From Verrucomicrobiia bacterium (GTDB taxonomy: Bacteria; Verrucomicrobiota; Verrucomicrobiia; Limisphaerales; JAEYXS01), in NCBI GenBank assembly GCA_036405135.1, contig DASWYF010000019.1, positions 1 through 64,000 of the forward strand: DNA of 64,000 nucleotides, read 5' to 3'. The translations under genes were made by a program, and so were the position numbers. Positions 1 to 64,000 of the stretch are shown here, in pieces. A model generated the notes under the pieces. The model saw nothing but the letters and a program-made list of their open reading frames with translations, was not told the origin of the DNA and made no database searches. Numbering within the stretch: position 1 is the stretch's first letter; each line of letters opens with the position of its first letter.

Positions 1-83
1 TGCGCCACCGCTTCACGGGAACCTTCGCCAGCGTCATAAGCCACAAGTATCCGCTCCCGCAAATCCAACGAAATCGTCTTCAC
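1..83 (-). CDS. IS630-like transposase, N-terminal fragment (runs off left edge)
   Basis: Reading leftward from a GTG at 83-81 gives about 27 residues beginning MKTISLDLRERILVAYD and continuing AGEGSREAVA. This is the start of the helix-turn-helix found at the N-terminus of IS630-family transposases and related winged-helix proteins, where SLDLR.RI..AY..GEG.R is typical. The DDE domain would lie outside the window. A purine-rich AAGAGGAAGAG sits just upstream of the GTG. The element's terminal repeat cannot be defined from one end, although the AT-rich stretch at 120-140 is a candidate. Family recognition is fairly good; whether the element is intact is unknown. Confidence 0.6.
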   Translation of the reverse strand, partial: MKTISLDLRERILVAYDAGEGSREAVA

Positions 84-213
84 CTCTTCCTCTTACCTTC
101 CACCCTCAGAAAAGGCTACAGTTTTATTTAAAACGCTCTAACGGAAACAAACTCGCTCCACCTCCTCTCCCCACCATTGACCGCCTCCCTCCATTTGCTT
201 CACACTCCTTCGT

Positions 214-1566
214 ATGAACTCCCCGTCCTCCGGCATCTCCCGCCGCACCTTCGCCAAGACCACGCTTGCTGCCGCCACCTCCGCCCTCATCGCCGCGCCA
301 GCCTTCGTCCGCGGACAGAATCTCAACAGCAAACTGAACATCGCCATCATCGGCGCGGGTGGACGCGGTCGCGCCAGCATCGCGGGCTGTGCGGGTGAAA
401 ACATCGTAGCCTTGTGCGATGTGAACGAGGTGAACTTGGACTCCGCTGCTAAGCAATATCCCAACGCCCGCAAGATCGATGACTTCCGCAAGCTCTTCGA
501 TCACGCCAAAGAATTCGATGCCGTGACCGTCGCGACGTGTGAGCACACGCACGCTCTCGCCACGATGATGACATTGAAGGCTGGCAAACATGTCTATTGC
601 GAGAAACCGCTCACGCACAACATCTGGGAAGCACGCTTGGTCCGCGAAACCGCTGCCAAAGCAGGCGTGGCCACGCAGATGGGCAATCAGATGCATTCCT
701 CACCGAATATGCGTCGCGTGGTAGAGCTGATCCATGCGGGCGCCATCGGGCCGGTTACAGAATCGCATACGTGGGTCTCGCGCGCGTGGGGTTTGCAGAG
801 CAAAGAGGCGTCCGAGAAAAATCAGGATCGCGTGTATGTGACCGATCGTCCACGTGAGACGATGGATCTGCCGAAAGGATTGAACTGGGAACTCTGGCTC
901 GGCCCTGCCCAAGATCGCCCTTATCACGAAGTCTATTTCCCGGGGCCGAAGTGGTATCGCTGGTGGGATTTCGGCAATGGCACCATGAGCGATCTCGGCT
1001 CGCACTGGAACGACTTCGCCTTCTGGGCGCTGAAACTCCAAGCCCCTCTCACTGTCGAAGCATTCCACCCGGAGACCGCGCATCCCGAGATCGCTCCCGC
1101 CTCGCTCACCGTGGCCTATGAATACGGTGCCCGTGGTGGTATGCCACCTGTGAAATGCATGTGGTATCAAGGCGAGGACAAGCCCGCGATCTGGAAGGAG
1201 AACAAGATTCCGCAATGGCAGAACGGCGTGCTGTTCATCGGCAGCAAGGGCATGCTGCTGGCGGATTACAGCAAACATGTGCTGTTGCCTGAAAAGGATT
1301 TCGAAGGCTTCCAACGTCCGCCGCAAGTGTTCCCCAGTCCCGCCACCCATCACGCCGAGTGGCTCGATGCCTGCAAAGGTGGCCCGAAAGCATTGTCGAA
1401 TTTCGATTACGCGGGTTGGCTCACCGAGGCGAACCATCTCGGCAATGTCGCCTATCGCGTCGGTCGCAAACTCCACTGGGACGCCGCCGCCATGCGCGAC
1501 TGGTCCGTGCCCGAAGCCGACAAATTCATCACCCGCGAATACCGCAAAGGCTGGCGCTTGGTTTAA
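214..1566 (+). CDS. Gfo/Idh/MocA-family oxidoreductase with twin-arginine signal
   Basis: A 450-residue NAD(P)-dependent oxidoreductase of the Gfo/Idh/MocA superfamily. It starts with a twin-arginine signal ([10 protein letters not shown], arginines 10-11, then an Ala-rich hydrophobic stretch to about 31), so it is probably exported folded with its cofactor. The Rossmann loop GAGGRGRA is at 48-55 and the family EKP motif at 130-132. The C-terminal half is the alpha/beta substrate domain. Tat-exported members are abundant in Verrucomicrobia and Planctomycetes and are thought to act on sugars or sugar acids in the periplasm; the substrate here is unknown. The gene stands alone, with a palindromic repeat starting 22 bp downstream. 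Confidence 0.9.
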
Positions 1567-1588
1567 CGGTAAGCGCTGGTAAATGTTC

Positions 1589-1746
1589 GGTGGAGCGCGG
1601 CTTTTAAGCCGCCTAAGCATCCTCCAACCCGGGTGCATGAAAACGTTTGTGACTATAGAGATAAGAAACTGTTTTCTATTTCTCAAAAGTATCCATTGCC
1701 ATGTGATAACTTTCACATTTAGGCGGCTTGAAAGCCGCACTCCACC
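1589..1746. repeat. Paired-palindrome element 1 (28-bp inverted arms, 158 bp)
   Basis: The left arm (1589-1616) and right arm (1719-1746) are inverted copies differing at two positions. Each arm carries an inner palindrome of the form GCGGCTTTNAAGCCGC. The spacer of about 102 bp is AT-richer and has no open frame. The arm edges GGAGYGCG and CCTAAGC recur in the elements at 52634-52782 and 63601-63740, so the three appear related. The plan matches BIME-type pairs of REP sequences, non-autonomous elements usually mobilised by a REP-associated tyrosine transposase encoded elsewhere. Confidence 0.8.
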
Positions 1747-1814
1747 AGCGTCACCCCATTGACCAAACTCTTCACTCCCGGCACTCTCCGTTCCAACATC
1801 CACCGAGCAAACCC

Positions 1815-2966
1815 ATGAGCGAAGTATCCGATCCTTTTCGCGAAGCCCGTCAGAAGGACGGCGTTTTGAAATGCCCCTTCCAAGGCGAGAACCTGCCCAT
1901 GATCCTGCGCCATGCCGATGTCCGCAGCGCCGCGAAAGACTGGAAGACCTTCAGCTCAGATGCCCCCTTCCGCGTGCCGATCCCATCCGAGGAAGCCGTT
2001 CGCAAAGTACGTCAGCTCCCGCTGGAAGTGAACCCGCCGGAACACTCCGATTACCGCGCCATCGCCGAACCATTCTTCCAACGTCCTAAAGACCCCGCCT
2101 TCATCGCCCGTGTGGAAGCGATGATGAGCGAGTTGCTCACGCAAGCGCTGCAGAAAGATTCCTTCGAAGTCATCAAAGACTTCGCGCTCCCGCTCCAATC
2201 TCGCGCACTCACCTATCTCTTGAACGTGCCCGAATCCGAAGCGGATAAATGGATCGGCTGGGGCGTCCACGTATTCCGCGTGGCCGGTGGTGGCTTGACC
2301 AATGAAACCGGTTTGGACAAATACCTGCGCGAACAATTCGAACGCGCCACCGCGAATCCCGGCGACGATTTCTTCAGCGCCTTGACCAAAGCCACCTTCC
2401 AAGGCCGCCCGCTCACGCGCGAAGAAATGCTCGGCTTCGCAAACATCGCCTTCGCCGGTGGTCGCGATACCATCATCCACACCATCTCCTGTGCTCTTGG
2501 TTATCTTGCCGCCCATCCCGAAGCCCTCGCATACCTGCGCGCCGATCCCAGCCGCGTGACCCACGCGAGCGAGGAGTTCTTCCGTGTCTACATGCCCCTC
2601 ACACACATCGGCCGCGTTTGCCCTGAGGAAACGAATGTGAAAGGCGTCACCGTGCCTCCGAATGGCCGCGTCGCTCTTTGTTGGGCTTCGGCAAACTTCG
2701 ATGAAGCCGCCTTTGATAAACCGCATGAGATCCGCTTGGATCGTAAGCCCAACCCACACCTGACCTTCGGCTTCGGTGAACACCTCTGCCTCGGCGCACC
2801 GCACGCCCGCTTGATCCTGCGCACACTCCTTCGTCTCTGCGCGCAAAAACTGGACCGCATCACCATCCTCTGCGCCAAAGAACGCGTAGAACACGAACCC
2901 GCCTACGACCGCACACTCGGCTACGACTCACTAACCGTAAAATTAACACCGAGAGCAGATGTGTGA
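1815..2966 (+). CDS. Cytochrome P450
   Basis: A 383-residue soluble P450 monooxygenase with a bacterial class I length and no membrane anchor. Visible motifs are the I-helix AGGRDT with its conserved threonine, the K-helix ExxR (EFFR) and the heme loop FGFGEHLCLG with Cys325 as thiolate ligand. An open frame extends upstream to 1728, but that part is encoded by the repeat element, so the ATG at 1815 (MSEVSDPF) is preferred. No ferredoxin or reductase gene is nearby, so its redox partner must be encoded elsewhere. The substrate cannot be inferred from context. Confidence 0.93.
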   Translation: MSEVSDPFREARQKDGVLKCPFQGENLPMILRHADVRSAAKDWKTFSSDAPFRVPIPSEEAVRKVRQLPLEVNPPEHSDYRAIAEPFFQRPKDPAFIARVEAMMSELLTQALQKDSFEVIKDFALPLQSRALTYLLNVPESEADKWIGWGVHVFRVAGGGLTNETGLDKYLREQFERATANPGDDFFSALTKATFQGRPLTREEMLGFANIAFAGGRDTIIHTISCALGYLAAHPEALAYLRADPSRVTHASEEFFRVYMPLTHIGRVCPEETNVKGVTVPPNGRVALCWASANFDEAAFDKPHEIRLDRKPNPHLTFGFGEHLCLGAPHARLILRTLLRLCAQKLDRITILCAKERVEHEPAYDRTLGYDSLTVKLTPRADV

Positions 2967-2997
2967 AGTTTGAGGCACATGCGAGCCCAGCGTGTTC

Positions 2998-3040
2998 TTC
3001 TCCCTCTCCTCTCAATGAGGAGAGGGCCGGGGTGAGGAGT
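2998..3040. repeat. GGGGTGAGG-type REP palindrome
   Basis: A hairpin CCCTCTCCTC...GAGGAGAGGG followed by CCGGGGTGAGG lies between the convergent P450 and DUF1501 genes. The same palindrome class recurs as a pair at 17308-17429 and in degenerate form at 52344-52370. Palindromes of this wording are widespread intergenic repeats in many bacterial phyla. It may also serve as a transcript end here, but there is no T-run. Confidence 0.7.
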
Positions 3041-3095
3041 GAGTCGTATCACGAAACTTTCGAACCATCTTTGGTTCAATAATGCATCATCACCT

Positions 3096-4547
3096 TCACG
3101 CCCGCTTCAAAATCTCCTTCACCACGCGGCACGGCTTGTTATCAGTGATCTTCTGCTCCTGCCCATTGCTGTGGAAGATCATCTTCTGATGATCCAATCC
3201 GAAAAGATGGAGCAGGGTGGCGTGATAATCCTGCGGGCTGACCTTATCCACGACCGCCTTGTGCCCAAACTCATCCGTGGCTCCGTAAACAGTACCACCT
3301 TTGATGCCACCGCCCGCCAGCCACGTAGAGAATCCTTGGCCGTTGTGATCGCGCCCCGCCTTATCTGCCGCACCGTGATTCTCAGTCACCGGCAGACGCC
3401 CGATCTCACCACCCCAATGCACAATGGTCGTGTCGAGCAACCCACGCGCCTTCAAATCCTTCACCAGCGCCACCGATGGCTGGTCCGTCTTCTGGCAGCA
3501 CGAGACGAGATTCTTCTGGATGCTCTCGTGATTATCCCAGATCTGTCCCGCGATGAAGAGCTGCACAAAACGCACGCCACGTTCGATCAATCGCCGTGCC
3601 AGCAAACACCGCGTGCCATACTCCCGCGTCACAGGGTTATCCAGGCCATAAAGCTTTTTGGTTGCCGCACTTTCGCCTGAAAAATCGAGTGCTTCCTTAG
3701 CCGCTGTCTGCATCCGCGCCGCCAGTTCATAACTCGCGATACGTGCTTCCAGATCCGCTTCACCCGGATGCTTCTTCAGATGCAACCGGTTGAGGTTCTC
3801 GAGGAATGCCAGATTCTGATCCTGCAACGAACCCTTCAACTCCGCTGGTGGATCTAAATTCAAGATGCGCGGCTCCGTCGGACGCACCACCGTGCCTTGA
3901 TAGATCGGTGGCATCCAGCCATTGGACCAGTTGCGCACGCCATCCACCGGCAAGCCACCCGGATCAGTCAGCACCAGATACGCAGGCAAATCTTGGCTCA
4001 CCGAGCCCAAACCATACGTGAGCCACGAACCCAACGCCGGCCGCCCCGGCTGCGCACGACCCGTATTCATCGACCAGATGGAAGGCTCGTGCCCATTGAT
4101 GTCCGTGTGCATGGACCGGATCACGCACGCATCATCCACGATCTCCGAAAAATGCGGCAGCAACTCCGAAACCTCCGTGCCGCTTTGCCCGCATTTCTTG
4201 AACTGCCACGGACTGCCCAGCAATTTCTTGCTCGCGCGATTCACGAAGCTGAACGTCACCTCACCCGAATAATCTTCACCGCTGCGCTTCGTCAGTTCCG
4301 GCTTCGGATCGAGCAAGTCCATGTGACTTGGCCCTCCATGCATGAACAGCGAGATCATCGCCTTCGCCTGCGGCGGAAAATCTGGCTGACGCGGTTTCAG
4401 GTCGAAGCTCGCACGATTGCCGATGACCTTTTCCGGCGCGCCGAGCAGACGTTCCTGCTGCATCATCCACGCCAGCGCGACCCCACCGATGCCCATGGCG
4501 TTCCGGGCCAGAAAACGACGGCGGCTGTATTGCTCAAATGGGTTCAT
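3096..4547 (-). CDS. DUF1501 protein (sulfatase-like fold), Tat-exported
   Basis: A 483-residue DUF1501-family protein, a branch of the alkaline-phosphatase/sulfatase fold typical of the PVC superphylum. The N-terminus SRRRFLARNAMG is a twin-arginine signal. FMHGGPSHMDLLDPKP, placed early in the mature protein, is the family hallmark. The frame could start nine codons earlier, but the ATG at 4547 places the Tat motif correctly and lies 4 bp after the stop of the PSD1 gene. The two are therefore one operon, with PSD1 first. Such pairs are common in Planctomycetes and Verrucomicrobia; the joint function is not established. Confidence 0.9.
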   Translation of the reverse strand: MNPFEQYSRRRFLARNAMGIGGVALAWMMQQERLLGAPEKVIGNRASFDLKPRQPDFPPQAKAMISLFMHGGPSHMDLLDPKPELTKRSGEDYSGEVTFSFVNRASKKLLGSPWQFKKCGQSGTEVSELLPHFSEIVDDACVIRSMHTDINGHEPSIWSMNTGRAQPGRPALGSWLTYGLGSVSQDLPAYLVLTDPGGLPVDGVRNWSNGWMPPIYQGTVVRPTEPRILNLDPPAELKGSLQDQNLAFLENLNRLHLKKHPGEADLEARIASYELAARMQTAAKEALDFSGESAATKKLYGLDNPVTREYGTRCLLARRLIERGVRFVQLFIAGQIWDNHESIQKNLVSCCQKTDQPSVALVKDLKARGLLDTTIVHWGGEIGRLPVTENHGAADKAGRDHNGQGFSTWLAGGGIKGGTVYGATDEFGHKAVVDKVSPQDYHATLLHLFGLDHQKMIFHSNGQEQKITDNKPCRVVKEILKRA

Positions 4548-4551
4548 GACT

Positions 4552-7500
4552 TTAGTCGATATACAGGAATTCATTCGCGCTCAGCAACGCCTGGCAAAGA
4601 CTCGTTAAAGCGCGCCGCTCTGCCTGTGCCGGTTGAAATGGTCCGGCGAAATCCGCCTGCGCTGACCACTCCCGTGCCGCTTTATTTGGATTCAAAAGTT
4701 CAATCGTAGGCGCCCAGTTGAACGAATCGGAATTTTCATCCCGCTGACAATCCACACCAAAGTCCAAGACGTCGCCGCGTTTCACCTCGATGCGCGCCAC
4801 CGTTGTCTCCGTATGACGGTTATGCGCGATCCATTCACCTTGCGGCCCCAGGCGACTGTGCAAGACCCACGCCCGCACACCATCGCCTGCTGCTGAACTA
4901 TGTCCCAAACCGCCGCTGACCATGATAGTTCCATCCACTGGCGAAACCCACCGCCGCACCGGCGAGAACACAGCCGTCCCCGGATGACCGCCACCTGAGT
5001 TCAGAAACGCCCAGCCGATCTTTTCATCCGGCAATTTCTTCCCGCCTTGCCACGCATTTCCAGTCCATTGCGTGAAAGGTGTGAAATTCTTTAACACGCG
5101 GTTCGTCGCATCATAAGCACCATACCCATACTGCCACGGATGATCCTCCACATTGCGCCGCTCCACTTCCGCCGCCTGGCCCGTGAGCAAGCCGCTCGCC
5201 ATCTGCTTCTCCTCCGCCGAGGGACTGCGCCCAAATGCGATCCGCCACGCTTGCTCGATCTGCTTCACCGGATCATTCCCCGCTTCCCGCTTAAGCCGAT
5301 CGACGAACAAACCCGCCTGCTTGAGAATGAAGTCGCTGTTCATCAGCATCAGCGATTGCGGTGCCACCGTGGAAGAATTACGCCGCTCGCAGTTTACCAC
5401 CATCACTGGCGCATCGAACACATTCAGCATCGCCAACGGGCGGCTCCGTCGCACCTGGATATACACACTGCGCCGATATTCCTCATCGCCGATGGCGATA
5501 TCCTTGCCCGGCGTATTCGATTCCGCCTTGCTATCGATACCTACCACGATTTGCCCCACCGCATCTTCTTTCACCGGCACCGGTGCGCCGAACATCTTGG
5601 GGTTCAAGACACCGCTCGCAGCCAGCACGCTGTCTCGCAATGCTTCCGCATCCAATCGCATCACCGGCTTGCGCCAATACAGCCGGTTATCCGGATCGAT
5701 CACCGCCTTCTTCGCATCACGCGCTGAAGATTGCCGATACGCCGTGGAAGTCATGATCGTCCGGTGCAACCACTTCACGCTCCAATTCTGTTTGCGGAAC
5801 TCCGCCGCCAGCCAATCAAGCAGTTCCGGATGCGATGGCTTCTCGCCTGTGAACCCAAAGTCCGCCGGTGTGTTCACCAGTCCGCGACCGAAGTGATGCA
5901 GCCAGACACGATTCACGAATACGCGCGCAACGAGTGGGTGCTGATCACTGGTCAGCCATTGCGCATAAGCGAGCCTTCGGCCTGTCGTCGGTAACGCCGC
6001 ATTCTTCTCGGGAATTTCCGTGTAGCCAGTTGCAGGACGAAGGATGCCCAGCTCCCCGGGCTTGATCGCCTGCTTCGGCTGCGCGTGTTCTCCGCGATGG
6101 AACAGATACGTCACCGGAATCTTTCCCGGCACTTCCGTCATCGGCTGGATGAAATCCTCCACCGGCTTCTTCGCGCGAATCGCTGCGATCTTCGGCTCGT
6201 ACGCTTTGATCTCATCCGCCGCCTTCTGGTTGTATTGATAGAGTACACCCGGCGAGATATTCACGCTGGGATTGCTCTTGAGCAGTTGCTTCTGCTCCTC
6301 CGTGCGCTTGGCCGCAGGCGTATCGATTGCGGCACGCAACTCTTTCCGTTTCTCTTCCGGGAATTTCTCCAACTCTTTTACCAACGCCTCTTCGATATAA
6401 GTCTTCTGCTTCGCATCGCGCTCCGTCACAAGTGCCTGCGCCTCTTTCTCCACCTCCGCCGCCTTTGCCTTGTCTTCAGCAGTGTAGAGAGACACGAGAC
6501 GCTGGTTCGGATTGCGCCACTGCTTCCAATCGTAACCCGGCTCGAAGATTGCCCGCATCCGGTAGTAATCCTCCTGCGTCACCGGATCATAGCGATGATC
6601 GTGGCATTGCGCGCATCCCACTGAGAGACCGAGTACAGACGTAGACACAATTTTGATCGTATCCGTGATCACCTGATTCCGTGCCAAGTCCTGATCAATG
6701 CCACCTGTCGCCGTGCCGTCCGCACCCATGCGTAGAAAACCAGTAGCGATGAGCTTGTCCAATTTGTCCGGCGCGAAATTCGGATAAGGCGTCCCGGCCA
6801 GTTCATCACCTGCCAGTTGCTCCATCAGGAATTGACTGAACGGCTTGTCCTCGTTGAAAGAACGGATGACATAGTCACGATACTTGTAAGCATACGGCCG
6901 CACCGTATCCACATCCGTGTAACCATCGGAATCCGCATACCCCGCGATATCCAGCCAGTGCCGTCCCCAACGCTCCCCGTAATGCTTCGATTCAAGCAAG
7001 CTCTCGATTAACTTTTCATAAGCATCCGGTGCCGTATCATTCACGAACTTCTCCACCTCTTCCGGCGATGGCGGCAAACCAGTGAGATCCAGATAAGCGC
7101 GACGTATCAGCGAAAGCTTGCTGGCATCCGGCGAGAAACTCAGCTTTCGCTCCTTTTGTGCAGCTACCAGAAACGCATCTACCGGCGTCCGAGCACGATC
7201 ACGCGTTTTGGTTTCAGGTACCGGTGCCTGTTGAATCGGTTTGAAGGACCAGTGTGCACGTTCCCGGTCGGTGATTTCCATCGTGCCAACGGGCAGGGAA
7301 GCAGGCTCCTCACGCTCCACCTTGGCACCACTCGCGATCCATTGCTCGATGATCGCGATCTCGGCCGGGGTGAGCTTTTTATCCCGCGGCGGCATCTCAC
7401 CCGCACGGATCAACTCCACCAGATGACTTTTCGCCGGTTGATTGAGGACGATACCCGGACCCGATTCACCACCTTGCAGTAATGTGCGACGCAAACGCAG

Positions 7501-7707
7501 ATCGATACCACCCTTCAGTTTCTCCCCCTCACCATGACACTCGAAACATTGAGCCTTCAGAATAGGCCGCACGTCCTTCTCAAATGTCAGCGCGCCCTTT
7601 GCCGGCTTCTGCGCAGTCGCCGCAGACACATCTGGCACCGCCAAAGCCCATAAAAAGGCGCTGGCAGCCGAGACGCTCAATGCGCGACGCAACAAGACAG
7701 GGGACAT
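4552..7707 (-). CDS. PSCyt1-DUF1549-DUF1553 (PSD1) surface protein with c-type heme motif
   Basis: A protein of about 1051 residues with the planctomycete cytochrome C domain PSCyt1 near the N-terminus (CFECHG, Cys54 and Cys57 with His58), then DUF1549 (about 170-380) and DUF1553 (about 590-850). A C-terminal jellyroll-like region follows. A signal peptide runs from the ATG at 7707 (MSPVLLRRAL...ALAVPDVSAA); a longer start at 7755 or 7770 is possible but would bury the signal. It heads the operon with the DUF1501 gene. Exported, probably heme-bearing; the family is expanded in PVC bacteria and suspected of a role in polymer degradation. Confidence 0.9.
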   Translation of the reverse strand: MSPVLLRRALSVSAASAFLWALAVPDVSAATAQKPAKGALTFEKDVRPILKAQCFECHGEGEKLKGGIDLRLRRTLLQGGESGPGIVLNQPAKSHLVELIRAGEMPPRDKKLTPAEIAIIEQWIASGAKVEREEPASLPVGTMEITDRERAHWSFKPIQQAPVPETKTRDRARTPVDAFLVAAQKERKLSFSPDASKLSLIRRAYLDLTGLPPSPEEVEKFVNDTAPDAYEKLIESLLESKHYGERWGRHWLDIAGYADSDGYTDVDTVRPYAYKYRDYVIRSFNEDKPFSQFLMEQLAGDELAGTPYPNFAPDKLDKLIATGFLRMGADGTATGGIDQDLARNQVITDTIKIVSTSVLGLSVGCAQCHDHRYDPVTQEDYYRMRAIFEPGYDWKQWRNPNQRLVSLYTAEDKAKAAEVEKEAQALVTERDAKQKTYIEEALVKELEKFPEEKRKELRAAIDTPAAKRTEEQKQLLKSNPSVNISPGVLYQYNQKAADEIKAYEPKIAAIRAKKPVEDFIQPMTEVPGKIPVTYLFHRGEHAQPKQAIKPGELGILRPATGYTEIPEKNAALPTTGRRLAYAQWLTSDQHPLVARVFVNRVWLHHFGRGLVNTPADFGFTGEKPSHPELLDWLAAEFRKQNWSVKWLHRTIMTSTAYRQSSARDAKKAVIDPDNRLYWRKPVMRLDAEALRDSVLAASGVLNPKMFGAPVPVKEDAVGQIVVGIDSKAESNTPGKDIAIGDEEYRRSVYIQVRRSRPLAMLNVFDAPVMVVNCERRNSSTVAPQSLMLMNSDFILKQAGLFVDRLKREAGNDPVKQIEQAWRIAFGRSPSAEEKQMASGLLTGQAAEVERRNVEDHPWQYGYGAYDATNRVLKNFTPFTQWTGNAWQGGKKLPDEKIGWAFLNSGGGHPGTAVFSPVRRWVSPVDGTIMVSGGLGHSSAAGDGVRAWVLHSRLGPQGEWIAHNRHTETTVARIEVKRGDVLDFGVDCQRDENSDSFNWAPTIELLNPNKAAREWSAQADFAGPFQPAQAERRALTSLCQALLSANEFLYID

Positions 7708-7859
7708 GGCTGGTAATTTAGCCTTACGTTGCGAGCGTTGGAAAGCGTCAATCATGCTGATTTCGGTCAATTTGGACGAACGCAGTTTCTGCTCTATTCG
7801 CCTTCATTGCCGCTTTCCTTTTTCTCTGAATGACGGCACAAAGATTGAAATCCTGTCGC

Positions 7860-8792
7860 ATGAAAAAACTGTTTCTCGCATTGGCGCTATTCTCCTTGGC
7901 CTTCCACACTGAGGCTGCGGATAAGAAAATCATCTTCATCGCGGGTAAGATCAGCCACGGTCCGCTCGCTCATGAACATCGCGCTGGCTCCTTGCTCCTG
8001 CAAAAATGCCTGGCAAACACGCCCGGCATCACCACCGTGGTTTACAGCAATGGCTGGCCTTCAAAAGTGGAAGGGGACAGGACCGTAGACGACCACTCCG
8101 CACTCGAAGGCGCCTCGGGCATCGTGATTTACAGCGATGGCGGTGGTGGTCATCCCGTGATGCCCGGCGACCGCCTGCAAGTCCTCGGCAAACTCATGGA
8201 TAAGGGCGCGGGGCTAGCCTGCATTCATTACGCCGTGGAACCTACATTGCAGAAAGGTCAAAAGGAATTCCTCGAATGGATCGGTGGCGCGTTCGAGGTC
8301 AACTGGTCCGTGAACCCGCACTGGGATGGCGATTTCAAAACCTTTCCAAAGCATTCGATTGCCAACGGTGTGAACCCCTTCAAAACGAATGACGAATGGT
8401 ATTTTCACATGCGCTTCACGGAAGGCATGAAAGGCGTCACGCCCATCCTCTCCGCCATCCCGCCGGAAAGCACTATGAGCCGTCCCGATGGTCATCACAG
8501 CGGTAATCCAGACGTGCGTAAAGCCGTGGCAAACAAAGAACCGCAACACGTCGCTTGGGCTTATGAACGTCCGAATGGTGGACGCGGCTTCGGCTTCACC
8601 GGCGGCCACAACCACCTCGGCTGGAAAAACGATGACCAACGCAAGCTCGTGTTGAATGCGATCCTGTGGGTATCCAAAGTGAGCGTGCCGAAAGACGGCG
8701 TGGAATCCAAAGTGACAGATGAAGAGCTGATGCAAAACCTCGATCCGAAAACGCCGAAGAAACCTGCTGCGGCACCAGTTGAGAAGAAGTAA
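7860..8792 (+). CDS. ThuA-domain protein, secreted
   Basis: A 310-residue protein with a clean signal peptide (MKKLFLALALFSLAFHTEA) followed by a ThuA-like glutamine-amidotransferase fold (KIIFIAGKISHGPLAHEH...; GLACIHYAVEPT; HNHLGW near the end). ThuA domains occur in sugar-utilisation loci and are common secreted proteins in Verrucomicrobia, where they often accompany PSD1, DUF1501 or Gfo/Idh genes as here. It is divergent from the PSD1 gene across about 150 bp that should hold both promoters. The start at 7860 gives the signal peptide; the ten-codon upstream extension has no such feature. Confidence 0.88.
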   Translation: MKKLFLALALFSLAFHTEAADKKIIFIAGKISHGPLAHEHRAGSLLLQKCLANTPGITTVVYSNGWPSKVEGDRTVDDHSALEGASGIVIYSDGGGGHPVMPGDRLQVLGKLMDKGAGLACIHYAVEPTLQKGQKEFLEWIGGAFEVNWSVNPHWDGDFKTFPKHSIANGVNPFKTNDEWYFHMRFTEGMKGVTPILSAIPPESTMSRPDGHHSGNPDVRKAVANKEPQHVAWAYERPNGGRGFGFTGGHNHLGWKNDDQRKLVLNAILWVSKVSVPKDGVESKVTDEELMQNLDPKTPKKPAAAPVEKK

Positions 8793-8809
8793 TTTTTACG
8801 CTACAAAAC

Positions 8810-8845
8810 AAAAAGCCCGTTGCTCTCACAAGCAACGGGCTTTTT
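8810..8845. terminator. Bidirectional intrinsic terminator
   Basis: AAAAAGCCCGTTGCT and AGCAACGGGCTTTTT pair perfectly around a 6-nt loop, with T-runs on both strands. It separates the convergent ThuA and superoxide dismutase genes. Confidence 0.93.
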
Positions 8846-8862
8846 CGTGGATACTTAAAAAC

Positions 8863-9459
8863 TTACTTCGCCGCCGGAGCCGCCGGTTTCACTAAACCGA
8901 TCGCACCTTGGCTGATACGCGCACCGGCATTGCCTACCGGCTGGCCGCCATCATCTTCCTTCGCGTGGATGATCACCGCACGCCCCACGATTGGATTCTT
9001 CAGACCCGCGATAGAGATGTTGTCCACTTCGAGTTCCAGCGTGGCATTGCCCTTGGCATCCGCCTGCAAGTTACCCAAGTCACCCGCGTGACGTTGTGCT
9101 GCGTGCGGATGCGCATGAGGATGACCTTCCGGATTGTAGTGACCGCCCGTTGCCATGCCGTCCTTGGAGCTCACATCCCCCGCTTCATGGATGTGGATGG
9201 CGTGCTTTTGATTCGGGTTCAATCCTTCGATCGTCGCCACGATCTTCACCTTGTTGCCCGTCTGGGTAAATTTCACGGTGCCCTTGGCCTTGTTGCCATC
9301 GGTCGGATTCATCGTCGCCACCGCTTGCGTGATATTCGCGAAGGCATTGGCATGAGCCGCAGCAGCGCCATGGCCATGATCATCCGTGGTGGAGCAGCCA
9401 GTCACAAACGCAGCCAAGGGCAGCGCCAAAAGAGAAACAGCAATTTTCGGAACTTTCAT
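8863..9459 (-). CDS. sodC: Cu/Zn superoxide dismutase, lipoprotein, without the disulfide cysteines
   Basis: A 198-residue SodC-type enzyme disproportionating superoxide outside the cytoplasm. The N-terminus is a lipoprotein signal (lipobox VTGC, Cys22). Copper ligands HIH (89, 91), the bridging histidine in GGHYNP (107), a His-rich zinc loop and the last ligand in IIHAKED (165) are present, as is the active-site arginine in GNAGARI. The two cysteines that normally form the intrasubunit disulfide are absent; Cys22 is the only cysteine. A His-rich insertion (HPHAHPHAAQRH) sits in the zinc loop. Monocistronic, with its own terminator. Confidence 0.92.
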   Translation of the reverse strand: MKVPKIAVSLLALPLAAFVTGCSTTDDHGHGAAAAHANAFANITQAVATMNPTDGNKAKGTVKFTQTGNKVKIVATIEGLNPNQKHAIHIHEAGDVSSKDGMATGGHYNPEGHPHAHPHAAQRHAGDLGNLQADAKGNATLELEVDNISIAGLKNPIVGRAVIIHAKEDDGGQPVGNAGARISQGAIGLVKPAAPAAK

Positions 9460-9547
9460 AATTCAGGTATGCGTAAATGGATAACACGCTTTTTGCACGA
9501 AGCAAACCCTTTGCCCGAAACAAAATGCGAGTGCGTGCAAACTGCTT

Positions 9548-10351
9548 CTATTTCTTCTCGCCCATCTTTTTTTCCCACTTCTTCTGCTTCATGCCCGCTT
9601 CACGCAGGAAGGGGGCAAGGGAGGCCATGTTCAAGATGCCTTCCAGCATTTTGTTCCACGGCGATTTCAGCGGGCGCGCGAAGTCCACGAAGAGCACCAC
9701 GCGATAACCATCCGTGTCATTCCACACCTCGTGGTTATACGTGTCGTCAAAGATCAGCGTCTTGCCCTCCGTCCAGTTATAGATGTCATTGCCGATGCGG
9801 ATACGCACCTGCTCGCGCGGTTCCGGCACTAGCAGGGCGAGGTGCAGGCGCAACACACCATTAAACGCACCACGATGTGCCGGGATATGTTTCTTCGGTG
9901 ATAGGATGGAGAAGAACGCCGTCTTCACGCCGGGAATCTTCTGCAGCACCTTCATCGTCTCCGGACAACGCTTCGCGTTCTCCGAGCAATCCATGCCGAT
10001 GCCCATGAGGAAAAACGTCTTCCACTGGTCATCTGTTTGGATGAGCGAGACTTCCTTGAGAATGTCTTGAAAACTCGGCATCTGGTCGCGGAACTTCATC
10101 ACCTGATCGAGTTCGGCGCGCACCAGTTTCCAATCCGCTTCCACCTCCGCCGCCCACGGGAACGTCTTGCTGTCATAGACATGCAGATCGGGATGGACGG
10201 ACACACCGGCGACCCGCCGTTCCAACCAGTCAAACACCTTGCGCCCCACCTTGCTGGTCCAATTCTTCGGTGGGTTAAGCCGGATGGTGCGGTCATGAAA
10301 ATTCATCGCCGTTTTGGCGACAGGTGTGCTGGCAGTCAAAGTCTGGTCCAT
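9548..10351 (-). CDS. Aspartyl/asparaginyl beta-hydroxylase-type dioxygenase
   Basis: A 267-residue Fe(II)/2-oxoglutarate-dependent oxygenase of the AspH/LpxO class. Conserved elements include SPKKHIPAHRGAFNG (iron ligand His159), a positively charged strand RIRIG that would bind 2-oxoglutarate, and FDDTYNHEVWN (second iron His207). The family includes LpxO, which hydroxylates lipid A acyl chains, and peptide Asp/Asn hydroxylases. The short C-terminal tail rich in Lys and the lack of membrane segments do not decide between them. The start at 10351 (MDQTL) is chosen over an upstream alternative at 10405; MNFHD at 10306 is also possible. Confidence 0.88.
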   Translation of the reverse strand: MDQTLTASTPVAKTAMNFHDRTIRLNPPKNWTSKVGRKVFDWLERRVAGVSVHPDLHVYDSKTFPWAAEVEADWKLVRAELDQVMKFRDQMPSFQDILKEVSLIQTDDQWKTFFLMGIGMDCSENAKRCPETMKVLQKIPGVKTAFFSILSPKKHIPAHRGAFNGVLRLHLALLVPEPREQVRIRIGNDIYNWTEGKTLIFDDTYNHEVWNDTDGYRVVLFVDFARPLKSPWNKMLEGILNMASLAPFLREAGMKQKKWEKKMGEKK

Positions 10352-10507
10352 AGTAGTCGTTCTGTCCCTGTCCAACCCTTTCTTGGGGTGCAAAAGAATA
10401 CACACCGCACTTGGGCTGCTTTGGCAATCCCAAAGTCATCCGATTGTAACACAGGTTTTCGGTCTTGCCGAAGATTTTTGCTTTTTGCCGACGGATAGGC
10501 AGATCAA

Positions 10508-11443
10508 TCAGACCTTGTAAACGGCCCGCGCATTGCCGCCCATGACAGCGGTGAGAGCTTTTTGGCCCTTGGTAATAAAATAATCGTGGACGATTTGTTG
10601 CACGGTTGCCAACGAGGCAAACCTCTCGCTCACTGGCCAATTGCTTCCATAGATCAACTTGTCGCTGCCAAACGCCTGCCACATCGCATCAAGTTGCGGC
10701 TTGTAAAAGGCGGCATCCGCGGGTGCTTTGCCATCCTTCATGCCGGTGCCTTCCACCAAACCGGAAATCTTTGCATGGATATGCTTCACCTTGCCGCAAG
10801 CTTCCATGTTCTTCTGCCATGTCGCATCCACAGTCTTGCCATCGATACGGATGTTCGAGAGGTGATTGATGACGATGCGCAGCGTAGGCAGCTTGCGCGC
10901 GATCTCAGCGATCGCTGGCAACGTATCAGGCGGACCATTCACATCCATTTCCAGATCGGCATCCGCCAGTCGTTTCAGATCGGCGATGAAAGCGTCGTTT
11001 TGTAGGTTCTCAGCCAAGACGCGTCCGTTCACACGGATGCCGCGAAACTTTTTATCCGCAACAAAACGTTTCAGGTTCTTTGCGAAATCGGGATCAGTGG
11101 GTTTCAGATTGCCTGAAAGACCGATGATGAATTTGTCGTCCTTGGCTAAATCCAAAATGAACTGGTTGTCCTCGGCCCAGGCGCTGGCTTCTACCACGAC
11201 TGTGGCCGTGACAGGCTGCGCGACTTTCTGTGCGCGGTAATCCGCTGGCATCACTTTGCGATATAGCAAGGCATCGTTCTTCGGCGGCCATGGAACGCCT
11301 TGCGGGCGTGTGGGGTCATAGAAATGCGTATGGGTATCGATGATCTCCAGCGGCTTATCCGCAGCGAACAGTGGGGAAGCTGTGTTCAGTGCGACAGCGG
11401 CAACGGCTGTGCTGGCCAGAAACTCGCGACGATTCATCTGCAT
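10508..11443 (-). CDS. Amidohydrolase-2 family lactonase/decarboxylase-like protein, Tat signal
   Basis: A 311-residue amidohydrolase (TIM barrel) with a twin-arginine-type leader (MNRREFLASTAVAAVALN). IDTHTHFYDP near the start of the mature protein carries the metal-binding HxH. The closest relatives by pattern are the 2-pyrone-4,6-dicarboxylate lactonase / L-fuconolactonase subgroup (WPVSERFASL toward the C-terminus). Exported sugar-lactone hydrolases of this type are frequent in Verrucomicrobia. The start is either 11443 or two codons later. The substrate is unresolved. Confidence 0.85.
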   Translation of the reverse strand: MQMNRREFLASTAVAAVALNTASPLFAADKPLEIIDTHTHFYDPTRPQGVPWPPKNDALLYRKVMPADYRAQKVAQPVTATVVVEASAWAEDNQFILDLAKDDKFIIGLSGNLKPTDPDFAKNLKRFVADKKFRGIRVNGRVLAENLQNDAFIADLKRLADADLEMDVNGPPDTLPAIAEIARKLPTLRIVINHLSNIRIDGKTVDATWQKNMEACGKVKHIHAKISGLVEGTGMKDGKAPADAAFYKPQLDAMWQAFGSDKLIYGSNWPVSERFASLATVQQIVHDYFITKGQKALTAVMGGNARAVYKV

Positions 11444-11511
11444 GGCATCTAGTGAATAGGGTTTGCTGCGAAGTGTTGTGCCAGTTCACTGGACCGACGG
11501 CAACGCCCAAT

Positions 11512-12861
11512 CTATCTGCCTGAATGCGCTGGAGCTAATTTTCTCCGCGAGCCTTTTTCATCATCATAGCGCACGCGCGAGCGATACCACTTCATGAGCG
11601 AGGTGACAGAGATGCCATGTACGACGACGGAGGTGGCGATACACCACAACGTCACTGAAAGCAGATTGCTGGCGATCTCTGCCGGGACTTCTTTGCGAAT
11701 GATGAAGAACAGATAAAACAGCGAACCGATGCCGCGTATGCCGAACCAGGAAAGCATGAGCCGTTGTTCTCTTTCTACACGACAGCCCAATAAGCCCAAC
11801 CAAACAGACAGCGGACGCACAACGAGCAGCAGAAAGGGAACGAAGAGCAGATGATTCAGATCAAGGAATGCTGGTGCGAGCATCAGACCTACGATGAGTA
11901 CAAGGGCGACTTCGAGTATGCGCTCGATCTGTTCATTGAATCCCAACACGGCCTCAGCGAGGTAAGCGGCACTTTTCTTTGGATGAGTGGCGATTTCTTC
12001 CTTCTTCCCCAGCGCAGCGATAGCGACGACATCTGGCGGCTCATCACCTGTGTGCTTGCGCTCTACGTGACGCAGGGCCAAGCCAGCCGCGAACACAGCA
12101 AGGAATCCATACGTATGCGCTAACAACGCCAATCCATAGGAAAGCCCGATCAAGCCCAACGTGAGAAATTCATCCAACCCAAAACTCTCGCGATGCTTTT
12201 GGCGGAAATACAGAACAAGCTGGCCAACGCCTGCTCCTAAAATTGCTCCAATGCCCAGCCCCCCGATCACCGACCAAAGCACATCGACGGCTATCCACTT
12301 CCAGCCGCCATCGCCGAGTTCATGCAGGCCGAGCAATCCAAGACCAAGCATGACAAAGGGAAACGCAGTGCCGTCATTCAAGCTTGCTTCGCCCGTCAGG
12401 CTGAAGCGAAGGCGGTCACGATCGGCGGCGCTCTCCAATTGAACTTCCGAGGCGAGCACAGGATCAGTCGGAGCCAGGATGGCACCGAGCAAGACGGCAG
12501 CGCCCAAAGGCAAACCCAACCACCACACGCCCGCCATGGTGACCATGCCTACAGTCAGCACCATGGAGAGGAAGGCGAGGCGGAGAGGGACGCTCCATTC
12601 TTTGAAGCGCAATGGCACGCGCAGCTTCAATCCCGCAGTGAAGAGAGAAACAAGGACACCAAACTCGGCCACGCGCTCCAGCCAGCCAACGTCCTCAAAA
12701 GGATCGACCTTCGCCACGCCAGCCACCATCGGGCCAAGTAAGATACCCACACCCAGATAGAGCATGGTGGTGGTGAGCGGCAGACGCTTCACCACGGAAC
12801 TGACCAGAGCGATCGCCACCAGCAGTGCACCCATCACCAGATACCATAGCTCGAATTTCAT
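11512..12861 (-). CDS. CPA1-type cation:proton antiporter
   Basis: A 449-residue inner-membrane antiporter with 12 or so hydrophobic segments covering the first 400 residues. The CPA1 (NhaP/NHE-like) ion-binding elements are visible: PTDPVLA (about 131-137) with its aspartate, and GEASLNDGTAFP (about 156-167) with the ND pair typical of electroneutral Na+/H+ exchangers. No C-terminal TrkA or CBS domain is present, only a short basic tail. The gene is alone between an amidohydrolase and a GNAT on the same strand, with 68-74 bp gaps. Confidence 0.93.
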   Translation of the reverse strand: MKFELWYLVMGALLVAIALVSSVVKRLPLTTTMLYLGVGILLGPMVAGVAKVDPFEDVGWLERVAEFGVLVSLFTAGLKLRVPLRFKEWSVPLRLAFLSMVLTVGMVTMAGVWWLGLPLGAAVLLGAILAPTDPVLASEVQLESAADRDRLRFSLTGEASLNDGTAFPFVMLGLGLLGLHELGDGGWKWIAVDVLWSVIGGLGIGAILGAGVGQLVLYFRQKHRESFGLDEFLTLGLIGLSYGLALLAHTYGFLAVFAAGLALRHVERKHTGDEPPDVVAIAALGKKEEIATHPKKSAAYLAEAVLGFNEQIERILEVALVLIVGLMLAPAFLDLNHLLFVPFLLLVVRPLSVWLGLLGCRVEREQRLMLSWFGIRGIGSLFYLFFIIRKEVPAEIASNLLSVTLWCIATSVVVHGISVTSLMKWYRSRVRYDDEKGSRRKLAPAHSGR

Positions 12862-12935
12862 GCCGCCGGGTCCGGTATGGAACCCGCCATGCTAGGGTAA
12901 TCCCGGTTTGCTACAGGAGCCAATGGAGTAGAATA

Positions 12936-13364
12936 CTACGCGCCCGTCTGTTTCCGCATGATGAGCAGTTCAGGGCAAGCGCTCCAGCCGAGGTGTTTCC
13001 AGAAACTTTGCCCGGCAACATTGTTCGCATAGACGAAGATGCTGCAACGTTTGATGCCCTGTGCCTTTAATGCTTTCAGACAAGTTTCCACCAATTGGCG
13101 CCCCAGTCCTTGACCCCGGTAATCTTTCGCCACGGCCAGATGATGCAGGTAACCGCGCCGTCCATCCGTGCCTCCCAGCATCGCACCGATGATATTTCCT
13201 GATTCATCGAGGACAACAAAACTCAGACCGTCATTCCGGACAAGAAAGCGTGAAATATTCTCCCGTGAATCCATCTCATTCAACCCCACGCCCTCGGTGC
13301 TCTGCCAGAGAGCCAGCACGGCGTCGAAGTCGTCCATGGTCATGACGCGGATGGTGGGTTTCAT
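12936..13364 (-). CDS. GNAT-family N-acetyltransferase
   Basis: A 142-residue acetyltransferase. HHLAVAKDYRGQGLGRQLV is the acetyl-CoA pyrophosphate-binding motif A (R/Q-x-x-G-x-G/A), followed by the C-terminal NNVAGQSFWKHLGW typical of ribosomal-protein-alanine and small-molecule GNATs. The start at 13364 (MKPTIRVM) fits the family; the upstream in-frame extension to 13439 overlaps the promoter region of the divergent AIM24 gene. Substrate unknown. Confidence 0.9.
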   Translation of the reverse strand: MKPTIRVMTMDDFDAVLALWQSTEGVGLNEMDSRENISRFLVRNDGLSFVVLDESGNIIGAMLGGTDGRRGYLHHLAVAKDYRGQGLGRQLVETCLKALKAQGIKRCSIFVYANNVAGQSFWKHLGWSACPELLIMRKQTGA

Positions 13365-13462
13365 AAGGGCGGTTATAATTTCAGGCGCGCTTTCCACTAG
13401 TGAACATTTCTGTTTCCCAGTAGTCCAATAGTTCGCCAAAACGAAAAAGAGATTAAAGATTT

Positions 13463-14260
13463 ATGAACGCGATGCACGAAATCGATTATCGGATTTACGG
13501 AGATGACATGCAGTTTGTGGAGGTGGAGCTGGACCCGCAGGAAGCCGTGGTGGCTGAAGCGGGCGGCATGATGTACATGGAGGACGGCATCGCCATGGAA
13601 ACCATCTTCGGTGATGGCTCGCAGCAGAATAAAGGGTTCCTGGGCTCCTTGCTGGGCGCAGGCAAGCGTCTGCTCACGGGCGAATCGCTCTTCATGACGG
13701 TTTTCCAGAATCAAGGGCAGGGGAAGAAGAAGATGGCCTTCGGTGCGCCTTATCCCGGCAAGATCATGCCGGTGAAGCTGAGCGAAGTGGGTGGTGAACT
13801 CATCAGCCAGAAGGATTCCTTTCTCTGTGCGGCGAAGGGCGTGAGCGTGGGCATCGCTTTCAACAAGAAGATCGGCACCGGCCTGTTCGGTGGTGAAGGC
13901 TTCATCATGCAGCGCTTGCAGGGTGATGGCTGGGCCTTCATCCATGCGGGTGGCACGCTCTATCAACGTGATCTGAAGCCGGGCGAAACCTTGCGCGTGG
14001 ACACCGGTTGTGTCGTGGCCTTCCAGCCGACGGTAGATTTCGACATCCAGTTCGTTGGCGGCGTGAAAACGGCGTTCTTCGGCGGGGAAGGGCTGTTCTT
14101 TGCCACACTGCAGGGGCCAGGCCGTGTGTGGTTGCAATCGTTGCCGTTCAGCCGCTTGGCGGACCGCATCATCGCCTCGGCACCGCGTGCGGGTGGACGT
14201 GGCGTGGGCGAGGGGTCCGTGCTCGGTGGTCTGGGTGGGTTGCTGGATGGGGATAACTAG
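13463..14260 (+). CDS. AIM24/TIGR00266 family protein
   Basis: A 265-residue member of the AIM24 (TIGR00266) family, beta-rich cytosolic proteins of unknown biochemical role. The opening [19 protein letters not shown] and EAGGMMYME segments, and the repeated [20 protein letters not shown] strand near the C-terminus, are typical, as is the Gly-rich tail. A ribosome-binding site AAAAGAGA lies about 9 bp upstream of the ATG. Followed by a strong terminator. Confidence 0.9.
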
Positions 14261-14280
14261 GTCAATTCAGGAAAGCAAAA

Positions 14281-14321
14281 CGGCCGGTGCGTTTTTCAGC
14301 GCACAGGCCGTCTGCTTTTTT
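14281..14321. terminator. Intrinsic terminator after AIM24
   Basis: Stem CGGCC..TGCG paired with CGCA..GGCCG, followed by TCTGCTTTTTT and then an A-run. It lies between the convergent AIM24 and sulfatase genes and can act in both directions. Confidence 0.85.
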
Positions 14322-14336
14322 AAAAAGCGATGATTG

Positions 14337-15824
14337 TTACTTCCCTTTCAACTGCGCCGCCTGCCAGCCTTTCTTCCATTGTTCGGTGAGTTCGCCGACG
14401 AGTTTGGCGTTCTTCGGTTCGTTGGCGATGTTCACGGTGGCGAGCGGGTCAGTCTGGAGGTCGTAAAGTTCCACGGCATCGAGCTTGGAGTGGTCCTGGC
14501 GGCCTACCCAGCGGGTGAAGCGGTAACGGTCCGTGCGCATGGAGTAACCCATGAGCTGCTGGCCGGATACCGCGCGCGGATACTGGCTGAAGGCGGCGGG
14601 TTTCCATTTTTGGTTCGGGTCTTTGATGAGCGGGGCGAAGCTGGTGCCTTCGAGATGTTTGGGCAAGGGCAGGCCACACAGCTCGGCGAGCGAGGGATAG
14701 ATGTCCACGAATTCCACGAGTGCCTTGGTCCTCTGGCCGGCGGATTTCTGGCCGGGGACGGAGATGAGGAGCGGGGCGTTCGTGTCCAGTTCCACGTTGG
14801 AGTGTTTGCACCAGGCATCGTATTCGCCCAGTTTCCAGCCGTGATCACCCCAGAGGACGATGATGGTGTCATCACGCAGGCCAAGGCGTTCGAGTTCTGC
14901 AATGACTTTGCCCACCTGGGCGTCCATGTAACTGATGGAAGCGTAGTATCCGTGCTTCAACTGGCGGGCGAGGTCATCGGGCACGTGGCCGTTCGGGATG
15001 CCGTCGTAAGCGCGCATCTCGCCGCCGGGTTGCACGGCGTAGTCGGGTGCGCCCTTGGGCCTGGTGGTCACCTTGGCCAGCTCGATCTGCTTGGGGTCAT
15101 ACAGGTCCCAATACTTCTTGGGGGCGACGAAGGGGAGGTGCGGACGGATGAAGCCGACGCCGAGCCAGAAGGGTTCTTTCTTGTCCTTCAATTCGCGCAA
15201 AGCGGCCACGGCCATGTCGGCGAGCGCGCCATCGTGGAAGGTGTTGTCCGGGACATCGGCGGCTTCAAAGGCCGGACCGCGCGCGGAGCGGCTGGCGGCT
15301 TTGCCTTTCTTGCCCGCCTTTTTGGCCTCGGCGGCTTTACGCGCGACCATGTCTATGTTTTCCTGCAAGCCGTAACCTTTGGCTTTTGGGTTCGTCCAGG
15401 GTGTGGACCATGAAGGGGCGTCATCGAAGCCCCCGTGGTAGAGCTTGCCCATGCCTTGCACGAAGTAGCCGTTGTTCTTGAAGTGTTGCGGCAGGGTGAT
15501 GGTATCGGGGATGGCTTTGCGGAAATGGGTCTCGAGGTCCCAGACCTTGGTGGTGTCCGGGCGCGTGCCAGTGAGGAGGCTGGAGCGGGACGGTGAGCAA
15601 ACGGCTTGCTGGCAGTAGGCGCGTTGGAAGGTAATTCCCTTGGCGGCGAGGGCATCGAGGTTCGGGCTCTTCACGATCTTGCTGTCATACGCGCCGAACT
15701 CCGGGCGCAGATCATCGACGGCGAAGAAGAGGACATTGTATTTTTTGGCTTCAGCCCCATGCGTCTGGAGGGAAAAGCTGAAGGCGCAAACGACGGCGAT
15801 GCCGAGTGCCAGGAGGGATTTCAT
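14337..15824 (-). CDS. Sulfatase, iduronate-2-sulfatase-like, secreted
   Basis: A 495-residue type I sulfatase with a signal peptide (first 23 residues). The catalytic C-x-P-x-R motif is CSPSR at 76-80; Cys76 would be converted to formylglycine by a sulfatase-maturating enzyme encoded elsewhere. Metal-binding AVDDLR (about 35-40) and the later GDHGWKLGEYDAWCKHS agree with iduronate-2-sulfatase-type enzymes (S1_7-like). An unusual Lys/Ala-rich insertion (AAEAKKAGKKGKAASR) lies near residue 195. Likely desulfates polysaccharides. The start at 15824 gives the signal; the frame extends upstream without one. Confidence 0.93.
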   Translation of the reverse strand: MKSLLALGIAVVCAFSFSLQTHGAEAKKYNVLFFAVDDLRPEFGAYDSKIVKSPNLDALAAKGITFQRAYCQQAVCSPSRSSLLTGTRPDTTKVWDLETHFRKAIPDTITLPQHFKNNGYFVQGMGKLYHGGFDDAPSWSTPWTNPKAKGYGLQENIDMVARKAAEAKKAGKKGKAASRSARGPAFEAADVPDNTFHDGALADMAVAALRELKDKKEPFWLGVGFIRPHLPFVAPKKYWDLYDPKQIELAKVTTRPKGAPDYAVQPGGEMRAYDGIPNGHVPDDLARQLKHGYYASISYMDAQVGKVIAELERLGLRDDTIIVLWGDHGWKLGEYDAWCKHSNVELDTNAPLLISVPGQKSAGQRTKALVEFVDIYPSLAELCGLPLPKHLEGTSFAPLIKDPNQKWKPAAFSQYPRAVSGQQLMGYSMRTDRYRFTRWVGRQDHSKLDAVELYDLQTDPLATVNIANEPKNAKLVGELTEQWKKGWQAAQLKGK

Positions 15825-16036
15825 GCCGGGAGAGTAGCGGAATGGCCGGGCAAGGGGAAGAGTACAGTATGAGGGAGGAGCAAGGAGCGATTTGTGATGT
15901 GAACGAGCGGGCCTGGTCCTATTTTCCGAACTCATTGATTATTTGAGGGTTAGTTCCGGTGGGGGAATGGCTGGTTTTTCTTTAAAATTTTCCTGCGCTG
16001 GACGTCACGCGTGGGGGTGTTACACTGTTTCCTGAT

Positions 16037-17266
16037 ATGTCGACGCAAGCTCCAGCAGCTCCCGCGAAAATAAACCTGCGACGCCCCGATGTGATGGAGG
16101 CCGTTCAAGCGCAGGTCATCACGCATTACCGTAGTGAATTGGTGGACCGCATCCGCGCCAATGGCGGCGTGCTGTCCGCTCCCGGCAAGCTGACCATCAA
16201 GCTGGCGAAGGAGTTCGGCTTTTGTTACGGCGTGGAGCGCGCGATCGATCTGGCCTATGCGGCGCGCAAGGTTTTCCCGGAGCCGAAGAACATCTATTTG
16301 CTGGGCGAGATCATCCATAACCCGGAGGTGAACGACCAGATCCGGAACATGGGCATCAAGTCCATCTCGCCGCATCCGACGGATGAGGATCTGGCCTTAC
16401 TCTCAGCGGAAGATGTGGTGATCATCCCGGCGTTCGGCACGGAAGTGGTGACACGGAACAAGATCATCGCGAAGGGCTGCCAGATCGTGGACACGACCTG
16501 CGGTGACGTGATGAGCGTGTGGAAGCGCGTGCGGCAGTATTCGAAGGAAGCCGTGACGAGCATCATCCATGGCAAGGCGAAGCACGAGGAGACGAAGGCG
16601 ACGACCTCCCAGGCGACGGCTTACGGCACGGGGCATTACCTAGTGGTGTTCACGCTGGAGGAGACGGATTACGTCTGCAACTACATCCTCAATGGCGGCA
16701 GCAAGGAAGAGTTTCTGGAGAAGTTCAAGGGCGCGTATTCACCGGGGTTCAATCCGGAAGAGCATTTGAAGACGGTGGGTGTGGCGAACCAGACGACGAT
16801 GCTCCGTGGTGAGACGGAAGAGGTGCAGCGTCGCATCCGCGCGGCCATCGAGAAGAAGTATGGCACGAACAATCTCGGCCAGCATTTCCGGTTCTTCGAT
16901 ACCATTTGTGGTGCTACGCAGGATCGCCAAGATGCGTTGCAGCGCATGTTGAAGGAGCAGATGAATTTGCTCATCGTGGTGGGCGGTTACAATTCCTCGA
17001 ACACGTCGCATCTGGCAGAGATGGGTGAGAAGGTGTTGCCGACGTATTTCATCAAGAATGCGGCGAAGATGGAATCGACTGCGCTCATCAGCCATTGGGA
17101 CCAGCACATCAACAAGGAAGTGGAGACGAAGAACTGGCTGCCGGATGGCGAGATCACGGTGGGCATCACGGCCGGTGCTTCGTGCCCGAACAACTTGATC
17201 GAGGACACGATCCGCCGTCTGTGCGAGTTCAAGGGGGTGTCCGTGCAGCAGTTGTTGGCGCCTTAG
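16037..17266 (+). CDS. ispH: 4-hydroxy-3-methylbut-2-enyl diphosphate reductase (long form)
   Basis: IspH/LytB makes IPP and DMAPP in the last step of the MEP isoprenoid pathway using a 4Fe-4S cluster. Cluster ligands are recognisable as Cys63 (FGFCYGVERA), Cys155 (VDTTCGD) and Cys291 (DTICGATQDRQ); substrate histidines lie in EIIHNPEV and HGKAKHEE. At 409 residues, with a 50-residue N-terminal extension and an insertion around 200-260, this is the long cyanobacterial/plastid-type form rather than the roughly 316-residue proteobacterial form. Monocistronic; followed by a palindrome pair. Confidence 0.97.
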   Translation: MSTQAPAAPAKINLRRPDVMEAVQAQVITHYRSELVDRIRANGGVLSAPGKLTIKLAKEFGFCYGVERAIDLAYAARKVFPEPKNIYLLGEIIHNPEVNDQIRNMGIKSISPHPTDEDLALLSAEDVVIIPAFGTEVVTRNKIIAKGCQIVDTTCGDVMSVWKRVRQYSKEAVTSIIHGKAKHEETKATTSQATAYGTGHYLVVFTLEETDYVCNYILNGGSKEEFLEKFKGAYSPGFNPEEHLKTVGVANQTTMLRGETEEVQRRIRAAIEKKYGTNNLGQHFRFFDTICGATQDRQDALQRMLKEQMNLLIVVGGYNSSNTSHLAEMGEKVLPTYFIKNAAKMESTALISHWDQHINKEVETKNWLPDGEITVGITAGASCPNNLIEDTIRRLCEFKGVSVQQLLAP

Positions 17267-17307
17267 GATTCGTTCTGAATTGTCATGAGTATGACTTCAG
17301 CAGTTTT

Positions 17308-17429
17308 CTCCCTCGCCCCTCGCAGGGGAGAGGGCCGGAGTGAGGGGTGCCTGCTTGGTGATGCATTTACTCTCTCGAAGCTGGCACCCCTCATCCTCAA
17401 TCCTTCTCCCCTCCGAGGGGAGAAGGAGG
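17308..17429. repeat. Paired-palindrome element, GGGGAGAGGG class
   Basis: Left arm 17308-17351 and right arm 17384-17429 are imperfect inverted copies. Each has a hairpin of the CCCCTCGNAGGGGAG type next to a GGAGTGAGGGGTGCC-like segment, around a spacer of about 32 bp. Same class as 2998-3040. Located between ispH and dgt. Confidence 0.75.
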
Positions 17430-17493
17430 ATTGCGCTTCGGCGGTTTGTGAGCGATGGGTTTTTCAACCGCAGAATAGCATTTAGGGGATATT

Positions 17494-18666
17494 ATGGCTT
17501 GCAGCCTTCAGGATCTGGAAAAGCGCGAGAAACTGGTGCTGGCACCTTACGCGCAATTCTCTGCTGACAGCCGCGGGCGCAAGTATAAGGAATCTCCGCC
17601 GGAGTATCGCACACAGTATCAGCGGGATCGCGATCGTGTGATCCATTCGCGCGCGTTTCGTCGTCTCGAATACAAGACGCAGGTTTTTCTGAATGGGCAG
17701 GGGGATCATTATCGTACGCGGCTGACGCATACGATGGAAGTGGCGGCGATCAGCCGGAACATCGCGCGGGCGTTGCGCATCAATGAAGACCTCGCGGAGA
17801 CCATCGCGCTGGCGCATGACCTGGGGCATTCACCGTTCGGGCATAAGGGTGAGGATGCGCTGAACCGCTTGATGAAAGATCACGGCGGGTTTGAGCATAA
17901 TCGGCACAGTTTGCGCATCGTGGAGGAGCTGGAGCAGAAGTATCCGGGTTTTCCAGGGCTGAATCTTTCGTGGGAGGTGCGGGAGGGATTGGTGAAGCAC
18001 TACACGAGCTACGATCATCCGAGCAAACGCAAGGGGTTCGACGCGAAGTCGTCCTCACTGGAGGCGCAGGTGGCGAATCTGGCGGATGAGATCACGTATT
18101 ACAGCCATGACCTGGATGACGGGCTGGAGGCGTGTCTGCTGGATGACAAGAAGCTGAAGAAGGAAGTGCGCATCTGGGCGCAAGCCGCGAAGGAAGTGCA
18201 CAAGCTTTACGGCGATCTGGATGATGAACGGCAGCGCTATTTCACAATCCGTTGCATCATCGATGGGCAGGTGCGGGATGTGGTGACGACGACGGAGAAA
18301 CTGATCGCGGAAGCGGGTGTGAAGTCAGCGGATGAGGTGCGATTGCAGGAGCACGCGCTGGTGAGTTACAGCGACAAGCGACGGGCGCTGAACATCGAGT
18401 TGCGCGAGTATCTTTACGAGAATCTTTATTACAATCCGGTGGTGCATGGACCGAACCTGCGGGCGGTGAAGATGTTGGAGGACATGTTCCATCATTACTT
18501 GAAGAACCACGACCAGATCGGTGCGCAGGCGCGCAAGCGGGCACGGAAATTGGGGTGGCACCGGACGGTGTGTGACTACCTGGCGGGGATGACGGATAGG
18601 TATGTGCAGATCGAGCACGCGCGGGTGTTTGGATCGCAGGGGGTGTTTGGGGCGATCAAAGGGTGA
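17494..18666 (+). CDS. dgt: dGTP triphosphohydrolase, HD domain
   Basis: A 390-residue deoxyguanosinetriphosphate triphosphohydrolase-like protein that splits dNTPs to nucleoside and tripolyphosphate. The HD-domain metal ligands are His79 (RLTHTMEV), His108-Asp109 (AHDLGHSPFGH) and Asp198 (LADEITYYSHD). The N-terminal YRTQYQRDRDRVIHSRAFRRL is the conserved Dgt opening. It belongs to the shorter dGTPase subtype (roughly 350-400 residues), not the 500-residue E. coli form. Confidence 0.94.
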   Translation: MACSLQDLEKREKLVLAPYAQFSADSRGRKYKESPPEYRTQYQRDRDRVIHSRAFRRLEYKTQVFLNGQGDHYRTRLTHTMEVAAISRNIARALRINEDLAETIALAHDLGHSPFGHKGEDALNRLMKDHGGFEHNRHSLRIVEELEQKYPGFPGLNLSWEVREGLVKHYTSYDHPSKRKGFDAKSSSLEAQVANLADEITYYSHDLDDGLEACLLDDKKLKKEVRIWAQAAKEVHKLYGDLDDERQRYFTIRCIIDGQVRDVVTTTEKLIAEAGVKSADEVRLQEHALVSYSDKRRALNIELREYLYENLYYNPVVHGPNLRAVKMLEDMFHHYLKNHDQIGAQARKRARKLGWHRTVCDYLAGMTDRYVQIEHARVFGSQGVFGAIKG

Positions 18667-18685
18667 GTGTGGAAAAAGGGAAATG

Positions 18686-18777
18686 GCCGCAAAAAAGCGC
18701 AAAAGGCGCAAAAAGGGGAGTTTTCAGCCGAATGGGGTCAAACGAATGAAAGAAGGTTTTTGAACAGGGAACAGAGG
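18686..18777. repeat. Two degenerate short-unit tandem tracts
   Basis: 18686-18716 repeats GCGCAAAA-like words with a 9-bp period. 18762-18777 repeats GAACAGG/GAACAGA/GG with a 7-bp period. They lie in the dgt-downstream spacer, which has no gene. Similar A-rich intergenic words are seen in many environmental bacterial genomes. Confidence 0.55.
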
Positions 18778-18795
18778 AAAGCGTCCAGTGTCCGA

Positions 18796-19083
18796 TTATC
18801 TCACAGCAGGTAAGATGAACGTCTCGGCGAAAATCCAGATGGAGAGCAGCGAGAGCAGGGCGCAGGTCTGGCTGAACGGATGTCCGGTCTTCACTCCGCT
18901 GGTGGCCAGCAGCAGGCCGATACCCAACCAACCGACGAAGTAGAGCAGGAAAATCAGTAGAATAGGGATTTCAAGGAAGTTCACTTTCAGCCGTGCAAGC
19001 AAAGTAAGGACGCCGAAGATGCTGTAAAGCCATATGAGGGAGATGAGTCCGTGCCAGGGCTGGTATCTTTTAAGGTGGTTCAT
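18796..19083 (-). CDS. Small membrane protein, unknown
   Basis: A 95-residue protein with three hydrophobic segments (about 12-30, 37-60 and 70-92) after a short basic N-terminus (MNHLKRYQPWHG). I do not recognise a family. The ATG at 19083 is preferred because a six-codon upstream extension adds only polar residues. It is the last of a run of small minus-strand genes (21284 to 18796) separated by palindromic repeats. Confidence 0.6.
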   Translation of the reverse strand: MNHLKRYQPWHGLISLIWLYSIFGVLTLLARLKVNFLEIPILLIFLLYFVGWLGIGLLLATSGVKTGHPFSQTCALLSLLSIWIFAETFILPAVR

Positions 19084-19112
19084 GGTTGGCGGATCAGTCA
19101 CAGATCAACGAC

Positions 19113-19325
19113 TTAGGTTAGCGGATGATGCGTGCGATAGTCGGTGAGGGCAAGTTGCAGCGCTGTGGAAAGATCATCAGTGTCCTGACGCCGTGCATAG
19201 TTCGTGCGATGATGAGTGATCAGAACGGTGCATCTCTTGCTCGTGCGTTCACCATCCCATTTGATTATGACCACGGCGCCTTCGGCTGAGATTGCTTCGA
19301 TAGAGGGAATATGTAGGTCAATCAT
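19113..19325 (-). CDS. Small hypothetical protein
   Basis: A 70-residue soluble protein (MIDLHIPSIEAISAEG...DDLSTALQLALTDYRTHH) with alternating hydrophobic/charged composition that reads as a real protein. It lies 29 bp upstream of the next small gene on the same strand. No recognised domain. No clear ribosome-binding site. Confidence 0.5.
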   Translation of the reverse strand: MIDLHIPSIEAISAEGAVVIIKWDGERTSKRCTVLITHHRTNYARRQDTDDLSTALQLALTDYRTHHPLT

Positions 19326-19380
19326 GGTGTTTGTTTATCTGCGATTCACTCAATGCTTGGGAAAATTGGAGAATGAGCCG

Positions 19381-19476
19381 CCCCTACAGGGCTTGCTCTT
19401 TGAGGGGCAATTACCTGGGGCTGCGCCCGCTGGGGGCGGGCTTACCCCAGGCTGTAATCGGGCGGGCCTTTGGCCC
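19381..19476. repeat. Cluster of REP-like palindromes
   Basis: Three palindromes occur in 95 bp: GCCCCTACAGGGCT at the left, a long hairpin CCTGGGG...CCCCAGG (19413-19451) with inner GCGCCC/GGGCGG, and GGGCCTTTGGCCC at the right. The CTACAGGGC word recurs at 20497-20511 and 54573-54583. No coding potential. Confidence 0.65.
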
Positions 19477-19520
19477 TGAAAATGGATGACAATGGTGTTT
19501 TCCAGGTGGCTGCGTTAGAT

Positions 19521-19910
19521 TCAGGTGGTTCTTTCGTTGCTATACCAGTAAACCTGTTTATGACCTTTTGATTCAAAGTCTGCGACTAGTGCTCTAGCCC
19601 GGTCTTCGGTGAGGTTGGCTTCGATCAAATATTTGACGCCGGAGTCGTCTTGTCGCCAGACGGCCCAACTTGGAAAGTCATGGCCGCAGACCACTGCCCA
19701 CCAGCCGAATTCATCGTGGCCCCAACGCACGCCCATTCGGGAAGCGATAGTTCGCAATAATTCCATCTCGGATGCTTCTGGGCCGGCATCAAGCAGTTCG
19801 GCGGTAACCAGCTCACCGTGACTGTTCTTGATGGTGATGGGCAAGATTCCCACCGGGCAACTTGGTCCGCCGGGTTCTCCTTTTCGGTGATAGGTCTTTG
19901 CGGGGTTCAT
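19521..19910 (-). CDS. Hypothetical protein with Trp-rich core
   Basis: A 129-residue soluble protein. Its centre (RWGHDEFGWWAVVCGHDFPSW) is rich in Trp, and the C-terminal half (EDRARALVADFESKGHKQVYWY) resembles small alpha/beta proteins that modify or bind short ligands. No family is recognised. It sits alone between two palindrome clusters (19381-19476 and 19972-20050). Confidence 0.55.
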   Translation of the reverse strand: MNPAKTYHRKGEPGGPSCPVGILPITIKNSHGELVTAELLDAGPEASEMELLRTIASRMGVRWGHDEFGWWAVVCGHDFPSWAVWRQDDSGVKYLIEANLTEDRARALVADFESKGHKQVYWYSNERTT

Positions 19911-19971
19911 GGGAGAGGTTGTTAATCGTTACGGTTTAAAAATAGAAGCCAATGTGTTTTGAGTTTCTATC

Positions 19972-20050
19972 GTCCCTGACGGGACTTGGGCGGTGTTCTT
20001 GTTTTTCCCAGCGATGAATCGCTGGGCTATTTTCTTTTGCCCTACGGGCT
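19972..20050. repeat. Cluster of REP-like palindromes
   Basis: GTCCCTGACGGGAC (19972-19985), CCCAGCGATGAATCGCTGGG (20007-20026) and GCCCTACGGGCT (20039-20050) lie in tandem in the gap between two small genes. These words are typical of REP sequences served by REP-associated tyrosine transposases; no such transposase is present in this window. Confidence 0.7.
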
Positions 20051-20062
20051 GGGAGCGAGGGG

Positions 20063-20470
20063 CTAGTCATAGGGTTGGCGTCCTTCGATGTGGACTTTGT
20101 AGTTCTGGGTGGAAGGGGTGGCGCGGAGGTGGAGTATCCACGGGTGTTTTGGGTTGAGAGCTGAATCTGCTTTTACGGAGGTGCCGTTGGTGGAGAGGAT
20201 GGTTTGCGGGGTGGTGCCGAGAGCGGTGGCGAATTGGTGGAGTTGTGACTCGGTCTGGATAAGTTCGGCAGTGAAGTGATCGCCTTGGATGGCATCGGCG
20301 GGTTGAGTGAAGGAGGTCAGGCTTTGGTATTCTGGGATGCCGGTGGAGAGGTCGGTGAACCGGGAGCGGAAGCGGGATTCGGGAGTGGTGGAGCGGAGCA
20401 GAGTGAAGGCGATGAAGACGAGCAGTAGCAGCGGAAGGGCGATGAGTGCGGTTTTTTTCACTCGGGTCAT
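20063..20470 (-). CDS. Hypothetical single-pass membrane protein
   Basis: 135 residues: a basic start (MTRVKKTA), one hydrophobic segment (about 8-24), then a polar exported domain of about 110 residues. No family recognised. The open frame extends 28 codons upstream to 20554, but that part reads through a CTACAGGGC palindrome (20497-20511), so 20470 is taken as the start. The stop falls 13 bp from the palindrome cluster that ends at 20050. Confidence 0.55.
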   Translation of the reverse strand: MTRVKKTALIALPLLLLVFIAFTLLRSTTPESRFRSRFTDLSTGIPEYQSLTSFTQPADAIQGDHFTAELIQTESQLHQFATALGTTPQTILSTNGTSVKADSALNPKHPWILHLRATPSTQNYKVHIEGRQPYD

Positions 20471-20671
20471 GGTTTTGGAAAAAGTCTGCGAATGGGGTGC
20501 CTCTACAGGGCTTGGTGTTGAATGTAGGTTTGATGTGTGCGGAAGGATTTCCATGTCACTGCTGCTGATTGGCGAAGGCGCTTAGGTTTAGTTTGGGACG
20601 ACGTGGAAGTCATCCTTACCATACTGTGTGCGATTATGTTGTATCATAAGGTTCTGCTTTGAAGTGTTTGC

Positions 20672-21007
20672 TCAGGCAGGGTGATTGTGCTGCGAGGTGT
20701 TATCAGGCTGAGGATCAAGGCGTGCTTTACGGTTGAGAAAATTGTCCCGGATAAAGGAGGCGGCAAAGATGCAGGCGAAGGCAATACCAACGGCGAGCAG
20801 GCTGCCTACTCGCTTCTCGGGCGGTATGAAGGCGGGTGCCAAAAGAATGCCGATGCCAACGCCGCCCAGCATGCCTGTGTAATATTCTGGAGTCCAAACC
20901 AGCTTTCCAATTTCTCGCGAAGCTTTGGGCTGAGAGAAATACGCCAGCACCAAGGCTAAGATTACGGCGATAATGGGAATGAGCAGGCTCCATTCGATAT
21001 TTTTCAT
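20672..21007 (-). CDS. Small membrane protein, unknown
   Basis: 111 residues with three hydrophobic segments (about 6-26, 46-62 and 70-89) and a polar, His/Gln-rich C-terminal tail. The ATG at 21007 (MKNIEWSLLIPIIAV) is chosen; the long upstream frame to 21190 overlaps the neighbouring gene. It follows the 21015-21284 gene by 7 bp, so the two are probably co-transcribed. No recognised family. Confidence 0.6.
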   Translation of the reverse strand: MKNIEWSLLIPIIAVILALVLAYFSQPKASREIGKLVWTPEYYTGMLGGVGIGILLAPAFIPPEKRVGSLLAVGIAFACIFAASFIRDNFLNRKARLDPQPDNTSQHNHPA

Positions 21008-21014
21008 AGGCAGC

Positions 21015-21284
21015 TCAGATATGGGCGGTAGTTTGGCCGGTGGCTTCGAGGCGGATGAGGCCGTAGCAGAGCCATTGGCGGACGTGGAAGTTGATGCGGG
21101 TGGTGCCGTGATAGGTGCGTGGTCCGCAGAGTTGCCAAGGAAAGGCGATGCCTTCGCGTTGGGTGATGAGCTTGCCGGTATCAGCCTCAACGATCTTTTT
21201 TGTTTCCCAGCGGAAGAAGGCGCCGAGGATGAGCAGGGTGAGCGTGAGGGCGATGACTTTGCTGCGACGGGAAAGGCGTTTCAT
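21015..21284 (-). CDS. Small single-pass membrane protein, unknown
   Basis: 89 residues: MKRLSRRSKV followed by one hydrophobic helix (about 10-24) and a polar domain (about 65 residues) with WQLCGPRTYHG. The frame stays open 240 codons upstream, but that stretch runs through intergenic repeats and looks non-coding. Probably the first gene of a two-gene unit with 20672-21007. No recognised family. Confidence 0.55.
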   Translation of the reverse strand: MKRLSRRSKVIALTLTLLILGAFFRWETKKIVEADTGKLITQREGIAFPWQLCGPRTYHGTTRINFHVRQWLCYGLIRLEATGQTTAHI

Positions 21285-21642
21285 GGATGGGTGAATTTTC
21301 TCTGGGTGGAAAATAAGGGGTGTGCTTGCTCTTGTGGAAATGAGTGTATTGGAAGGATATGGCAGGTTCAAGCAGGTTGCACCTACAGGCTTATTTTGGA
21401 AAACAGAAATAGGCCTTATGGAGTAAACCGGGCTTATTTGTTTACTTAGTAAATTTTTGATGGTGTCGGTGATTTGGTTTTTGGGTGAAAACGGGGAAAT
21501 CTTCGATTGGATTTTCCTTTCATTGAATGGGTTGGGAGAAATGTCGCTGTGGGATAACAGATTTCGGTGGTTTGAGTGCTGCGTGTGATAGATAGTGGGA
21601 TGGCTGACAACTCGTTGTCGGTAAAGGAAGGGCCGAAGGCCA

Positions 21643-21827
21643 AGTTTCTGGTTCCTAGTTTCGAGTTTCGGGTTAGGGACACGGAAGGCTGAAATCCCCG
21701 CTGAGTGATTCGTTGGGATCGTTTGGCAATTCCTTATGGGGTCATCATCAGATGATGGGTGCGGGTGAGAACCTTCGGGTGAGCCTTGACGAAAAGAGTT
21801 TGGGCTCGAGAGGACTCTCGCCCTACC
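21643..21827 (+). repeat. Dispersed heptad-plus-core repeat, copy A
   Basis: Five 7-bp units (AGTTTCT, GGTTCCT, AGTTTCG, AGTTTCG, GGTTAGG; 21643-21677) are followed after 4 bp by a core to 21827. Core landmarks are GGCTGAAATCCCC, GATTCG, TCGTTTGGCAA, CCTTATGG, GGTGAGAACCTTC, GCCTTGACGAAAAG and a terminal hairpin ending TCTCGCCCTACC. The same landmarks occur in the same order, on the other strand, at 42225-42425. Confidence 0.7.
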
Positions 21828-22118
21828 GGTCTCTGGCAGGATCTGTGGGTGTATCGGGCGTGTGGATTGGGGCTCGTAAGCTGGAGGGGGAAAGGGACGC
21901 CGGTCGAGAATGGGGCCGGGGAATCCTGAGGGTCGAAGTTCGACTTCCAAGTTGAAGTTTGATCCATCGTACTCACTGCGGAACCAGCCGGGTTTCAGAC
22001 GCATGCTTAATTTGAACTCTCAATCGTAGAGGGGGAGAAATCGATAGCTCACAGGGGTCGGGTGGTTTCATTGCTCTTTGACATAGTTCCTAGCCATCCG
22101 AAGGATGGAGTTGGAAAG

Positions 22119-22143
22119 TTTTCAGTGTTCAGTTTTCAGTCTG
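22119..22143. repeat. Heptad tract (TTTTCAG type)
   Basis: TTTTCAG, TGTTCAG, TTTTCAG, TCTG: three 7-bp units in exact phase with one substitution. Non-coding context. Confidence 0.6.
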
Positions 22144-22399
22144 AATGAAAACGGGGCGCGGAAGCTATTTGCCTCTCCTTTTCTTTGGATATCGTGGGCG
22201 TTTTGGCCGTCAGAATCCTGATTTTAAAGAATCGAGGACGACGACGAGGACGAAGGACGAGCACGATTATTGGCGTTGGAGTGGCTGGCGAGGGTTGGGT
22301 TTGGGAGGTTGAGGCCGGAGGCTAGAGTGCCGTAGCACAGGATGCCTTGATCGGGTTGCCGGGCGGAGCAAACCAAGCAGAAAGCTACTTCGGGGAATG

Positions 22400-22427
22400 T
22401 ATGAATTATGAAGTATGAGTTATGAAG
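22400..22427. repeat. Heptad tract (TATGAAG type)
   Basis: Four consecutive 7-bp units: TATGAAT, TATGAAG, TATGAGT, TATGAAG. Non-coding context; the word is unrelated to the other heptad tracts in the window. Confidence 0.65.
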
Positions 22428-22682
22428 AGGGCGTTTAGCGGAAGCGCTTGGGTTTCCATGTTTGTGCTATTGGCGGGTCTGAGCCTCAAGTTTGGTTAGC
22501 GTGGTCTTACGACCACGGCTAGGAGGAAGGATGTTCGGCCTCCCAATCACGCCGGGGTAAAACGCGCCGCGTTACCTTGGAGAGTTAGCGCCGACTAATG
22601 TCGGCGGCTATAGGGTGGGGGCGTTTCGGCGTTGCAAGTTGGAGCGGGGTGCGGTTGGCTGGGGGTGGATATCCAATGGGTT

Positions 22683-23432
22683 ATGGCATTCATCTTTGAG
22701 ACAGCGTTTGTAGGGTTGGGTGGCGCTCTGTTCTTCATCTTTTGGCTGGTGATGATGGTGGATGCCGTTGAGCGGAAGGAGTGGATGTGGGTGGTGTTTC
22801 TTTTCCTTTTTCCGCCGATCAATACGGTCCTCTACTTCTTCATGGTGTATCGGGATGGGAACAGCAGCTTGAGCAAGGGCTTTGAGTTTCCGGGGGCTTA
22901 CAATCGGAAGCATATCAAGGAACTGCAGGCGAAGATCCATCATCTGGATAACGCATCGCATCACTCGCAACTGGGTGACATCTATTTCCAGCAAGGCAAA
23001 CTGGACAAGGCCGAGGCGTGTTACAAGGCGGCGATGGAGCGGGATGCGACGGATGTGGATACGCGGGCGCATTATGGGCAGTGTTTGTTGCGATTGAAAC
23101 GTCCTGCAGAGGCGTTGCCGCTGTTAGAGGGGGTTTGTCGAGAGGTGCCGAAGCATGACTTCTCGCATACGCGGATGGCGCTGGCGGAGACGTATGTGGG
23201 GCTTGGTCGAGTGACGGAGGCGGTAAGGGAGTTCGAGCAGGTGTTGCAGCAGAATGGCTACGCACGGGCGAAGGTGCAGCTCGCGGAGCTCTACATCCAA
23301 ACGAACCGGGCGACGGATGCGCGGAATCTGCTGCGCGAGGCGCTGGATGAGGATGTGCATGCGCCGAGTTTCCAAAGGAAGCGTGACAAGGTGTGGATGC
23401 GGCAGGCGAAGAAACTGCTGGCGAAGGTTTGA
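22683..23432 (+). CDS. Membrane-anchored tetratricopeptide-repeat protein
   Basis: A protein of about 249 residues. Two N-terminal hydrophobic segments (about 5-27 and 33-53, WMWVVFLFLFPPINTVLYFF) resemble a phospholipase D nuclease N-terminal-type membrane hairpin. A cytoplasmic or periplasmic array of TPR-like helices follows: SQLGDIYFQQGKLDKAEACY, AHYGQCLLRLKRPAEALPL, LAETYVGLGRVTEAVREF. Likely a scaffold for protein-protein contacts. The ATG at 22683 is chosen over a 17-codon upstream extension lacking membrane character. 43 bp before the beta-helix gene, possibly co-transcribed. Confidence 0.8.
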   Translation: MAFIFETAFVGLGGALFFIFWLVMMVDAVERKEWMWVVFLFLFPPINTVLYFFMVYRDGNSSLSKGFEFPGAYNRKHIKELQAKIHHLDNASHHSQLGDIYFQQGKLDKAEACYKAAMERDATDVDTRAHYGQCLLRLKRPAEALPLLEGVCREVPKHDFSHTRMALAETYVGLGRVTEAVREFEQVLQQNGYARAKVQLAELYIQTNRATDARNLLREALDEDVHAPSFQRKRDKVWMRQAKKLLAKV

Positions 23433-23475
23433 ATCTTCCACGAATCGCGGGCACATTGCAGCGAATCCATTACGC

Positions 23476-26028
23476 ATGAGGACAATGAACTTGCTCAAGG
23501 TCGCCTGTCTCACGGGGTTGTTGGCGGTGCTGTCATCGGTGAGCGCCAGTGCGCAGACGGTGATCGAATCCGCGCCGGGGCGTTACTTCATATCGCCCAC
23601 GGGGAATGATCAGTGGAGCGGGAAATTGCTGGGGCCGAATCCCACAAGGACGGATGGGCCATTTGCCACGATCGGTCGTGCGCTGGAGGAGATGCGCAAG
23701 CAGCCGCTGAAGTGCACGACGTATGTGCGCGGCGCGGTGTATCTGCTGCCGCAGCCGATCGAGATCAAGCCGGAGGATTCGGGTCACGCGCTGGTGGCGT
23801 ATCCGGGCGAGAAACCGATCCTGAGCGGTGCGATGGCGGTGAAGGGATGGAACAAGGCGACGAACGAGATCTGGGTGGCGAAGATCCCGGAGGTGCAGAC
23901 GAAGCGACTGTTCTTTGGGCAAGTCTGGTTAAACACAGAACTCCAGACGCGCGCGCGGTATCCGAACATCGATCCTGCGAAGCCTTACACGAGCGGTTGG
24001 AACTTCACGGTGAGTGACGGACCGGGCATCGGTGCGACGGGGGCCTTCATCTCGCGGATCAATAATGCGGGGGATTGGGTGGAGTGGGCGGTGGAGGCGC
24101 CGGTGGCGGGTAATTATCGCATCGCGTTTCTTTATGCGGCGCAGAATGCGCAGGCAGGGTTCAACAACATGGCGGGACGTTGCTCGATACAGGTGGGCTC
24201 CGAACCGCCGGTGATGGTGCAGAATCTGCCGGACAGTGCGGTGGCGCGCTGGAGTGTGGTGGCGACATTACCACTGGCGCAAGGGCCGCAGATCATCCGC
24301 TGGAACAACGTGCAGGGCGGTATACTGAATCTGGATGCAATCGCGCTGAGCGATGATCCCGCATGGAATGCCGCGATGAGTGCCACGGGCCCGGCACTGC
24401 AAAGACCGGTGGCAGGACGGCAATTGCTGGTGGTGCAAGCGGAGGCTATGGCGGGCGCAAATGCGAAGGACATGGTGAAGCCGGCCTTGGCGACGGGATC
24501 GACACGGGGGAAATTCCAATTCCGCGCCGGTGATCTGAAGGAGTATGTGAAGTCCCCGGAGACAGAGATCCACATGTTCCCCGGAGCAGGACAGGCGAAC
24601 ACGATCATGCAGGTGCGCCTCTATGATCACGACAAGCGCACGGTGATATTGCAGCCGAACAGCAACTCGGGCTTCGACATCCTGCCGGGCAATCGTTACT
24701 TCGTGGCGAATGCGTTCGAGGAACTGGATGCGCCGGGCGAGTGGTATCTGGATCGCACGTCAGGGAATCTGTATTACTGGCCGCCGCGTCCGACCTTCCA
24801 AGATCAGACATTGTATGCGCCGGTGCTGGACCGCTTGATCGAGTTCAAGGGCGATCCGGCGAAGGGCAAGTGGGTGGAGGGTTTCACCATGAAGGGCTTC
24901 GAGTTCCGTCACACGACTTATTCGCGCCTGACGCAAGTCACAGCCCCAAATGATGCAGCGATCTGGCTCAGCGGTGCCAAGCAATGTGTGATCGAGAGCA
25001 ATCGCTTCCTGAACCTTGGCGGATATGCGGTGCGTCTGGAGAACAAGTCCACGGCGAATGAGATCGTGGGCAATGAGATGATGAACTTGGGGCAGGGCGG
25101 CGTCCTGTTCTTCGGCCCCGCGACATCACAGGCCACGAGTAATCTGGTGGCAGGAAATTGGATCCATCACATCGGTGAAGTCTACAAACATGTGGCAGGT
25201 GTGTTTGCTCAATCGGGTGGCGGCAATCGCATCGCGAACAACTTGTTCGAGCATCTGCCTCGTGCGGCGATTTCCCTAAAGAGTGTGGATGCGACGACTT
25301 ACTCGCATACGAACATCGTGGAGTATAATGACATCCAATTCACGAATCTGGAAACGGCGGACAGTGGAGCGATCGATGTCACGGGGCGGCATCGCAAAGA
25401 CACGGGCAACGTGATCCAATACAATCGCATCCGTGATACAGGCGGCCTGAACACGGACACGGAAGGCAAGTTTCGTACGCCTTATTTCACATGGGGTATC
25501 CAACTGGATGAATACGCCAGCGGCACGACGGTGAAAGGAAACGTGGTCATCCGCAGCGCATTCGGCGGTGTAGGTGTGCTGGGTGGAAAAAATAACCTGA
25601 TCGATAATAACATCTTCGTGGATGGCAGCGAGCATCAGGTCTTTTTTCAGGCGGCGGATGCTTCCAGCGTGAGCAACCGTTTCACGCGAAACATCGTCTC
25701 CTACAAGGAAGGCCAGGCGAACCTCATCCAGCACGCAGGTAATTGGTCGAACACGATGCTGGGGCAATCTGATCGCAACCTTTACTGGCAGGTGCAAGGG
25801 CCCAATGCTTTTGTCGGGAACAAGACGACGCCACGCGGTCCTTTGAAGACATGGCAGGCGGCGGGCTTTGACAAGAATTCCATGGTGGCCGATCCGCAGT
25901 TCATGAATCCGACGCAAGATGTTTACCAGCCGGCAAATGCTTCACCGGCCAGGCAGCTTGGCTTCGAGAGCATTCCGTTGGAGAAGATCGGCTTGCAGGG
26001 TTATTCGCGTTCATGGAAAAAGAAGTGA
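23476..26028 (+). CDS. Secreted right-handed beta-helix protein with inserted carbohydrate-binding-like domain
   Basis: About 850 residues with a signal peptide (MNLLKVACLTGLLAVLSSVSASA). YFISPTGNDQWSG begins a parallel beta-helix of the kind found in polysaccharide lyases and glycosidases. Roughly residues 185-300 (DWVEWAVEAPVAGNYRIAF..., ending LNLDAIALSDD) look like a CBM6/CBM35-type beta-sandwich that interrupts it. The helix resumes with many short turns (NRFLNLGGYAVRLEN; NNLFEHLPRAAISLK). No catalytic residues can be assigned. It precedes the PL6 gene by 2 bp, so the two probably act together on a uronic-acid polymer. Confidence 0.85.
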   Translation: MRTMNLLKVACLTGLLAVLSSVSASAQTVIESAPGRYFISPTGNDQWSGKLLGPNPTRTDGPFATIGRALEEMRKQPLKCTTYVRGAVYLLPQPIEIKPEDSGHALVAYPGEKPILSGAMAVKGWNKATNEIWVAKIPEVQTKRLFFGQVWLNTELQTRARYPNIDPAKPYTSGWNFTVSDGPGIGATGAFISRINNAGDWVEWAVEAPVAGNYRIAFLYAAQNAQAGFNNMAGRCSIQVGSEPPVMVQNLPDSAVARWSVVATLPLAQGPQIIRWNNVQGGILNLDAIALSDDPAWNAAMSATGPALQRPVAGRQLLVVQAEAMAGANAKDMVKPALATGSTRGKFQFRAGDLKEYVKSPETEIHMFPGAGQANTIMQVRLYDHDKRTVILQPNSNSGFDILPGNRYFVANAFEELDAPGEWYLDRTSGNLYYWPPRPTFQDQTLYAPVLDRLIEFKGDPAKGKWVEGFTMKGFEFRHTTYSRLTQVTAPNDAAIWLSGAKQCVIESNRFLNLGGYAVRLENKSTANEIVGNEMMNLGQGGVLFFGPATSQATSNLVAGNWIHHIGEVYKHVAGVFAQSGGGNRIANNLFEHLPRAAISLKSVDATTYSHTNIVEYNDIQFTNLETADSGAIDVTGRHRKDTGNVIQYNRIRDTGGLNTDTEGKFRTPYFTWGIQLDEYASGTTVKGNVVIRSAFGGVGVLGGKNNLIDNNIFVDGSEHQVFFQAADASSVSNRFTRNIVSYKEGQANLIQHAGNWSNTMLGQSDRNLYWQVQGPNAFVGNKTTPRGPLKTWQAAGFDKNSMVADPQFMNPTQDVYQPANASPARQLGFESIPLEKIGLQGYSRSWKKK

Positions 26029-26030
26029 GC

Positions 26031-27425
26031 ATGAAGCGACTTCTTCATCCTTGGCGATGCCTTCTCTTGTTTGTTTGTGTGTCCGCGCAAATGGTCTGTT
26101 CAGGCGCTGAATACAAGGTGGCGAATGTGGTTGAGTTTCCTAAGATCCAGAAAGCGCTGAAACCGGGGGACACGCTGGTGTTGCAGAATGGAACTTGGGC
26201 GGATGCCAACTTGCTCTTCGATGCGCAAGGCACAGCGGAGAAACCGATCACGCTGAAAGCGGAGACGCCGGGACAGGTGATGCTCACGGGCAAGTCGCGA
26301 TTGCGAGTTGGTGGACAACATCTGGTGGTGGAGGGGCTGTGGTTCAAGGATGCGGGTGATCGCAAGGATGATGTGATCGAGTTCCGGGCGAATTCGAATA
26401 AGCCGGCAGTGAACTGCCGTGTCACGGCTTGCGCCATCACGGACTACAACCCGCCGAACAAAAAGCAGGATTACAAATGGGTCTCCATGTATGGCACAAG
26501 CAATCGGGTGGATCACTGCTACTTCTCCGGCAAGCTGCATGCGGGCACTACGCTGGTGGTGTGGGTGGGAGAGCAACCGAATTATCACCGTATCGACCAT
26601 AACCATTTCGGGCCGCGTCCGCGACTGGGGCAGAATGGTGGCGAGACGATCCGCGTCGGCACCAGCGATGTCTCCATGAACAACTCGCGCACAGTGGTGG
26701 AGTTCAACCTGTTCCAGGAATGTAACGGCGAGGTGGAGATCGTCTCGAACAAATCGTGTGAGAACATCTATCGGCACAACACGTTTCTGCATTGCGAGGG
26801 GGCGATGACCTTGCGCCATGGCAACCGCTGCGTGGTGGAGGCGAATTACTTTCTCGGTGGAAATCGCAAGAACACGGGTGGCGTGCGGATCATTGGGGAA
26901 GATCATCGCGTGGTGAATAACCTGTTCTCGGAGTTGGGTGGTGAGGAGGCGAGGTCGGCACTGACGTTGATGAACGGACTGAAGGATTCGCCGCTGCACG
27001 GATATTTCCAGGTGAAGCGGGCTGTGATCGCGTTCAATACGTTCACGAATTGCAAATCGTCGGTGCTGATCGGGTATGTGAGCGATAATCCGAAGGGGGC
27101 GGATCTGCCGCCGGTGGATTGTGTGTTTGCGGGTAATCTGATGGAGGCGACACAAGCTGCTTTGATTAAGGCTGACACTGCGCCGCTTAATTGGAAATGG
27201 GAGGAGAATGTGGCGGTCGGTAAGTTAGGTGTTCCAGCGGTCGAGGGCATCAGCGAGACGAAAGGCAAAACAGTCTCTGGTTTTCCGGAGATCACAGAAG
27301 ACATCGAAGGTCAGCGGCGTGGGGGAAAGAAAGATGTAGGTTGCGATCAGAAGTCCGATGCGGCAGTGAAGTATAAGATTTTGACGAAGGAGACGACGGG
27401 GCCGGGGTGGATGGGGGAGAGGTGA
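26031..27425 (+). CDS. Polysaccharide lyase family 6 (alginate/chondroitin lyase)
   Basis: A 464-residue PL6 enzyme with a signal peptide. PL6 cleaves alginate or chondroitin/dermatan by Ca2+-assisted beta-elimination. Conserved elements are NGGETIRVGTS (about 202-212), the acidic calcium site EVEIVSNKS (234-242) with the predicted base Lys241, and MTLRHGNRC with Arg262 as acid. The start ATG comes 2 bp after the beta-helix gene's stop, indicating an operon. Together with the nearby sulfatase (14337-15824) this suggests use of anionic polysaccharides. Choice between alginate and glycosaminoglycan cannot be made here. Confidence 0.92.
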   Translation: MKRLLHPWRCLLLFVCVSAQMVCSGAEYKVANVVEFPKIQKALKPGDTLVLQNGTWADANLLFDAQGTAEKPITLKAETPGQVMLTGKSRLRVGGQHLVVEGLWFKDAGDRKDDVIEFRANSNKPAVNCRVTACAITDYNPPNKKQDYKWVSMYGTSNRVDHCYFSGKLHAGTTLVVWVGEQPNYHRIDHNHFGPRPRLGQNGGETIRVGTSDVSMNNSRTVVEFNLFQECNGEVEIVSNKSCENIYRHNTFLHCEGAMTLRHGNRCVVEANYFLGGNRKNTGGVRIIGEDHRVVNNLFSELGGEEARSALTLMNGLKDSPLHGYFQVKRAVIAFNTFTNCKSSVLIGYVSDNPKGADLPPVDCVFAGNLMEATQAALIKADTAPLNWKWEENVAVGKLGVPAVEGISETKGKTVSGFPEITEDIEGQRRGGKKDVGCDQKSDAAVKYKILTKETTGPGWMGER

Positions 27426-27457
27426 GCTTCGTTAAAACGTTTGCTTGTGTTTTTGCG

Positions 27458-27479
27458 TGTTAGACGTTAATGTCTAACA
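27458..27479. promoter_or_regulatory. Perfect palindrome at the toxin-antitoxin start, probable operator
   Basis: TGTTAGAC and GTCTAACA form a perfect inverted repeat with a 6-nt centre, ending 2 bp before the antitoxin ATG at 27482. Phd-type antitoxins repress their own operons by binding such palindromes. A TTGCTT at 27441 could be a -35 box, which would put transcription initiation within or just after the palindrome and make the mRNA nearly leaderless. Confidence 0.6.
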
Positions 27480-27481
27480 GT

Positions 27482-27712
27482 ATGAAAAGCGTAACTACGC
27501 GCGAGTTTTATCATAATGCTGGCTTGGTGGACGGGCTCCTTGCAGGGGAGCAATTGGTGGTTACATCCAATGGGAAACCAAAATTTTCGGTTACCCGCAT
27601 AGCTGACCAGCGTCCCCGTATGACGACGAAGAAGGCGAGAGAATCAGCTTTCGGCAATCCGGCTGCGTCAAAGTTTGACGGAGTTGGGTTTCTAAAAACG
27701 CTTAAGAAATGA
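27482..27712 (+). CDS. Phd/YefM-type antitoxin
   Basis: A 76-residue antitoxin: KSVTTREFYHNAGLVDGLLAGEQLVVTSNGKPKFSV matches the N-terminal DNA-binding/dimerisation fold of the Phd/YefM family. The C-terminal half (KKARESAFGNPAASKFDG) would wrap the toxin. An alternative ATG at 27470 lies inside the operator palindrome, so 27482 is preferred. Its stop overlaps the toxin's start (ATGA). Confidence 0.85.
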   Translation: MKSVTTREFYHNAGLVDGLLAGEQLVVTSNGKPKFSVTRIADQRPRMTTKKARESAFGNPAASKFDGVGFLKTLKK

Positions 27713-28167
27713 AGGTGTACGCTGACACATCGTGGTGGCTGGCATATAAGTGCCGGTTGGATGCGCATCACGAACTGGCCACCTCAATTTTTGATTCATA
27801 TCAAGATGCGGAAATCGTATGGACACCCTGGCAGCGGGTGGAGGTGTTTAACAGTTTCCGTCAAGCTGAACGGTTTGGTCTGCTTGGGAAAGGCGACTCG
27901 CAACCGTTGATAAGTGCCCTGCAACAAGAGGTAAAGCTGGGCTATTGGCCGCATGTTGAATTCGATTGGACTAATGCCATCCGGTTGGCAGGGGAAATCA
28001 GCGCCAAGCATTCAGCTTCGATGGTCATCCGGGGTATGGACCTGTTTCATGTGGCGATAGCCCGCGAGCTTTCGGTAGATGCGTTCCTTTCATTTGATGA
28101 GGAGCAGATTGCTTTGGCCAAGGCCAGTGGTTTGAAATTGCTTAAGCTTACTAAAACAAAACGCTGA
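27709..28167 (+). CDS. PIN-domain (VapC-like) toxin
   Basis: A 152-residue PIN-domain ribonuclease. Acidic metal-binding residues are visible: Asp6 (YADTSWW), Glu45 (RVEVFN), Asp111 (GMDLFHVAIA) and Asp130 (FLSFDEEQ). VapC-type toxins cleave tRNA or rRNA when released from the antitoxin. Four-base ATGA overlap with the antitoxin gene shows translational coupling. Phd-fold antitoxin with PIN toxin is a recognised combination. Confidence 0.88.
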   Translation: MKVYADTSWWLAYKCRLDAHHELATSIFDSYQDAEIVWTPWQRVEVFNSFRQAERFGLLGKGDSQPLISALQQEVKLGYWPHVEFDWTNAIRLAGEISAKHSASMVIRGMDLFHVAIARELSVDAFLSFDEEQIALAKASGLKLLKLTKTKR

Positions 28168-28216
28168 AGCGCGGCTCTCCTTTGACAATCCGCCCGGCCT
28201 TGTTAGGTTGCTCGGC

Positions 28217-28708
28217 ATGGAAGCGTTGCACGCACCTTGGCGGATTGAATACATCCTGGGCCCGAAAGGCCCGAAGGATGGACGCTCCATTTTCACACAG
28301 ATCGGTGAGTCCAGCGATGATGTGGGGAACTACGTCATCGCCCGCGGCAAGACGTGCTACGCGGTGCTGAACCGTTATCCGTATAACGGCGGACACATCA
28401 TGACGGTGCCTTACAAGCAAGTGCCGGATTTTAATGATCTCACGGATGCGGAGATGCTGGAATTAATGCAGCTCACGCGGCGTTGCCAGGCGGCGCTCAC
28501 GCAAGTGATGAAACCGCATGGATTCAATATCGGCGTGAATCTTGGGCAGGTCGCAGGTGCGGGTATCGTCGAACACTTGCACATCCACATCGTGCCGCGC
28601 TGGAACGGAGATGTGAACTTCATGCCGGTCACGGGCAGCACATCTATCATTCCGGAAGCGCTGGCAGATACCGCTGCGAAACTTCGCGCAGCATTGTTGA
28701 ACCTCTGA
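28217..28708 (+). CDS. HIT-family hydrolase/AP4A phosphorylase-like protein
   Basis: A 163-residue histidine-triad protein. HLHIHIVPRW carries the triad His120-x-His122-x-His124, with His122 as nucleophile. NRYPYNGGHIMTVPYKQ is the substrate loop typical of AP4A phosphorylase-like HIT proteins common in Actinobacteria and Verrucomicrobia. The frame can start at a TTG three codons earlier; ATG 28217 fits best. It precedes phoH by 15 bp and is probably in the same operon. Confidence 0.92.
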   Translation: MEALHAPWRIEYILGPKGPKDGRSIFTQIGESSDDVGNYVIARGKTCYAVLNRYPYNGGHIMTVPYKQVPDFNDLTDAEMLELMQLTRRCQAALTQVMKPHGFNIGVNLGQVAGAGIVEHLHIHIVPRWNGDVNFMPVTGSTSIIPEALADTAAKLRAALLNL

Positions 28709-28723
28709 TATCTTTCTTTGTTT

Positions 28724-29689
28724 ATGGCAGAAGAAACCATTCATTTTGAGAACCCTCGTCTTGTGCAGCAGTTGTTCGGGAACGACACGCAGAATCTGAA
28801 ATCGCTCGAAGAGCAATTGAAGGTTAAGGCGACGACACGCGACGGCTGGGTGAAGCTGGAGGGCGAGGCGGAAAGCATCGAGAAGGCAAAGGAGATGTTC
28901 GCCATTCTCGATGAATCGATGAAGGCAGGCTCGCAAGTGCGCAGCCGTGAGTTCAATGCCGCGCTCGGTGTCGTGAAGGCAGAAGGCGTCGCCGCTCTGC
29001 GCAGCCTGATGAATGAACGCATCCACACGTCTCCGGCGAAAGGCTCGATCACGCCGAAGACCGTGGGACAAAAGATGTATGTGGAAGCCATCCGCAATCA
29101 CGACGTGACATTCGGCGTTGGGCCCGCAGGCACAGGCAAGACTTACCTTGCGATGGCCATGGCTACGTCTGCTCTGCGTGCTGGCAAGGTGAGCCGCATC
29201 ATTCTGACGCGTCCTGCAGTGGAAGCCGGTGAGGCGCTTGGCTTCCTCCCTGGTGATCTGCACGAGAAGCTCACACCGTATCTGCGGCCGCTTTACGATG
29301 CGTTGCATGATATGCTGCCGCCGGAGGAATTGGAGAAGCATCGGGAGCGCGGTGTCATCGAGATCGCGCCGCTGGCCTACATGCGTGGTCGCACGTTGAA
29401 CCACGCATTCATCGTGTTGGATGAGGCACAGAACGCGACTGCGGAGCAGATGTTCATGTTCCTCACACGCTTGGGGCATAATTCCAAGGCTGTCATCACG
29501 GGTGATCCGACGCAGATCGATTTGCCAAACCAGAAGAAGTCCGGACTGGTGGAGGCTGTGCATGCGCTGAAGAAGGTGCCGGGCATCGGCTTTCAAGAAT
29601 TTACGAAGCAGGACGTGGTGCGGCATCCGCTGGTGCAACGCATCATCGCGGCTTACGAGAAACATCGCGGCAGTGCGCGCAACGAATGA
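28724..29689 (+). CDS. PhoH-family ATPase (YbeZ-like)
   Basis: A 321-residue PhoH-like P-loop ATPase. An N-terminal KH-like region (about 25-65) precedes Walker A GPAGTGKT (133-140) and Walker B FIVLDEAQNAT, with the family segment ITGDPTQIDLP. In many bacteria YbeZ works with YbeY in RNA metabolism; here the ybeY start overlaps the phoH stop (ATGA), supporting joint expression. Confidence 0.95.
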   Translation: MAEETIHFENPRLVQQLFGNDTQNLKSLEEQLKVKATTRDGWVKLEGEAESIEKAKEMFAILDESMKAGSQVRSREFNAALGVVKAEGVAALRSLMNERIHTSPAKGSITPKTVGQKMYVEAIRNHDVTFGVGPAGTGKTYLAMAMATSALRAGKVSRIILTRPAVEAGEALGFLPGDLHEKLTPYLRPLYDALHDMLPPEELEKHRERGVIEIAPLAYMRGRTLNHAFIVLDEAQNATAEQMFMFLTRLGHNSKAVITGDPTQIDLPNQKKSGLVEAVHALKKVPGIGFQEFTKQDVVRHPLVQRIIAAYEKHRGSARNE

Positions 29690-30162
29690 GCAACGAGCTG
29701 CAACTCCGCAATCGCCAGAAGACCAAAGCAATCGACGCCAAGTTGCTGAAGATGGTGACGCGTGCATTGCTGGTGGAGGAACTGGCGCTGAAGACATATC
29801 AACTCGGCATCCATCTAGTGGAGCCAGAAGAGATGGCTCAAGTGAATTGGGATTATCTCCAGCACGAAGGCTCCACCGATGTCATCACCTTCGATTACCG
29901 CGATGAAGTTCCGCCGGGCGAAGTCGCACCAGAACTGTATGGTGAACTCTACATCTGCGTGGACGATGCACTGAAACAGGCGAAGGAATTCAAACAGCAC
30001 TGGACGGAAGAACTCGCACGCTACGTGGTGCATGGAGTGTTGCATCTGCGCGGTTACGACGATCTGGAGCCCGCAAAGCGCAAGGTGATGAAAAAAGAAG
30101 AGAACCGGCTGGTGAAAGCGCTGGCGGAAAAGTTCGCGCTGAAGAAGCTGGCTAAGAAATGA
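29686..30162 (+). CDS. ybeY: rRNA maturation RNase YbeY
   Basis: A 158-residue endoribonuclease for 16S rRNA 3' maturation and ribosome quality control. The zinc motif reads HGVLHLRGYDD: His116 and His120 are present but the usual third His (GYDH) is Asp126. STDVITFDY and GELYICVDDA are the other conserved parts. An Asp at the third position appears in other phyla, so the enzyme is likely active. Translationally coupled to phoH; recO follows 18 bp later. Confidence 0.95.
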   Translation: MSNELQLRNRQKTKAIDAKLLKMVTRALLVEELALKTYQLGIHLVEPEEMAQVNWDYLQHEGSTDVITFDYRDEVPPGEVAPELYGELYICVDDALKQAKEFKQHWTEELARYVVHGVLHLRGYDDLEPAKRKVMKKEENRLVKALAEKFALKKLAKK

Positions 30163-30180
30163 GCGCTACGATTCATCGCC

Positions 30181-30822
30181 ATGGATGAGCGAGCATCAGG
30201 CATCATCTTGCGCACACGCCCGCTCACAGAGACGAGCCTCATCGTGCATTGGCTGACGCATGGACATGGTCGTGTGGCGACGGTGGCGAAAGGCGCACGC
30301 CGTCCGAAGTCCGCTTTCCGCGGCAAGCTCGATATCTTTTACCAGGCGGACTTTTCTTTCCAACGCAGCCGCCGTTCCGAGCTGCATAATCTTCATGAAG
30401 TGAGCCTGCGTGAAACGCATGCCGCGTTACGCTCAGATATCGGACGCGTGCAACAGGCCGCCTATGCCGTGGCACTGATCGAGCAAACGACTGAGACGGA
30501 GACGCCGCTTGATGAAGTCTATGATCTCATGCTTGGCTTTGTGCAGCATCTGGCGATGAATGGTGCCAAACCGGCGAATGTGTTGGCCTTTGAATTGAAA
30601 CTGCTGGAATTGCTTGGGCAAAGTCCGCAGCCGGAAGAGATCAAAATGGGTAGGAGCGCTCAGGCTTTGATGGCTGCCTTGCAAGATTGTGAATGGGCGC
30701 AACTAGCAGAGGCGGAACTAACTGTGCAACACATCTCCGAATTGCGGCAGTTTCTCCACGGATTCCTGATCTATCACCTGGACCGGATTCCTCGGGGGCG
30801 CAATGCGGCGATCGAGGCCTAA
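30181..30822 (+). CDS. recO: DNA repair protein RecO
   Basis: A 213-residue RecO-like recombination mediator that loads RecA with RecR. The N-terminal OB fold (ASGIILRTRPLTETSLIVHWLTHGHGRV, then AKGARRPKSAFRGKLDIF) is typical. The helical C-terminal domain is short and has a single cysteine (in LQDC), so it lacks the four-cysteine zinc finger found in many RecO proteins. Placement after ybeY matches the common phoH-ybeY-(era)-recO arrangement. Confidence 0.88.
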   Translation: MDERASGIILRTRPLTETSLIVHWLTHGHGRVATVAKGARRPKSAFRGKLDIFYQADFSFQRSRRSELHNLHEVSLRETHAALRSDIGRVQQAAYAVALIEQTTETETPLDEVYDLMLGFVQHLAMNGAKPANVLAFELKLLELLGQSPQPEEIKMGRSAQALMAALQDCEWAQLAEAELTVQHISELRQFLHGFLIYHLDRIPRGRNAAIEA

Positions 30823-30839
30823 GTAGGAAGGTGCACGCC

Positions 30840-31409
30840 TTACTTGTTGGCCGGCGAAGCGATCGAATTGGACGTTGAAGTCACTTCCTGCTGCAACGCA
30901 TAGCGCAAGGCGGATAATTGGCTAAGCTCGGCTTCCAGTGCTTTTTGCTGGTTCGCCAGTTTGGTGATGTCTTCCTCGAAATTCTTCATCTTGCCGCGAT
31001 CTGGCGCACCTTTCTTGCCACGCAGCACACGGCGTTTTTCGCGGATGACATCTTCTTCGGTTGCAAGCTGTTTGAGGGTGGCCCGCAACTGGCGTTCGCG
31101 CAAAGCTACGGCATCGATGCGTTTTGAAGTGGAGTTTAGCCGGGCATAGTCATCCGCTTTTTGAGCGTTGTACGGATACTTGCTCTTCAGCGGCTCGGGC
31201 AGATCTTGCAGCTTCACCCGGAGATGTCCCTTGTCGTGTTTGAGAAGCAGGTCCACAGGAGAATTCAACAGTACGGAAACATTGGTCAATTTGTTCGTGC
31301 CAATCTGCAAACTGGGCAAAACCTCATCTGCACCTAAGGACGATAGAGAAGTCATCAACCATGCGGCAAACGCTATGGCGAGCAGGGATAAGTGTCGTCC
31401 TTCTTTCAT
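30840..31409 (-). CDS. Secreted coiled-coil protein, unknown
   Basis: 189 residues with a signal peptide (first 26 residues). A short beta-rich part (SLQIGTNKLTNVSVLLNSPVDLLLKHDKGHLRV) is followed by a long charged helix (about 85-175) with heptad Leu/Ala spacing, rich in Lys/Glu/Arg. No recognised family; the start at 31409 gives the signal peptide. Monocistronic between recO and uvrB ends. Confidence 0.7.
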   Translation of the reverse strand: MKEGRHLSLLAIAFAAWLMTSLSSLGADEVLPSLQIGTNKLTNVSVLLNSPVDLLLKHDKGHLRVKLQDLPEPLKSKYPYNAQKADDYARLNSTSKRIDAVALRERQLRATLKQLATEEDVIREKRRVLRGKKGAPDRGKMKNFEEDITKLANQQKALEAELSQLSALRYALQQEVTSTSNSIASPANK

Positions 31410-31469
31410 ACGAGTCACTGACCTTTCTACTCCGATGCGGAAGGAATGCAACGAGGTTTGTGAGGAGTC

Positions 31470-33542
31470 TTAGAACGGATTGCTCTTCCCACCCTTGCCG
31501 AACTTCTTCCCGCTCTTCTTGCCTTTGCCGTAGCTGGTTGATTTGCCGGCATTGGAGCGGCCACCGCCTTTATCACCACCAAGGAATGTACGTTTCAATT
31601 CGTTGATCTGGTCGCGCAGCAGGGCGGCTTTCTCGAATTCCAAATTGTTCGCAGCTTCGAGCATTTCGCCTTCGAGTTGGCGGACAGTCTCTGTGACATC
31701 GAACTCCGGCTGCTTGTCGCGCAGGAAAGCAGTGGCCTTGGCGGTGACTTCCTTCTGTGAGGACAGGCTTTCCTCCACAGCCCGGCTGACACCCTTGGGC
31801 GTAATGTTGTGTTCCTTGTTGTATTCGAGCTGCCGCTTGCGGCGATACTCGGATACGGCGAGGAACTTCTGGATGCTCTGCGTCATCACATCCGCGTAAA
31901 GGATGACGCTGCCATTCAAGTGACGTGCTGCGCGGCCTGCTGTCTGGATGAGACTAGTAGCTGAGCGCAGATAACCTTCCTTATCTGCATCAAGAATGGC
32001 TACGAGCGAGACTTCCGGGAGATCGAGACCTTCACGCAAGAGGTTGATGCCGACTAACACGTCGAAATCACCTTTGCGCAAAGAGCGCAAGATTTCCACG
32101 CGCTCAATCGCATCGATCTCGCTGTGCAGATAGCGGACGTTGATGCTGATCTCCCGCAAGTAATCGGTGAGTTGCTCCGCGCTGCGTTTGGTAAGCGTGG
32201 TAACGAGGACACGCTCTTTCGCTTCTACGCGCTTACGCACTTCTTCGATGAGATCATCGATCTGGCCTTTAAGCGGCTTGATGGTGACGGGCGGATCGAC
32301 AAGGCCCGTTGGGCGCACGATGAGTTCCACGACGCGTTGGCCGGACCATTGCAATTCCTGCGCGGCAGGTGTGGCGCTGACGTAAACCACCTGGTCGTGC
32401 AACTTCTGAAACTCATCGAAGTTCAGCGGGCGGTTGTCGAGTGCGCTCGGCAGGCGGAAACCATGTTCCACCAGCACGCCTTTGCGAGATTTGTCACCCG
32501 CATACATGCCGCCGATCTGCGGGACGGTGGCGTGGGATTCATCGATGACGAGCAGGAAATCGCGCGGAAAGAAATCGATGATCGTCGCCGGGCGTGAGCC
32601 GGGCGGGCGTTTTGCGATGTGGCGTGAGTAATTCTCGATGCCGGAGCAGAAGCCCATTTCCTCCATCATCTCCAGATCGTATTCTGTGCGCATCTTGATG
32701 CGCTGGGCCTCGAGCAGCTTGCCTTCCTTCTCAAACCACGCGATGCGTTCGCCCAACTCTTCGCGGATGCTGAGGATGGCGCGTTTCAATTTCTCTGCAG
32801 GCGTGACGAATTGTTTGCCGGGATAAACGGTGATGGCGTCAAACTGTTCCAAGGTGTCGCCGAGCAATGGATCGAAGCGCGTGATGCGATCGATCTGATC
32901 ACCGAAGAATTCAATGCGCAAACCGTCTTCGGTATAGCCGGGGCGAAGCTCCACGGTGTCACCTCGCACGCGGAATTCGCCGCGTTCAAAGGCGATATCG
33001 TTGCGGCGATACTGGATGTCCACGAGGCGGCTGAGGAATTGGTCGCGCGAGATTTCCTGCCCCACTTTGATGGGGATGACCATCGCTTCGTAGTCTTCCC
33101 GGCTGCCGATGCCGTAGATGCAGGACACGCTGGCGACGACTACCACATCGCGCCGGGCAAAGAGCGAGCTCATGGTGGAGAGGCGCATGCGCTCGATCTC
33201 CTCATTGATGCTCGAATCCTTCTCGATGAACGTGTCCGTGCGCGGGATGTAAGCCTCTGGTTGATAATAATCGAAGTAGCTGACGAAATATTCGACGGCG
33301 TTATCCGGGAAGAAGCCCTTGAACTCCGCGTAGAGCTGCGCGGCGAGCGTCTTGTTATGCGAGATGACGAGCGTGGGGCGGTTGATCTCCTTGATGACGT
33401 TCGCCATGGTGAACGTCTTGCCGGAACCGGTCACGCCGAGCAGCGTCTGGTGCTTCGCGCCCGCCTGCAGCCCTTGAGTCAGCTTCGCGATGGCTTGCGG
33501 CTGATCTCCGGCAGGTTCGTAGGGCGCGACGAGTTTGAACAT
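31470..33542 (-). CDS. uvrB: Excinuclease ABC subunit B
   Basis: A 690-residue nucleotide-excision repair helicase that verifies damage with UvrA and recruits UvrC. Walker A GVTGSGKT (36-43), the beta-hairpin region ([20 protein letters not shown]), the DESH box ([11 protein letters not shown]) and the C-terminal UVR domain ([19 protein letters not shown]) are all present. A Gly/Lys/Ser-rich tail ([10 protein letters not shown]...[17 protein letters not shown]) is an unusual extension after the UVR domain. Start at 33542; the frame extends 30 codons upstream without homology. Confidence 0.98.
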
Positions 33543-33722
33543 GTGAGCCGGAAAACTACGGCGCGAGCGGGGGAGTGTCAAACGGTGGAAAGTGGCTGAA
33601 ATCGTGTTCAACCTGTTGATGATCAATCCCAAGGGGAGTTCTTAGCTGTTCTTGGAACTACGGGTTTTCCCCTATTTTCGTAGCACGCTTGTCACAATAA
33701 TTTCGCTGGCGGTGTGTCAAAA

Positions 33723-34505
33723 ATGGAGCAATATGCTCACCAACTGATGTTGACGAGTCTGAAAGTGGCACGCCTGTTGGTCCACCAGCAAGGTGATTAT
33801 GGTTTGCGTCTGGCCCGCACCGACGAAGAAGTCGCGGCGGCCCAAGCGCTGCGTTTTGCTGTCTTTAATCTGGAGTTAAACGAAGGTCTCGAAACCTCCT
33901 ATCAGACCGGTCGTGATTCCGATCCTTTTGATGCCGTCTGCCATCACCTCCTCGTCGAGCATCTGGAGACGAAGCAGATCGTCGGCACCTATCGCCTGCA
34001 GATGGGCAACACGGCGGCTCAGAACCTTGGCTACTACAGCGAGCAAGAATTTGATTTCGGCCCTTACGAAGTAAATCGCGCCCAGATCGTGGAACTCGGT
34101 CGCGCATGTGTGCACAAGAATCACCGGAACCTCGCTGTGCTTGGGCTGCTCTGGAAAGGCATCGCGGATTACGCACGTGAGTTTGGTGGACGTTATTTGA
34201 TCGGTTGCAGCTCACTCACCTCGCAAGACCCTGCGGATGGCGCGAGCATGTACACCCAGCTTGTCCGCTCACATCTGGCTCCCTTGGAATGGCGCACACT
34301 GCCGAAGCCAGCGTATGATTGTCCCATGGACAACCTCGCGGCAGACGCCCCCAAGGTCCCGAAGCTCCTGCGTGCTTACCTGACCATCGGCGCGAAGATC
34401 TGCGGACCACCCGCGTTGGATCGCCAGTTCAAGACCATCGATTTCCTCACGCTGCTTGACCTTGAAGCGCTTCCGGCGGATGTGAAACGACGCTTTTTGT
34501 CTTAA
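33723..34505 (+). CDS. OlsB-like acyltransferase (GNAT/hemolysin family)
   Basis: A protein of about 260 residues of the OlsB/hemolysin-type acyltransferase family, which N-acylates ornithine (or another amino acid) with 3-hydroxy fatty acids. LRLARTDEEVAAAQALRFAVF is the family opening; DPFDAVCHHLLV, VGTYRLQ and VELGRACVHKNHRN follow. The next gene is PlsC-like, which would add the second acyl chain, so the pair could make ornithine lipids like OlsB/OlsA. The start is uncertain (GTG 33714, ATG 33723 or ATG 33750). Confidence 0.85.
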   Translation: MEQYAHQLMLTSLKVARLLVHQQGDYGLRLARTDEEVAAAQALRFAVFNLELNEGLETSYQTGRDSDPFDAVCHHLLVEHLETKQIVGTYRLQMGNTAAQNLGYYSEQEFDFGPYEVNRAQIVELGRACVHKNHRNLAVLGLLWKGIADYAREFGGRYLIGCSSLTSQDPADGASMYTQLVRSHLAPLEWRTLPKPAYDCPMDNLAADAPKVPKLLRAYLTIGAKICGPPALDRQFKTIDFLTLLDLEALPADVKRRFLS

Positions 34506-34613
34506 TCGTCTTTAAGCTTGGTTCTGCTTTCGATGCTCCCCTCTGTTTGGCCTGTCCGTGCAACGGACTTGCTTTCCCGGCCTGCTCCAGCCAAGTCTTT
34601 TAACCGTTGATTG

Positions 34614-35411
34614 ATGAAAGGCTTTTACAAACATCCTTTGCGCGGACTTTGGCGGGGAGCGACGTTCTTGTTCTCCCTGCTGCTCATCGCGTGGGATTTC
34701 CGTAGAACGGCAAAGGCTAAAGGCAAAGATCTCACCGTGATGGATCGGGCGCTCTGGTTGCATCGCAGTTGCCGTCGCTATGTCGAGCTGTTGCGCATCG
34801 ATCTCGAAATCATCGGCCAGCCACCGAAGGACGGTCTCATGGTCAGTAATCACATGGGCTATGTGGACATCATTGTTCTCTGTGCGGTGACCCCGTGCGT
34901 TTTTATCTCGAAGAGTGATGTGAAGCGGTGGCCTATCTTTGGCTACTTTGCCGGTGTGGGTGGTACACTCTTCGTGAATCGCGAGAAACGCTCGGACGTT
35001 GGCCGCTTGGCCGAGGAGATGCGTGCGATCTTGGATACCGGAGCGCATCTGGCGCTGTTTCCCGAAGGCACAAGTTCTGGCGGGGATACCGTATTGCCGT
35101 TCAAGTCCGCGCTGCTCGAACCCATCACCCAGATTGACCTGCCGGTGACGCCTGCGTGTGTCGTCTATTCGCTGCCACCTGGTCACGGGAAGGTGTCTGA
35201 GGAAGTTGCCTATTGGGCGGACATGACACTCGTGCCGCATCTGCTAAACATCTTCTCGCTGGAACGTATCGGTGCGAAAGTCGTCTTCGGCGAACCGCGT
35301 GTGCACAAGGCGGATCGCAAGCAGTTGGCTAAAGAACTTCATGCTGAAGTGCTCGCCTTGCAGCAAAGCGTGCAAGGTCAGCCAGCCAAGGAGCCTGCAT
35401 GCGCATCGTGA
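34614..35411 (+). CDS. 1-acylglycerol-3-phosphate acyltransferase-like (PlsC/OlsA)
   Basis: A 265-residue membrane acyltransferase. NHMGYVD gives the HX4D catalytic motif (His80, Asp85); LFVNREKRSDV and FPEGTSS (149-155) are the lysophosphatidate-binding motifs. One N-terminal hydrophobic segment (about 14-28) anchors it. Paired with the OlsB-like gene 108 bp upstream, it may act as OlsA (lyso-ornithine lipid acyltransferase); PlsC activity in phosphatidic acid synthesis is the alternative. Overlaps the next gene by 13 bp. Confidence 0.88.
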   Translation: MKGFYKHPLRGLWRGATFLFSLLLIAWDFRRTAKAKGKDLTVMDRALWLHRSCRRYVELLRIDLEIIGQPPKDGLMVSNHMGYVDIIVLCAVTPCVFISKSDVKRWPIFGYFAGVGGTLFVNREKRSDVGRLAEEMRAILDTGAHLALFPEGTSSGGDTVLPFKSALLEPITQIDLPVTPACVVYSLPPGHGKVSEEVAYWADMTLVPHLLNIFSLERIGAKVVFGEPRVHKADRKQLAKELHAEVLALQQSVQGQPAKEPACAS

Positions 35412-36037
35412 TCACGTGCGGGCCGAGCTACGAGCCGGTGGATGAAGTCCGCCGCCTCACGAATTTTTCCACGGGTGAACTCGGTGTGTTGCTAGCGAAC
35501 CGGCTCACAGCCGATGGCCATGAAGTCTTCTGCCTGAAAGGCGAAGCGGCTACTTACGCGGGTGCCTGCCGCGCTCATCATCTCATTTCGTTCAGCACGA
35601 ATGACAATTTGCTCGCCAATCTTCAGGCTATCTCGAAACAAGGTGAGATTGGTGCCGTCCTGCATTGCGCGGCGCTATGTGACTTCAAGGTGAAGCAAGT
35701 GCAGAATGCCACCGGTGAAAAACTCACCGAACGCAAAGTCTCCAGCCGGGCAGGGGACCTCACGATCGTTTTGGAACCAGCCAGCAAGGTGATCAGTCAC
35801 CTGCGCCGTCTGTTTCCCGAGGCCCGTATCATTGGCTGGAAATACGAGCTGGATGGCACGCGTGAAGATGCTTTAGCCAAAGGCCGCAAGCAGATCGAGG
35901 AAAACGCGACGGATCTCAGTGTGGTGAATGGGCGTGCGTTCGGCAAAGGTTTTGAAGTGGTTGATGTCAAAACAAGCGTGGCATCCTTGGCGTGCAAGGA
36001 TGCCATCGTAGATTGGCTTTCAGTGTCTCTGAAGTGA
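35399..36037 (+). CDS. Stand-alone CoaB-like (phosphopantothenoylcysteine synthetase) domain protein
   Basis: 212 residues matching only the C-terminal CoaB half of the bifunctional CoaBC protein: VITCGPSYEPVDEVRRLTNFSTGELG at the start, VLHCAALCDFKVK, and GWKYELDG. It lacks the flavin-dependent decarboxylase CoaC half. It could ligate cysteine to phosphopantothenate in CoA synthesis, or act on another flavin/nucleotide substrate. The 13-bp overlap with the acyltransferase gene suggests co-expression with lipid synthesis. Confidence 0.8.
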   Translation: MRIVITCGPSYEPVDEVRRLTNFSTGELGVLLANRLTADGHEVFCLKGEAATYAGACRAHHLISFSTNDNLLANLQAISKQGEIGAVLHCAALCDFKVKQVQNATGEKLTERKVSSRAGDLTIVLEPASKVISHLRRLFPEARIIGWKYELDGTREDALAKGRKQIEENATDLSVVNGRAFGKGFEVVDVKTSVASLACKDAIVDWLSVSLK

Positions 36038-36053
36038 TCAAAAGGCAGCAGGC

Positions 36054-37079
36054 TTACTTGTCATTTGCCCTGATACTCCACATGCCGAGTTGCTTGCTCT
36101 GGTCAGAGGAGGTTTTTGCGGGCGGCAGCAGCTCCACATGGCCATCCACGAAGCCATATTGCCACGCTCCATCATGATGCCATTGGGTATATACGGCAGA
36201 ACTGGAGGCGATCTGTGTTCCGACCTGTGCTTGATAGCGTCCGCCAGCGGAACTCCAACTTGCCTGGTCTACCCATGCAGTGACCGCGCCCACCTTCTGC
36301 TCCGTTGAGGTGTTGTTGTTCGAGTAGTTCACTCTTTCTGTCAGAAAGATCGTGCCTTCCGGTTCCAGCACGATGCTGGTATTGACTGCAGGCAGGTTGC
36401 TGAGCTTGGTTGCGGTCCAGGCAGAGTTCGTCGTGGTGCTGTTTGGTTTCCACCAACTGCCGACCTGCATGTCCCGTTCGAAATACATGACGATGCCGAT
36501 GCCCGTTTGGGCGGAAGGATTTGGGGCTTCGTAAAGCGTGCCTCCGTCATTGATGTTCGGCCCGTTGTTGAATTTGTAACGCGGCATGGCATAGGTGCGG
36601 AGTGCCCGTCCAACATTATTGTTATTCTCAGGAGCGATCACGAGGCTGGGTACGTATTTATCTCCCGGACAACGCAGCATTTTAGGCGCCCATTTCACAT
36701 CCGTGGTCCAGTTCATGTTGCCGTCCGTTTTCGGCTGGGCGCTGCCGATGTAGGAGAAGAGCAGTTTGTCCCATGAACCAGCTCCCGCGCCTCCGCCCAT
36801 CTGCATCCCGGCGTAGGGCAATTTCTCGGCATTGTCGGTGGTGTACATGCCGTTTCCGAGGGCGATCTGTTTGACGTTGCTGGTGCAATTGTTCGCCAAT
36901 GCACGGGCCTTTGCCTTGGCAAGGGCAGGTAACAGCATGCCGGCAAGAATCGCGATGATGGCGATGACGACCAGCAGTTCGATAAGGGTAAAGGCCAGGC
37001 GAAACCGTCCGGCGATGATGTTAGGCAAGGCTGATTTGGGCATAGGTTTATTTGTTGGTTTTAGGGTATTGGGAATCAT
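36054..37079 (-). CDS. Pseudopilin-like protein with type IV prepilin N-terminus
   Basis: 341 residues. After a short leader the class III signal ([29 protein letters not shown]) would be cleaved before Phe and the N-terminus methylated. The globular part has LRCPGDK, ILEPEG and the C-terminal FVDGH that mark the large Verrucomicrobia/Planctomycetes pseudopilin family. ATG 37079 overlaps the upstream lipoprotein's stop (ATGA), favouring it over ATG 37043. Paralogue of 48410-49285. Confidence 0.88.
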
Positions 37080-37594
37080 TGGAGGACGACTTTGCCGGTA
37101 GTGGCATCCAGCGTGTAACGTTGACCGGCTGGGGCAGCGGGAAGTGCCTTGATGACACCGCTGGAAACCAGTTCATTCAGATCTTTGACCGGGCCTTGGT
37201 TGAGGAGTGCTTGTTGGGCTTCTTCGTAGGCCAGTTGCTCAGCTTCTGTTTTAAAGGCTTTTTGATTGATCTCCCTCGGGGTAGCTCGGAATTCGTTTAC
37301 CTGTTGCACCAGATGGTTGAGGTATTCCAAATCATTCATGGCATCGCCTTGGCTGTTGATGGGACGCTCCGCTTTGGCGACGTCCAAAGGCAACGGGGTG
37401 GCGGCTGCCGCAGGAATTCCTGGAGCCGGAGCCGGGGGGGTGTTTGCTATGGAAGCATCGATGGAAACTGTTTGAGGAGAAGGGCTTGTAGTTTGTTTTT
37501 GAGATTCATCGGCGTCCTTGGGAGTGCAAGCGGCAAGGATGAAAAGCACTAACAGCCACAAGGTTTGGAAGTAGCGGTTGGGCAGTGGTTTCAT
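37076..37594 (-). CDS. Putative lipoprotein paired with a pseudopilin
   Basis: 172 residues with a lipoprotein signal (lipobox LAAC, Cys23), a Pro/Ala/Thr-rich linker (about 30-75) and a helical C-terminal domain ending [20 protein letters not shown] and VVLQ. The C-terminal pattern LPxAPAGxxYxLD...VVLQ recurs in the lipoprotein at 47876-48370, which is likewise followed by a pseudopilin. Starts directly at the end of an inverted repeat. Function unknown. Confidence 0.75.
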
Positions 37595-37891
37595 AGGTTT
37601 ACAACATGGATTTATGTTATATGTAAACCTGTTTAATTGATTAGTTAATAGGCATTTTGTGCTATGTCATTTAATGCAAATAACATTTTCTAATTTGTAA
37701 AAGATGTTAGCTCGCTGTTTTTAATCCTCAAAGGATGGTCGAGAAAGCCCGATCTGCGCCTGTTTCTATAGGATTTATTAGTTTTCCTGGTAAATAAAGG
37801 AAATGCTATTGAAAGAATAGTTTAACAAATGCTGAAATTGTTAATTTGAAACAGCTTTTCTAATTGAAATTAGGGGGCGGGATTTTACTCC
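37595..37891. promoter_or_regulatory. AT-rich leader with inverted repeat before the lipoprotein-pseudopilin pair
   Basis: Reading leftward, AGGTTTACA (37622-37630 complement) and TGTAAACCT form the ends of an inverted repeat covering 37595-37630 and abutting the lipoprotein ATG. The remaining 260 bp up to the ABC-F gene is markedly AT-richer than the rest of the window and contains no gene; it should hold the promoter. The repeat could be an operator or an mRNA hairpin that hides the start. Confidence 0.45.
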
Positions 37892-39847
37892 TCAATCCAT
37901 CCCTAAACTTTCGAGCTTTTCAGCCGCCTGTTCCCAGTTCTTCTGGGCTTGTTCAACTTCGGCCGTTACGTCGGATAGCTCGCGATTGATCGTCATTGCT
38001 GCGCCGCTCTTCTCGTAGGTCTCCGGCTTCTCCAGTTCCGCCGCCAGTTCCTTTTGGCGCGCTTCGAGCTTGGTGATCTTCTGCTCCAGATCGTTTACCA
38101 GCTTTTGCTGCTTCTTGCGCGCATCGGAACGCGCCTGCCGGTCTTGCGCTTCCACCTTTTTCTGGTCTTTACGTTGATCTTCTTGCTTCTCGGCGGCCTT
38201 GGCTTTGGCAGCGGCGGCTTTTGCTGCCGCACCGCTGGCGCCACCCGCTGTCAGACCGGAACGGGCTGAATCCGCCTTCGACTTCTCCAAGTAGTAATCG
38301 TAGTTGCCCGAGTAATGCGTCAGCACACCCGCATTCACATGCACCACATGATTCGAGAGCGCCTTGATGAAATACACATCGTGACTGATGAAGATGAGCG
38401 TGCCTTCGAATTGCTGCAGCGCGTAGATGAGCGCATCGATGCTCGCCATGTCCAAGTGCGTCGTCGGCTCATCCATCAGCAACAGGTTCGGCGGATCGAG
38501 CAGCAATTTTACGAGCGCCAGACGGCTCTTTTCACCGCCGCTCAAGACCTTCACCGGCTTGAACACATCATCACCGCGGAAGAGGAAGCTGCCCAGCAGA
38601 GTGCGGATGAATTGCTCCGTCACCTTCTGCGGCGTATCCAGCGCTTCTTCCAGCACCGTGCGATCCGGCTGCAACATCTCAATACGATATTGCGAGTAAT
38701 AACCGGACTTTACGTTATGGCCCAGCTCGCGCTCGCCTTGTTGCAGAGGCATCGCGGCACCGAGAATCTTCAGGAGCGTTGATTTACCCGCGCCGTTCGG
38801 TCCCACCAGCACCACGCGTTGCCCGCGCGTCGCCTCGAAATCTACTCCGCGATAAATGACGTTCTGACCGTAAGCATGATGCACGTCCTTCAACGTGATC
38901 ACGCGATGTCCGCTCCGCTGCGGCTGCGGGAAGGTGAAGCCGATCTCTGCCGTCGGATCATCCGGCAGCTCGATTTTCTCCATGCGATCGATCTGCTTGA
39001 GCTTCGATTGTGCCTGCGCCGCTTTGCTCGCCTTCGCGCGGAAACGATCGGCGAAGAGTTGTAAACGCTCGATCTCCTTCTGCTGATTCTTGTAAGCGGC
39101 GATCAATTGCGCTTCGTTCGCCTCGCGCTGCACGAGAAACTGATCGTAATTGCCGCGATACTTGTAAGCCTTACCACCGCGCAGTTCGATGATGTGCCCG
39201 ATGAGTTGATTCAGGAACTCGCGATCATGCGAGATCATGAGGATCGCGCCATCGTAACCCTTCAGATATTCTTGGAACCAGATGAGCGATTCGAGGTCCA
39301 AGTGGTTCGTCGGCTCGTCCAGGATCAACAGATCCGGTTGTTGCACGAGGAGACGGGCGAGATGCGCACGCATCACCCAGCCACCGCTCAGTTCCTTGGC
39401 TGGCCGGTCGAAATCTTTTTCCCGGAAGCTCAGGCCCGCGAGGATCTTCTTGGCCTTGGGTTCCAGTTGGTAACCGCCCAATTCCTCATACTGCGCGTGC
39501 AGATCGTCTTCGTGTTCGAACTCGCCCAGGTGATCCGCCTCCCACGCCTTCAGCGCCTTTTGCAGGCGCACGATTTCAGGTGAGATGGCCGTGGCGATCT
39601 CCAGGACTGTTTCATCCGCCACCGGAGCGCTCTCCTGCGGGAGGTAACCGATCTTGGTGTTGCGCTGGAACTCGATGGTTCCTTCATCCGGCGATTCCTC
39701 GCCCAGGATGAGTTTCAAGAATGTGGACTTTCCCGCGCCGTTAGGACCCACGAGGCCCATGCGGTTGTCACGGTTCACCTGCAACGTCACGTCTTCAAAC
39801 AACGTTCGTCCGCCAAAACTCTTCGATACACCAGAAATCGTCAGCAT
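37892..39847 (-). CDS. ABC-F family ATPase
   Basis: 651 residues with two ABC ATPase domains and no membrane segment. Walker A GPNGAGKST at 34-42 and again in the second domain (GPNGAGKSTLLK), two LSGG signatures (AKELSGGWVMRAH; KVLSGGEKSRLAL), and an Ala/Lys-rich coiled coil at the C-terminus (about 545-650) like that of Uup/YdiF-type members. ABC-F proteins act on ribosomes (translation rescue or antibiotic protection). Confidence 0.95.
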   Translation of the reverse strand: MLTISGVSKSFGGRTLFEDVTLQVNRDNRMGLVGPNGAGKSTFLKLILGEESPDEGTIEFQRNTKIGYLPQESAPVADETVLEIATAISPEIVRLQKALKAWEADHLGEFEHEDDLHAQYEELGGYQLEPKAKKILAGLSFREKDFDRPAKELSGGWVMRAHLARLLVQQPDLLILDEPTNHLDLESLIWFQEYLKGYDGAILMISHDREFLNQLIGHIIELRGGKAYKYRGNYDQFLVQREANEAQLIAAYKNQQKEIERLQLFADRFRAKASKAAQAQSKLKQIDRMEKIELPDDPTAEIGFTFPQPQRSGHRVITLKDVHHAYGQNVIYRGVDFEATRGQRVVLVGPNGAGKSTLLKILGAAMPLQQGERELGHNVKSGYYSQYRIEMLQPDRTVLEEALDTPQKVTEQFIRTLLGSFLFRGDDVFKPVKVLSGGEKSRLALVKLLLDPPNLLLMDEPTTHLDMASIDALIYALQQFEGTLIFISHDVYFIKALSNHVVHVNAGVLTHYSGNYDYYLEKSKADSARSGLTAGGASGAAAKAAAAKAKAAEKQEDQRKDQKKVEAQDRQARSDARKKQQKLVNDLEQKITKLEARQKELAAELEKPETYEKSGAAMTINRELSDVTAEVEQAQKNWEQAAEKLESLGMD

Positions 39848-39926
39848 GACACAAAGCCGAGGATGCTGCTTGCATGAGGGCAGCAGGGCAAGGGGAAAGG
39901 TGGGAAATTTACGGACCTGAGGCAGC

Positions 39927-40574
39927 CTATTTCTTGGCCGATCCGGCCAAATCTTCTTCGATCGCCTTTTCCATCCTGCGGCCCATGCCCTCGATCTTCT
40001 TCGTCTCGTACTGAACGGGCGGTTGTGCCGCGATGAGCCAATGGCCGAGATAGGTTTTCAGAACGGGCCCACTGTTGGACACCTTGAATACCCCGCGTTG
40101 GATGCTGGCAGGGGAGAATTTCTGGGCCAAAGTAGTTTGCGTCCCGGCGACCGGTTCCGCCAGTTCCGCTTCCGTCACATAAGCTGAGCACAACAGTGCC
40201 AGCCCGGCGAAGATGACACAGGTGAACTGCACCGCGCCCGCCACTGCACCCAAGGGAAACTCCGCCTTGCCGAACATCGCTGCGCCCACGAGTTTTTCGC
40301 CCAAGGCATTTTTTACGGCGGTGAACGCACCGATCACGATGCCGCCCAGCACCAGATAAACCACCACATATGCCAAGTTCGGCTGGATCTGCATGGAGCT
40401 CGCCATAAAGGAGCCCAGATCTTTATAGAAGGTCCCGCAGATGATGACGACTGCGAGCCATTTCAACATCGGCAGCAGCATCGTTGAAAGGCCGCCTTTA
40501 CGCCCGTAAATCAGGCCGCCGATCAATGCGAACACCATGACCGCGTCAAACCAATACTTGTTGTATGTTCCCAT
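39927..40574 (-). CDS. CvpA-family membrane protein
   Basis: 215 residues with four hydrophobic segments (about 10-28, 32-46, 63-85 and 103-125) and a polar C-terminus. The NKYWFDAVMVFALIGGLIYGRKGGL opening matches the CvpA (colicin V production) family, which maintains the cell envelope under stress. The start at 40574 follows the family; the 14-residue upstream extension is polar. A fair, not certain, family call. Confidence 0.65.
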   Translation of the reverse strand: MGTYNKYWFDAVMVFALIGGLIYGRKGGLSTMLLPMLKWLAVVIICGTFYKDLGSFMASSMQIQPNLAYVVVYLVLGGIVIGAFTAVKNALGEKLVGAAMFGKAEFPLGAVAGAVQFTCVIFAGLALLCSAYVTEAELAEPVAGTQTTLAQKFSPASIQRGVFKVSNSGPVLKTYLGHWLIAAQPPVQYETKKIEGMGRRMEKAIEEDLAGSAKK

Positions 40575-40694
40575 ACGTGTTCCTTGTGTGTCTCTGGCGG
40601 CAGGATGAAAACCCATTCACCACCGCGCCGCAAGACGAGACACTGCACGTATTTTGCGCTTCAGAACCCGTCTGGGAAATCCAGCTTAAGCCCT

Positions 40695-41201
40695 TTACGG
40701 CTGCCGAATACCTGGCGTCTGCCGCTCTGGTATGAACTCCTTCACATCCAGCGTCCCCTCATGCACCACGCGGATGCGATGCTCTCTTCCTCCCACCTCG
40801 CAATACAACAGGCTGTCTGCCTTGCTGTTCACCCGTTGATTCTCGATCACCGGCTTCACCTTGCGCGCCATCGTGATGTTGCTCAGATGCACCGTGACCT
40901 CTTGCGTCACCGAACTGAGTCGCGGCACCTCGATGCTTTCGCCGCTCATCCCTTTGCCGATCATCGCGCCCTCGATATAGAACTTATGCACGCCACCCGT
41001 GATGCGCAGCGCCTCCGGGCTTTCATTCTCGATACGGATTGTGAACACCGCATCCGTCTCCAACACGCGCGATTGTGTGAAGCGCAGATTCACCAGCTTC
41101 ACATCCAGCAGCTCCTGGTCAGGCGCCGTCGCACAACCGGAGATCATCAGGCCAGTGACCAGTGCGATTAACGCTGTCAAACAACGGCGTAGGGCGGGCA
41201 T
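40695..41201 (-). CDS. LEA14-like lipoprotein
   Basis: A protein of about 168 residues with a lipoprotein signal (ISGC, Cys23) and a LEA type-2 (LEA14/WHy) beta-sandwich: DVKLVNLRFTQSRVLETDAVFTIRIENESPEALRITGGVHKFYIEG. Such domains occur in outer-membrane-associated lipoproteins and stress proteins; function unknown. An alternative ATG lies seven codons upstream at 41222. Confidence 0.75.
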   Translation of the reverse strand: MPALRRCLTALIALVTGLMISGCATAPDQELLDVKLVNLRFTQSRVLETDAVFTIRIENESPEALRITGGVHKFYIEGAMIGKGMSGESIEVPRLSSVTQEVTVHLSNITMARKVKPVIENQRVNSKADSLLYCEVGGREHRIRVVHEGTLDVKEFIPERQTPGIRQP

Positions 41202-41254
41202 GATACGATTCAATCCTGTCATATTTCAGTATAGGTTAGAAATGTCCGCATCTT

Positions 41255-41308
41255 CATTGCCCTTGCCCCTGGTGAGAAGCCGAACTTCGGCCGGGGCAGG
41301 GGAATCAT
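41255..41308. repeat. REP-like palindrome
   Basis: GCCCCTG...CAGGGG outer arms enclose GCCGAACTTCGGC in the gap between two minus-strand genes. No T-run follows, so it is listed as a palindromic repeat rather than a terminator. Confidence 0.5.
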
Positions 41309-41315
41309 AAGTGTT

Positions 41316-42014
41316 TCAAGGTTGTTCCAAAGTTTTGATGAACTCATCCGCCTTCGCGATGGACGCGTTCATGTCATTGATCAAGCGCGATATCTCCGTC
41401 TGGATGCTCGCCGCCTCGCCCTTCAGCGAAGCGATCGCTTGCGCATTCAGATTATGCTTCAGGAACAGCACATGATCTTTGAGCTGCGTCAACACCGGGT
41501 CCATGGATTGCTCCGCCTTCTTCAGCGCCGCTGCCATGCTGTCATACCGCGTCCGCGTCTCGATCAACTGCCTGCGACTCGCCGATTGCAGCGACACCGT
41601 CGTGATCTCTGCGATCTCAGCCTCCCACTCGCGGAAAAGATCATTCGCCACCGTCTCCATATCCTTCACGCGTTTGTGCACTGAATCCGCCAGTGCCACC
41701 GATTTCTTATAATCACCCTCCAACTCGCGATAAGCCGCCTCCAGTTTCCCGCCGTCGTAGCGATACATCTCCTGCAACCGCGTCAACGCATCCTTGAACT
41801 GCTCACCCGCCTCCTTCTGCTCATCCCGCGCCGCGATCACCCGTTTCTTCAAGAGATCCCGCTTCGCCACCCCGAACTTCTCCATCGTGGCATAATACGC
41901 CGTCTTACAACCGAACGAACCAGACATCACCAGCCCAAGCATCAACCCGCAAAGCCAGATGCCTTTGAGCAAGTTCAACCGGCGAATCGACGCGATGTGC
42001 ATAAGTGAAGCCAT
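41316..42014 (-). CDS. DUF2959 lipoprotein, coiled coil
   Basis: 232 residues with a lipoprotein signal (GSFGC, Cys36) and a long helical body. YYATMEKFGVAKRDLLKKRVIAARDEQKEAGEQFK is the DUF2959 signature. The rest is a coiled coil with regular hydrophobic spacing (about 60-225). Probably a periplasmic lipoprotein of unknown role. ATG 42014 chosen, with 42002 possible. Confidence 0.85.
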   Translation of the reverse strand: MASLMHIASIRRLNLLKGIWLCGLMLGLVMSGSFGCKTAYYATMEKFGVAKRDLLKKRVIAARDEQKEAGEQFKDALTRLQEMYRYDGGKLEAAYRELEGDYKKSVALADSVHKRVKDMETVANDLFREWEAEIAEITTVSLQSASRRQLIETRTRYDSMAAALKKAEQSMDPVLTQLKDHVLFLKHNLNAQAIASLKGEAASIQTEISRLINDMNASIAKADEFIKTLEQP

Positions 42015-42224
42015 CCCGCACAATCCCCCGAAAGTCAAACCGTTTCACGCCACTCAAGACGGTAGCGCCGAGGTCAGGAGGCGGAACTGATCAGAGGTAG
42101 TGCTGGCTGTCCTCAGATGGCCCTTCCCGACTTAGCCACGACACGAGGCTCTAACCAACCCGGTAAGGACCGGCCTGCTTGCCGCCCCCGCCCACTCCAC
42201 CAGGAACGCAGTCACCCCAATAAT

Positions 42225-42425
42225 GGTAGGGCGAAACTCCGTCGCGGGTTGACCTTTTGCGTCAAGGCACAATGAAAGTTCTCACCTGCTAACGTCGAAG
42301 CCCAACGCCTCCTAGCTCTCTTCCATAAGGCTTGCCGAAACGAATCCATCGAATCCCCCAGTAGGGATTCAGCCGTTCATGGTTCTTTTTCCAGGCGCGA
42401 AACTCTGAGCTGGAAACCCGAAACC
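42225..42425 (-). repeat. Dispersed heptad-plus-core repeat, copy B
   Basis: Reading the minus strand: heptads GGTTTCG, GGTTTCC, AGCTCAG, AGTTTCG (42425-42398), then GGCTGAATCCC, GATTCG, TTCGTTTCGGCAAG, CCTTATGG, AGGTGAGAACTTTC, GCCTTGACGCAAAAGG and TTTCGCCCTACC, ending at 42225. The landmarks match copy A (21643-21827) in order and spacing but with many substitutions and small indels. Confidence 0.7.
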
Positions 42426-42447
42426 ACTTTAACCGGCGGTCATCCCC

Positions 42448-42479
42448 CTGAAAACCGAACATTGAAAAACTTGAAACTC
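42448..42479. repeat. Second heptad-like tract beside copy B
   Basis: CTGAAAA, CCGAACA, TTGAAAA, ACTTGAA, ACTCC: near-heptad phasing in a GAAA-rich word, overlapping the leader of the O-antigen ligase gene. Confidence 0.45.
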
Positions 42480-42509
42480 CTTATCCCGCCCCGCAGCATC
42501 TGCCTACCA

Positions 42510-44378
42510 ATGTCGGAAGAACGTGGACCGCGAAAGATCGAATGGGCGCTGCTTGCCGTGATGGCTGCCATGGCCTCGACGGCTGTACTGGCCACCGGCG
42601 GTTTTCGGATCGTGGATTTCGCCATCATTGAATACTTCATGGCTGCCGCCTTGGGCATTTCCATCCTGCGGGTATGGTTTCATCAGGAGCCGGTTTTCCA
42701 TCTCAGCCCGGTATTCTGGGCCATGGCGGTCTTTGTGCTCTACGTTACCATCCGGTTCGCCCTGGCTGACATCCATTATGTGGCTGAGGAGGAGTGGACG
42801 CGAATGATGCTGTATGTGGCATTTTTCATCCTCTTCACTTTTCATCTCTTCCGCCCGCAATACACACACGCGTTGCTGCTGACTGTAGCGGTGGTGGCTG
42901 TGGGGAGCAGCCTTTACGCGGCTTATCAGTATTTCACGAACTCGAACAAGGTCTGGCATTTCATCCGCCCGGAGATGTTCAACCGGCGTGGTTCCGGCAC
43001 ATTCATCAATCCCAACAATCTCGCCGGCTATGTGGCGGTGTTGTTGCCGATGATGATCGCAGTGGTGATGGTCGCCCGGGTGAACATCATCACCCGGTGT
43101 CTTGCGGCTTACGCTGGTTTCATGTTTCTCGTCGGACTGGGGGCTACGGCATCACGCGGCGGCATTTTTGCGGCGGGTATAGGCATGATCGCCCTGGTAG
43201 TGATGCTGGTGCGGTTGCCTGCCTTCCGGATGTCAGCCCTGATCATGTTGGCGGTGTTGTTGTTGGGCGGGTTCGCGGTTCTTAGCCGGGCGGATGTAGC
43301 CCAGGCGCGTCTGCAAAAGATGCAGAGCACCAACTTGGAGCAGGATGGCCGTTTCCTGGTCTGGCAATCCGCCGAGGAGATGTGGCGCGATCATCTGTGG
43401 CTGGGGGTTGGCCCCGGGCATTACGATTCGGTCTTTCCCCAATACCGTCCTGAAATACTTCAGCAGCGCAAGCCGCTCTTTGCGCACAATGAGTATCTCA
43501 ATACGCTGGCGGATTACGGCATTGTCGGCGCATTGCTGGTGCTGGCTGCCGTTGTGGCGGCAGAGCTGGCATTCCGTTACGGCTGGCGGAATTTGAAGCG
43601 GGAATCGACCAGCCGGGATGGTGCCCGCAGCAACCGGCTGGCTTTGCTGATGGGAGGGGCAGCAGGAATCACTGCTGCACTTGCCCATGCCCTGTTCGAT
43701 TATAATTTTCACATCCCGGCCTATGCATTGCTGCTGATGTTTTTCACCGGTATTTTGGCGGTCGCGTGGCGGACGGATAACACACGGTGGTGGTGGCGTC
43801 CCCAACTGTCAGGCAAGGCCGTTCTGACCGCATTGAGCCTCGCCTTGGCGGTCTGGTTCGGGATGCATGCGCACAAGCGGACGAAGGAGGCGGCTTTGCT
43901 GGCTGGCGCAGAAAGGACAAAACCCGGTTCGCCGGAACATCTCCAGTTTCTGGAGGCGGCCTTCAAGGTTGAGCCACGGAACGGTTTCACCGCCCATGCC
44001 ATCGGCGTCCATTACATGACCTTGGCTGCCCTCAACAAGCCCACAGAGAAGGATGCGCTGGAATGGTTCGCAAAGGCGGGGCAGCTCGATCCGCATGATT
44101 CCTATGTGCCGCTGCATCAGGCCGTGACGCATATCCTCATCAATGAGACCAAGGATGTGAAATCGTATCTGGACGATGCTGACAGGCTGAATCCCAAGGA
44201 CTACTATACTCTGGCACAGATCGGGTGGTGCTATTTCCGGCTGATGAATTACGAGGAGGCGATCCGTTACTTTGAACGTTCCTTGCGTTTGCGCGATTAT
44301 GCCAATCCCACTGCCACCGAGCTGCTTCCGCTGAGCCGCGAGCTTCTGGAGCAGCAACGCCGGTTGAAGCAGCCGTAG
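42510..44378 (+). CDS. O-antigen ligase family membrane protein with C-terminal TPR region
   Basis: A protein of about 622 residues. Ten or more hydrophobic segments fill the first 460 residues, with the Wzy_C ligase loop (FLVWQSAEEMWRDHLWLGVGPG, then FAHNEYLNTLADYG). A hydrophilic C-terminal domain contains TPR-like helices (TLAQIGWCYFRLMNYEEAIRYFERSL). Members join or polymerise surface polysaccharide. A TTG at 42462 is possible, but the ATG at 42510 (MSEERGPRKIEW) is preferred. No other glycan genes are adjacent. Confidence 0.88.
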   Translation: MSEERGPRKIEWALLAVMAAMASTAVLATGGFRIVDFAIIEYFMAAALGISILRVWFHQEPVFHLSPVFWAMAVFVLYVTIRFALADIHYVAEEEWTRMMLYVAFFILFTFHLFRPQYTHALLLTVAVVAVGSSLYAAYQYFTNSNKVWHFIRPEMFNRRGSGTFINPNNLAGYVAVLLPMMIAVVMVARVNIITRCLAAYAGFMFLVGLGATASRGGIFAAGIGMIALVVMLVRLPAFRMSALIMLAVLLLGGFAVLSRADVAQARLQKMQSTNLEQDGRFLVWQSAEEMWRDHLWLGVGPGHYDSVFPQYRPEILQQRKPLFAHNEYLNTLADYGIVGALLVLAAVVAAELAFRYGWRNLKRESTSRDGARSNRLALLMGGAAGITAALAHALFDYNFHIPAYALLLMFFTGILAVAWRTDNTRWWWRPQLSGKAVLTALSLALAVWFGMHAHKRTKEAALLAGAERTKPGSPEHLQFLEAAFKVEPRNGFTAHAIGVHYMTLAALNKPTEKDALEWFAKAGQLDPHDSYVPLHQAVTHILINETKDVKSYLDDADRLNPKDYYTLAQIGWCYFRLMNYEEAIRYFERSLRLRDYANPTATELLPLSRELLEQQRRLKQP

Positions 44379-44382
44379 CGCT

Positions 44383-44904
44383 CTAATCTGCCTGGGGCAA
44401 GGTCAGGGCATCGATCATCGTCTTGAGGTAGAGCAGTTCCATGCCCACCTGGTCGGGAGCCAGTTCTGGCGTTTCCTCGTTGCCTTCCATCAGGCGTTCC
44501 ATGATGAAGGCGATCATCGGTGCCTGCGGGTATTCGTTGATCATCTTTTCCACTACGGCATGGTGTTCCGCTTCGGAAGCGTCATCCAGGCTTTGGAGGA
44601 GGGCGATGTTGGCATCCTCAGCGTCTTCGATGACTTCGGGTTCGATGGCTGGCAAGGTCGAGCGGGCGCGCAACGAATCGTAGATCAAAGCCGCCAGCAG
44701 CATGAGTTCGCTGTTGCCATCCTCGGAATCCCGAACGGTCTGGTCAGCCGCGCCCAGGTAAACCAGCAATGCTGGCTGCTCCTGGGCGAATTGATCCACC
44801 CATTGGCTCCAGTCGTCGTCTGAGAAATCAGATTGCTTCTCCCAGACGGCTTCGATCGTTTCGCGTGGCACTTGATTCATCGTACGGCGGACTGAGCTTG
44901 CCAT
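44383..44904 (-). CDS. Acidic conserved hypothetical protein
   Basis: 173 residues, strongly acidic (many Asp/Glu), no signal or membrane segment, all-helical by pattern. MNQVPRETIEAVWEKQSDFSDDDWSQWVDQFAQEQPALL near the start and QVGMELLYLKTMIDAL at the end are its most regular parts. No recognised family. The start may be eight codons later (44880). It converges with the O-antigen ligase gene with only 4 bp between stops and no terminator. Confidence 0.65.
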   Translation of the reverse strand: MASSVRRTMNQVPRETIEAVWEKQSDFSDDDWSQWVDQFAQEQPALLVYLGAADQTVRDSEDGNSELMLLAALIYDSLRARSTLPAIEPEVIEDAEDANIALLQSLDDASEAEHHAVVEKMINEYPQAPMIAFIMERLMEGNEETPELAPDQVGMELLYLKTMIDALTLPQAD

Positions 44905-44952
44905 TTATTGCTCTGAAAGGAAACGATATAAGGTGAGAATTTAAACCCCGTA

Positions 44953-45990
44953 TCACTGCTTGCGGGCAGTGATGATGCTACGATCTGCCGCTGTCGGAAG
45001 ATAGTGCATCCCGCTGAACCCTGCTTCCCTCAGCAGGTCGCGCATCTCGCTGAGGGAGTAGCATTTGCCCTCGGTGGAGTGCATCAGGAGCGCGGAGTAT
45101 TGCGCCACGGGCAGGGGACCTGTCTTGTCTTCGTTGATATGTGCGTCATGCACGATGAGCATGCCGCCGGGCTTGAGTGCGGCATAGGAGTTGGCCAGCA
45201 ACTGGCGCACTTCAGGGAAATCCCAGTCGTGAAGCACGTTGGAATAGAGGTGCAGGTCGTAGCCGGTGGGCAGATCGCCGGGGATGAACATGTCACCAGC
45301 CACGACATCCACGTGGTCGCTGTAGCCGCGGTCCGCCACATTCTTGCGTGCCAGTTTGTCCACGGGTGATTTGTCCAGCACGGTGGCATGGAGGTGCGGA
45401 TGATGGGCGGTGATGGCGCAGGAGTAGATGCCGGAACCGCCGCCGATATCGAGCAGCCGGGTCAGGCCGGTGGTATCGAGCGCCTTGGCCATGGCGGGGC
45501 CGAGATAGAAACCGCGGCAATCCATCGCCGCGGTGAACTGGCTGGCGAAGGGTTCCGTCTCCATCGCCTGCGCCCAGGCTTTTTCATCCTTCAGACCGGA
45601 CCAATTGGCGGTGCGGCCGGTACGGAGCACACTCTCGTAGTCCTTGGCGATAGGCCGTTCCTTCAGTGAAGCGTAGTAAGGGCCGAGATTGAAATGTGAG
45701 CTGCTGACCAGATGCTCAGCCGCAGCAGGTGTCACATGGAATTTACCACCCCGGTTCTCCACCAGGCCCATGGCGCTGAAGAGCGTGAGCATCACATCGG
45801 TGGGGCGTAGTTGAAAACCGCATCCGTTACAGATGCCTGCGAGGTCAGCCGGGTTCTTGGAGAGCCAGGTGAAGAAATCCAGCCGGGCAACTGCAGCCGT
45901 GAGCAAGTCCACGCCATATAGACCATCGCGTTGACGGTAGATGAAGGTCGGATCAGTTTCCGGTATACGGGTCAGGTCCAGTCGAGACAT
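44953..45990 (-). CDS. SAM-dependent methyltransferase, O-methyltransferase type 2
   Basis: 345 residues with an N-terminal winged-helix dimerisation domain (about 1-110) and a class I Rossmann methyltransferase domain: LLDIGGGSGIYSCAITAHHP binds SAM and SNVLHDWDFPEVRQLL is the catalytic-region motif of hydroxyneurosporene/O-methyltransferase-like enzymes. The substrate is likely a small phenolic or polyketide-like molecule. Lies 68 bp downstream of the FG-GAP gene on the same strand. Confidence 0.9.
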   Translation of the reverse strand: MSRLDLTRIPETDPTFIYRQRDGLYGVDLLTAAVARLDFFTWLSKNPADLAGICNGCGFQLRPTDVMLTLFSAMGLVENRGGKFHVTPAAAEHLVSSSHFNLGPYYASLKERPIAKDYESVLRTGRTANWSGLKDEKAWAQAMETEPFASQFTAAMDCRGFYLGPAMAKALDTTGLTRLLDIGGGSGIYSCAITAHHPHLHATVLDKSPVDKLARKNVADRGYSDHVDVVAGDMFIPGDLPTGYDLHLYSNVLHDWDFPEVRQLLANSYAALKPGGMLIVHDAHINEDKTGPLPVAQYSALLMHSTEGKCYSLSEMRDLLREAGFSGMHYLPTAADRSIITARKQ

Positions 45991-46058
45991 GCTGTTAAGT
46001 GAAGCGGAAAGAGTTCTCTGAGAAAATAGATAATTCGCCGGGGGACGGGGGCAAAGTG

Positions 46059-47603
46059 TCATTTAACATGCCGGAAAATGACTACTGGCGAGGATTCCTT
46101 ACGCCATGATTCGAATATTGTCTTGGGGATGAAACCTGGGCCTTGTGGGTAGGATCCGGTCGCCAGTTCAGGGCGGCCATCACCATCCAGATCGCCGGCA
46201 TCCATCACAAACCAGCGGCCCCACTGGCTTTCCGGCATGGTGACGGGTTTCCAATCGCCGTTGCCTTCATTGTAGAGATAGACGAGCGATTTTGCAGCAG
46301 CCTTTTGGAAGTCTGGAAAGAATGAACTGACTACGATATCCAGCCTGCCGGTGGTCCTGAAGTCCGCAGCGATGGCTTTATAGGCGCCGTTCAGTGGCAG
46401 AAAATATTTCAAGGCGAAACGATTTTGCCCGTCGTTAAGGTAGATGCGGACGCCGTGATATGGTTTCAGCGGGGCTATGCCACTGAAGTCACCATTATCG
46501 CCGTTGGTAGTGAGAACATCCGGATGACCGTCGCCGTTGAAGTCGGCCATTTGAAAGGAGGAGCTTCCCCAAGTTGGCGGCCATTGCAGCAAAGGAATCT
46601 CTTTGAAGACGCCGTTCCCTTGGTTTTGCAACCAGTAAAGACCTTCCCAAGCCTGGGCCATGAGGACTACCAGATCTTCCCGGCCATCCTTATCCAAGTC
46701 TATGGCCTGTGTCATGGTGGCCCCTGGACGGTCAATAAGGATATGTTCCGCATAGCTGCCGTCACCACGGTTTTCAAACCATGCCAGGTTGCCGAGATTG
46801 TTGCCGAAGGAGCATACTACGAGATCTTCACGGTGGTCCCGGTTGATGTCAGTGACCAAGGTGTGGACGGGGCGGTGAAGATTTTTCAGGAGGGATTTTT
46901 TTTCAACAGGACCGGCTTTGGGACTGCCAAAGAACACTACTTCACCTTTTGCTTCATCAGAAGGATAAAGGCTGCCAATCGAAGTAAGAAAAAAACCATT
47001 GGTGCTGAGCGCCATATGCACCACAGGTTGGTTCAGTTGAATGCCTCCTCCAAGGCGGCCACGGTCATCAAAGAAGAGCAAGTTCCCGGATAATGCGTCA
47101 GCCACATAAAGGCGACGGTTGGACGGGTCGATCTTGATCAGGGAGACAGCCGGGGAATCTGCCCGCCAGGCGGAATATTCCCCGCGCAGAGGCGGGCGGG
47201 GGGCGGCGGGAAGGGCAGTCGGAGCAGCCTCCATGGCTGCGGGCGCTTCTGATAAATAATAGCGAACCAAGTTTTGCCATTCCTTTTCTGACATTGCGGG
47301 GGCGGCAGGAAAAGGGCGTTTCTGTTTTAGCAAGGAACCGCCAGGAGCGATTTCGTAATCAAAGGGTTCCATCCCCATCATCTTCCGCATCTTGGGGAGT
47401 ATTTCATGCTTCCATGAACTTTGATCCAAGGTGGAAGGCTCCGGGAAGAGGTGGCAGGTGGAGCAGGCGGATTGAGCCAGTGTGCGGGCTTCAAGGGCCG
47501 GAGATTTCGAGGCTGTTTCCAACGGGCCGGGAACTTGGCCCTGAACATGACCGATGCAAGCCAAGCATGCCCACAAGATTTTCCATGCCATGCCTCGGAT
47601 CAT
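46059..47603 (-). CDS. Exported FG-GAP (VCBS) repeat protein with a CXXCH heme motif
   Basis: About 514 residues. A signal peptide precedes an N-terminal segment with CSTCH (Cys47, Cys50, His51), a c-type heme attachment site. A seven-bladed FG-GAP/VCBS propeller follows (DINRDHREDLVV, DLDKDGREDLVV, DFNGDGHPDVLT, DLDGDGRPELAT give Ca-binding DxDxDG loops). Likely a surface or periplasmic electron-carrying scaffold. The start could be at 47591; 47603 (MIRGMAWK) is used. A methyltransferase follows. Confidence 0.85.
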   Translation of the reverse strand: MIRGMAWKILWACLACIGHVQGQVPGPLETASKSPALEARTLAQSACSTCHLFPEPSTLDQSSWKHEILPKMRKMMGMEPFDYEIAPGGSLLKQKRPFPAAPAMSEKEWQNLVRYYLSEAPAAMEAAPTALPAAPRPPLRGEYSAWRADSPAVSLIKIDPSNRRLYVADALSGNLLFFDDRGRLGGGIQLNQPVVHMALSTNGFFLTSIGSLYPSDEAKGEVVFFGSPKAGPVEKKSLLKNLHRPVHTLVTDINRDHREDLVVCSFGNNLGNLAWFENRGDGSYAEHILIDRPGATMTQAIDLDKDGREDLVVLMAQAWEGLYWLQNQGNGVFKEIPLLQWPPTWGSSSFQMADFNGDGHPDVLTTNGDNGDFSGIAPLKPYHGVRIYLNDGQNRFALKYFLPLNGAYKAIAADFRTTGRLDIVVSSFFPDFQKAAAKSLVYLYNEGNGDWKPVTMPESQWGRWFVMDAGDLDGDGRPELATGSYPQGPGFIPKTIFESWRKESSPVVIFRHVK

Positions 47604-47875
47604 AACTATCCGAACGTTTGGAAGCCATAGCATAAATATGGTAGAGGGGGACTCAGTTCGTTGATGAGGATCACTACTGGAGATTCTTTTTCCGCTCGTT
47701 TCTTCGTCACATAAAATCCCGGGTGACGGGCTTTGGGGTGGAGCCTTGGACTTGATATTTAAAGACGATACGGAAGGGAAATTTTAAAGCCCTTTCACCC
47801 AAAAGGGCTATGGCGGCATCGGGAGCGGCAGTGTCATGCTAAGGTGTAAAGTTCACCTTAATAGACGTATTGCTT
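47604..47875. promoter_or_regulatory. Divergent promoter region with two short hairpins
   Basis: Between the divergent FG-GAP gene and the second lipoprotein-pseudopilin pair. AGCCCTTTCACCCAAAAGGGCT (near 47790) and AAGGTGTAAAGTTCACCTT (47841-47859) are inverted repeats; the second ends 16 bp before the lipoprotein ATG. The corresponding paralogous pair also has an inverted repeat just before its first gene. Confidence 0.45.
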
Positions 47876-48370
47876 ATGGAGTTTTTCGCTCAAGTTAGGG
47901 AAGCTAAAGTTTCCAAGGTTTGGTTGGCCAGCCTATCCGCGCTGATATTGGCAGTGACAACCGGTTGTGAGAAAACGCCGCCAGAGGCACCGCAAGCCGA
48001 AGAGCAGGCAGGGCCGAAACTCTCTGATGAAGTGATGCCAGCCATGAGTGTGGTGGGAGAGCCGTCCAGTGCGCCTCCTCCGGCAACTCCTTCATTTCCA
48101 GGGGCTCCGACGGTGGCTGGGGCGGCTCAACCGCAAGAGAAAGCGGGCAGTTTCGATTCTTCTGCGGTGGCTACCAAGGAAGAGGCGGAAGAGTGGATCA
48201 ACCAGCTCAATTTTATGGTGAGCGAGTATCGGGGTACCTATGACAAGATGCCGCCCGATTTGGAGGAGTTCATCCGTAAAGGATATTTCAAGAATCTTCC
48301 GCCTGCTCCTGCCGGGAAGAAATACTTTTTAGACCCTCAATCCAAACAAGTCGTTCTGCAAGACAAGTAA
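47876..48370 (+). CDS. Putative lipoprotein paired with a pseudopilin (paralogue)
   Basis: 164 residues with a probable lipoprotein signal (Cys31 after TTG), a Pro/Ala-rich linker and a C-terminal domain reading EEWINQLNFMVSEYRGTYDKMPPDLEEFIRKGYFKNLPPAPAGKKYFLD...VVLQ. This matches the protein at 37076-37594 at its end (LPxAPAGxxYxLD, VVLQ). 39 bp upstream of a pseudopilin. Lipobox is weak, so the anchor is less certain than in the paralogue. Function unknown. Confidence 0.72.
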   Translation: MEFFAQVREAKVSKVWLASLSALILAVTTGCEKTPPEAPQAEEQAGPKLSDEVMPAMSVVGEPSSAPPPATPSFPGAPTVAGAAQPQEKAGSFDSSAVATKEEAEEWINQLNFMVSEYRGTYDKMPPDLEEFIRKGYFKNLPPAPAGKKYFLDPQSKQVVLQDK

Positions 48371-48409
48371 TGCCGTAAAACATTCACCAAATCACCGAAT
48401 CGCCATTTT

Positions 48410-49285
48410 ATGAACAATCTAATCAATCTGCAAAGCGGGACACACCGGCAAAGGGGGTTCACGCTCATCGAATTGCTAGTGGTGATCGCCATCATCGCCA
48501 TCTTGGCTGGCATGTTGCTGCCCGCATTGGCCAAGGCCAAGGTAAAGGCCATGACGACCAGTTGCCTCAACAACTTGAAGCAATATGGGACGGTGCAAGC
48601 GATGTATCGGGATGATACCAGCGGTGAATTGCCATATGCCGGCATTCGCGGGGTGGGTGGCAACGGTTCCTGGGGATGGGATGATGTGGTAGCCAACTAT
48701 TATGGCGTCACCGTTTCTTCCAACCAGATGCGTGGTTCGATGCCGGCGGTGTGCGATATCAAGAGTTTGCGGTGTCCATCGGATAAAATCCGCAATGAGG
48801 CGGATTCGATCACATCGTATCCTTTGCGCCGCAGCTATGCTCCGACTGCCTATGGCGATCCGGAGACTTTATGGCCACCATCACCCGCCAGCCGTCGCGG
48901 CTTGGGGCTGATTTGGAACCACGATGCTGCCTATCCGGTCAGTTGGAACACCAAGGATTCGGTGACGTCTCCCATGCCCATGCCGTTTAACCAGCGGGCC
49001 ATCAATACTGATTTTATTCTTGAGCCTGAGTCTCAGATCAGTCTGACGGAATTCATCCGGAATAACAGCTATATGGGGCATGGCAACTGGGGAAATGTCA
49101 TTGCCAACGCCAATTCCCACATGAGCACTGGAGCGCCTTCCATCAATGATTTCCACAACAAGTTCATCAACTATGTGTTCATTGATGGGCACGCGGAAAG
49201 CCTTGAACCAATTAAAACTCTGGGATCCACCAACCGGACGCTCACAGTGTTAAGCGGTGGCTGGACGATTTTAGCCAAAGACTAA
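48410..49285 (+). CDS. Pseudopilin-like protein, paralogue of 36054-37079
   Basis: 291 residues with a class III signal ([21 protein letters not shown]). The body shares [28 protein letters not shown] and YVFIDGH with the protein at 36054-37079, in the same order. Preceded by a lipoprotein gene as in that pair. Expected to be processed by a prepilin peptidase and assembled in a type II secretion-like or type IV pilus-like structure; a role for large Verrucomicrobia pseudopilin sets is unproved. Confidence 0.88.
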
Positions 49286-49300
49286 CAACTGCCTTTTGCG

Positions 49301-49330
49301 AAACCCGCCAGCCGAGGGGCTGGCGGGTTT
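49301..49330. terminator. Intrinsic terminator after the second pseudopilin gene
   Basis: AAACCCGCCAGCC / GGCTGGCGGGTTT with a 4-nt loop, followed by ATCTTTT. Serves both converging genes. Confidence 0.9.
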
Positions 49331-49338
49331 ATCTTTTG

Positions 49339-51291
49339 TCAGCGGGAGGTTTTTAGCAGCCCGGCGATCCGCTCCACATCAAAGACACATCCGCCCCAAG
49401 TCCCGCCGCTCACGCCTTGCAATGCTGCCCAGAGTTTGGTGTCTTCCGGCAAGGCTGGGTTCGGGGCCATGTCTGACCGGGAAGCCCTTGCTGCCAGAAC
49501 CTTGGCTCCTTCTTCCGGTGTGAAGCGTAGGCCTGCTTCTCCGATCAGGTCCAAACTGCCTGTAAGGGTGTTGCGGTCCACGATGATGCGGATCAAATCA
49601 CCATCGAGCAGTTTGCCAATGGGACCGCCCGCCAGGCCTTCCGGCCCGACATGGCCGATACAAGCTCCTGTTGAGACGCCGCTGAACCGCGCATCTGTGA
49701 TGAGTGCCACCTGTTTGCCGAAAGGCAGGAATTTCAGCGCGGAGGTTACTTGGTAGGTCTCTTCCATGCCGGTGCCCATTGGGCCGATACCCACCAGCAC
49801 CATGATGTCACCGGCCTGGATGCGCTTTTCCTTGATGGCCGTGATGGCCGCCCGTTCGCTGGTGAAAATCCGTGCCGGACCTTCCTTGCGATAAACATTG
49901 TCCGCATCCACCACGGAAGGATCAATGGCCGTGCTCTTGATGACCGCGCCCTCAGGAGCCAGATTGCCCGTAGGGAAGGTGACCGTGCTGGTCAGTCCGC
50001 GTGCTTTCGCTTGGGCAGGGGACATGATGACGTCATCGGGATTGATGCCGTCCTGTTGCTGCAAGATATCGCGGAACTTCTTCCGTCGTTCCGAACCTTC
50101 CCACCAGTTCAGCACTTCATCCAAGGTGCAACCCGCCACCGTCATTACCTTAGTATCCAGTAAGCCCAGTGTGCGCAGATGCAACATCACTTCCGGCACA
50201 CCGCCCGCGAGAAATGCCCGCACCGTGGGATGATGCACCGGCCCATTCGGCAACACGCTAACCAAGCGGGGAACCGCACGATTCACCTCGATCCAGTCAT
50301 TAACCGTGGGCCGCTTCAAACCAGCGGCATAAGCGATCGCCGGGATGTGCAGCAATAGATTCGTGGAACCACCAAACGCTGCATGTACCGCCATGGCATT
50401 GCGCACCGCTGCATCCGTCAAAATATCCTTCAACTTCAGGCCGCGTTTTTCCAGCTCCATCACGGCACGAGCCGAACGCACTGCGATGTCTGTCCATACA
50501 GGTTCACCTGAGGGCGCGAGTGCTGAATGAGGAACGGACATACCGAGCGCTTCCCCAACCACTTGAGAAGTCGCCGCTGTACCGAGGAACTGGCACCCAC
50601 CACCGGGCGAGCCGCAAGCACGGCACCCGAGATCCGCCGCTTCTGAAAGGCTCACGATGCCATGTGAGAAACGCGCCCCTAGAGTCTGCACCGCACCCGC
50701 ATCCTCACCATTCGTCGGCGGCAAGGTCACGCCGCCGGGAACGAGCACGCAGGGAAGTTCTTTCGCGCCCGCCAGAGCCATCATCATCGCGGGCAAGCCT
50801 TTATCACATGTCGCTACGCCGATGACGCCCGAGCGCGTGGGCAGCGAGCGGATGAGACGGCGCATCACTTGCGCGGCATCATTGCGATAGGGCAAACTAT
50901 CGAACATGCCCGTCGTGCCTTGCGTGCGGCCATCGCAGGGATCAGAGCAATACGCAGCGAAGGGCAGTCCCTTCTGATCGCGCAATTCATTCGCTGCCGC
51001 TTGCACCAAGAGGCTGATCTCCCAATGTCCCGTGTGATAACCGAGCGCGATGGGTTTGCCATCCGGCGCACGCATACCACCCTGTGTGCTGAGGATGAGA
51101 TATTGTTTACGACCGAGTTCCGAGGGATTCCAGCCCATGCCCGCATTCTGCGTAAGGCCGAAGAGATCGCCGCTGGGGCGATTCAGGAGCATGTCGGCAT
51201 CGATGGGCAGGCTGCCTTCGGGGCCGGCAGCTTTGGTGCGCACTTCGTAAAGGTTGGGCAGCACACCATCCAAGAGAGGCTGGAGATTCAT
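49339..51291 (-). CDS. yjhG: D-xylonate dehydratase, YjhG/YagF type (IlvD/EDD family)
   Basis: 650 residues, close to E. coli YjhG in length and sequence pattern. It dehydrates D-xylonate to 2-keto-3-deoxy-D-xylonate (Fe-S dependent IlvD/EDD superfamily). Conserved blocks include [10 protein letters not shown]-like [44 protein letters not shown] and [15 protein letters not shown] with cluster cysteines. Its ATG overlaps the stop of the preceding small membrane protein gene. Suggests an oxidative pentose pathway. Confidence 0.93.
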
Positions 51292-51773
51292 TCCTTCTTT
51301 TTCTTTTTGATTTCCACTGGCGCGGGCGGATTCGTCGGCACCAGGGTCATCGTGTAACCGGACTTCCAGATATACTGCTGGCGGTTCACCGTCATCACGC
51401 GCGGCAAAAGTTCGATCTCATTGCCGTAGCACAACAAAACGACTGTTCCAGGTTGGAACGTAAGGTCTTCGAAAATGACTTCACCAAAACCGGCGGCAAA
51501 CGGCCATTGCTTTGGTTGTTCGAACTTGATGGTTTGAGGAAGCTGGTTGGTGCCGATGGGCGCACCTTTGAACTCGAACTTCACGTCATGAATCTTCAAG
51601 GCGGGCTGATTCACCACCATGAGCGGATGTCCATTCGTGCTTTGCTCAAAGCGCACTTCCCATGGTCCTTTCGCATAGCGCTGATGCTCGATGAACCAGT
51701 ACGCGACGATATACACGCCCAAGGCAATGCCAAAGGAGATGGCGAGATGTTTCCACAAACCTTCAAACCGCAT
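51288..51773 (-). CDS. Single-pass membrane protein, unknown, coupled to yjhG
   Basis: 161 residues: one hydrophobic segment (about 10-27) then a soluble exported domain ending in a Lys-rich tail (EIKKKKKE). Its stop overlaps the yjhG ATG by four bases, so the two are translationally coupled. No family recognised; link to pentose metabolism is only by position. Confidence 0.6.
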
Positions 51774-51948
51774 AGAACCGCCAGACAGTCGGCAAGCGGG
51801 CGGGATGTGTCAAGCGCCCCCGAAAAGGGGCTGCCGGTAGCACCGGGCGTTTGGATTCGTCCCCATTGCTCCACCCGCGCTTGGTGCTTGCCTGCGGTTC
51901 ACACTTTGCCAGAGTTCCGTCAGATACGTTTGCAAACCTGCGATTCTT

Positions 51949-52320
51949 ATGCCTTTTAGCATCACTGAAGAGCCGGGCCATTTTTTTGTGAAGCTTTTCG
52001 GTGTGCTCACCGCCCGTGATCTCGGCGATTTTGGCGCGGCAGCCTGGGAATTGGAGAAAGCGCAGGCCACGGTCCTGCCGCGCGTCACCGACCTGAGCGA
52101 GGTGGAGAACCTGACTGTGGATTTCAGCGCCGTCTGGCAATTGGCCGAGAACCGAAGGAGCCGGACATTTCCCAATAGCTTCAAATCTGCCATCGTCGCC
52201 CCCAAGGACCATTTGCTTGGTTACGCGCGAATGTTCCAGACATTGAATGATCACCCGCAGATCACGATAAGGATATTTCGAGATATGGCATCAGCGCGGG
52301 AGTGGATCTTGGAAAAGTGA
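51949..52320 (+). CDS. SpoIIAA-like/STAS-type protein
   Basis: 123 residues. FSITEEPGHFFVKLFGVLTARDLGDF and the final MASAREWILEK match the SpoIIAA-like (STAS) fold seen in small cytosolic proteins, but the anti-sigma-factor-antagonist serine cannot be assigned. Monocistronic. Weak but plausible call. Confidence 0.6.
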   Translation: MPFSITEEPGHFFVKLFGVLTARDLGDFGAAAWELEKAQATVLPRVTDLSEVENLTVDFSAVWQLAENRRSRTFPNSFKSAIVAPKDHLLGYARMFQTLNDHPQITIRIFRDMASAREWILEK

Positions 52321-52343
52321 GGGAGCGTGCCCGCCGTCACCGG

Positions 52344-52370
52344 CCCTCTCCTCGGTGTGTTTGAGGAGAG
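52344..52370. repeat. Degenerate REP palindrome
   Basis: CCTCTCCTC...GAGGAGAG with an 8-nt loop, same class as 2998-3040. Lies in the 470-bp gap 52321-52788, which otherwise holds the paired element below and no gene. Confidence 0.55.
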
Positions 52371-52633
52371 AGCCAGCGCTGGGCGTTCCCCAATACGTGC
52401 GATAGTCCCCACCGTCGCACGCTTCCCATTGCCTCCCTGGCAAATCAACGGACGTGCTGCGTCCCCACAGCCGCCCACGTCCGTATCATTTACCGGCCTA
52501 TGCCACCTGCGCACCCATCCGCACGAGGCGACACGCTACCGGCAAAAGAACTTCCGTTGACGTGTGACATCATGTGGATGCGCCTGCACAGGTGCATCTA
52601 TAATTGAAGGGGAGATTTATAAACGGCAGCTTA

Positions 52634-52782
52634 GGAGCGCGACTCTCCGAGTCGCAGCAACTTACCTAAGCGATAAGCGGCATAATATTTTTGGAGTGTT
52701 CAAGCAGGGGTGCTCGTTGCTTCAGATAGTTTGCTCACCGTAAGTCATTTGGACGTTGCTGCGACTCGGAGAGTCGCGCTCC
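52634..52782. repeat. Paired-palindrome element 2 (perfect 27-bp inverted arms)
   Basis: Left arm 52634-52660 and right arm 52756-52782 are exact inverted copies; each holds the palindrome GCGACTCTCCGAGTCGC. The 95-bp spacer begins with ACCTAAGC. The right arm of element 3 (63714-63740) is identical over 27 bp and its left arm differs at one base. The element ends 6 bp from the stop codon of the SDR gene. Confidence 0.88.
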
Positions 52783-52788
52783 ACAAAC

Positions 52789-53535
52789 TCACTCGTGCAC
52801 CCAGCCACGATCGACCAGCAATTCCTGTCCCGTCACCGCGCGGCTCAAATCACTCGCCAGAAAGAGGGCCACATCCGCCACTTCCTCCGGCTGGTTCAGC
52901 GCCGGGATGCATTGGGACTGTCGGATGAGTTTCTTCGCCGCGGGTGTGACGTATTCCTTGAGCTGCCGTTCCGTCATGATCCAACCCGGTGAAATGATGT
53001 TCACACGGATGCCACGTGGTCCCAACTCACGCGCGAGCGAACGGCTGAAGCCGATGATGCCTGCCTTTGTGGACACATACGCGCTCATCACCGGCGGACC
53101 ATTGTGCACCGTGATGGAGGAAAAGTTGATGATAGACGAGCCCGCCTTGAGATGCGGAGCCGCTTCCCGGCACACGAGGAAATAGGCTCGCAAATTCCGC
53201 GCGTGCAAGGTATCCCAAGCCTCCGCCGTGGTATCCGCCAAAGCGATGCGCGGATCAGACGCCGCGTTATTGATGACCGCGCGGATGCTGCCAAGCCGTT
53301 TTGCCACGCCCTGAATCCACTTGGTGATCTGCTTTTCTTTCATCAGATCCACCTTTGTGAACTGGGCCGCTCCATTCAGCTCTTTCACCAGTGTTTCCGC
53401 TGCTTTCACATCTACATCACAGAACTCCACGTGCGCACCTTGCTGGGCAAAGGCACGGACCATCGCGGCACCAATGCCATTGGCGCCGCCGGTGATGAGG
53501 ACGGTTTGACCCTGCAATTCCGTGAATGAAGCCAT
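52789..53535 (-). CDS. Short-chain dehydrogenase/reductase
   Basis: 248 residues, classical SDR. Cofactor loop TGGANGIG (15-22), Asp40 after the second strand favouring NAD, Asn-Asn-Ala (NNAAS), catalytic Ser140 and Tyr153-x-x-x-Lys157 (YVSTK), and the C-terminal SPGWIMTERQ. Substrate unknown; in the neighbourhood of a xylonate dehydratase, a sugar or sugar-acid dehydrogenase is possible. Confidence 0.92.
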   Translation of the reverse strand: MASFTELQGQTVLITGGANGIGAAMVRAFAQQGAHVEFCDVDVKAAETLVKELNGAAQFTKVDLMKEKQITKWIQGVAKRLGSIRAVINNAASDPRIALADTTAEAWDTLHARNLRAYFLVCREAAPHLKAGSSIINFSSITVHNGPPVMSAYVSTKAGIIGFSRSLARELGPRGIRVNIISPGWIMTERQLKEYVTPAAKKLIRQSQCIPALNQPEEVADVALFLASDLSRAVTGQELLVDRGWVHE

Positions 53536-53578
53536 GTGGGGAATTTACGATTTTGGATGGACGATTTACGAGCGCAAT

Positions 53579-53718
53579 GTGCTGCCGGATTCCAGCGGGC
53601 AGTCAAGGGTGCATAGTAGCCAAGGCGGGTTAAAGGCATCGCCGTTACCCAAAAGGTTGTCAGGTAGAGGTGTGTTTCGGCGGACGTTCTCTTACTGCCG
53701 GCTGGAATCCGGCAGCAC
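53579..53718. repeat. Paired-palindrome element 4 (GCTGGAATCCGGCAGC arms)
   Basis: GTGCTGCCGGATTCCAGC (53579-53596) is exactly inverted at 53701-53718; an inner part (GGCAGT) extends the match. Each arm folds on itself as CTGCCGG...CCGGCAG. Spacer about 100 bp. Located in the gap between the SDR gene and the next plus-strand gene. Confidence 0.85.
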
Positions 53719-53829
53719 GGGATCGCGTGCTTCGGCGGTTAAAACTAGCCCGATTTGCACTTCCCCTGCCGCCATGATAGGTTGTTTCAATCCAAGCGAG
53801 TTCTTAAACCTCCAAGTCGTTTCAAGGTT

Positions 53830-54453
53830 ATGAATGCTTCCTTCAAAAACACACTCAAGGTGTCGGTCGTCATCGTCTTGTTGCTGGCTGTCGCCCTCGG
53901 TTTTTGGTTGCCCCGGGCGTTTCGTCCGGACCCGAAAGCCATTGCTGCTGCTGAAACGCGGATGTGGCAGGCGTATTATGCGGCTGATCCCATCCGTCTG
54001 CATACGGAACTGGTCACGCTCATGCAATCCCAGTTCAAAGCCTCGCCCTCTGAAGCCAATGCCATCGCCCAGCGATTGGTCATGGCGGCGTGGAAGTTTG
54101 AGACCAGTTCGGAGAACTATGAGGCAGTGGTGTTGCCGGATTTGGAAGTGGCCTTTGACCAGATACGCAAGTTGTCCCATCGCACCTTTGATTCCAAAGA
54201 AGCGGCCAGGGCGGAACTGGCGTGGTGGGTGGCTCGTCGAACTCCCGGACAGGACAGTGCCCAGCAAGTGGGGCAAAAGATAGGGGCGGTCTATGCCATC
54301 CTTTACGGCTCAGATGAACCTGGCTTCACCGAAGCAGGCGTCTTACGCGCCCAAGCCGGTAAACTGCGGGATGATAGCGGGGCAGGGTGTGATTGGCGGC
54401 AGGTGGAGGCGCTTTTACAGAGGTCTTATCAGGCGTTGGTTGAGGCGATTTAG
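53830..54453 (+). CDS. Hypothetical single-pass membrane protein
   Basis: 207 residues: N-terminal hydrophobic segment (about 8-27, VVIVLLLAVALGFWLP) and a long soluble helical domain (ETRMWQAYYAADPIRL...; EARAELAWWVARRTPG). No family recognised. The frame extends 25 codons upstream without any protein-like character, so 53830 is taken as start. Confidence 0.65.
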   Translation: MNASFKNTLKVSVVIVLLLAVALGFWLPRAFRPDPKAIAAAETRMWQAYYAADPIRLHTELVTLMQSQFKASPSEANAIAQRLVMAAWKFETSSENYEAVVLPDLEVAFDQIRKLSHRTFDSKEAARAELAWWVARRTPGQDSAQQVGQKIGAVYAILYGSDEPGFTEAGVLRAQAGKLRDDSGAGCDWRQVEALLQRSYQALVEAI

Positions 54454-54462
54454 TTTGGCTGC

Positions 54463-54676
54463 TTGGCCCAAAGGGTCAAAAGATCCAGCCCAAGGCAGAC
54501 CACTCAAGGTCTGCCTTGGGTAAAATGTTGGCAAATGAGTGCGGCCTGAAAGTCGCCAGAGCATTCTGGTGTCCCTACAGGGCACACTATTTCACCTCAC
54601 TAAACCTAGGGCAGCCGCCGCATAAAAAGCGGCGGCTGCCCTAGGCTGGACTCTCTTGGCCCTTTGGGCCAAAGCG
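54463..54676. repeat. Compound palindrome cluster between inverted arms
   Basis: Outer arms TTGGCCCAAAGGG (from 54464) and CCCTTTGGGCCAA (to 54672) are inverted. Between them lie hairpins CCCAAGGCAGACC...GGTCTGCCTTGGG (54488-54520), GTCCCTACAGGGCAC (54571-54585) and a long stem CCTAGGGCAGCCGCCG...CGGCGGCTGCCCTAGG (54605-54645). Fills most of the 335-bp gap before the small basic protein gene. Confidence 0.7.
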
Positions 54677-54788
54677 ATACGGCGGTCGTTTTCCTTAAAA
54701 TTACCATTTGCCATGGCGCGGGGGAGTTAGTATATGTTTCGGCCCCTTGCCTTAGGGCGGGGTAGAAACAGCTAAATTTTACGATTTT

Positions 54789-54944
54789 ATGTCACAGCAC
54801 AGAAGTCTCCGTGCCTCGAGCACCTTGGGCGCCAAGCGCAACGTGTTGAAGCGCTTTGAACGTGTGGAATTGATGCGCAAGCGCAGCCAGTGGACGGAAG
54901 GCCGTCGCGTCACCGGTCTGCCGAAGACCAAGCCTGAGGAATAG
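54789..54944 (+). CDS. Small basic protein of the Chlamydiae/Verrucomicrobia/Planctomycetes family (TIGR04137-like)
   Basis: 51 residues: MSQHRSLRASSTLG, AKRNVLKRFERVELMRKR, SQWTEGRRVTGLPKTKPEE. This matches the short basic, presumably ribosome-associated protein conserved across the PVC superphylum. It is too short for ordinary gene calling but begins with ATG, ends in TAG and has a strong terminator 30 bp downstream. No evident Shine-Dalgarno. Role in translation is inferred from conservation. Confidence 0.88.
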   Translation: MSQHRSLRASSTLGAKRNVLKRFERVELMRKRSQWTEGRRVTGLPKTKPEE

Positions 54945-54976
54945 TCTTCCTCGCGCTGGTAAATATCCTTTTCGCG

Positions 54977-55020
54977 GGGCGGGAGTCCGGTAAATGCCGG
55001 TTTCCCGCCCAGCCTTTTTT
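54977..55020. terminator. Intrinsic terminator between small basic protein and pseudouridine synthase genes
   Basis: GGGCGGGA...TCCCGCCC with an inner CCGG/CCGG stem, followed by AGCCTTTTTT. It ends 6 bp before the next start codon, so it may also influence that gene's translation. Confidence 0.8.
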
Positions 55021-55026
55021 CCCGGA

Positions 55027-55740
55027 ATGAACGTCCGTCTCCAAAAATTCCTCGCCGATGCCGGTGTGGCCTCCCGCCGCGCTGGCGAGCAGATCATTCT
55101 GGATGGCCGGGTGGATGTGAACGGCAAGGTCATCACCGAGCTGGGCACCAAGGTGGACCCGGCGCGCGACGTAGTGAAGGTGGATGGGGCTCAAGTCCGG
55201 GCGAGAAAGAAGCTCTACATCGCCGTCAATAAACCGCGTGGTTACATCTGCACCAAGATGGACCCGGAACGGCGCAAATGCATCGGTGAATTGCTTCCTG
55301 CAGAGTGGGATAATTTGAACACTGTGGGCCGCTTGGACCGTGAGAGCGAAGGCCTGATCTTCATGACGAATGACGGGGATTTCAGCCTGCATCTGACGCA
55401 TCCGCGCTACGGGATTTTGAAGCGCTATTGGGCTGCGGTGCCGGGCAAGCTGGAGATGAAGCAGATCGAGCCTTTCCTGAAAGGCGTCCAGCATGAAGGC
55501 GAACGCCTGCGGGCGGAAGCCGTGCGCATCCTCGAAGCCAGCAACCGTGAGACGACCGTGGAGCTGGATTTGCGTGAAGGGAAGAACCGCGAGGTGCGTC
55601 GGATGTTCGAGACGATCAATTTGGAAGTCCTCCGTTTGCGCCGGGTGCAGATCGGCAAGATCAAGCTGGGCGATCTGCCGGAAGGCAAATGGCGGACATT
55701 GACAGAACCGGAGATAAAATCTCTACTGACTGCTTCATGA
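55027..55740 (+). CDS. rRNA pseudouridine synthase, RsuA/RluB family
   Basis: 237 residues: N-terminal S4 RNA-binding domain (NVRLQKFLADAGVASRRAGEQ, about 1-50) and a catalytic domain with GRLDRESEGLIFMTNDG (catalytic Asp104). Modifies 16S or 23S rRNA; RluB-like by the VNKPRGYICT pattern, but RsuA cannot be excluded. Its stop overlaps the SH3 gene's ATG. Confidence 0.93.
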   Translation: MNVRLQKFLADAGVASRRAGEQIILDGRVDVNGKVITELGTKVDPARDVVKVDGAQVRARKKLYIAVNKPRGYICTKMDPERRKCIGELLPAEWDNLNTVGRLDRESEGLIFMTNDGDFSLHLTHPRYGILKRYWAAVPGKLEMKQIEPFLKGVQHEGERLRAEAVRILEASNRETTVELDLREGKNREVRRMFETINLEVLRLRRVQIGKIKLGDLPEGKWRTLTEPEIKSLLTAS

Positions 55741-56771
55741 AGATGCCGCAAAAACTGGTGACTCTGGTGATGTGCCTCACGACAGGCGCGGTCATGGCAC
55801 AGGAGTCTGCCACGGTGAAGGCCACCCGCGTGAATGTGCGCGGCCAGGCGACGTTGAACAGCGAGGTCGTTACCCAGCTCAACCAGGGTGAACCCATCAA
55901 GGTGCTTGAGCAGATCACGCTGGAGAAGCCCGGTCCGGGCGAACCTGCCAAGTGGGCCAAGATCGCTCTTCCCGCCAACACCCCTGTGTGGGTGAACGCT
56001 TCCTTCATCAAAGATGGCGAAGTGGCGAGTAACCGCCTGAACGTCCGCTCCGGTCCCGGTGAGAATTACAGCGTCCTCGGCCGTCTGGAAAAAGGTGCCA
56101 AGGTGCAGGCCATCCGCACGGTAGAAGAGTGGACGGAGATCGTCGCACCGGAAGGAACTTACGCTTTTGTGTCCGTTGATTTCCTCGAGATCAAGGGCGC
56201 ACCGGAAATCGCCAAGACGGAGGCCAAACCCGCAGAACCGGCCGGAAAACCGGCGGTGAAGGTCAGCAAGACGGAATCTGTCGAGCCGCTGCCTACGGTG
56301 AAAGTGGAGAGCGGTGTGCAGCCGGTGACACGGCCTACGGCGGTTGTCGATGCGTCTCCGGTCAAGGTGATGAATGATGCCGCTCCGGTGCCGCCGCCTC
56401 AACCTGTGGTTGTGGCCACACCTCCGCCGGTGAAACCGCAGTTGGACCCGGTGACGATTCCCATCCCAGCACCGGCTCCCGCAGTGGAATCTCCCGTAGT
56501 CGTGGAACCCGCTCCGCCACAAGTGCGTATCATCACACGTGAAGGCGTGGTACGCACGTCGCTCAGCGTGCAGGCTCCCTCGGGTTATCGCCTGGCGGAT
56601 CCGGAACGCCGCACGGTGACCGTCAACTATCTTTATGCGGGCGATACGGGATTGGATCTCAAGCAATTCCTTGGTCGCAAGATCCGGGTTTCGGGCAGTG
56701 AATCGGTTGATCCCCGCTGGCCGAACATGCCGCTCATCGAGATCAAAACGCTCGAACCCATCGACGAATAG
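55737..56771 (+). CDS. Exported bacterial SH3-domain protein
   Basis: 344 residues with a signal peptide (MKMPQKLVTLVMCLTTGAVMA). Two SH3b domains (ATRVNVRGQATLNSEVV, about 27-85; NRLNVRSGPGENYSVLGRLEKG, about 93-150) that typically bind peptidoglycan, a long Pro/Val/Ala-rich linker (about 165-275) and a C-terminal beta domain (YLYAGDTGLDLKQFLGRKIRVSG) resembling an OB-like fold. Starts in a 4-bp overlap with the pseudouridine synthase gene. Confidence 0.85.
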   Translation: MKMPQKLVTLVMCLTTGAVMAQESATVKATRVNVRGQATLNSEVVTQLNQGEPIKVLEQITLEKPGPGEPAKWAKIALPANTPVWVNASFIKDGEVASNRLNVRSGPGENYSVLGRLEKGAKVQAIRTVEEWTEIVAPEGTYAFVSVDFLEIKGAPEIAKTEAKPAEPAGKPAVKVSKTESVEPLPTVKVESGVQPVTRPTAVVDASPVKVMNDAAPVPPPQPVVVATPPPVKPQLDPVTIPIPAPAPAVESPVVVEPAPPQVRIITREGVVRTSLSVQAPSGYRLADPERRTVTVNYLYAGDTGLDLKQFLGRKIRVSGSESVDPRWPNMPLIEIKTLEPIDE

Positions 56772-56781
56772 TTTTTAGGTC

Positions 56782-57663
56782 ATGGAAAATCTGATCGACG
56801 GGCGTGCCATCGCCGAGCAAATCCACACGGAAACCGCGGCCAAGGTCGCTGAACTAAAAGCCCGCGGCATCCAGCCCGGACTTGTCTTTGTGCGTGTGGG
56901 TGATGATCCAGCATCCAAGGTCTATGTGGGGATGAAGGAGAAGACCAGCCAGCGGCTGGGCATCGATTCCAAGACGATCGTGCTGGATGAGAAGACGTCG
57001 CAAGCCGATCTCCTCACACTCATCCACAGGCTGAATGCCGATCCAGCAGTGCATGGCATCTTGGTTCAGGCACCATTGCCCAAGCACATCAGCGAGCAGA
57101 TCATTTTCTCCACCGTGCTCCCGACGAAAGATGTGGATGGGTTCCATCCCGAAAACGTCGGCAAGCTGATGCTCGGTGACACGACCGGTTTCCGCCCTTG
57201 CACACCGGCGGGCGTGCATGAACTGCTCATCCGCTCCAACGTGAAGATCAACGGCGCGGAAGTGGTCATCCTTGGCCGTGGCAATATCGTGGGCAAACCG
57301 ATGGCGGCCATCCTCGTCCAGAAGGACAAGTATGCGGACGCCACCGTGACCGTTTGCCATTCGCGCAGCCGGAATGTGGCGGAACATTGCCGCCGTGCGG
57401 ACATCATCATCGCGGCGATGGGCGTCGCAGAATTTTTGAAGGCGGACATGGTGAAGCCCGGTGCGGTGATCATGGATGTGGGTGTGAATCGCATTCCGGA
57501 TCCGACAGCCAAAGGCGGCTCACGTCTCGTGGGCGATGTTGATTTCAAGGCCATCCAGCCGATTGCCGGTCGCATCACGCCGAATCCCGGTGGGGTCGGT
57601 CCCATGACCATCGCCATGCTGTTGCACAACACGGTGCGTGCAGCGGAACTGGCGACCAAATAA
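56782..57663 (+). CDS. folD: Methylenetetrahydrofolate dehydrogenase/cyclohydrolase
   Basis: 293 residues. Bifunctional FolD interconverts 5,10-methylene- and 10-formyl-tetrahydrofolate. Catalytic Tyr48-x-x-x-Lys52 (KVYVGMK), the PTKDVDGFHP loop with Asp119, QAPLP, and the nucleotide loop GRGNIVGKP are all present. Ten bp downstream of the SH3 gene, probably in one operon with it. Confidence 0.97.
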   Translation: MENLIDGRAIAEQIHTETAAKVAELKARGIQPGLVFVRVGDDPASKVYVGMKEKTSQRLGIDSKTIVLDEKTSQADLLTLIHRLNADPAVHGILVQAPLPKHISEQIIFSTVLPTKDVDGFHPENVGKLMLGDTTGFRPCTPAGVHELLIRSNVKINGAEVVILGRGNIVGKPMAAILVQKDKYADATVTVCHSRSRNVAEHCRRADIIIAAMGVAEFLKADMVKPGAVIMDVGVNRIPDPTAKGGSRLVGDVDFKAIQPIAGRITPNPGGVGPMTIAMLLHNTVRAAELATK

Positions 57664-57700
57664 TCAAAATATTTTGCACACTCATTGGCAGTAATCATCT

Positions 57701-58138
57701 ATGAATCCAGCTCGTATCCTTCCTGATCTCCAGTCCTCACTCATGTGCGATGGTGTCCGCCAGCAGTCCAATGGCGACCTGATCGTGCTCGGCGTCATGG
57801 GCCTCATCCGCGTGCCGCAGGTGCCGATCACAGCGCAAGTTGTTTTTGTGTTGAATCGCTGGACGGCCGGTGTCGGCCAGTTCACGGAAACGGTTCGCCT
57901 GATGGCACCGGATCAGACTACGGTCATCCGCAAAGGCGAGACGAAGTTTGCTTTACAGGACCCGGCGCATTCCGCCACGAACATGATGGGCCTCCAGCAG
58001 GTGGAGCTCAAAACGCCCGGTGTTTACTGGGTGGAAGTGCTCGTGGACGACGTGATGAAGCTGCGTTACCCGATGCCTGTCGTGGTGGTGCAACCGCCGC
58101 CGGGACAACCCGGTGCAGCTCCAGCTCCGGCGGAGTAA
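57701..58138 (+). CDS. DUF6941-like protein
   Basis: 145 residues, no signal. DLQSSLMCDGVRQQSNGDLIVLGVMGLIRVPQVP is the typical beginning of small beta-rich proteins annotated as DUF6941; VYWVEVLVDDVMKLRYPMPV closes the domain and a Pro/Ala tail follows. Function unknown. Follows folD by 37 bp and is followed by a terminator. Confidence 0.7.
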   Translation: MNPARILPDLQSSLMCDGVRQQSNGDLIVLGVMGLIRVPQVPITAQVVFVLNRWTAGVGQFTETVRLMAPDQTTVIRKGETKFALQDPAHSATNMMGLQQVELKTPGVYWVEVLVDDVMKLRYPMPVVVVQPPPGQPGAAPAPAE

Positions 58139-58162
58139 TCCCCTCAGCTTAATCTTTCAGAG

Positions 58163-58196
58163 AGAGGCAACCTATATAGGTTGCCTCTTTTCTTTT
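58163..58196 (+). terminator. Intrinsic terminator after the DUF6941-like gene
   Basis: AGAGGCAACC TATA GGTTGCCTCT followed by TTTCTTTT. Confidence 0.9.
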
Positions 58197-58199
58197 ATG

Positions 58200-58403
58200 C
58201 AGTGCCAGCGGCACGACCCGATGGTAGCCGTGGGTGAAACCCACGGAATCAATATCGAAGAAGAATATGCGTCGCGTAGCGACGCGGTGAAGTGGTGGGA
58301 TATTGTCAAAGCGTCACTACGTAACGTGTATCGACTTATATCCGCTAACCGTGGGTTCCCGTTGGTCACCCACGGCTACCATCAGGCCGTGCCGCTGGCA
58401 CTG
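58200..58403. repeat. Long paired-palindrome element 5 (about 50-bp inverted arms)
   Basis: Left arm 58200-58247 and right arm 58349-58403 are inverted copies with small indels. Each arm contains two palindromes in series: GTGCCAGCGGCAC and CCGTGGGTGAAACCCACGG. The centre carries GCGTCGCGTAGCGACGC (58269-58285). Lies between a terminator and the convergent ABC permease gene, whose stop is 9 bp beyond. Confidence 0.85.
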
Positions 58404-58411
58404 AGAGGTTG

Positions 58412-60139
58412 CTAATACTCAAAATGCGCTGCGCGCCTGAGCCCTAATCTCAATGGCACCCAGCCTAGTAATACGGAGAGAAAACCAAAACCAATCCAAC
58501 CGGCGAGAACTTTGCTGAGCTGCACTTCCTTTGCACCAGGCCAAGGCGTGCCCATGGCGAGCAAGACCACTGTGGCCACGATGTAGAGGAAACTTAACAC
58601 GAGGCAGAACGTGCCACCGAAGCCGCTCACGATTTTGCTTGGGTTTTCCTCGCGGAAGTTCGGGTATAGCACGCCAAGCCCTACGGCCAAGCCATTCAGG
58701 GTGAGCGTCATGACAGTGATGGCGCCGACGAACATCACGGTGCGTTCCCACGGCAGTTGAAGCATGTGGCAAGAGAGGACGGTCAGGCCCAGCGTCACAA
58801 TGAGTGAGCCCGCTGTCGTGAGCCAGTACTTGGCCATGACGATTTTGGGCAAGCCTAACGGAGCCATGCCCACGATCCAAACGCGTCTGCCTTCCAAAGA
58901 GAATTGCGGGTACACGAAACGTGTGGTGAGTGTGGCGAGATTCAATGCGCTCGCGCCGAGGTTCAAGTATGAGACCACATGTATCCAGAACGGCGCGGTG
59001 AGCTGCTGGGAGAAATGGCGCAGGTTGATGATGTAAACGCCCAGCAGACCGAAGAGCATCAGCGTCTGGCCCCATTGTGTGGTGTCGCGCCAGAAGACAC
59101 GGATGTCTTTCACCAGCATGGCGCGGACATCGCCCGCCATGTGTTTGCTGAACAGGCCAAAGACGCGTTCCAGAAAGCCGACTTCAAAACGGCGCTGACC
59201 TTGGAAGCTGCGCCACTTGCGGAACCACTCCCAATGACCGAACAGGCTGCCTCGACTTTGCACGATGGAGGCGGCTTCGTAGAAAGGCTTTCCCAGTTTC
59301 GTGAATGACAGGAAGGTGAAGAAGAGCACATTGCTCAACAGCACAAGCACGAAAAAGAGTGCTCCACCGAAGGCGCCTTCCAGCCACTTTAATACACCGC
59401 TGGAAAGCCAGTAGCTGGGCAGGACAGGGTTTTGCGCGAAGTCCGTGCGTTTGAGCAAGCGGTCCATCAAGCCCAGCACGCGCGTGTCCTCGAAGTCATC
59501 CGGCAACTGCTCCGGCTTGGTGCCGAAGGCGACGTAGAGCAATGCGCTGACGGCGATCGTGATGGCGGCTACTTGGAAAGCCCTTCTGTCCATGAAGCGA
59601 GCCAGCAGCACGGCAAACCATGATCCCGCCACGGTGGGCAACACGATGAACATGAGGATCAGGCCGATGGTGACAGGATAGAAATGCCACGGCGCTTTCT
59701 GGCTGTTGCCGAAAGCGGCCACGAGCGGGGCGATGAGGAATACGAACGCCCACGAGGCAAGGATGGACGATTCGATGAATTTCCAACGGAATATGGTGCC
59801 GCTGGAGACGGGCATCGTCAGCAGAAAGGTGGATTCACGATTTCGAAACAGGTTCGTGAAGCTGATGACGAGATTGCTCAGCATCAACATCGTGAACAGG
59901 AATGCAAAGAGCAGGAAAAGCATCCGCTCCACGAGCACTTCACCCAAGCCGGGGAAGTAGGAGACGAAGCGCATGGCTTTGTAGAACAGCATGTAGGCCA
60001 GCCAGAGGTAGCAGGCCACGAAAACCATGATGGCACCGCTCAAGAGCCGTGATTGATCGCGGAAGGAGAGCAGCCGTCGCCAGGCTTGAAGGCCATTCGT
60101 GCGGATCAACAGCCAGAGTGGTGAGAAGGCTCCGTTCAT
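58412..60139 (-). CDS. ABC-2-type exporter permease
   Basis: 575 residues with about 12 hydrophobic segments in two halves, separated by a cytoplasmic region (RSFQGQRRFEVGFLERVFGLFSKHMAGDVRAMLVKD). The ATP-binding gene precedes and overlaps it by ATGA. The pair forms an exporter of the ABC-2 type; the substrate is unknown. Confidence 0.85.
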   Translation of the reverse strand: MNGAFSPLWLLIRTNGLQAWRRLLSFRDQSRLLSGAIMVFVACYLWLAYMLFYKAMRFVSYFPGLGEVLVERMLFLLFAFLFTMLMLSNLVISFTNLFRNRESTFLLTMPVSSGTIFRWKFIESSILASWAFVFLIAPLVAAFGNSQKAPWHFYPVTIGLILMFIVLPTVAGSWFAVLLARFMDRRAFQVAAITIAVSALLYVAFGTKPEQLPDDFEDTRVLGLMDRLLKRTDFAQNPVLPSYWLSSGVLKWLEGAFGGALFFVLVLLSNVLFFTFLSFTKLGKPFYEAASIVQSRGSLFGHWEWFRKWRSFQGQRRFEVGFLERVFGLFSKHMAGDVRAMLVKDIRVFWRDTTQWGQTLMLFGLLGVYIINLRHFSQQLTAPFWIHVVSYLNLGASALNLATLTTRFVYPQFSLEGRRVWIVGMAPLGLPKIVMAKYWLTTAGSLIVTLGLTVLSCHMLQLPWERTVMFVGAITVMTLTLNGLAVGLGVLYPNFREENPSKIVSGFGGTFCLVLSFLYIVATVVLLAMGTPWPGAKEVQLSKVLAGWIGFGFLSVLLGWVPLRLGLRRAAHFEY

Positions 60140-60909
60140 TTCTTAGGGGCTGGCGTCTGAGCTGTGCCGCGTTCCTCGTTGAAGTTCGCCTCGATGGCTG
60201 TGAGGGTCAGGAAACTCTTCTCCAAAGCGCCATCCTGTCCGCTTTGCTTCCGCAGTTCATCCGCCGTGCCTACGGCCACGAGCTTGCCCTGATGGATGAT
60301 GCCGATGCGGTCTGCCATCTCCTCGGCCACGCTGAGTTGGTGGGTGGAGAGAAATACCGTCATGCCTTTGAGCGAACGCTCCTTCAGCACATCCTTCACC
60401 ACGCGGGCGTGGTGTGGATCAAGACCGACCATTGGTTCATCAATCACGAACACTTCGGGATCGTGTAAGAGGGCGGAGGCGATGGCGACCCGTTGGCGAG
60501 TACCATGGGATAGACCTTCGATCGGTTTGCGCAAGAATTCGTTCAGGTTGAAGCGCTCCACCAAAATCTTGGCCTCTTCCTCGAACCGCTTCTCATCCAT
60601 GCGGAACATCTGGCCGGTGAAGCGCAGGAATTCCCAAGGCGTAAGTTTGTCGTAGAGGAAAGGAAAGTCAGGGACGTAGGCCAGGCAGCGGCGTGCTTCC
60701 AAAGGCTGTTGCTGCACGTCAAATCCGGCAATCAAGGCACGACCTGAGGTGGGTTTAATGAGCCCGGTGAGCATCTTGATGGTGGTGGTCTTGCCCGCAG
60801 CGTTCGGTCCCAGTACGGCGAAGAACTCGCCTTTGTTCACGGTGAGCGAGATATGGTTCACGGCGGTGAGATCGCCGAATTTCTTTACGAGGTCCTGTAG
60901 TTCAATCAT
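60136..60909 (-). CDS. ABC transporter ATP-binding protein
   Basis: 257 residues. Walker A GPNAAGKTT (34-42), signature LSHGTRQRVAIASALL, Walker B VFVIDEP and the switch His (STHQ). The signature glycine order (SHG for SGG) is a common variant. Works with the permease whose gene it overlaps. Confidence 0.95.
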   Translation of the reverse strand: MIELQDLVKKFGDLTAVNHISLTVNKGEFFAVLGPNAAGKTTTIKMLTGLIKPTSGRALIAGFDVQQQPLEARRCLAYVPDFPFLYDKLTPWEFLRFTGQMFRMDEKRFEEEAKILVERFNLNEFLRKPIEGLSHGTRQRVAIASALLHDPEVFVIDEPMVGLDPHHARVVKDVLKERSLKGMTVFLSTHQLSVAEEMADRIGIIHQGKLVAVGTADELRKQSGQDGALEKSFLTLTAIEANFNEERGTAQTPAPKK

Positions 60910-60922
60910 GCGCGTGCGGGGT

Positions 60923-61732
60923 TCATTGCCTCAATTCATCGTTCACGAGGACCATCTCGTTCGGAAGTTCCACCTTCAAAATTTCACCAACGCGGCTGAC
61001 TGATACCACGATCTCCTGACCTTCGCCCAGTGTGGCGCGCAGCCGGTAGATGCGGAATTGTGCATAGCCTACGCGGAGCCAGTCATTGTATGCCCGCCAT
61101 TTTATCTCGGAGGTGGTGCGGCGAGCTTTGGCCACGCCTTCTTCCATGAGCATGCCCACGGCATTACCCACGATGGGGCCTCCGAATTTCACGACGAGCT
61201 TCTTGGGGTTCTTCAGATCTTCCAGCGGCACGGTCTGTTCCCAATCCGTGATCGTGTCTGAAAGGCGGAAAGTTGCCGTCTTTTCCGTTGCGATCGTGCG
61301 CATCTCGGCAGTGAAGGGGCGCTGGTTCAGGCGGATGGAGAAGTCTTCCCATGCAAAGTTGGTGGCGAACTTCATGGAGGTGAAGAATTTGAAGTGCTGG
61401 CCACTTTCCAGGGCGGTGAGGCCGCCATCGGCATCGATGGTGTAGCTGCTCATCTGCTTCACCATGCCGATGGGAGCGTCCAGACTGGAGCGACGGCCGG
61501 TGGCTGTCTCTTCACCGATGCTCGCCGACCAACGCACATAGCCGATGCGTTTGCCGCGACGGCGTATCTCCATGTTGGAGTTGTCCGGTGAGGTGAGAAT
61601 CTTCTCGAAGACGAGGTTTACCGGGATCTCATTACCGGGCTGGAAGCGTCCGCGGATCTCCGATTTCCAGAGGAGATAGCTCATCGTGAGCCAGAAGCCT
61701 GCCAGAAGGGTGAACAGGAAACGGTTCAGCAT
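60923..61732 (-). CDS. Hypothetical exported/anchored protein
   Basis: 269 residues: hydrophobic N-terminus (MLNRFLFTLLAGFWLTMSYLLW, possible anchor) and a beta-rich body with RRRGKRIGYVRWSASIGEE. Pattern resembles proteins that accompany transglutaminase or export systems, but no family can be named. 13 bp before the ABC ATPase gene, so probably part of the same operon. Confidence 0.65.
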   Translation of the reverse strand: MLNRFLFTLLAGFWLTMSYLLWKSEIRGRFQPGNEIPVNLVFEKILTSPDNSNMEIRRRGKRIGYVRWSASIGEETATGRRSSLDAPIGMVKQMSSYTIDADGGLTALESGQHFKFFTSMKFATNFAWEDFSIRLNQRPFTAEMRTIATEKTATFRLSDTITDWEQTVPLEDLKNPKKLVVKFGGPIVGNAVGMLMEEGVAKARRTTSEIKWRAYNDWLRVGYAQFRIYRLRATLGEGQEIVVSVSRVGEILKVELPNEMVLVNDELRQ

Positions 61733-61743
61733 GGGAGTGCGCG

Positions 61744-62544
61744 TCAGAGGGTCGGGATCTTGAGGACCTGCCCGAGTTTCATGCGTCTTGGGTCCACGCC
61801 GGGATTGGCGGTTTTCAGCGCGTTTTCGCTAACTTTATATTGCCGGGCGATCTTGTAGAGGGTGTCACCCGATTGGATGGTGTGGGTGCGGCCTACTGCG
61901 GGCTGGTTGAGGCCGGCCTGCGCGATGAAGTTGGTGGCTTGCCCTGGACGCGCTTTCCCGGCTCCCGGATGGAGAGCCGGACTGGGGTTCTGGCTGGCTG
62001 CGGCTTTTTGCTGTAATTGCTGTTGCAGTTCCTGCTGGCCCATTTTCATGGCGAGGACTTGCGACATCTGGTTTTGCACCTGTTCGAGCTGGGTTTTGAG
62101 CTGTAAATTTTCCCTGGTCATCACATCCAGGCGTTCGAGATCGCGCTGGACCATCTGGTTCACCGGTCCGAGGGACACGGTACGAGCGAGTTCCTGCTTG
62201 CAGGTGACGATGCGCTGACGGACGGGCTCGGCGAAATCAGAGTCCGGCTTGAACTTCAGGAACCGCTCCAGGTGATAGATGGCGGCGGAGTAATCCTTGG
62301 TACGTTGCTCGTGGAGGATGCCGAGTTCCAGATGGGCTGACGCAGAGCGGGGATTGGCTTCGAGAGCCTTCTCGAAATCTTCCAGCGCACCATTGAAATC
62401 CAGATTGTTCACCCGGCGTTTGCCGCTGAGGTAGTAAGGGTCTTTCTGTTCGTCCGCAGAACCGGCGCTGGGCGGAAAGCAGCCGGTGACCGCCACCAAA
62501 GCGGCCACGGCCAGTCCGTGCACAAGCGTCCGAGAAAAAATCAT
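61744..62544 (-). CDS. LysM/TPR lipoprotein
   Basis: 266 residues: lipoprotein signal (VTGC, Cys22), two TPR-like helical repeats (ANPRSASAHLELGILHEQR), a Gln-rich coiled coil (about 135-185, LQLKTQLEQVQNQMSQVLAM...) and a C-terminal LysM domain (HTIQSGDTLYKIARQYKVSENALKTANPGV) that binds peptidoglycan. Likely an envelope scaffold. 11 bp before the 61732 gene; one operon with it and the ABC exporter. Confidence 0.88.
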   Translation of the reverse strand: MIFSRTLVHGLAVAALVAVTGCFPPSAGSADEQKDPYYLSGKRRVNNLDFNGALEDFEKALEANPRSASAHLELGILHEQRTKDYSAAIYHLERFLKFKPDSDFAEPVRQRIVTCKQELARTVSLGPVNQMVQRDLERLDVMTRENLQLKTQLEQVQNQMSQVLAMKMGQQELQQQLQQKAAASQNPSPALHPGAGKARPGQATNFIAQAGLNQPAVGRTHTIQSGDTLYKIARQYKVSENALKTANPGVDPRRMKLGQVLKIPTL

Positions 62545-62617
62545 GGACGCAAACTAAACGATGCATCCGGGAGGTGCAAGGGCCGGTTGCACCGGCGGGC
62601 CAAGAAAGGGACATGAA

Positions 62618-63517
62618 TCACGCGTCTTTAAAAGGATTGCCCGCTGGTTTGTCAGCGGACTTCGCAGTGCTGTCTGGTTCCGTCTTGGGGTGGTCGAACG
62701 GATTGCTTTTGGGGACAGTCGCCAGTTCGTTGCGACGGTTCAGGCTCATTACAGCCCCTCCCACATAGATCCAGCCGAGCACGATATGCAAGGCGCAGGC
62801 AGCGATAAGACCTTCCAAAGGCAAACCGCCAAGTCCATAGAGTACGATGGCTGCGCTGTAGACGATTGCGGGTGTGAGCAACGCAGCGGCGCTGAGCTTG
62901 ATTGCTTGGGAGAATCTCAATGCGCGGTCGCTCCAAAAGGCCATGAACTTGGCGATTGGCGCATACAGAAACGCCAGTACAATCCACAGCAGCCATAATC
63001 CCATGAATGTTCCGACGATTGCTCCAGTGATAAAGAAGGGGCGGCGTGCACCCCACCAGGGCTGGACATCGGGACGGTTGAGCACGAGCGAGAAGTTTTC
63101 GGAATACGGGATGTTGGAGTAGCCGAACATCGAGTAGATGCGGGCTTCTCTTTCGTGCAGTTCGAGCTGGACATCGGCAGACCGTCCGAAGTTGTGCGTG
63201 TTCACCGGTGTGACGATGATGGTCAGGCGGCGTGATTCGTTTAACAGGACGGCCTCTTGTTTGGGCCAGGCGAGTTCGCCCCGCAGGATGTAGCCGTTTT
63301 CCGGAAGGTTTTGGATGGCTTGATCTACTGCCGGAAGCCATGCCTGAAAGAGAAGTATCAGCACGGCAGCGACACCGCCAGCAGCGACGATGGCCTGGGC
63401 GATGAAGAGCCGCCGCCAGGAGCTGCTGCCGAATCCGGCGACGCCGCCAAACGTGATCGGCTGGCCAGCCATCACATCAGGTTTCTTTTCCGGCGGTTGC
63501 GGTTTGGTTTCTTCCAT
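62618..63517 (-). CDS. Multi-pass membrane protein, unknown
   Basis: 299 residues with four hydrophobic segments (about 40-62, 160-185, 206-226 and 232-255) around an exported domain (about 65-155, ESRRLTIIVTPVNTHNFGRS). Pro/Lys-rich cytoplasmic ends. No family recognised. 73 bp upstream of the LysM gene. Confidence 0.65.
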   Translation of the reverse strand: MEETKPQPPEKKPDVMAGQPITFGGVAGFGSSSWRRLFIAQAIVAAGGVAAVLILLFQAWLPAVDQAIQNLPENGYILRGELAWPKQEAVLLNESRRLTIIVTPVNTHNFGRSADVQLELHEREARIYSMFGYSNIPYSENFSLVLNRPDVQPWWGARRPFFITGAIVGTFMGLWLLWIVLAFLYAPIAKFMAFWSDRALRFSQAIKLSAAALLTPAIVYSAAIVLYGLGGLPLEGLIAACALHIVLGWIYVGGAVMSLNRRNELATVPKSNPFDHPKTEPDSTAKSADKPAGNPFKDA

Positions 63518-63600
63518 CGGCCCAATTTATGCCATGCGGGAGGCGATCCGCTTTGTGGGTATGGTACAGGGTGGGGACGGTAGTGCAAGGCATCCTCACT

Positions 63601-63740
63601 GGAGCGCGACTCTCTGAGTCGCAGCAATAACCTAGAGTCAGAGGGTGGGAAAAGTTTGATGGTTGCGTGGTTTGAGGCGTTTGTCGTTTTGATGCTCAAT
63701 GTGCTTAGGTGTGTTGCTGCGACTCGGAGAGTCGCGCTCC
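63601..63740. repeat. Paired-palindrome element 3, overlapping a gene end
   Basis: Left arm 63601-63627 and right arm 63714-63740 are inverted copies differing at one base; both hold GCGACTC...GAGTCGC. Spacer 86 bp. The right arm is identical to both arms of element 2. Element-proximal spacer wording ACCTAAGC recurs in elements 1 and 2. The right arm lies within the 3' end of the methyltransferase gene. Confidence 0.88.
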
Positions 63741-64000
63741 GCTGTCGCGTTTCCAGCAGTCGGAGCGGAGCAGGCCCCATTCGTGGGTTTCGTGGGCGAT
63801 TGAGATGAAGCCGTTTTGTTGCAGGTGCGTGGTGCAGTCGGTGAGGTGATGAGCGGGGAGATTCGTGACGAGGCGGAAGAAACGATACATGGCCCAGAGG
63901 ATTAGTTGCGCGCGCAGACGGGCGAGGCCGGTTGGTGGGAGATTGAAATCGGAGAGGAGCCAGAGGGCATCGGGTGTGGTGAAGGAGGCGAGCTTGGGGA
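63705..64000 (-). CDS. Class I SAM methyltransferase, C-terminal part (runs off right edge)
   Basis: About 97 C-terminal residues. PDALWLLSDFNLPPTGLARLRAQ, LWAMYRFFRLVTNLPA and HEWGLLRSDCW match the end of class I methyltransferases whose last helices carry MYRFFR and WGLL.SD.W. The final twelve residues (GARLSESQQHT plus flank) and the TAA stop are encoded by repeat element 3, not by ancestral sequence. The SAM-binding domain lies beyond the window. Confidence 0.75.
   Translation of the reverse strand, partial: PKLASFTTPDALWLLSDFNLPPTGLARLRAQLILWAMYRFFRLVTNLPAHHLTDCTTHLQQNGFISIAHETHEWGLLRSDCWKRDSGARLSESQQHT

Follow-up and report, generated by a model that had tools for sequence, protein, structure and literature searches.

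A REPIN-like element at the 3' end of a methyltransferase gene in a Verrucomicrobiia bacterium, and its possible relation to transposases in frame within housekeeping genes

Introduction

How does a protein-coding gene come to end inside a repeated element? The question is raised by a methyltransferase gene in the genome of a Verrucomicrobiia bacterium, whose last codons and stop codon lie within a 140-bp palindromic sequence. The DNA analysed here, referred to as the window, is the whole stretch of 64,000 nucleotides at G000:C19:1-64000. It comes from a draft assembly of 5.8 Mb that is divided into 52 contigs and 97.8% complete.

Short tagged hairpins of this general kind are known from other bacteria. 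The movement of REPINs is ascribed to RAYT transposases (PMC3116915, PMC6006769), and the definition of a REP includes a 5' tetranucleotide, GT[A/G]G, beside the hairpin (PMC3686654). REPs lie close to the 3' ends of ORFs, at less than 20 bp, and those with a GTAG tag often supply the TAG stop codon of flanking ORFs (Di Nocera 2013, PMC3733652). REPs are also found inside ORFs in several species, with intragenic GTAG repeats most frequent in O. terrae (PMC3733652), and insertions of REPs that keep the frame have been described inside subclass 2.4 tnpA_REP genes (PMC6006769).

Results

The methyltransferase gene ends inside the element

The methyltransferase ORF occupies 63705-64382 on the minus strand and encodes 225 aa, with its start 382 nt outside the window. 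Pfam identifies the product as a SAM methyltransferase (Methyltransf_25, E 3.5e-14). A codon-score gene caller favoured an antisense ORF at this locus; judged by homology, which outweighs that preference, the methyltransferase ORF is a real gene. The element at its end consists of two arms, 27-nt inverted repeats that are 96% complementary and separated by 86 nt (Table 1). The minus strand reads TGG AAA CGC GAC AGC up to the arm, GGA GCG CGA CTC TCC GAG TCG CAG CAA through the arm and CAC ACC TAA in the adjoining spacer.

A sequence-only reading of this locus had proposed that the arm is translated in the frame of the gene, up to a TAA just inside the spacer, and the ORF, with its stop at 63705-63707, confirms this. 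The same reading had the element provide the end of the protein, its stop codon and its last dozen residues; the end and the stop are indeed provided by the element, but the residues number 11 (GARLSESQQHT), nine from the arm and two from the spacer. A function of the tail itself is unlikely.

The end of the transcript is predicted to fold as a hairpin (z -6.2) in which the last codons and the stop codon are buried. The predicted fold of this copy has an energy of -72.4 kcal/mol, compared to -46.5 for shuffled sequences. A minus-strand TGA is present at 63596-63598, 2 nt past the far arm. At the search sensitivity used, the spacer has no second copy in the genome. The spacer of the other copy in the window (52634-52782) resembles, by eye, the spacer of L074.

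Table 1. Coordinates of the features discussed (window positions, or locus names for other genomes)
Feature	Position	Strand	Basis
Complete 140-bp REPIN-like element, with a spacer between two inverted hairpin arms	63601..63740		Arm comparison; one of 64 surveyed elements
Right arm, GGAGCGCGACTCTCCGAGTCGCAGCAA; in-frame reading GARLSESQQ	63714..63740	-	Sequence, ORF, arm-pattern matches
Left arm, GGAGCGCGACTCTCTGAGTCGCAGCAA	63601..63627	+	Sequence, arm comparison
Spacer, 86 nt; bases next to right arm encode His-Thr-stop	63628..63713		Sequence
Methyltransferase TAA stop codon, within element	63705..63707	-	ORF reading
Methyltransferase CDS, part in window; start at contig position 64382	63705..64000	-	ORF, Pfam
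Codons W K R D S preceding element; many homologues terminate a few codons from W	63741..63755	-	Homologue alignments
Next downstream gene, 299-aa ORF; start 83 nt past left arm	62618..63517	-	ORF list
Second element copy in window, 6 nt from stop of a 248-aa coding ORF (L063)	52634..52782		Arm matches
In-frame RAYTs in AlaS/ThrS, many ending in GGAG-tagged hairpins	L242, L254, L255, L256, L259-L286		Other genomes of the order
In-frame RAYTs in PriA, DnaE, ClpB, DinG-like helicase, UDPGP-like, SNF2 and HsdR-like hosts	L289-L308, L253		

Homologues of the methyltransferase lack the tail

Matches to the methyltransferase were found in 31 of 58 genomes searched, its own included (E ≤ 0.001), and 13 homologues outside its own genome align over most of its length. 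None of these 13 has the GARLSESQQHT tail. A larger set was made from 80 loci fetched from a scan of named genomes, one of which could not be aligned at the conserved Trp; the tail is absent from all 79 alignable homologues, and no arm is located within 400 nt of any of them. The protein of the congener G001, 64% identical, ends in WQRG*, one residue past the W-R motif. The expectation that orthologues would end near this motif and lack the tail was thus upheld, and the opposite finding, the same tail encoded by dissimilar DNA, was looked for and encountered in none of the 13 or the 79.

The length of the C-terminus varies widely in this family. Past the conserved Trp, the 79 homologues continue for 2-47 residues (median 7), with 39 ending within six residues and 17 carrying tails of at least 15 residues that are unrelated to the element tail. 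In these alignments the 15-residue stretch that follows the Trp here is not unusual in length. Because no homologue has it, the tail is, on the same comparison, an innovation of this lineage, and the C-terminus of the protein can vary freely. Among the searched relatives, the nearest of which have 64-65% amino acid identity, none had an empty site similar enough for the junction to be read. Because of that distance, we infer the insertion into the 3' end of the gene, as the sequence-only reading had it, from homologues that lack both tail and arm and not base by base.

The arm belongs to a family of GGAG-tagged hairpins

The arm has 56 matches in its own genome at three or fewer mismatches; a looser pattern gives 83 matches and none with the reversed control. 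Positions were surveyed at loci L009, L048-L086 and L115-L129, which were found by similarity to the arms, a procedure that misses decayed copies. In each arm, GGAG-C precedes a stem of 7 bp that closes a 3-nt loop. At the two variable stem pairs, 82 of 87 arms keep complementarity, in five forms (AC/GT 46, GG/CC 22, GC/GC 10, AG/CT 2, GA/TC 2). Such compensated changes speak for constraint on the predicted hairpin. Inverted pairs make up 20 of 67 elements, with paired copies of 102-158 bp, and the other 47 are single arms. The loose pattern has one or more matches in 36 of 58 genomes (own included), with a maximum of 154 in one genome, the weak matches including other repeat families.

Several features are those of REPs and REPINs. 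The arm is a short imperfect palindrome kept as a hairpin, its 83 matches are mostly outside genes (two of 64 elements were called intragenic), and two inverted arms with a spacer are predicted to fold as one long hairpin. The tag beside the hairpin is GGAG instead of GT[A/G]G, and for this reason the family is named REP-like and not canonical REP. The base before GGAG is T in 45, C in 27, A in 14 and G in one of 87 arms; the near-absence of G may reflect a cleavage or target site.

The consensus of the arm is free of stop codons in all six frames for the three most common stem forms. A third-frame stop is present in 12 of 84 arms, the loop variant TCT giving rise to a TGA. In 31 of 84 arms the first frame stays open until a stop at codon 12, and this is the stop used by the methyltransferase. 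Because the arm is mostly stop-free in all frames, a gene that runs into it would be extended rather than broken.

Elements crowd stop codons, and read-through is rare

A coding ORF runs toward the arm at 45 of 84 arms, as called by a simple codon-score procedure that is crude enough to have picked the antisense ORF at the methyltransferase locus. In 23 of these 45 genes the stop codon is -1 to 8 nt from the arm. With each element placed uniformly inside its own intergenic space, 7.15 of 49 elements are expected within 8 nt of a stop; 22 were observed, and none of 20,000 simulations was as high. Most of the close copies sit immediately past an intact stop, and four arms (L060, L071, L075 and L083) donate their first G to the TAG stop of the neighboring gene. 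This position may reflect targeting or selection, which position alone does not separate. Read-through into an arm is rare, the methyltransferase being the only credible case among the 45 genes. The suggestion that such elements can be fixed by way of mild protein changes is possible as a route, but one rarely used.

The read-through ORF at L058 was judged spurious, with a low coding score and antisense to a better ORF, and long ORFs across arms at L077, L074, L068 and L048 were not counted because of low coding scores. Two single arms lie in frame within genes: L053:4557-4583 in a PLP decarboxylase, which here exceeds PDB 2p3e by about 20 residues, and L069:2982-3008 in a gene for a CopA-type copper P-type ATPase. 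A second group of arms is found 50-79 nt past a stop (L120, L123, L076, L082, L070 and L071), often behind a T-rich run that resembles the sequence of an intrinsic terminator. By eye, elements had seemed to lie within the stems of terminators, which a test of the flanks did not support.

RAYTs and GGAG-tagged hairpins

A PF01797 search found eight Y1_Tnp genes in the genome. No RAYT flanked by the arm of the methyltransferase element was found there with PF01797, a hairpin scan or RAYT profile A1; the cognate RAYT flanked by the same REP that is part of the description of a REPIN is not among the genes these searches returned. On C6, one arm comes within about 1.2 kb of a RAYT, the only arm to do so; it is located in the neighboring gene, and the RAYT there is accompanied by GTAG hairpins of its own. 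On C10, a RAYT with an arm nearby carries other repeats.

RAYTs flanked by GGAG-tagged hairpins do occur, at L016 and L223 of the same genome, at L218 of the congener G001 and at L215, L222 and L227 of G049. In G041, a RAYT located in AlaS ends in the hairpin GGAGCGCGACCGTCCCGGTCGC. This hairpin has 37 matches in that genome at three or fewer mismatches (reversed control 1), including four on the stretch of contig that carries the RAYT. It has the design, tag, loop and flanks of the methyltransferase arm and differs in two compensated stem pairs. Apparent arm matches in L217 and L219 were noise at four mismatches. Other RAYTs of the genome (L010-L015 flanks, L120:3770-4650) lie between inverted clusters of different hairpins, GTAG-tagged at L014, and several REP-like systems coexist there.

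No target duplication was found in 19 pairs, where the exact mean was 0.26, compared to 0.24 with shuffled flanks; the twentieth pair, L073, was left out because its second arm was misaligned. The flanks of the elements have no excess of complementarity.

RAYT modules in frame within housekeeping genes

The PriA gene of the same genome (L133:1845-5138, G000:C13) is an open frame of 1097 aa. It aligns with PriA of known structure in the PDB as two pieces, chain residues 3-218 and 219-730, that abut in the structure and are separated here by 357 extra residues. The insert holds a RAYT with a Y1_Tnp domain (Pfam), flanked by two direct copies of a 207-nt repeat, itself an inverted pair. The insert is absent in all ten relatives searched, both congeners included, in which the two pieces are at most about 115 nt apart. 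ThrS at L256 and AlaS at L254 and L242 have the same arrangement relative to PDB structures, with about 210 extra residues each.

An in-frame RAYT profile matches 200 of 320 genomes of the order (E ≤ 1e-8). Among the 30 loci listed, the host is AlaS in 24, ThrS in four and PriA in one (the genome studied here), and one RAYT is free-standing; at some of the 30 the contig ends before the second half of the host. Profile A3 has nine rows, six of which are already in-frame RAYTs, so its best matches are enriched for such cases by construction, and counts from these selected sets give no fraction of RAYTs that are in frame. The AlaS inserts occupy two recurrent sites, at reference host residues ~319-329 and 433-438, and some genes have both. 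A further 20 loci were hand-picked for long frames, with hosts named by eye except for PriA and Pfam run on seven. They comprise PriA (three, at the same site), DnaE (two), ClpB (three), a helicase that we take to be DinG-like (six) and a UDPGP-like enzyme (four), in addition to an SNF2 protein and another helicase.

The HUH motif retains its two histidines, and a tyrosine stands at the expected position, in nine of nine aligned sequences. A tree of 57 RAYTs requires 15 changes of host label, compared to 36.1 with shuffled labels (none of 200 as low); in this sequence tree, RAYTs follow the host gene. Many inserts in AlaS and ThrS end in GGAG-tagged hairpins, and others have GTAG- or GGTG-like tags. 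An inverted repeat at the insert ends was not found in eight of 50 loci tested. Frames of 846 aa at L240 (G037) and 526 aa at L241 (G036) were seen by inspection only.

Discussion

The results presented here favor the following answer, to which we assign a probability of about 0.85: a non-autonomous REPIN-like element, spread by a RAYT, settled in the methyltransferase gene, at its stop codon or just ahead of it, and the gene now ends inside the element. The element would be two inverted GGAG-tagged hairpins that lack a transposase of their own. We infer, as the best account of its spread, mobility in trans by a RAYT, an HUH/Y1 transposase that would recognize the tag and hairpin in single-stranded DNA and insert copies without target duplication. 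Because the C-terminus of the methyltransferase family is variable, a site at the stop codon would be tolerated.

The alternative that deserves most weight explains the position by selection. Copies beside stop codons may have been retained as mRNA 3' ends, with possible roles in protection, attenuation of the next gene or effects on ribosomes, and the coding tail would be a by-product of a lost stop codon instead of an insertion ahead of that codon. The crowding of elements at stop codons, the transcript hairpin that buries the last codons and stop of the methyltransferase and the second group of arms 50-79 nt past a stop, often after a T-rich flank, are all consistent with this view. However, position alone cannot separate targeting from selection, and spread across unrelated genes requires a mechanism of mobility in either case. 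The TGA at 63596-63598 could be the original stop displaced by the insertion instead of lost, although the chance of a stop so close is not small. We consider selection as the whole explanation doubtful. Less likely still is a conventional MITE mobilized by a DDE transposase, with the 27-nt arms as terminal inverted repeats and the stop codon reached by chance. The inverted termini and the size of 102-158 bp would fit a MITE, but no target duplication accompanies the 19 pairs, and the clustering at stops departs from uniform placement. Moreover, each arm forms its own hairpin with a compensated stem and 47 of 67 elements are single, for which REPs are, in our judgement, the better fit.

Two further explanations concern the locus itself. 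The methyltransferase could be a pseudogene or the junction misassembled, given that the arm is repeated in the genome, that repeats are prone to misassembly and that the draft is in 52 contigs. This is improbable: the element is just 140 bp with a spacer unrepeated in the genome at the search sensitivity used, the methyltransferase is intact across the conserved Trp, and the same layout recurs in many other copies. An ancient, orthologous tail that only later came to resemble the repeat is barely credible, with the tail in none of the 13 or 79 homologues and the DNA of the arm near-identical to dozens of copies elsewhere. We return to a RAYT-spread REPIN-like element as the preferred reading.

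Among known systems, the family is most like the REPINs and REPs associated with RAYTs (Bertels and Rainey 2011, PMC3116915; Nunvar 2013, PMC3686654), which are likewise short tagged hairpins, dispersed, mainly intergenic, present as singles and as spaced inverted pairs and in several variants per genome. The differences from the systems in those papers are the GGAG tag, the lack of a RAYT found flanked by the same arm, and the host, a member of the Verrucomicrobiota rather than Pseudomonas or Stenotrophomonas. Compared to the GTAG- and CGTC-tagged REPs of PMC3733652, the tag is another one, the arm is read through and a TAA in the spacer is used. The palindromic elements of Rickettsia (RPEs; reviewed in PMC10969869), of about 150 bp, are also found in frame within protein-coding genes, a likeness drawn here from layout alone. 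IS200/IS605-type and TnpA_REP transposases (PMC6006769) are also Y1 HUH enzymes with adjoining hairpins. Because stops and residues derived from REPs have already been published (PMC3733652), the methyltransferase case is of an ordinary kind: a published effect is seen here once more, in a variant family with a GGAG tag.

The transposases in frame within host genes may explain why these arms can be read at all. On balance, we lean toward the view that a group of RAYTs resides in frame at recurrent sites in essential or housekeeping genes, and that the GGAG-tagged REPINs are its non-autonomous offspring. Those offspring would include the element that ends the methyltransferase gene, and host protein and transposase would form one open frame. 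REPINs derived from RAYTs resident in frame would be expected to have arms without stops that tolerate being read. The in-frame RAYTs would occupy the niche of inteins, and the Pfam scans made gave no splicing domain. A published report of RAYTs in frame within host genes was not found in the open literature searched, and as far as that search reaches they are undescribed. The survey in PMC6006769 dropped unexpectedly long proteins as fusions or annotation errors, whereas long RAYT-containing AlaS, ThrS and PriA frames recur here.

Taken alone, the methyltransferase tail is a modest finding, another REP-like element that ends a gene, of a kind already published. It gains weight from its setting, in which arms crowd stop codons and supply stops or in-frame residues, and in which whole transposase modules with hairpin ends are, in the same order, read through within aminoacyl-tRNA synthetases and replication proteins. 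If the frames that join host and transposase are translated and the hosts work, these bacteria would carry mobile DNA inside indispensable proteins without the self-splicing of inteins. If this is true, the tolerance of proteins for such inserts becomes directly testable.
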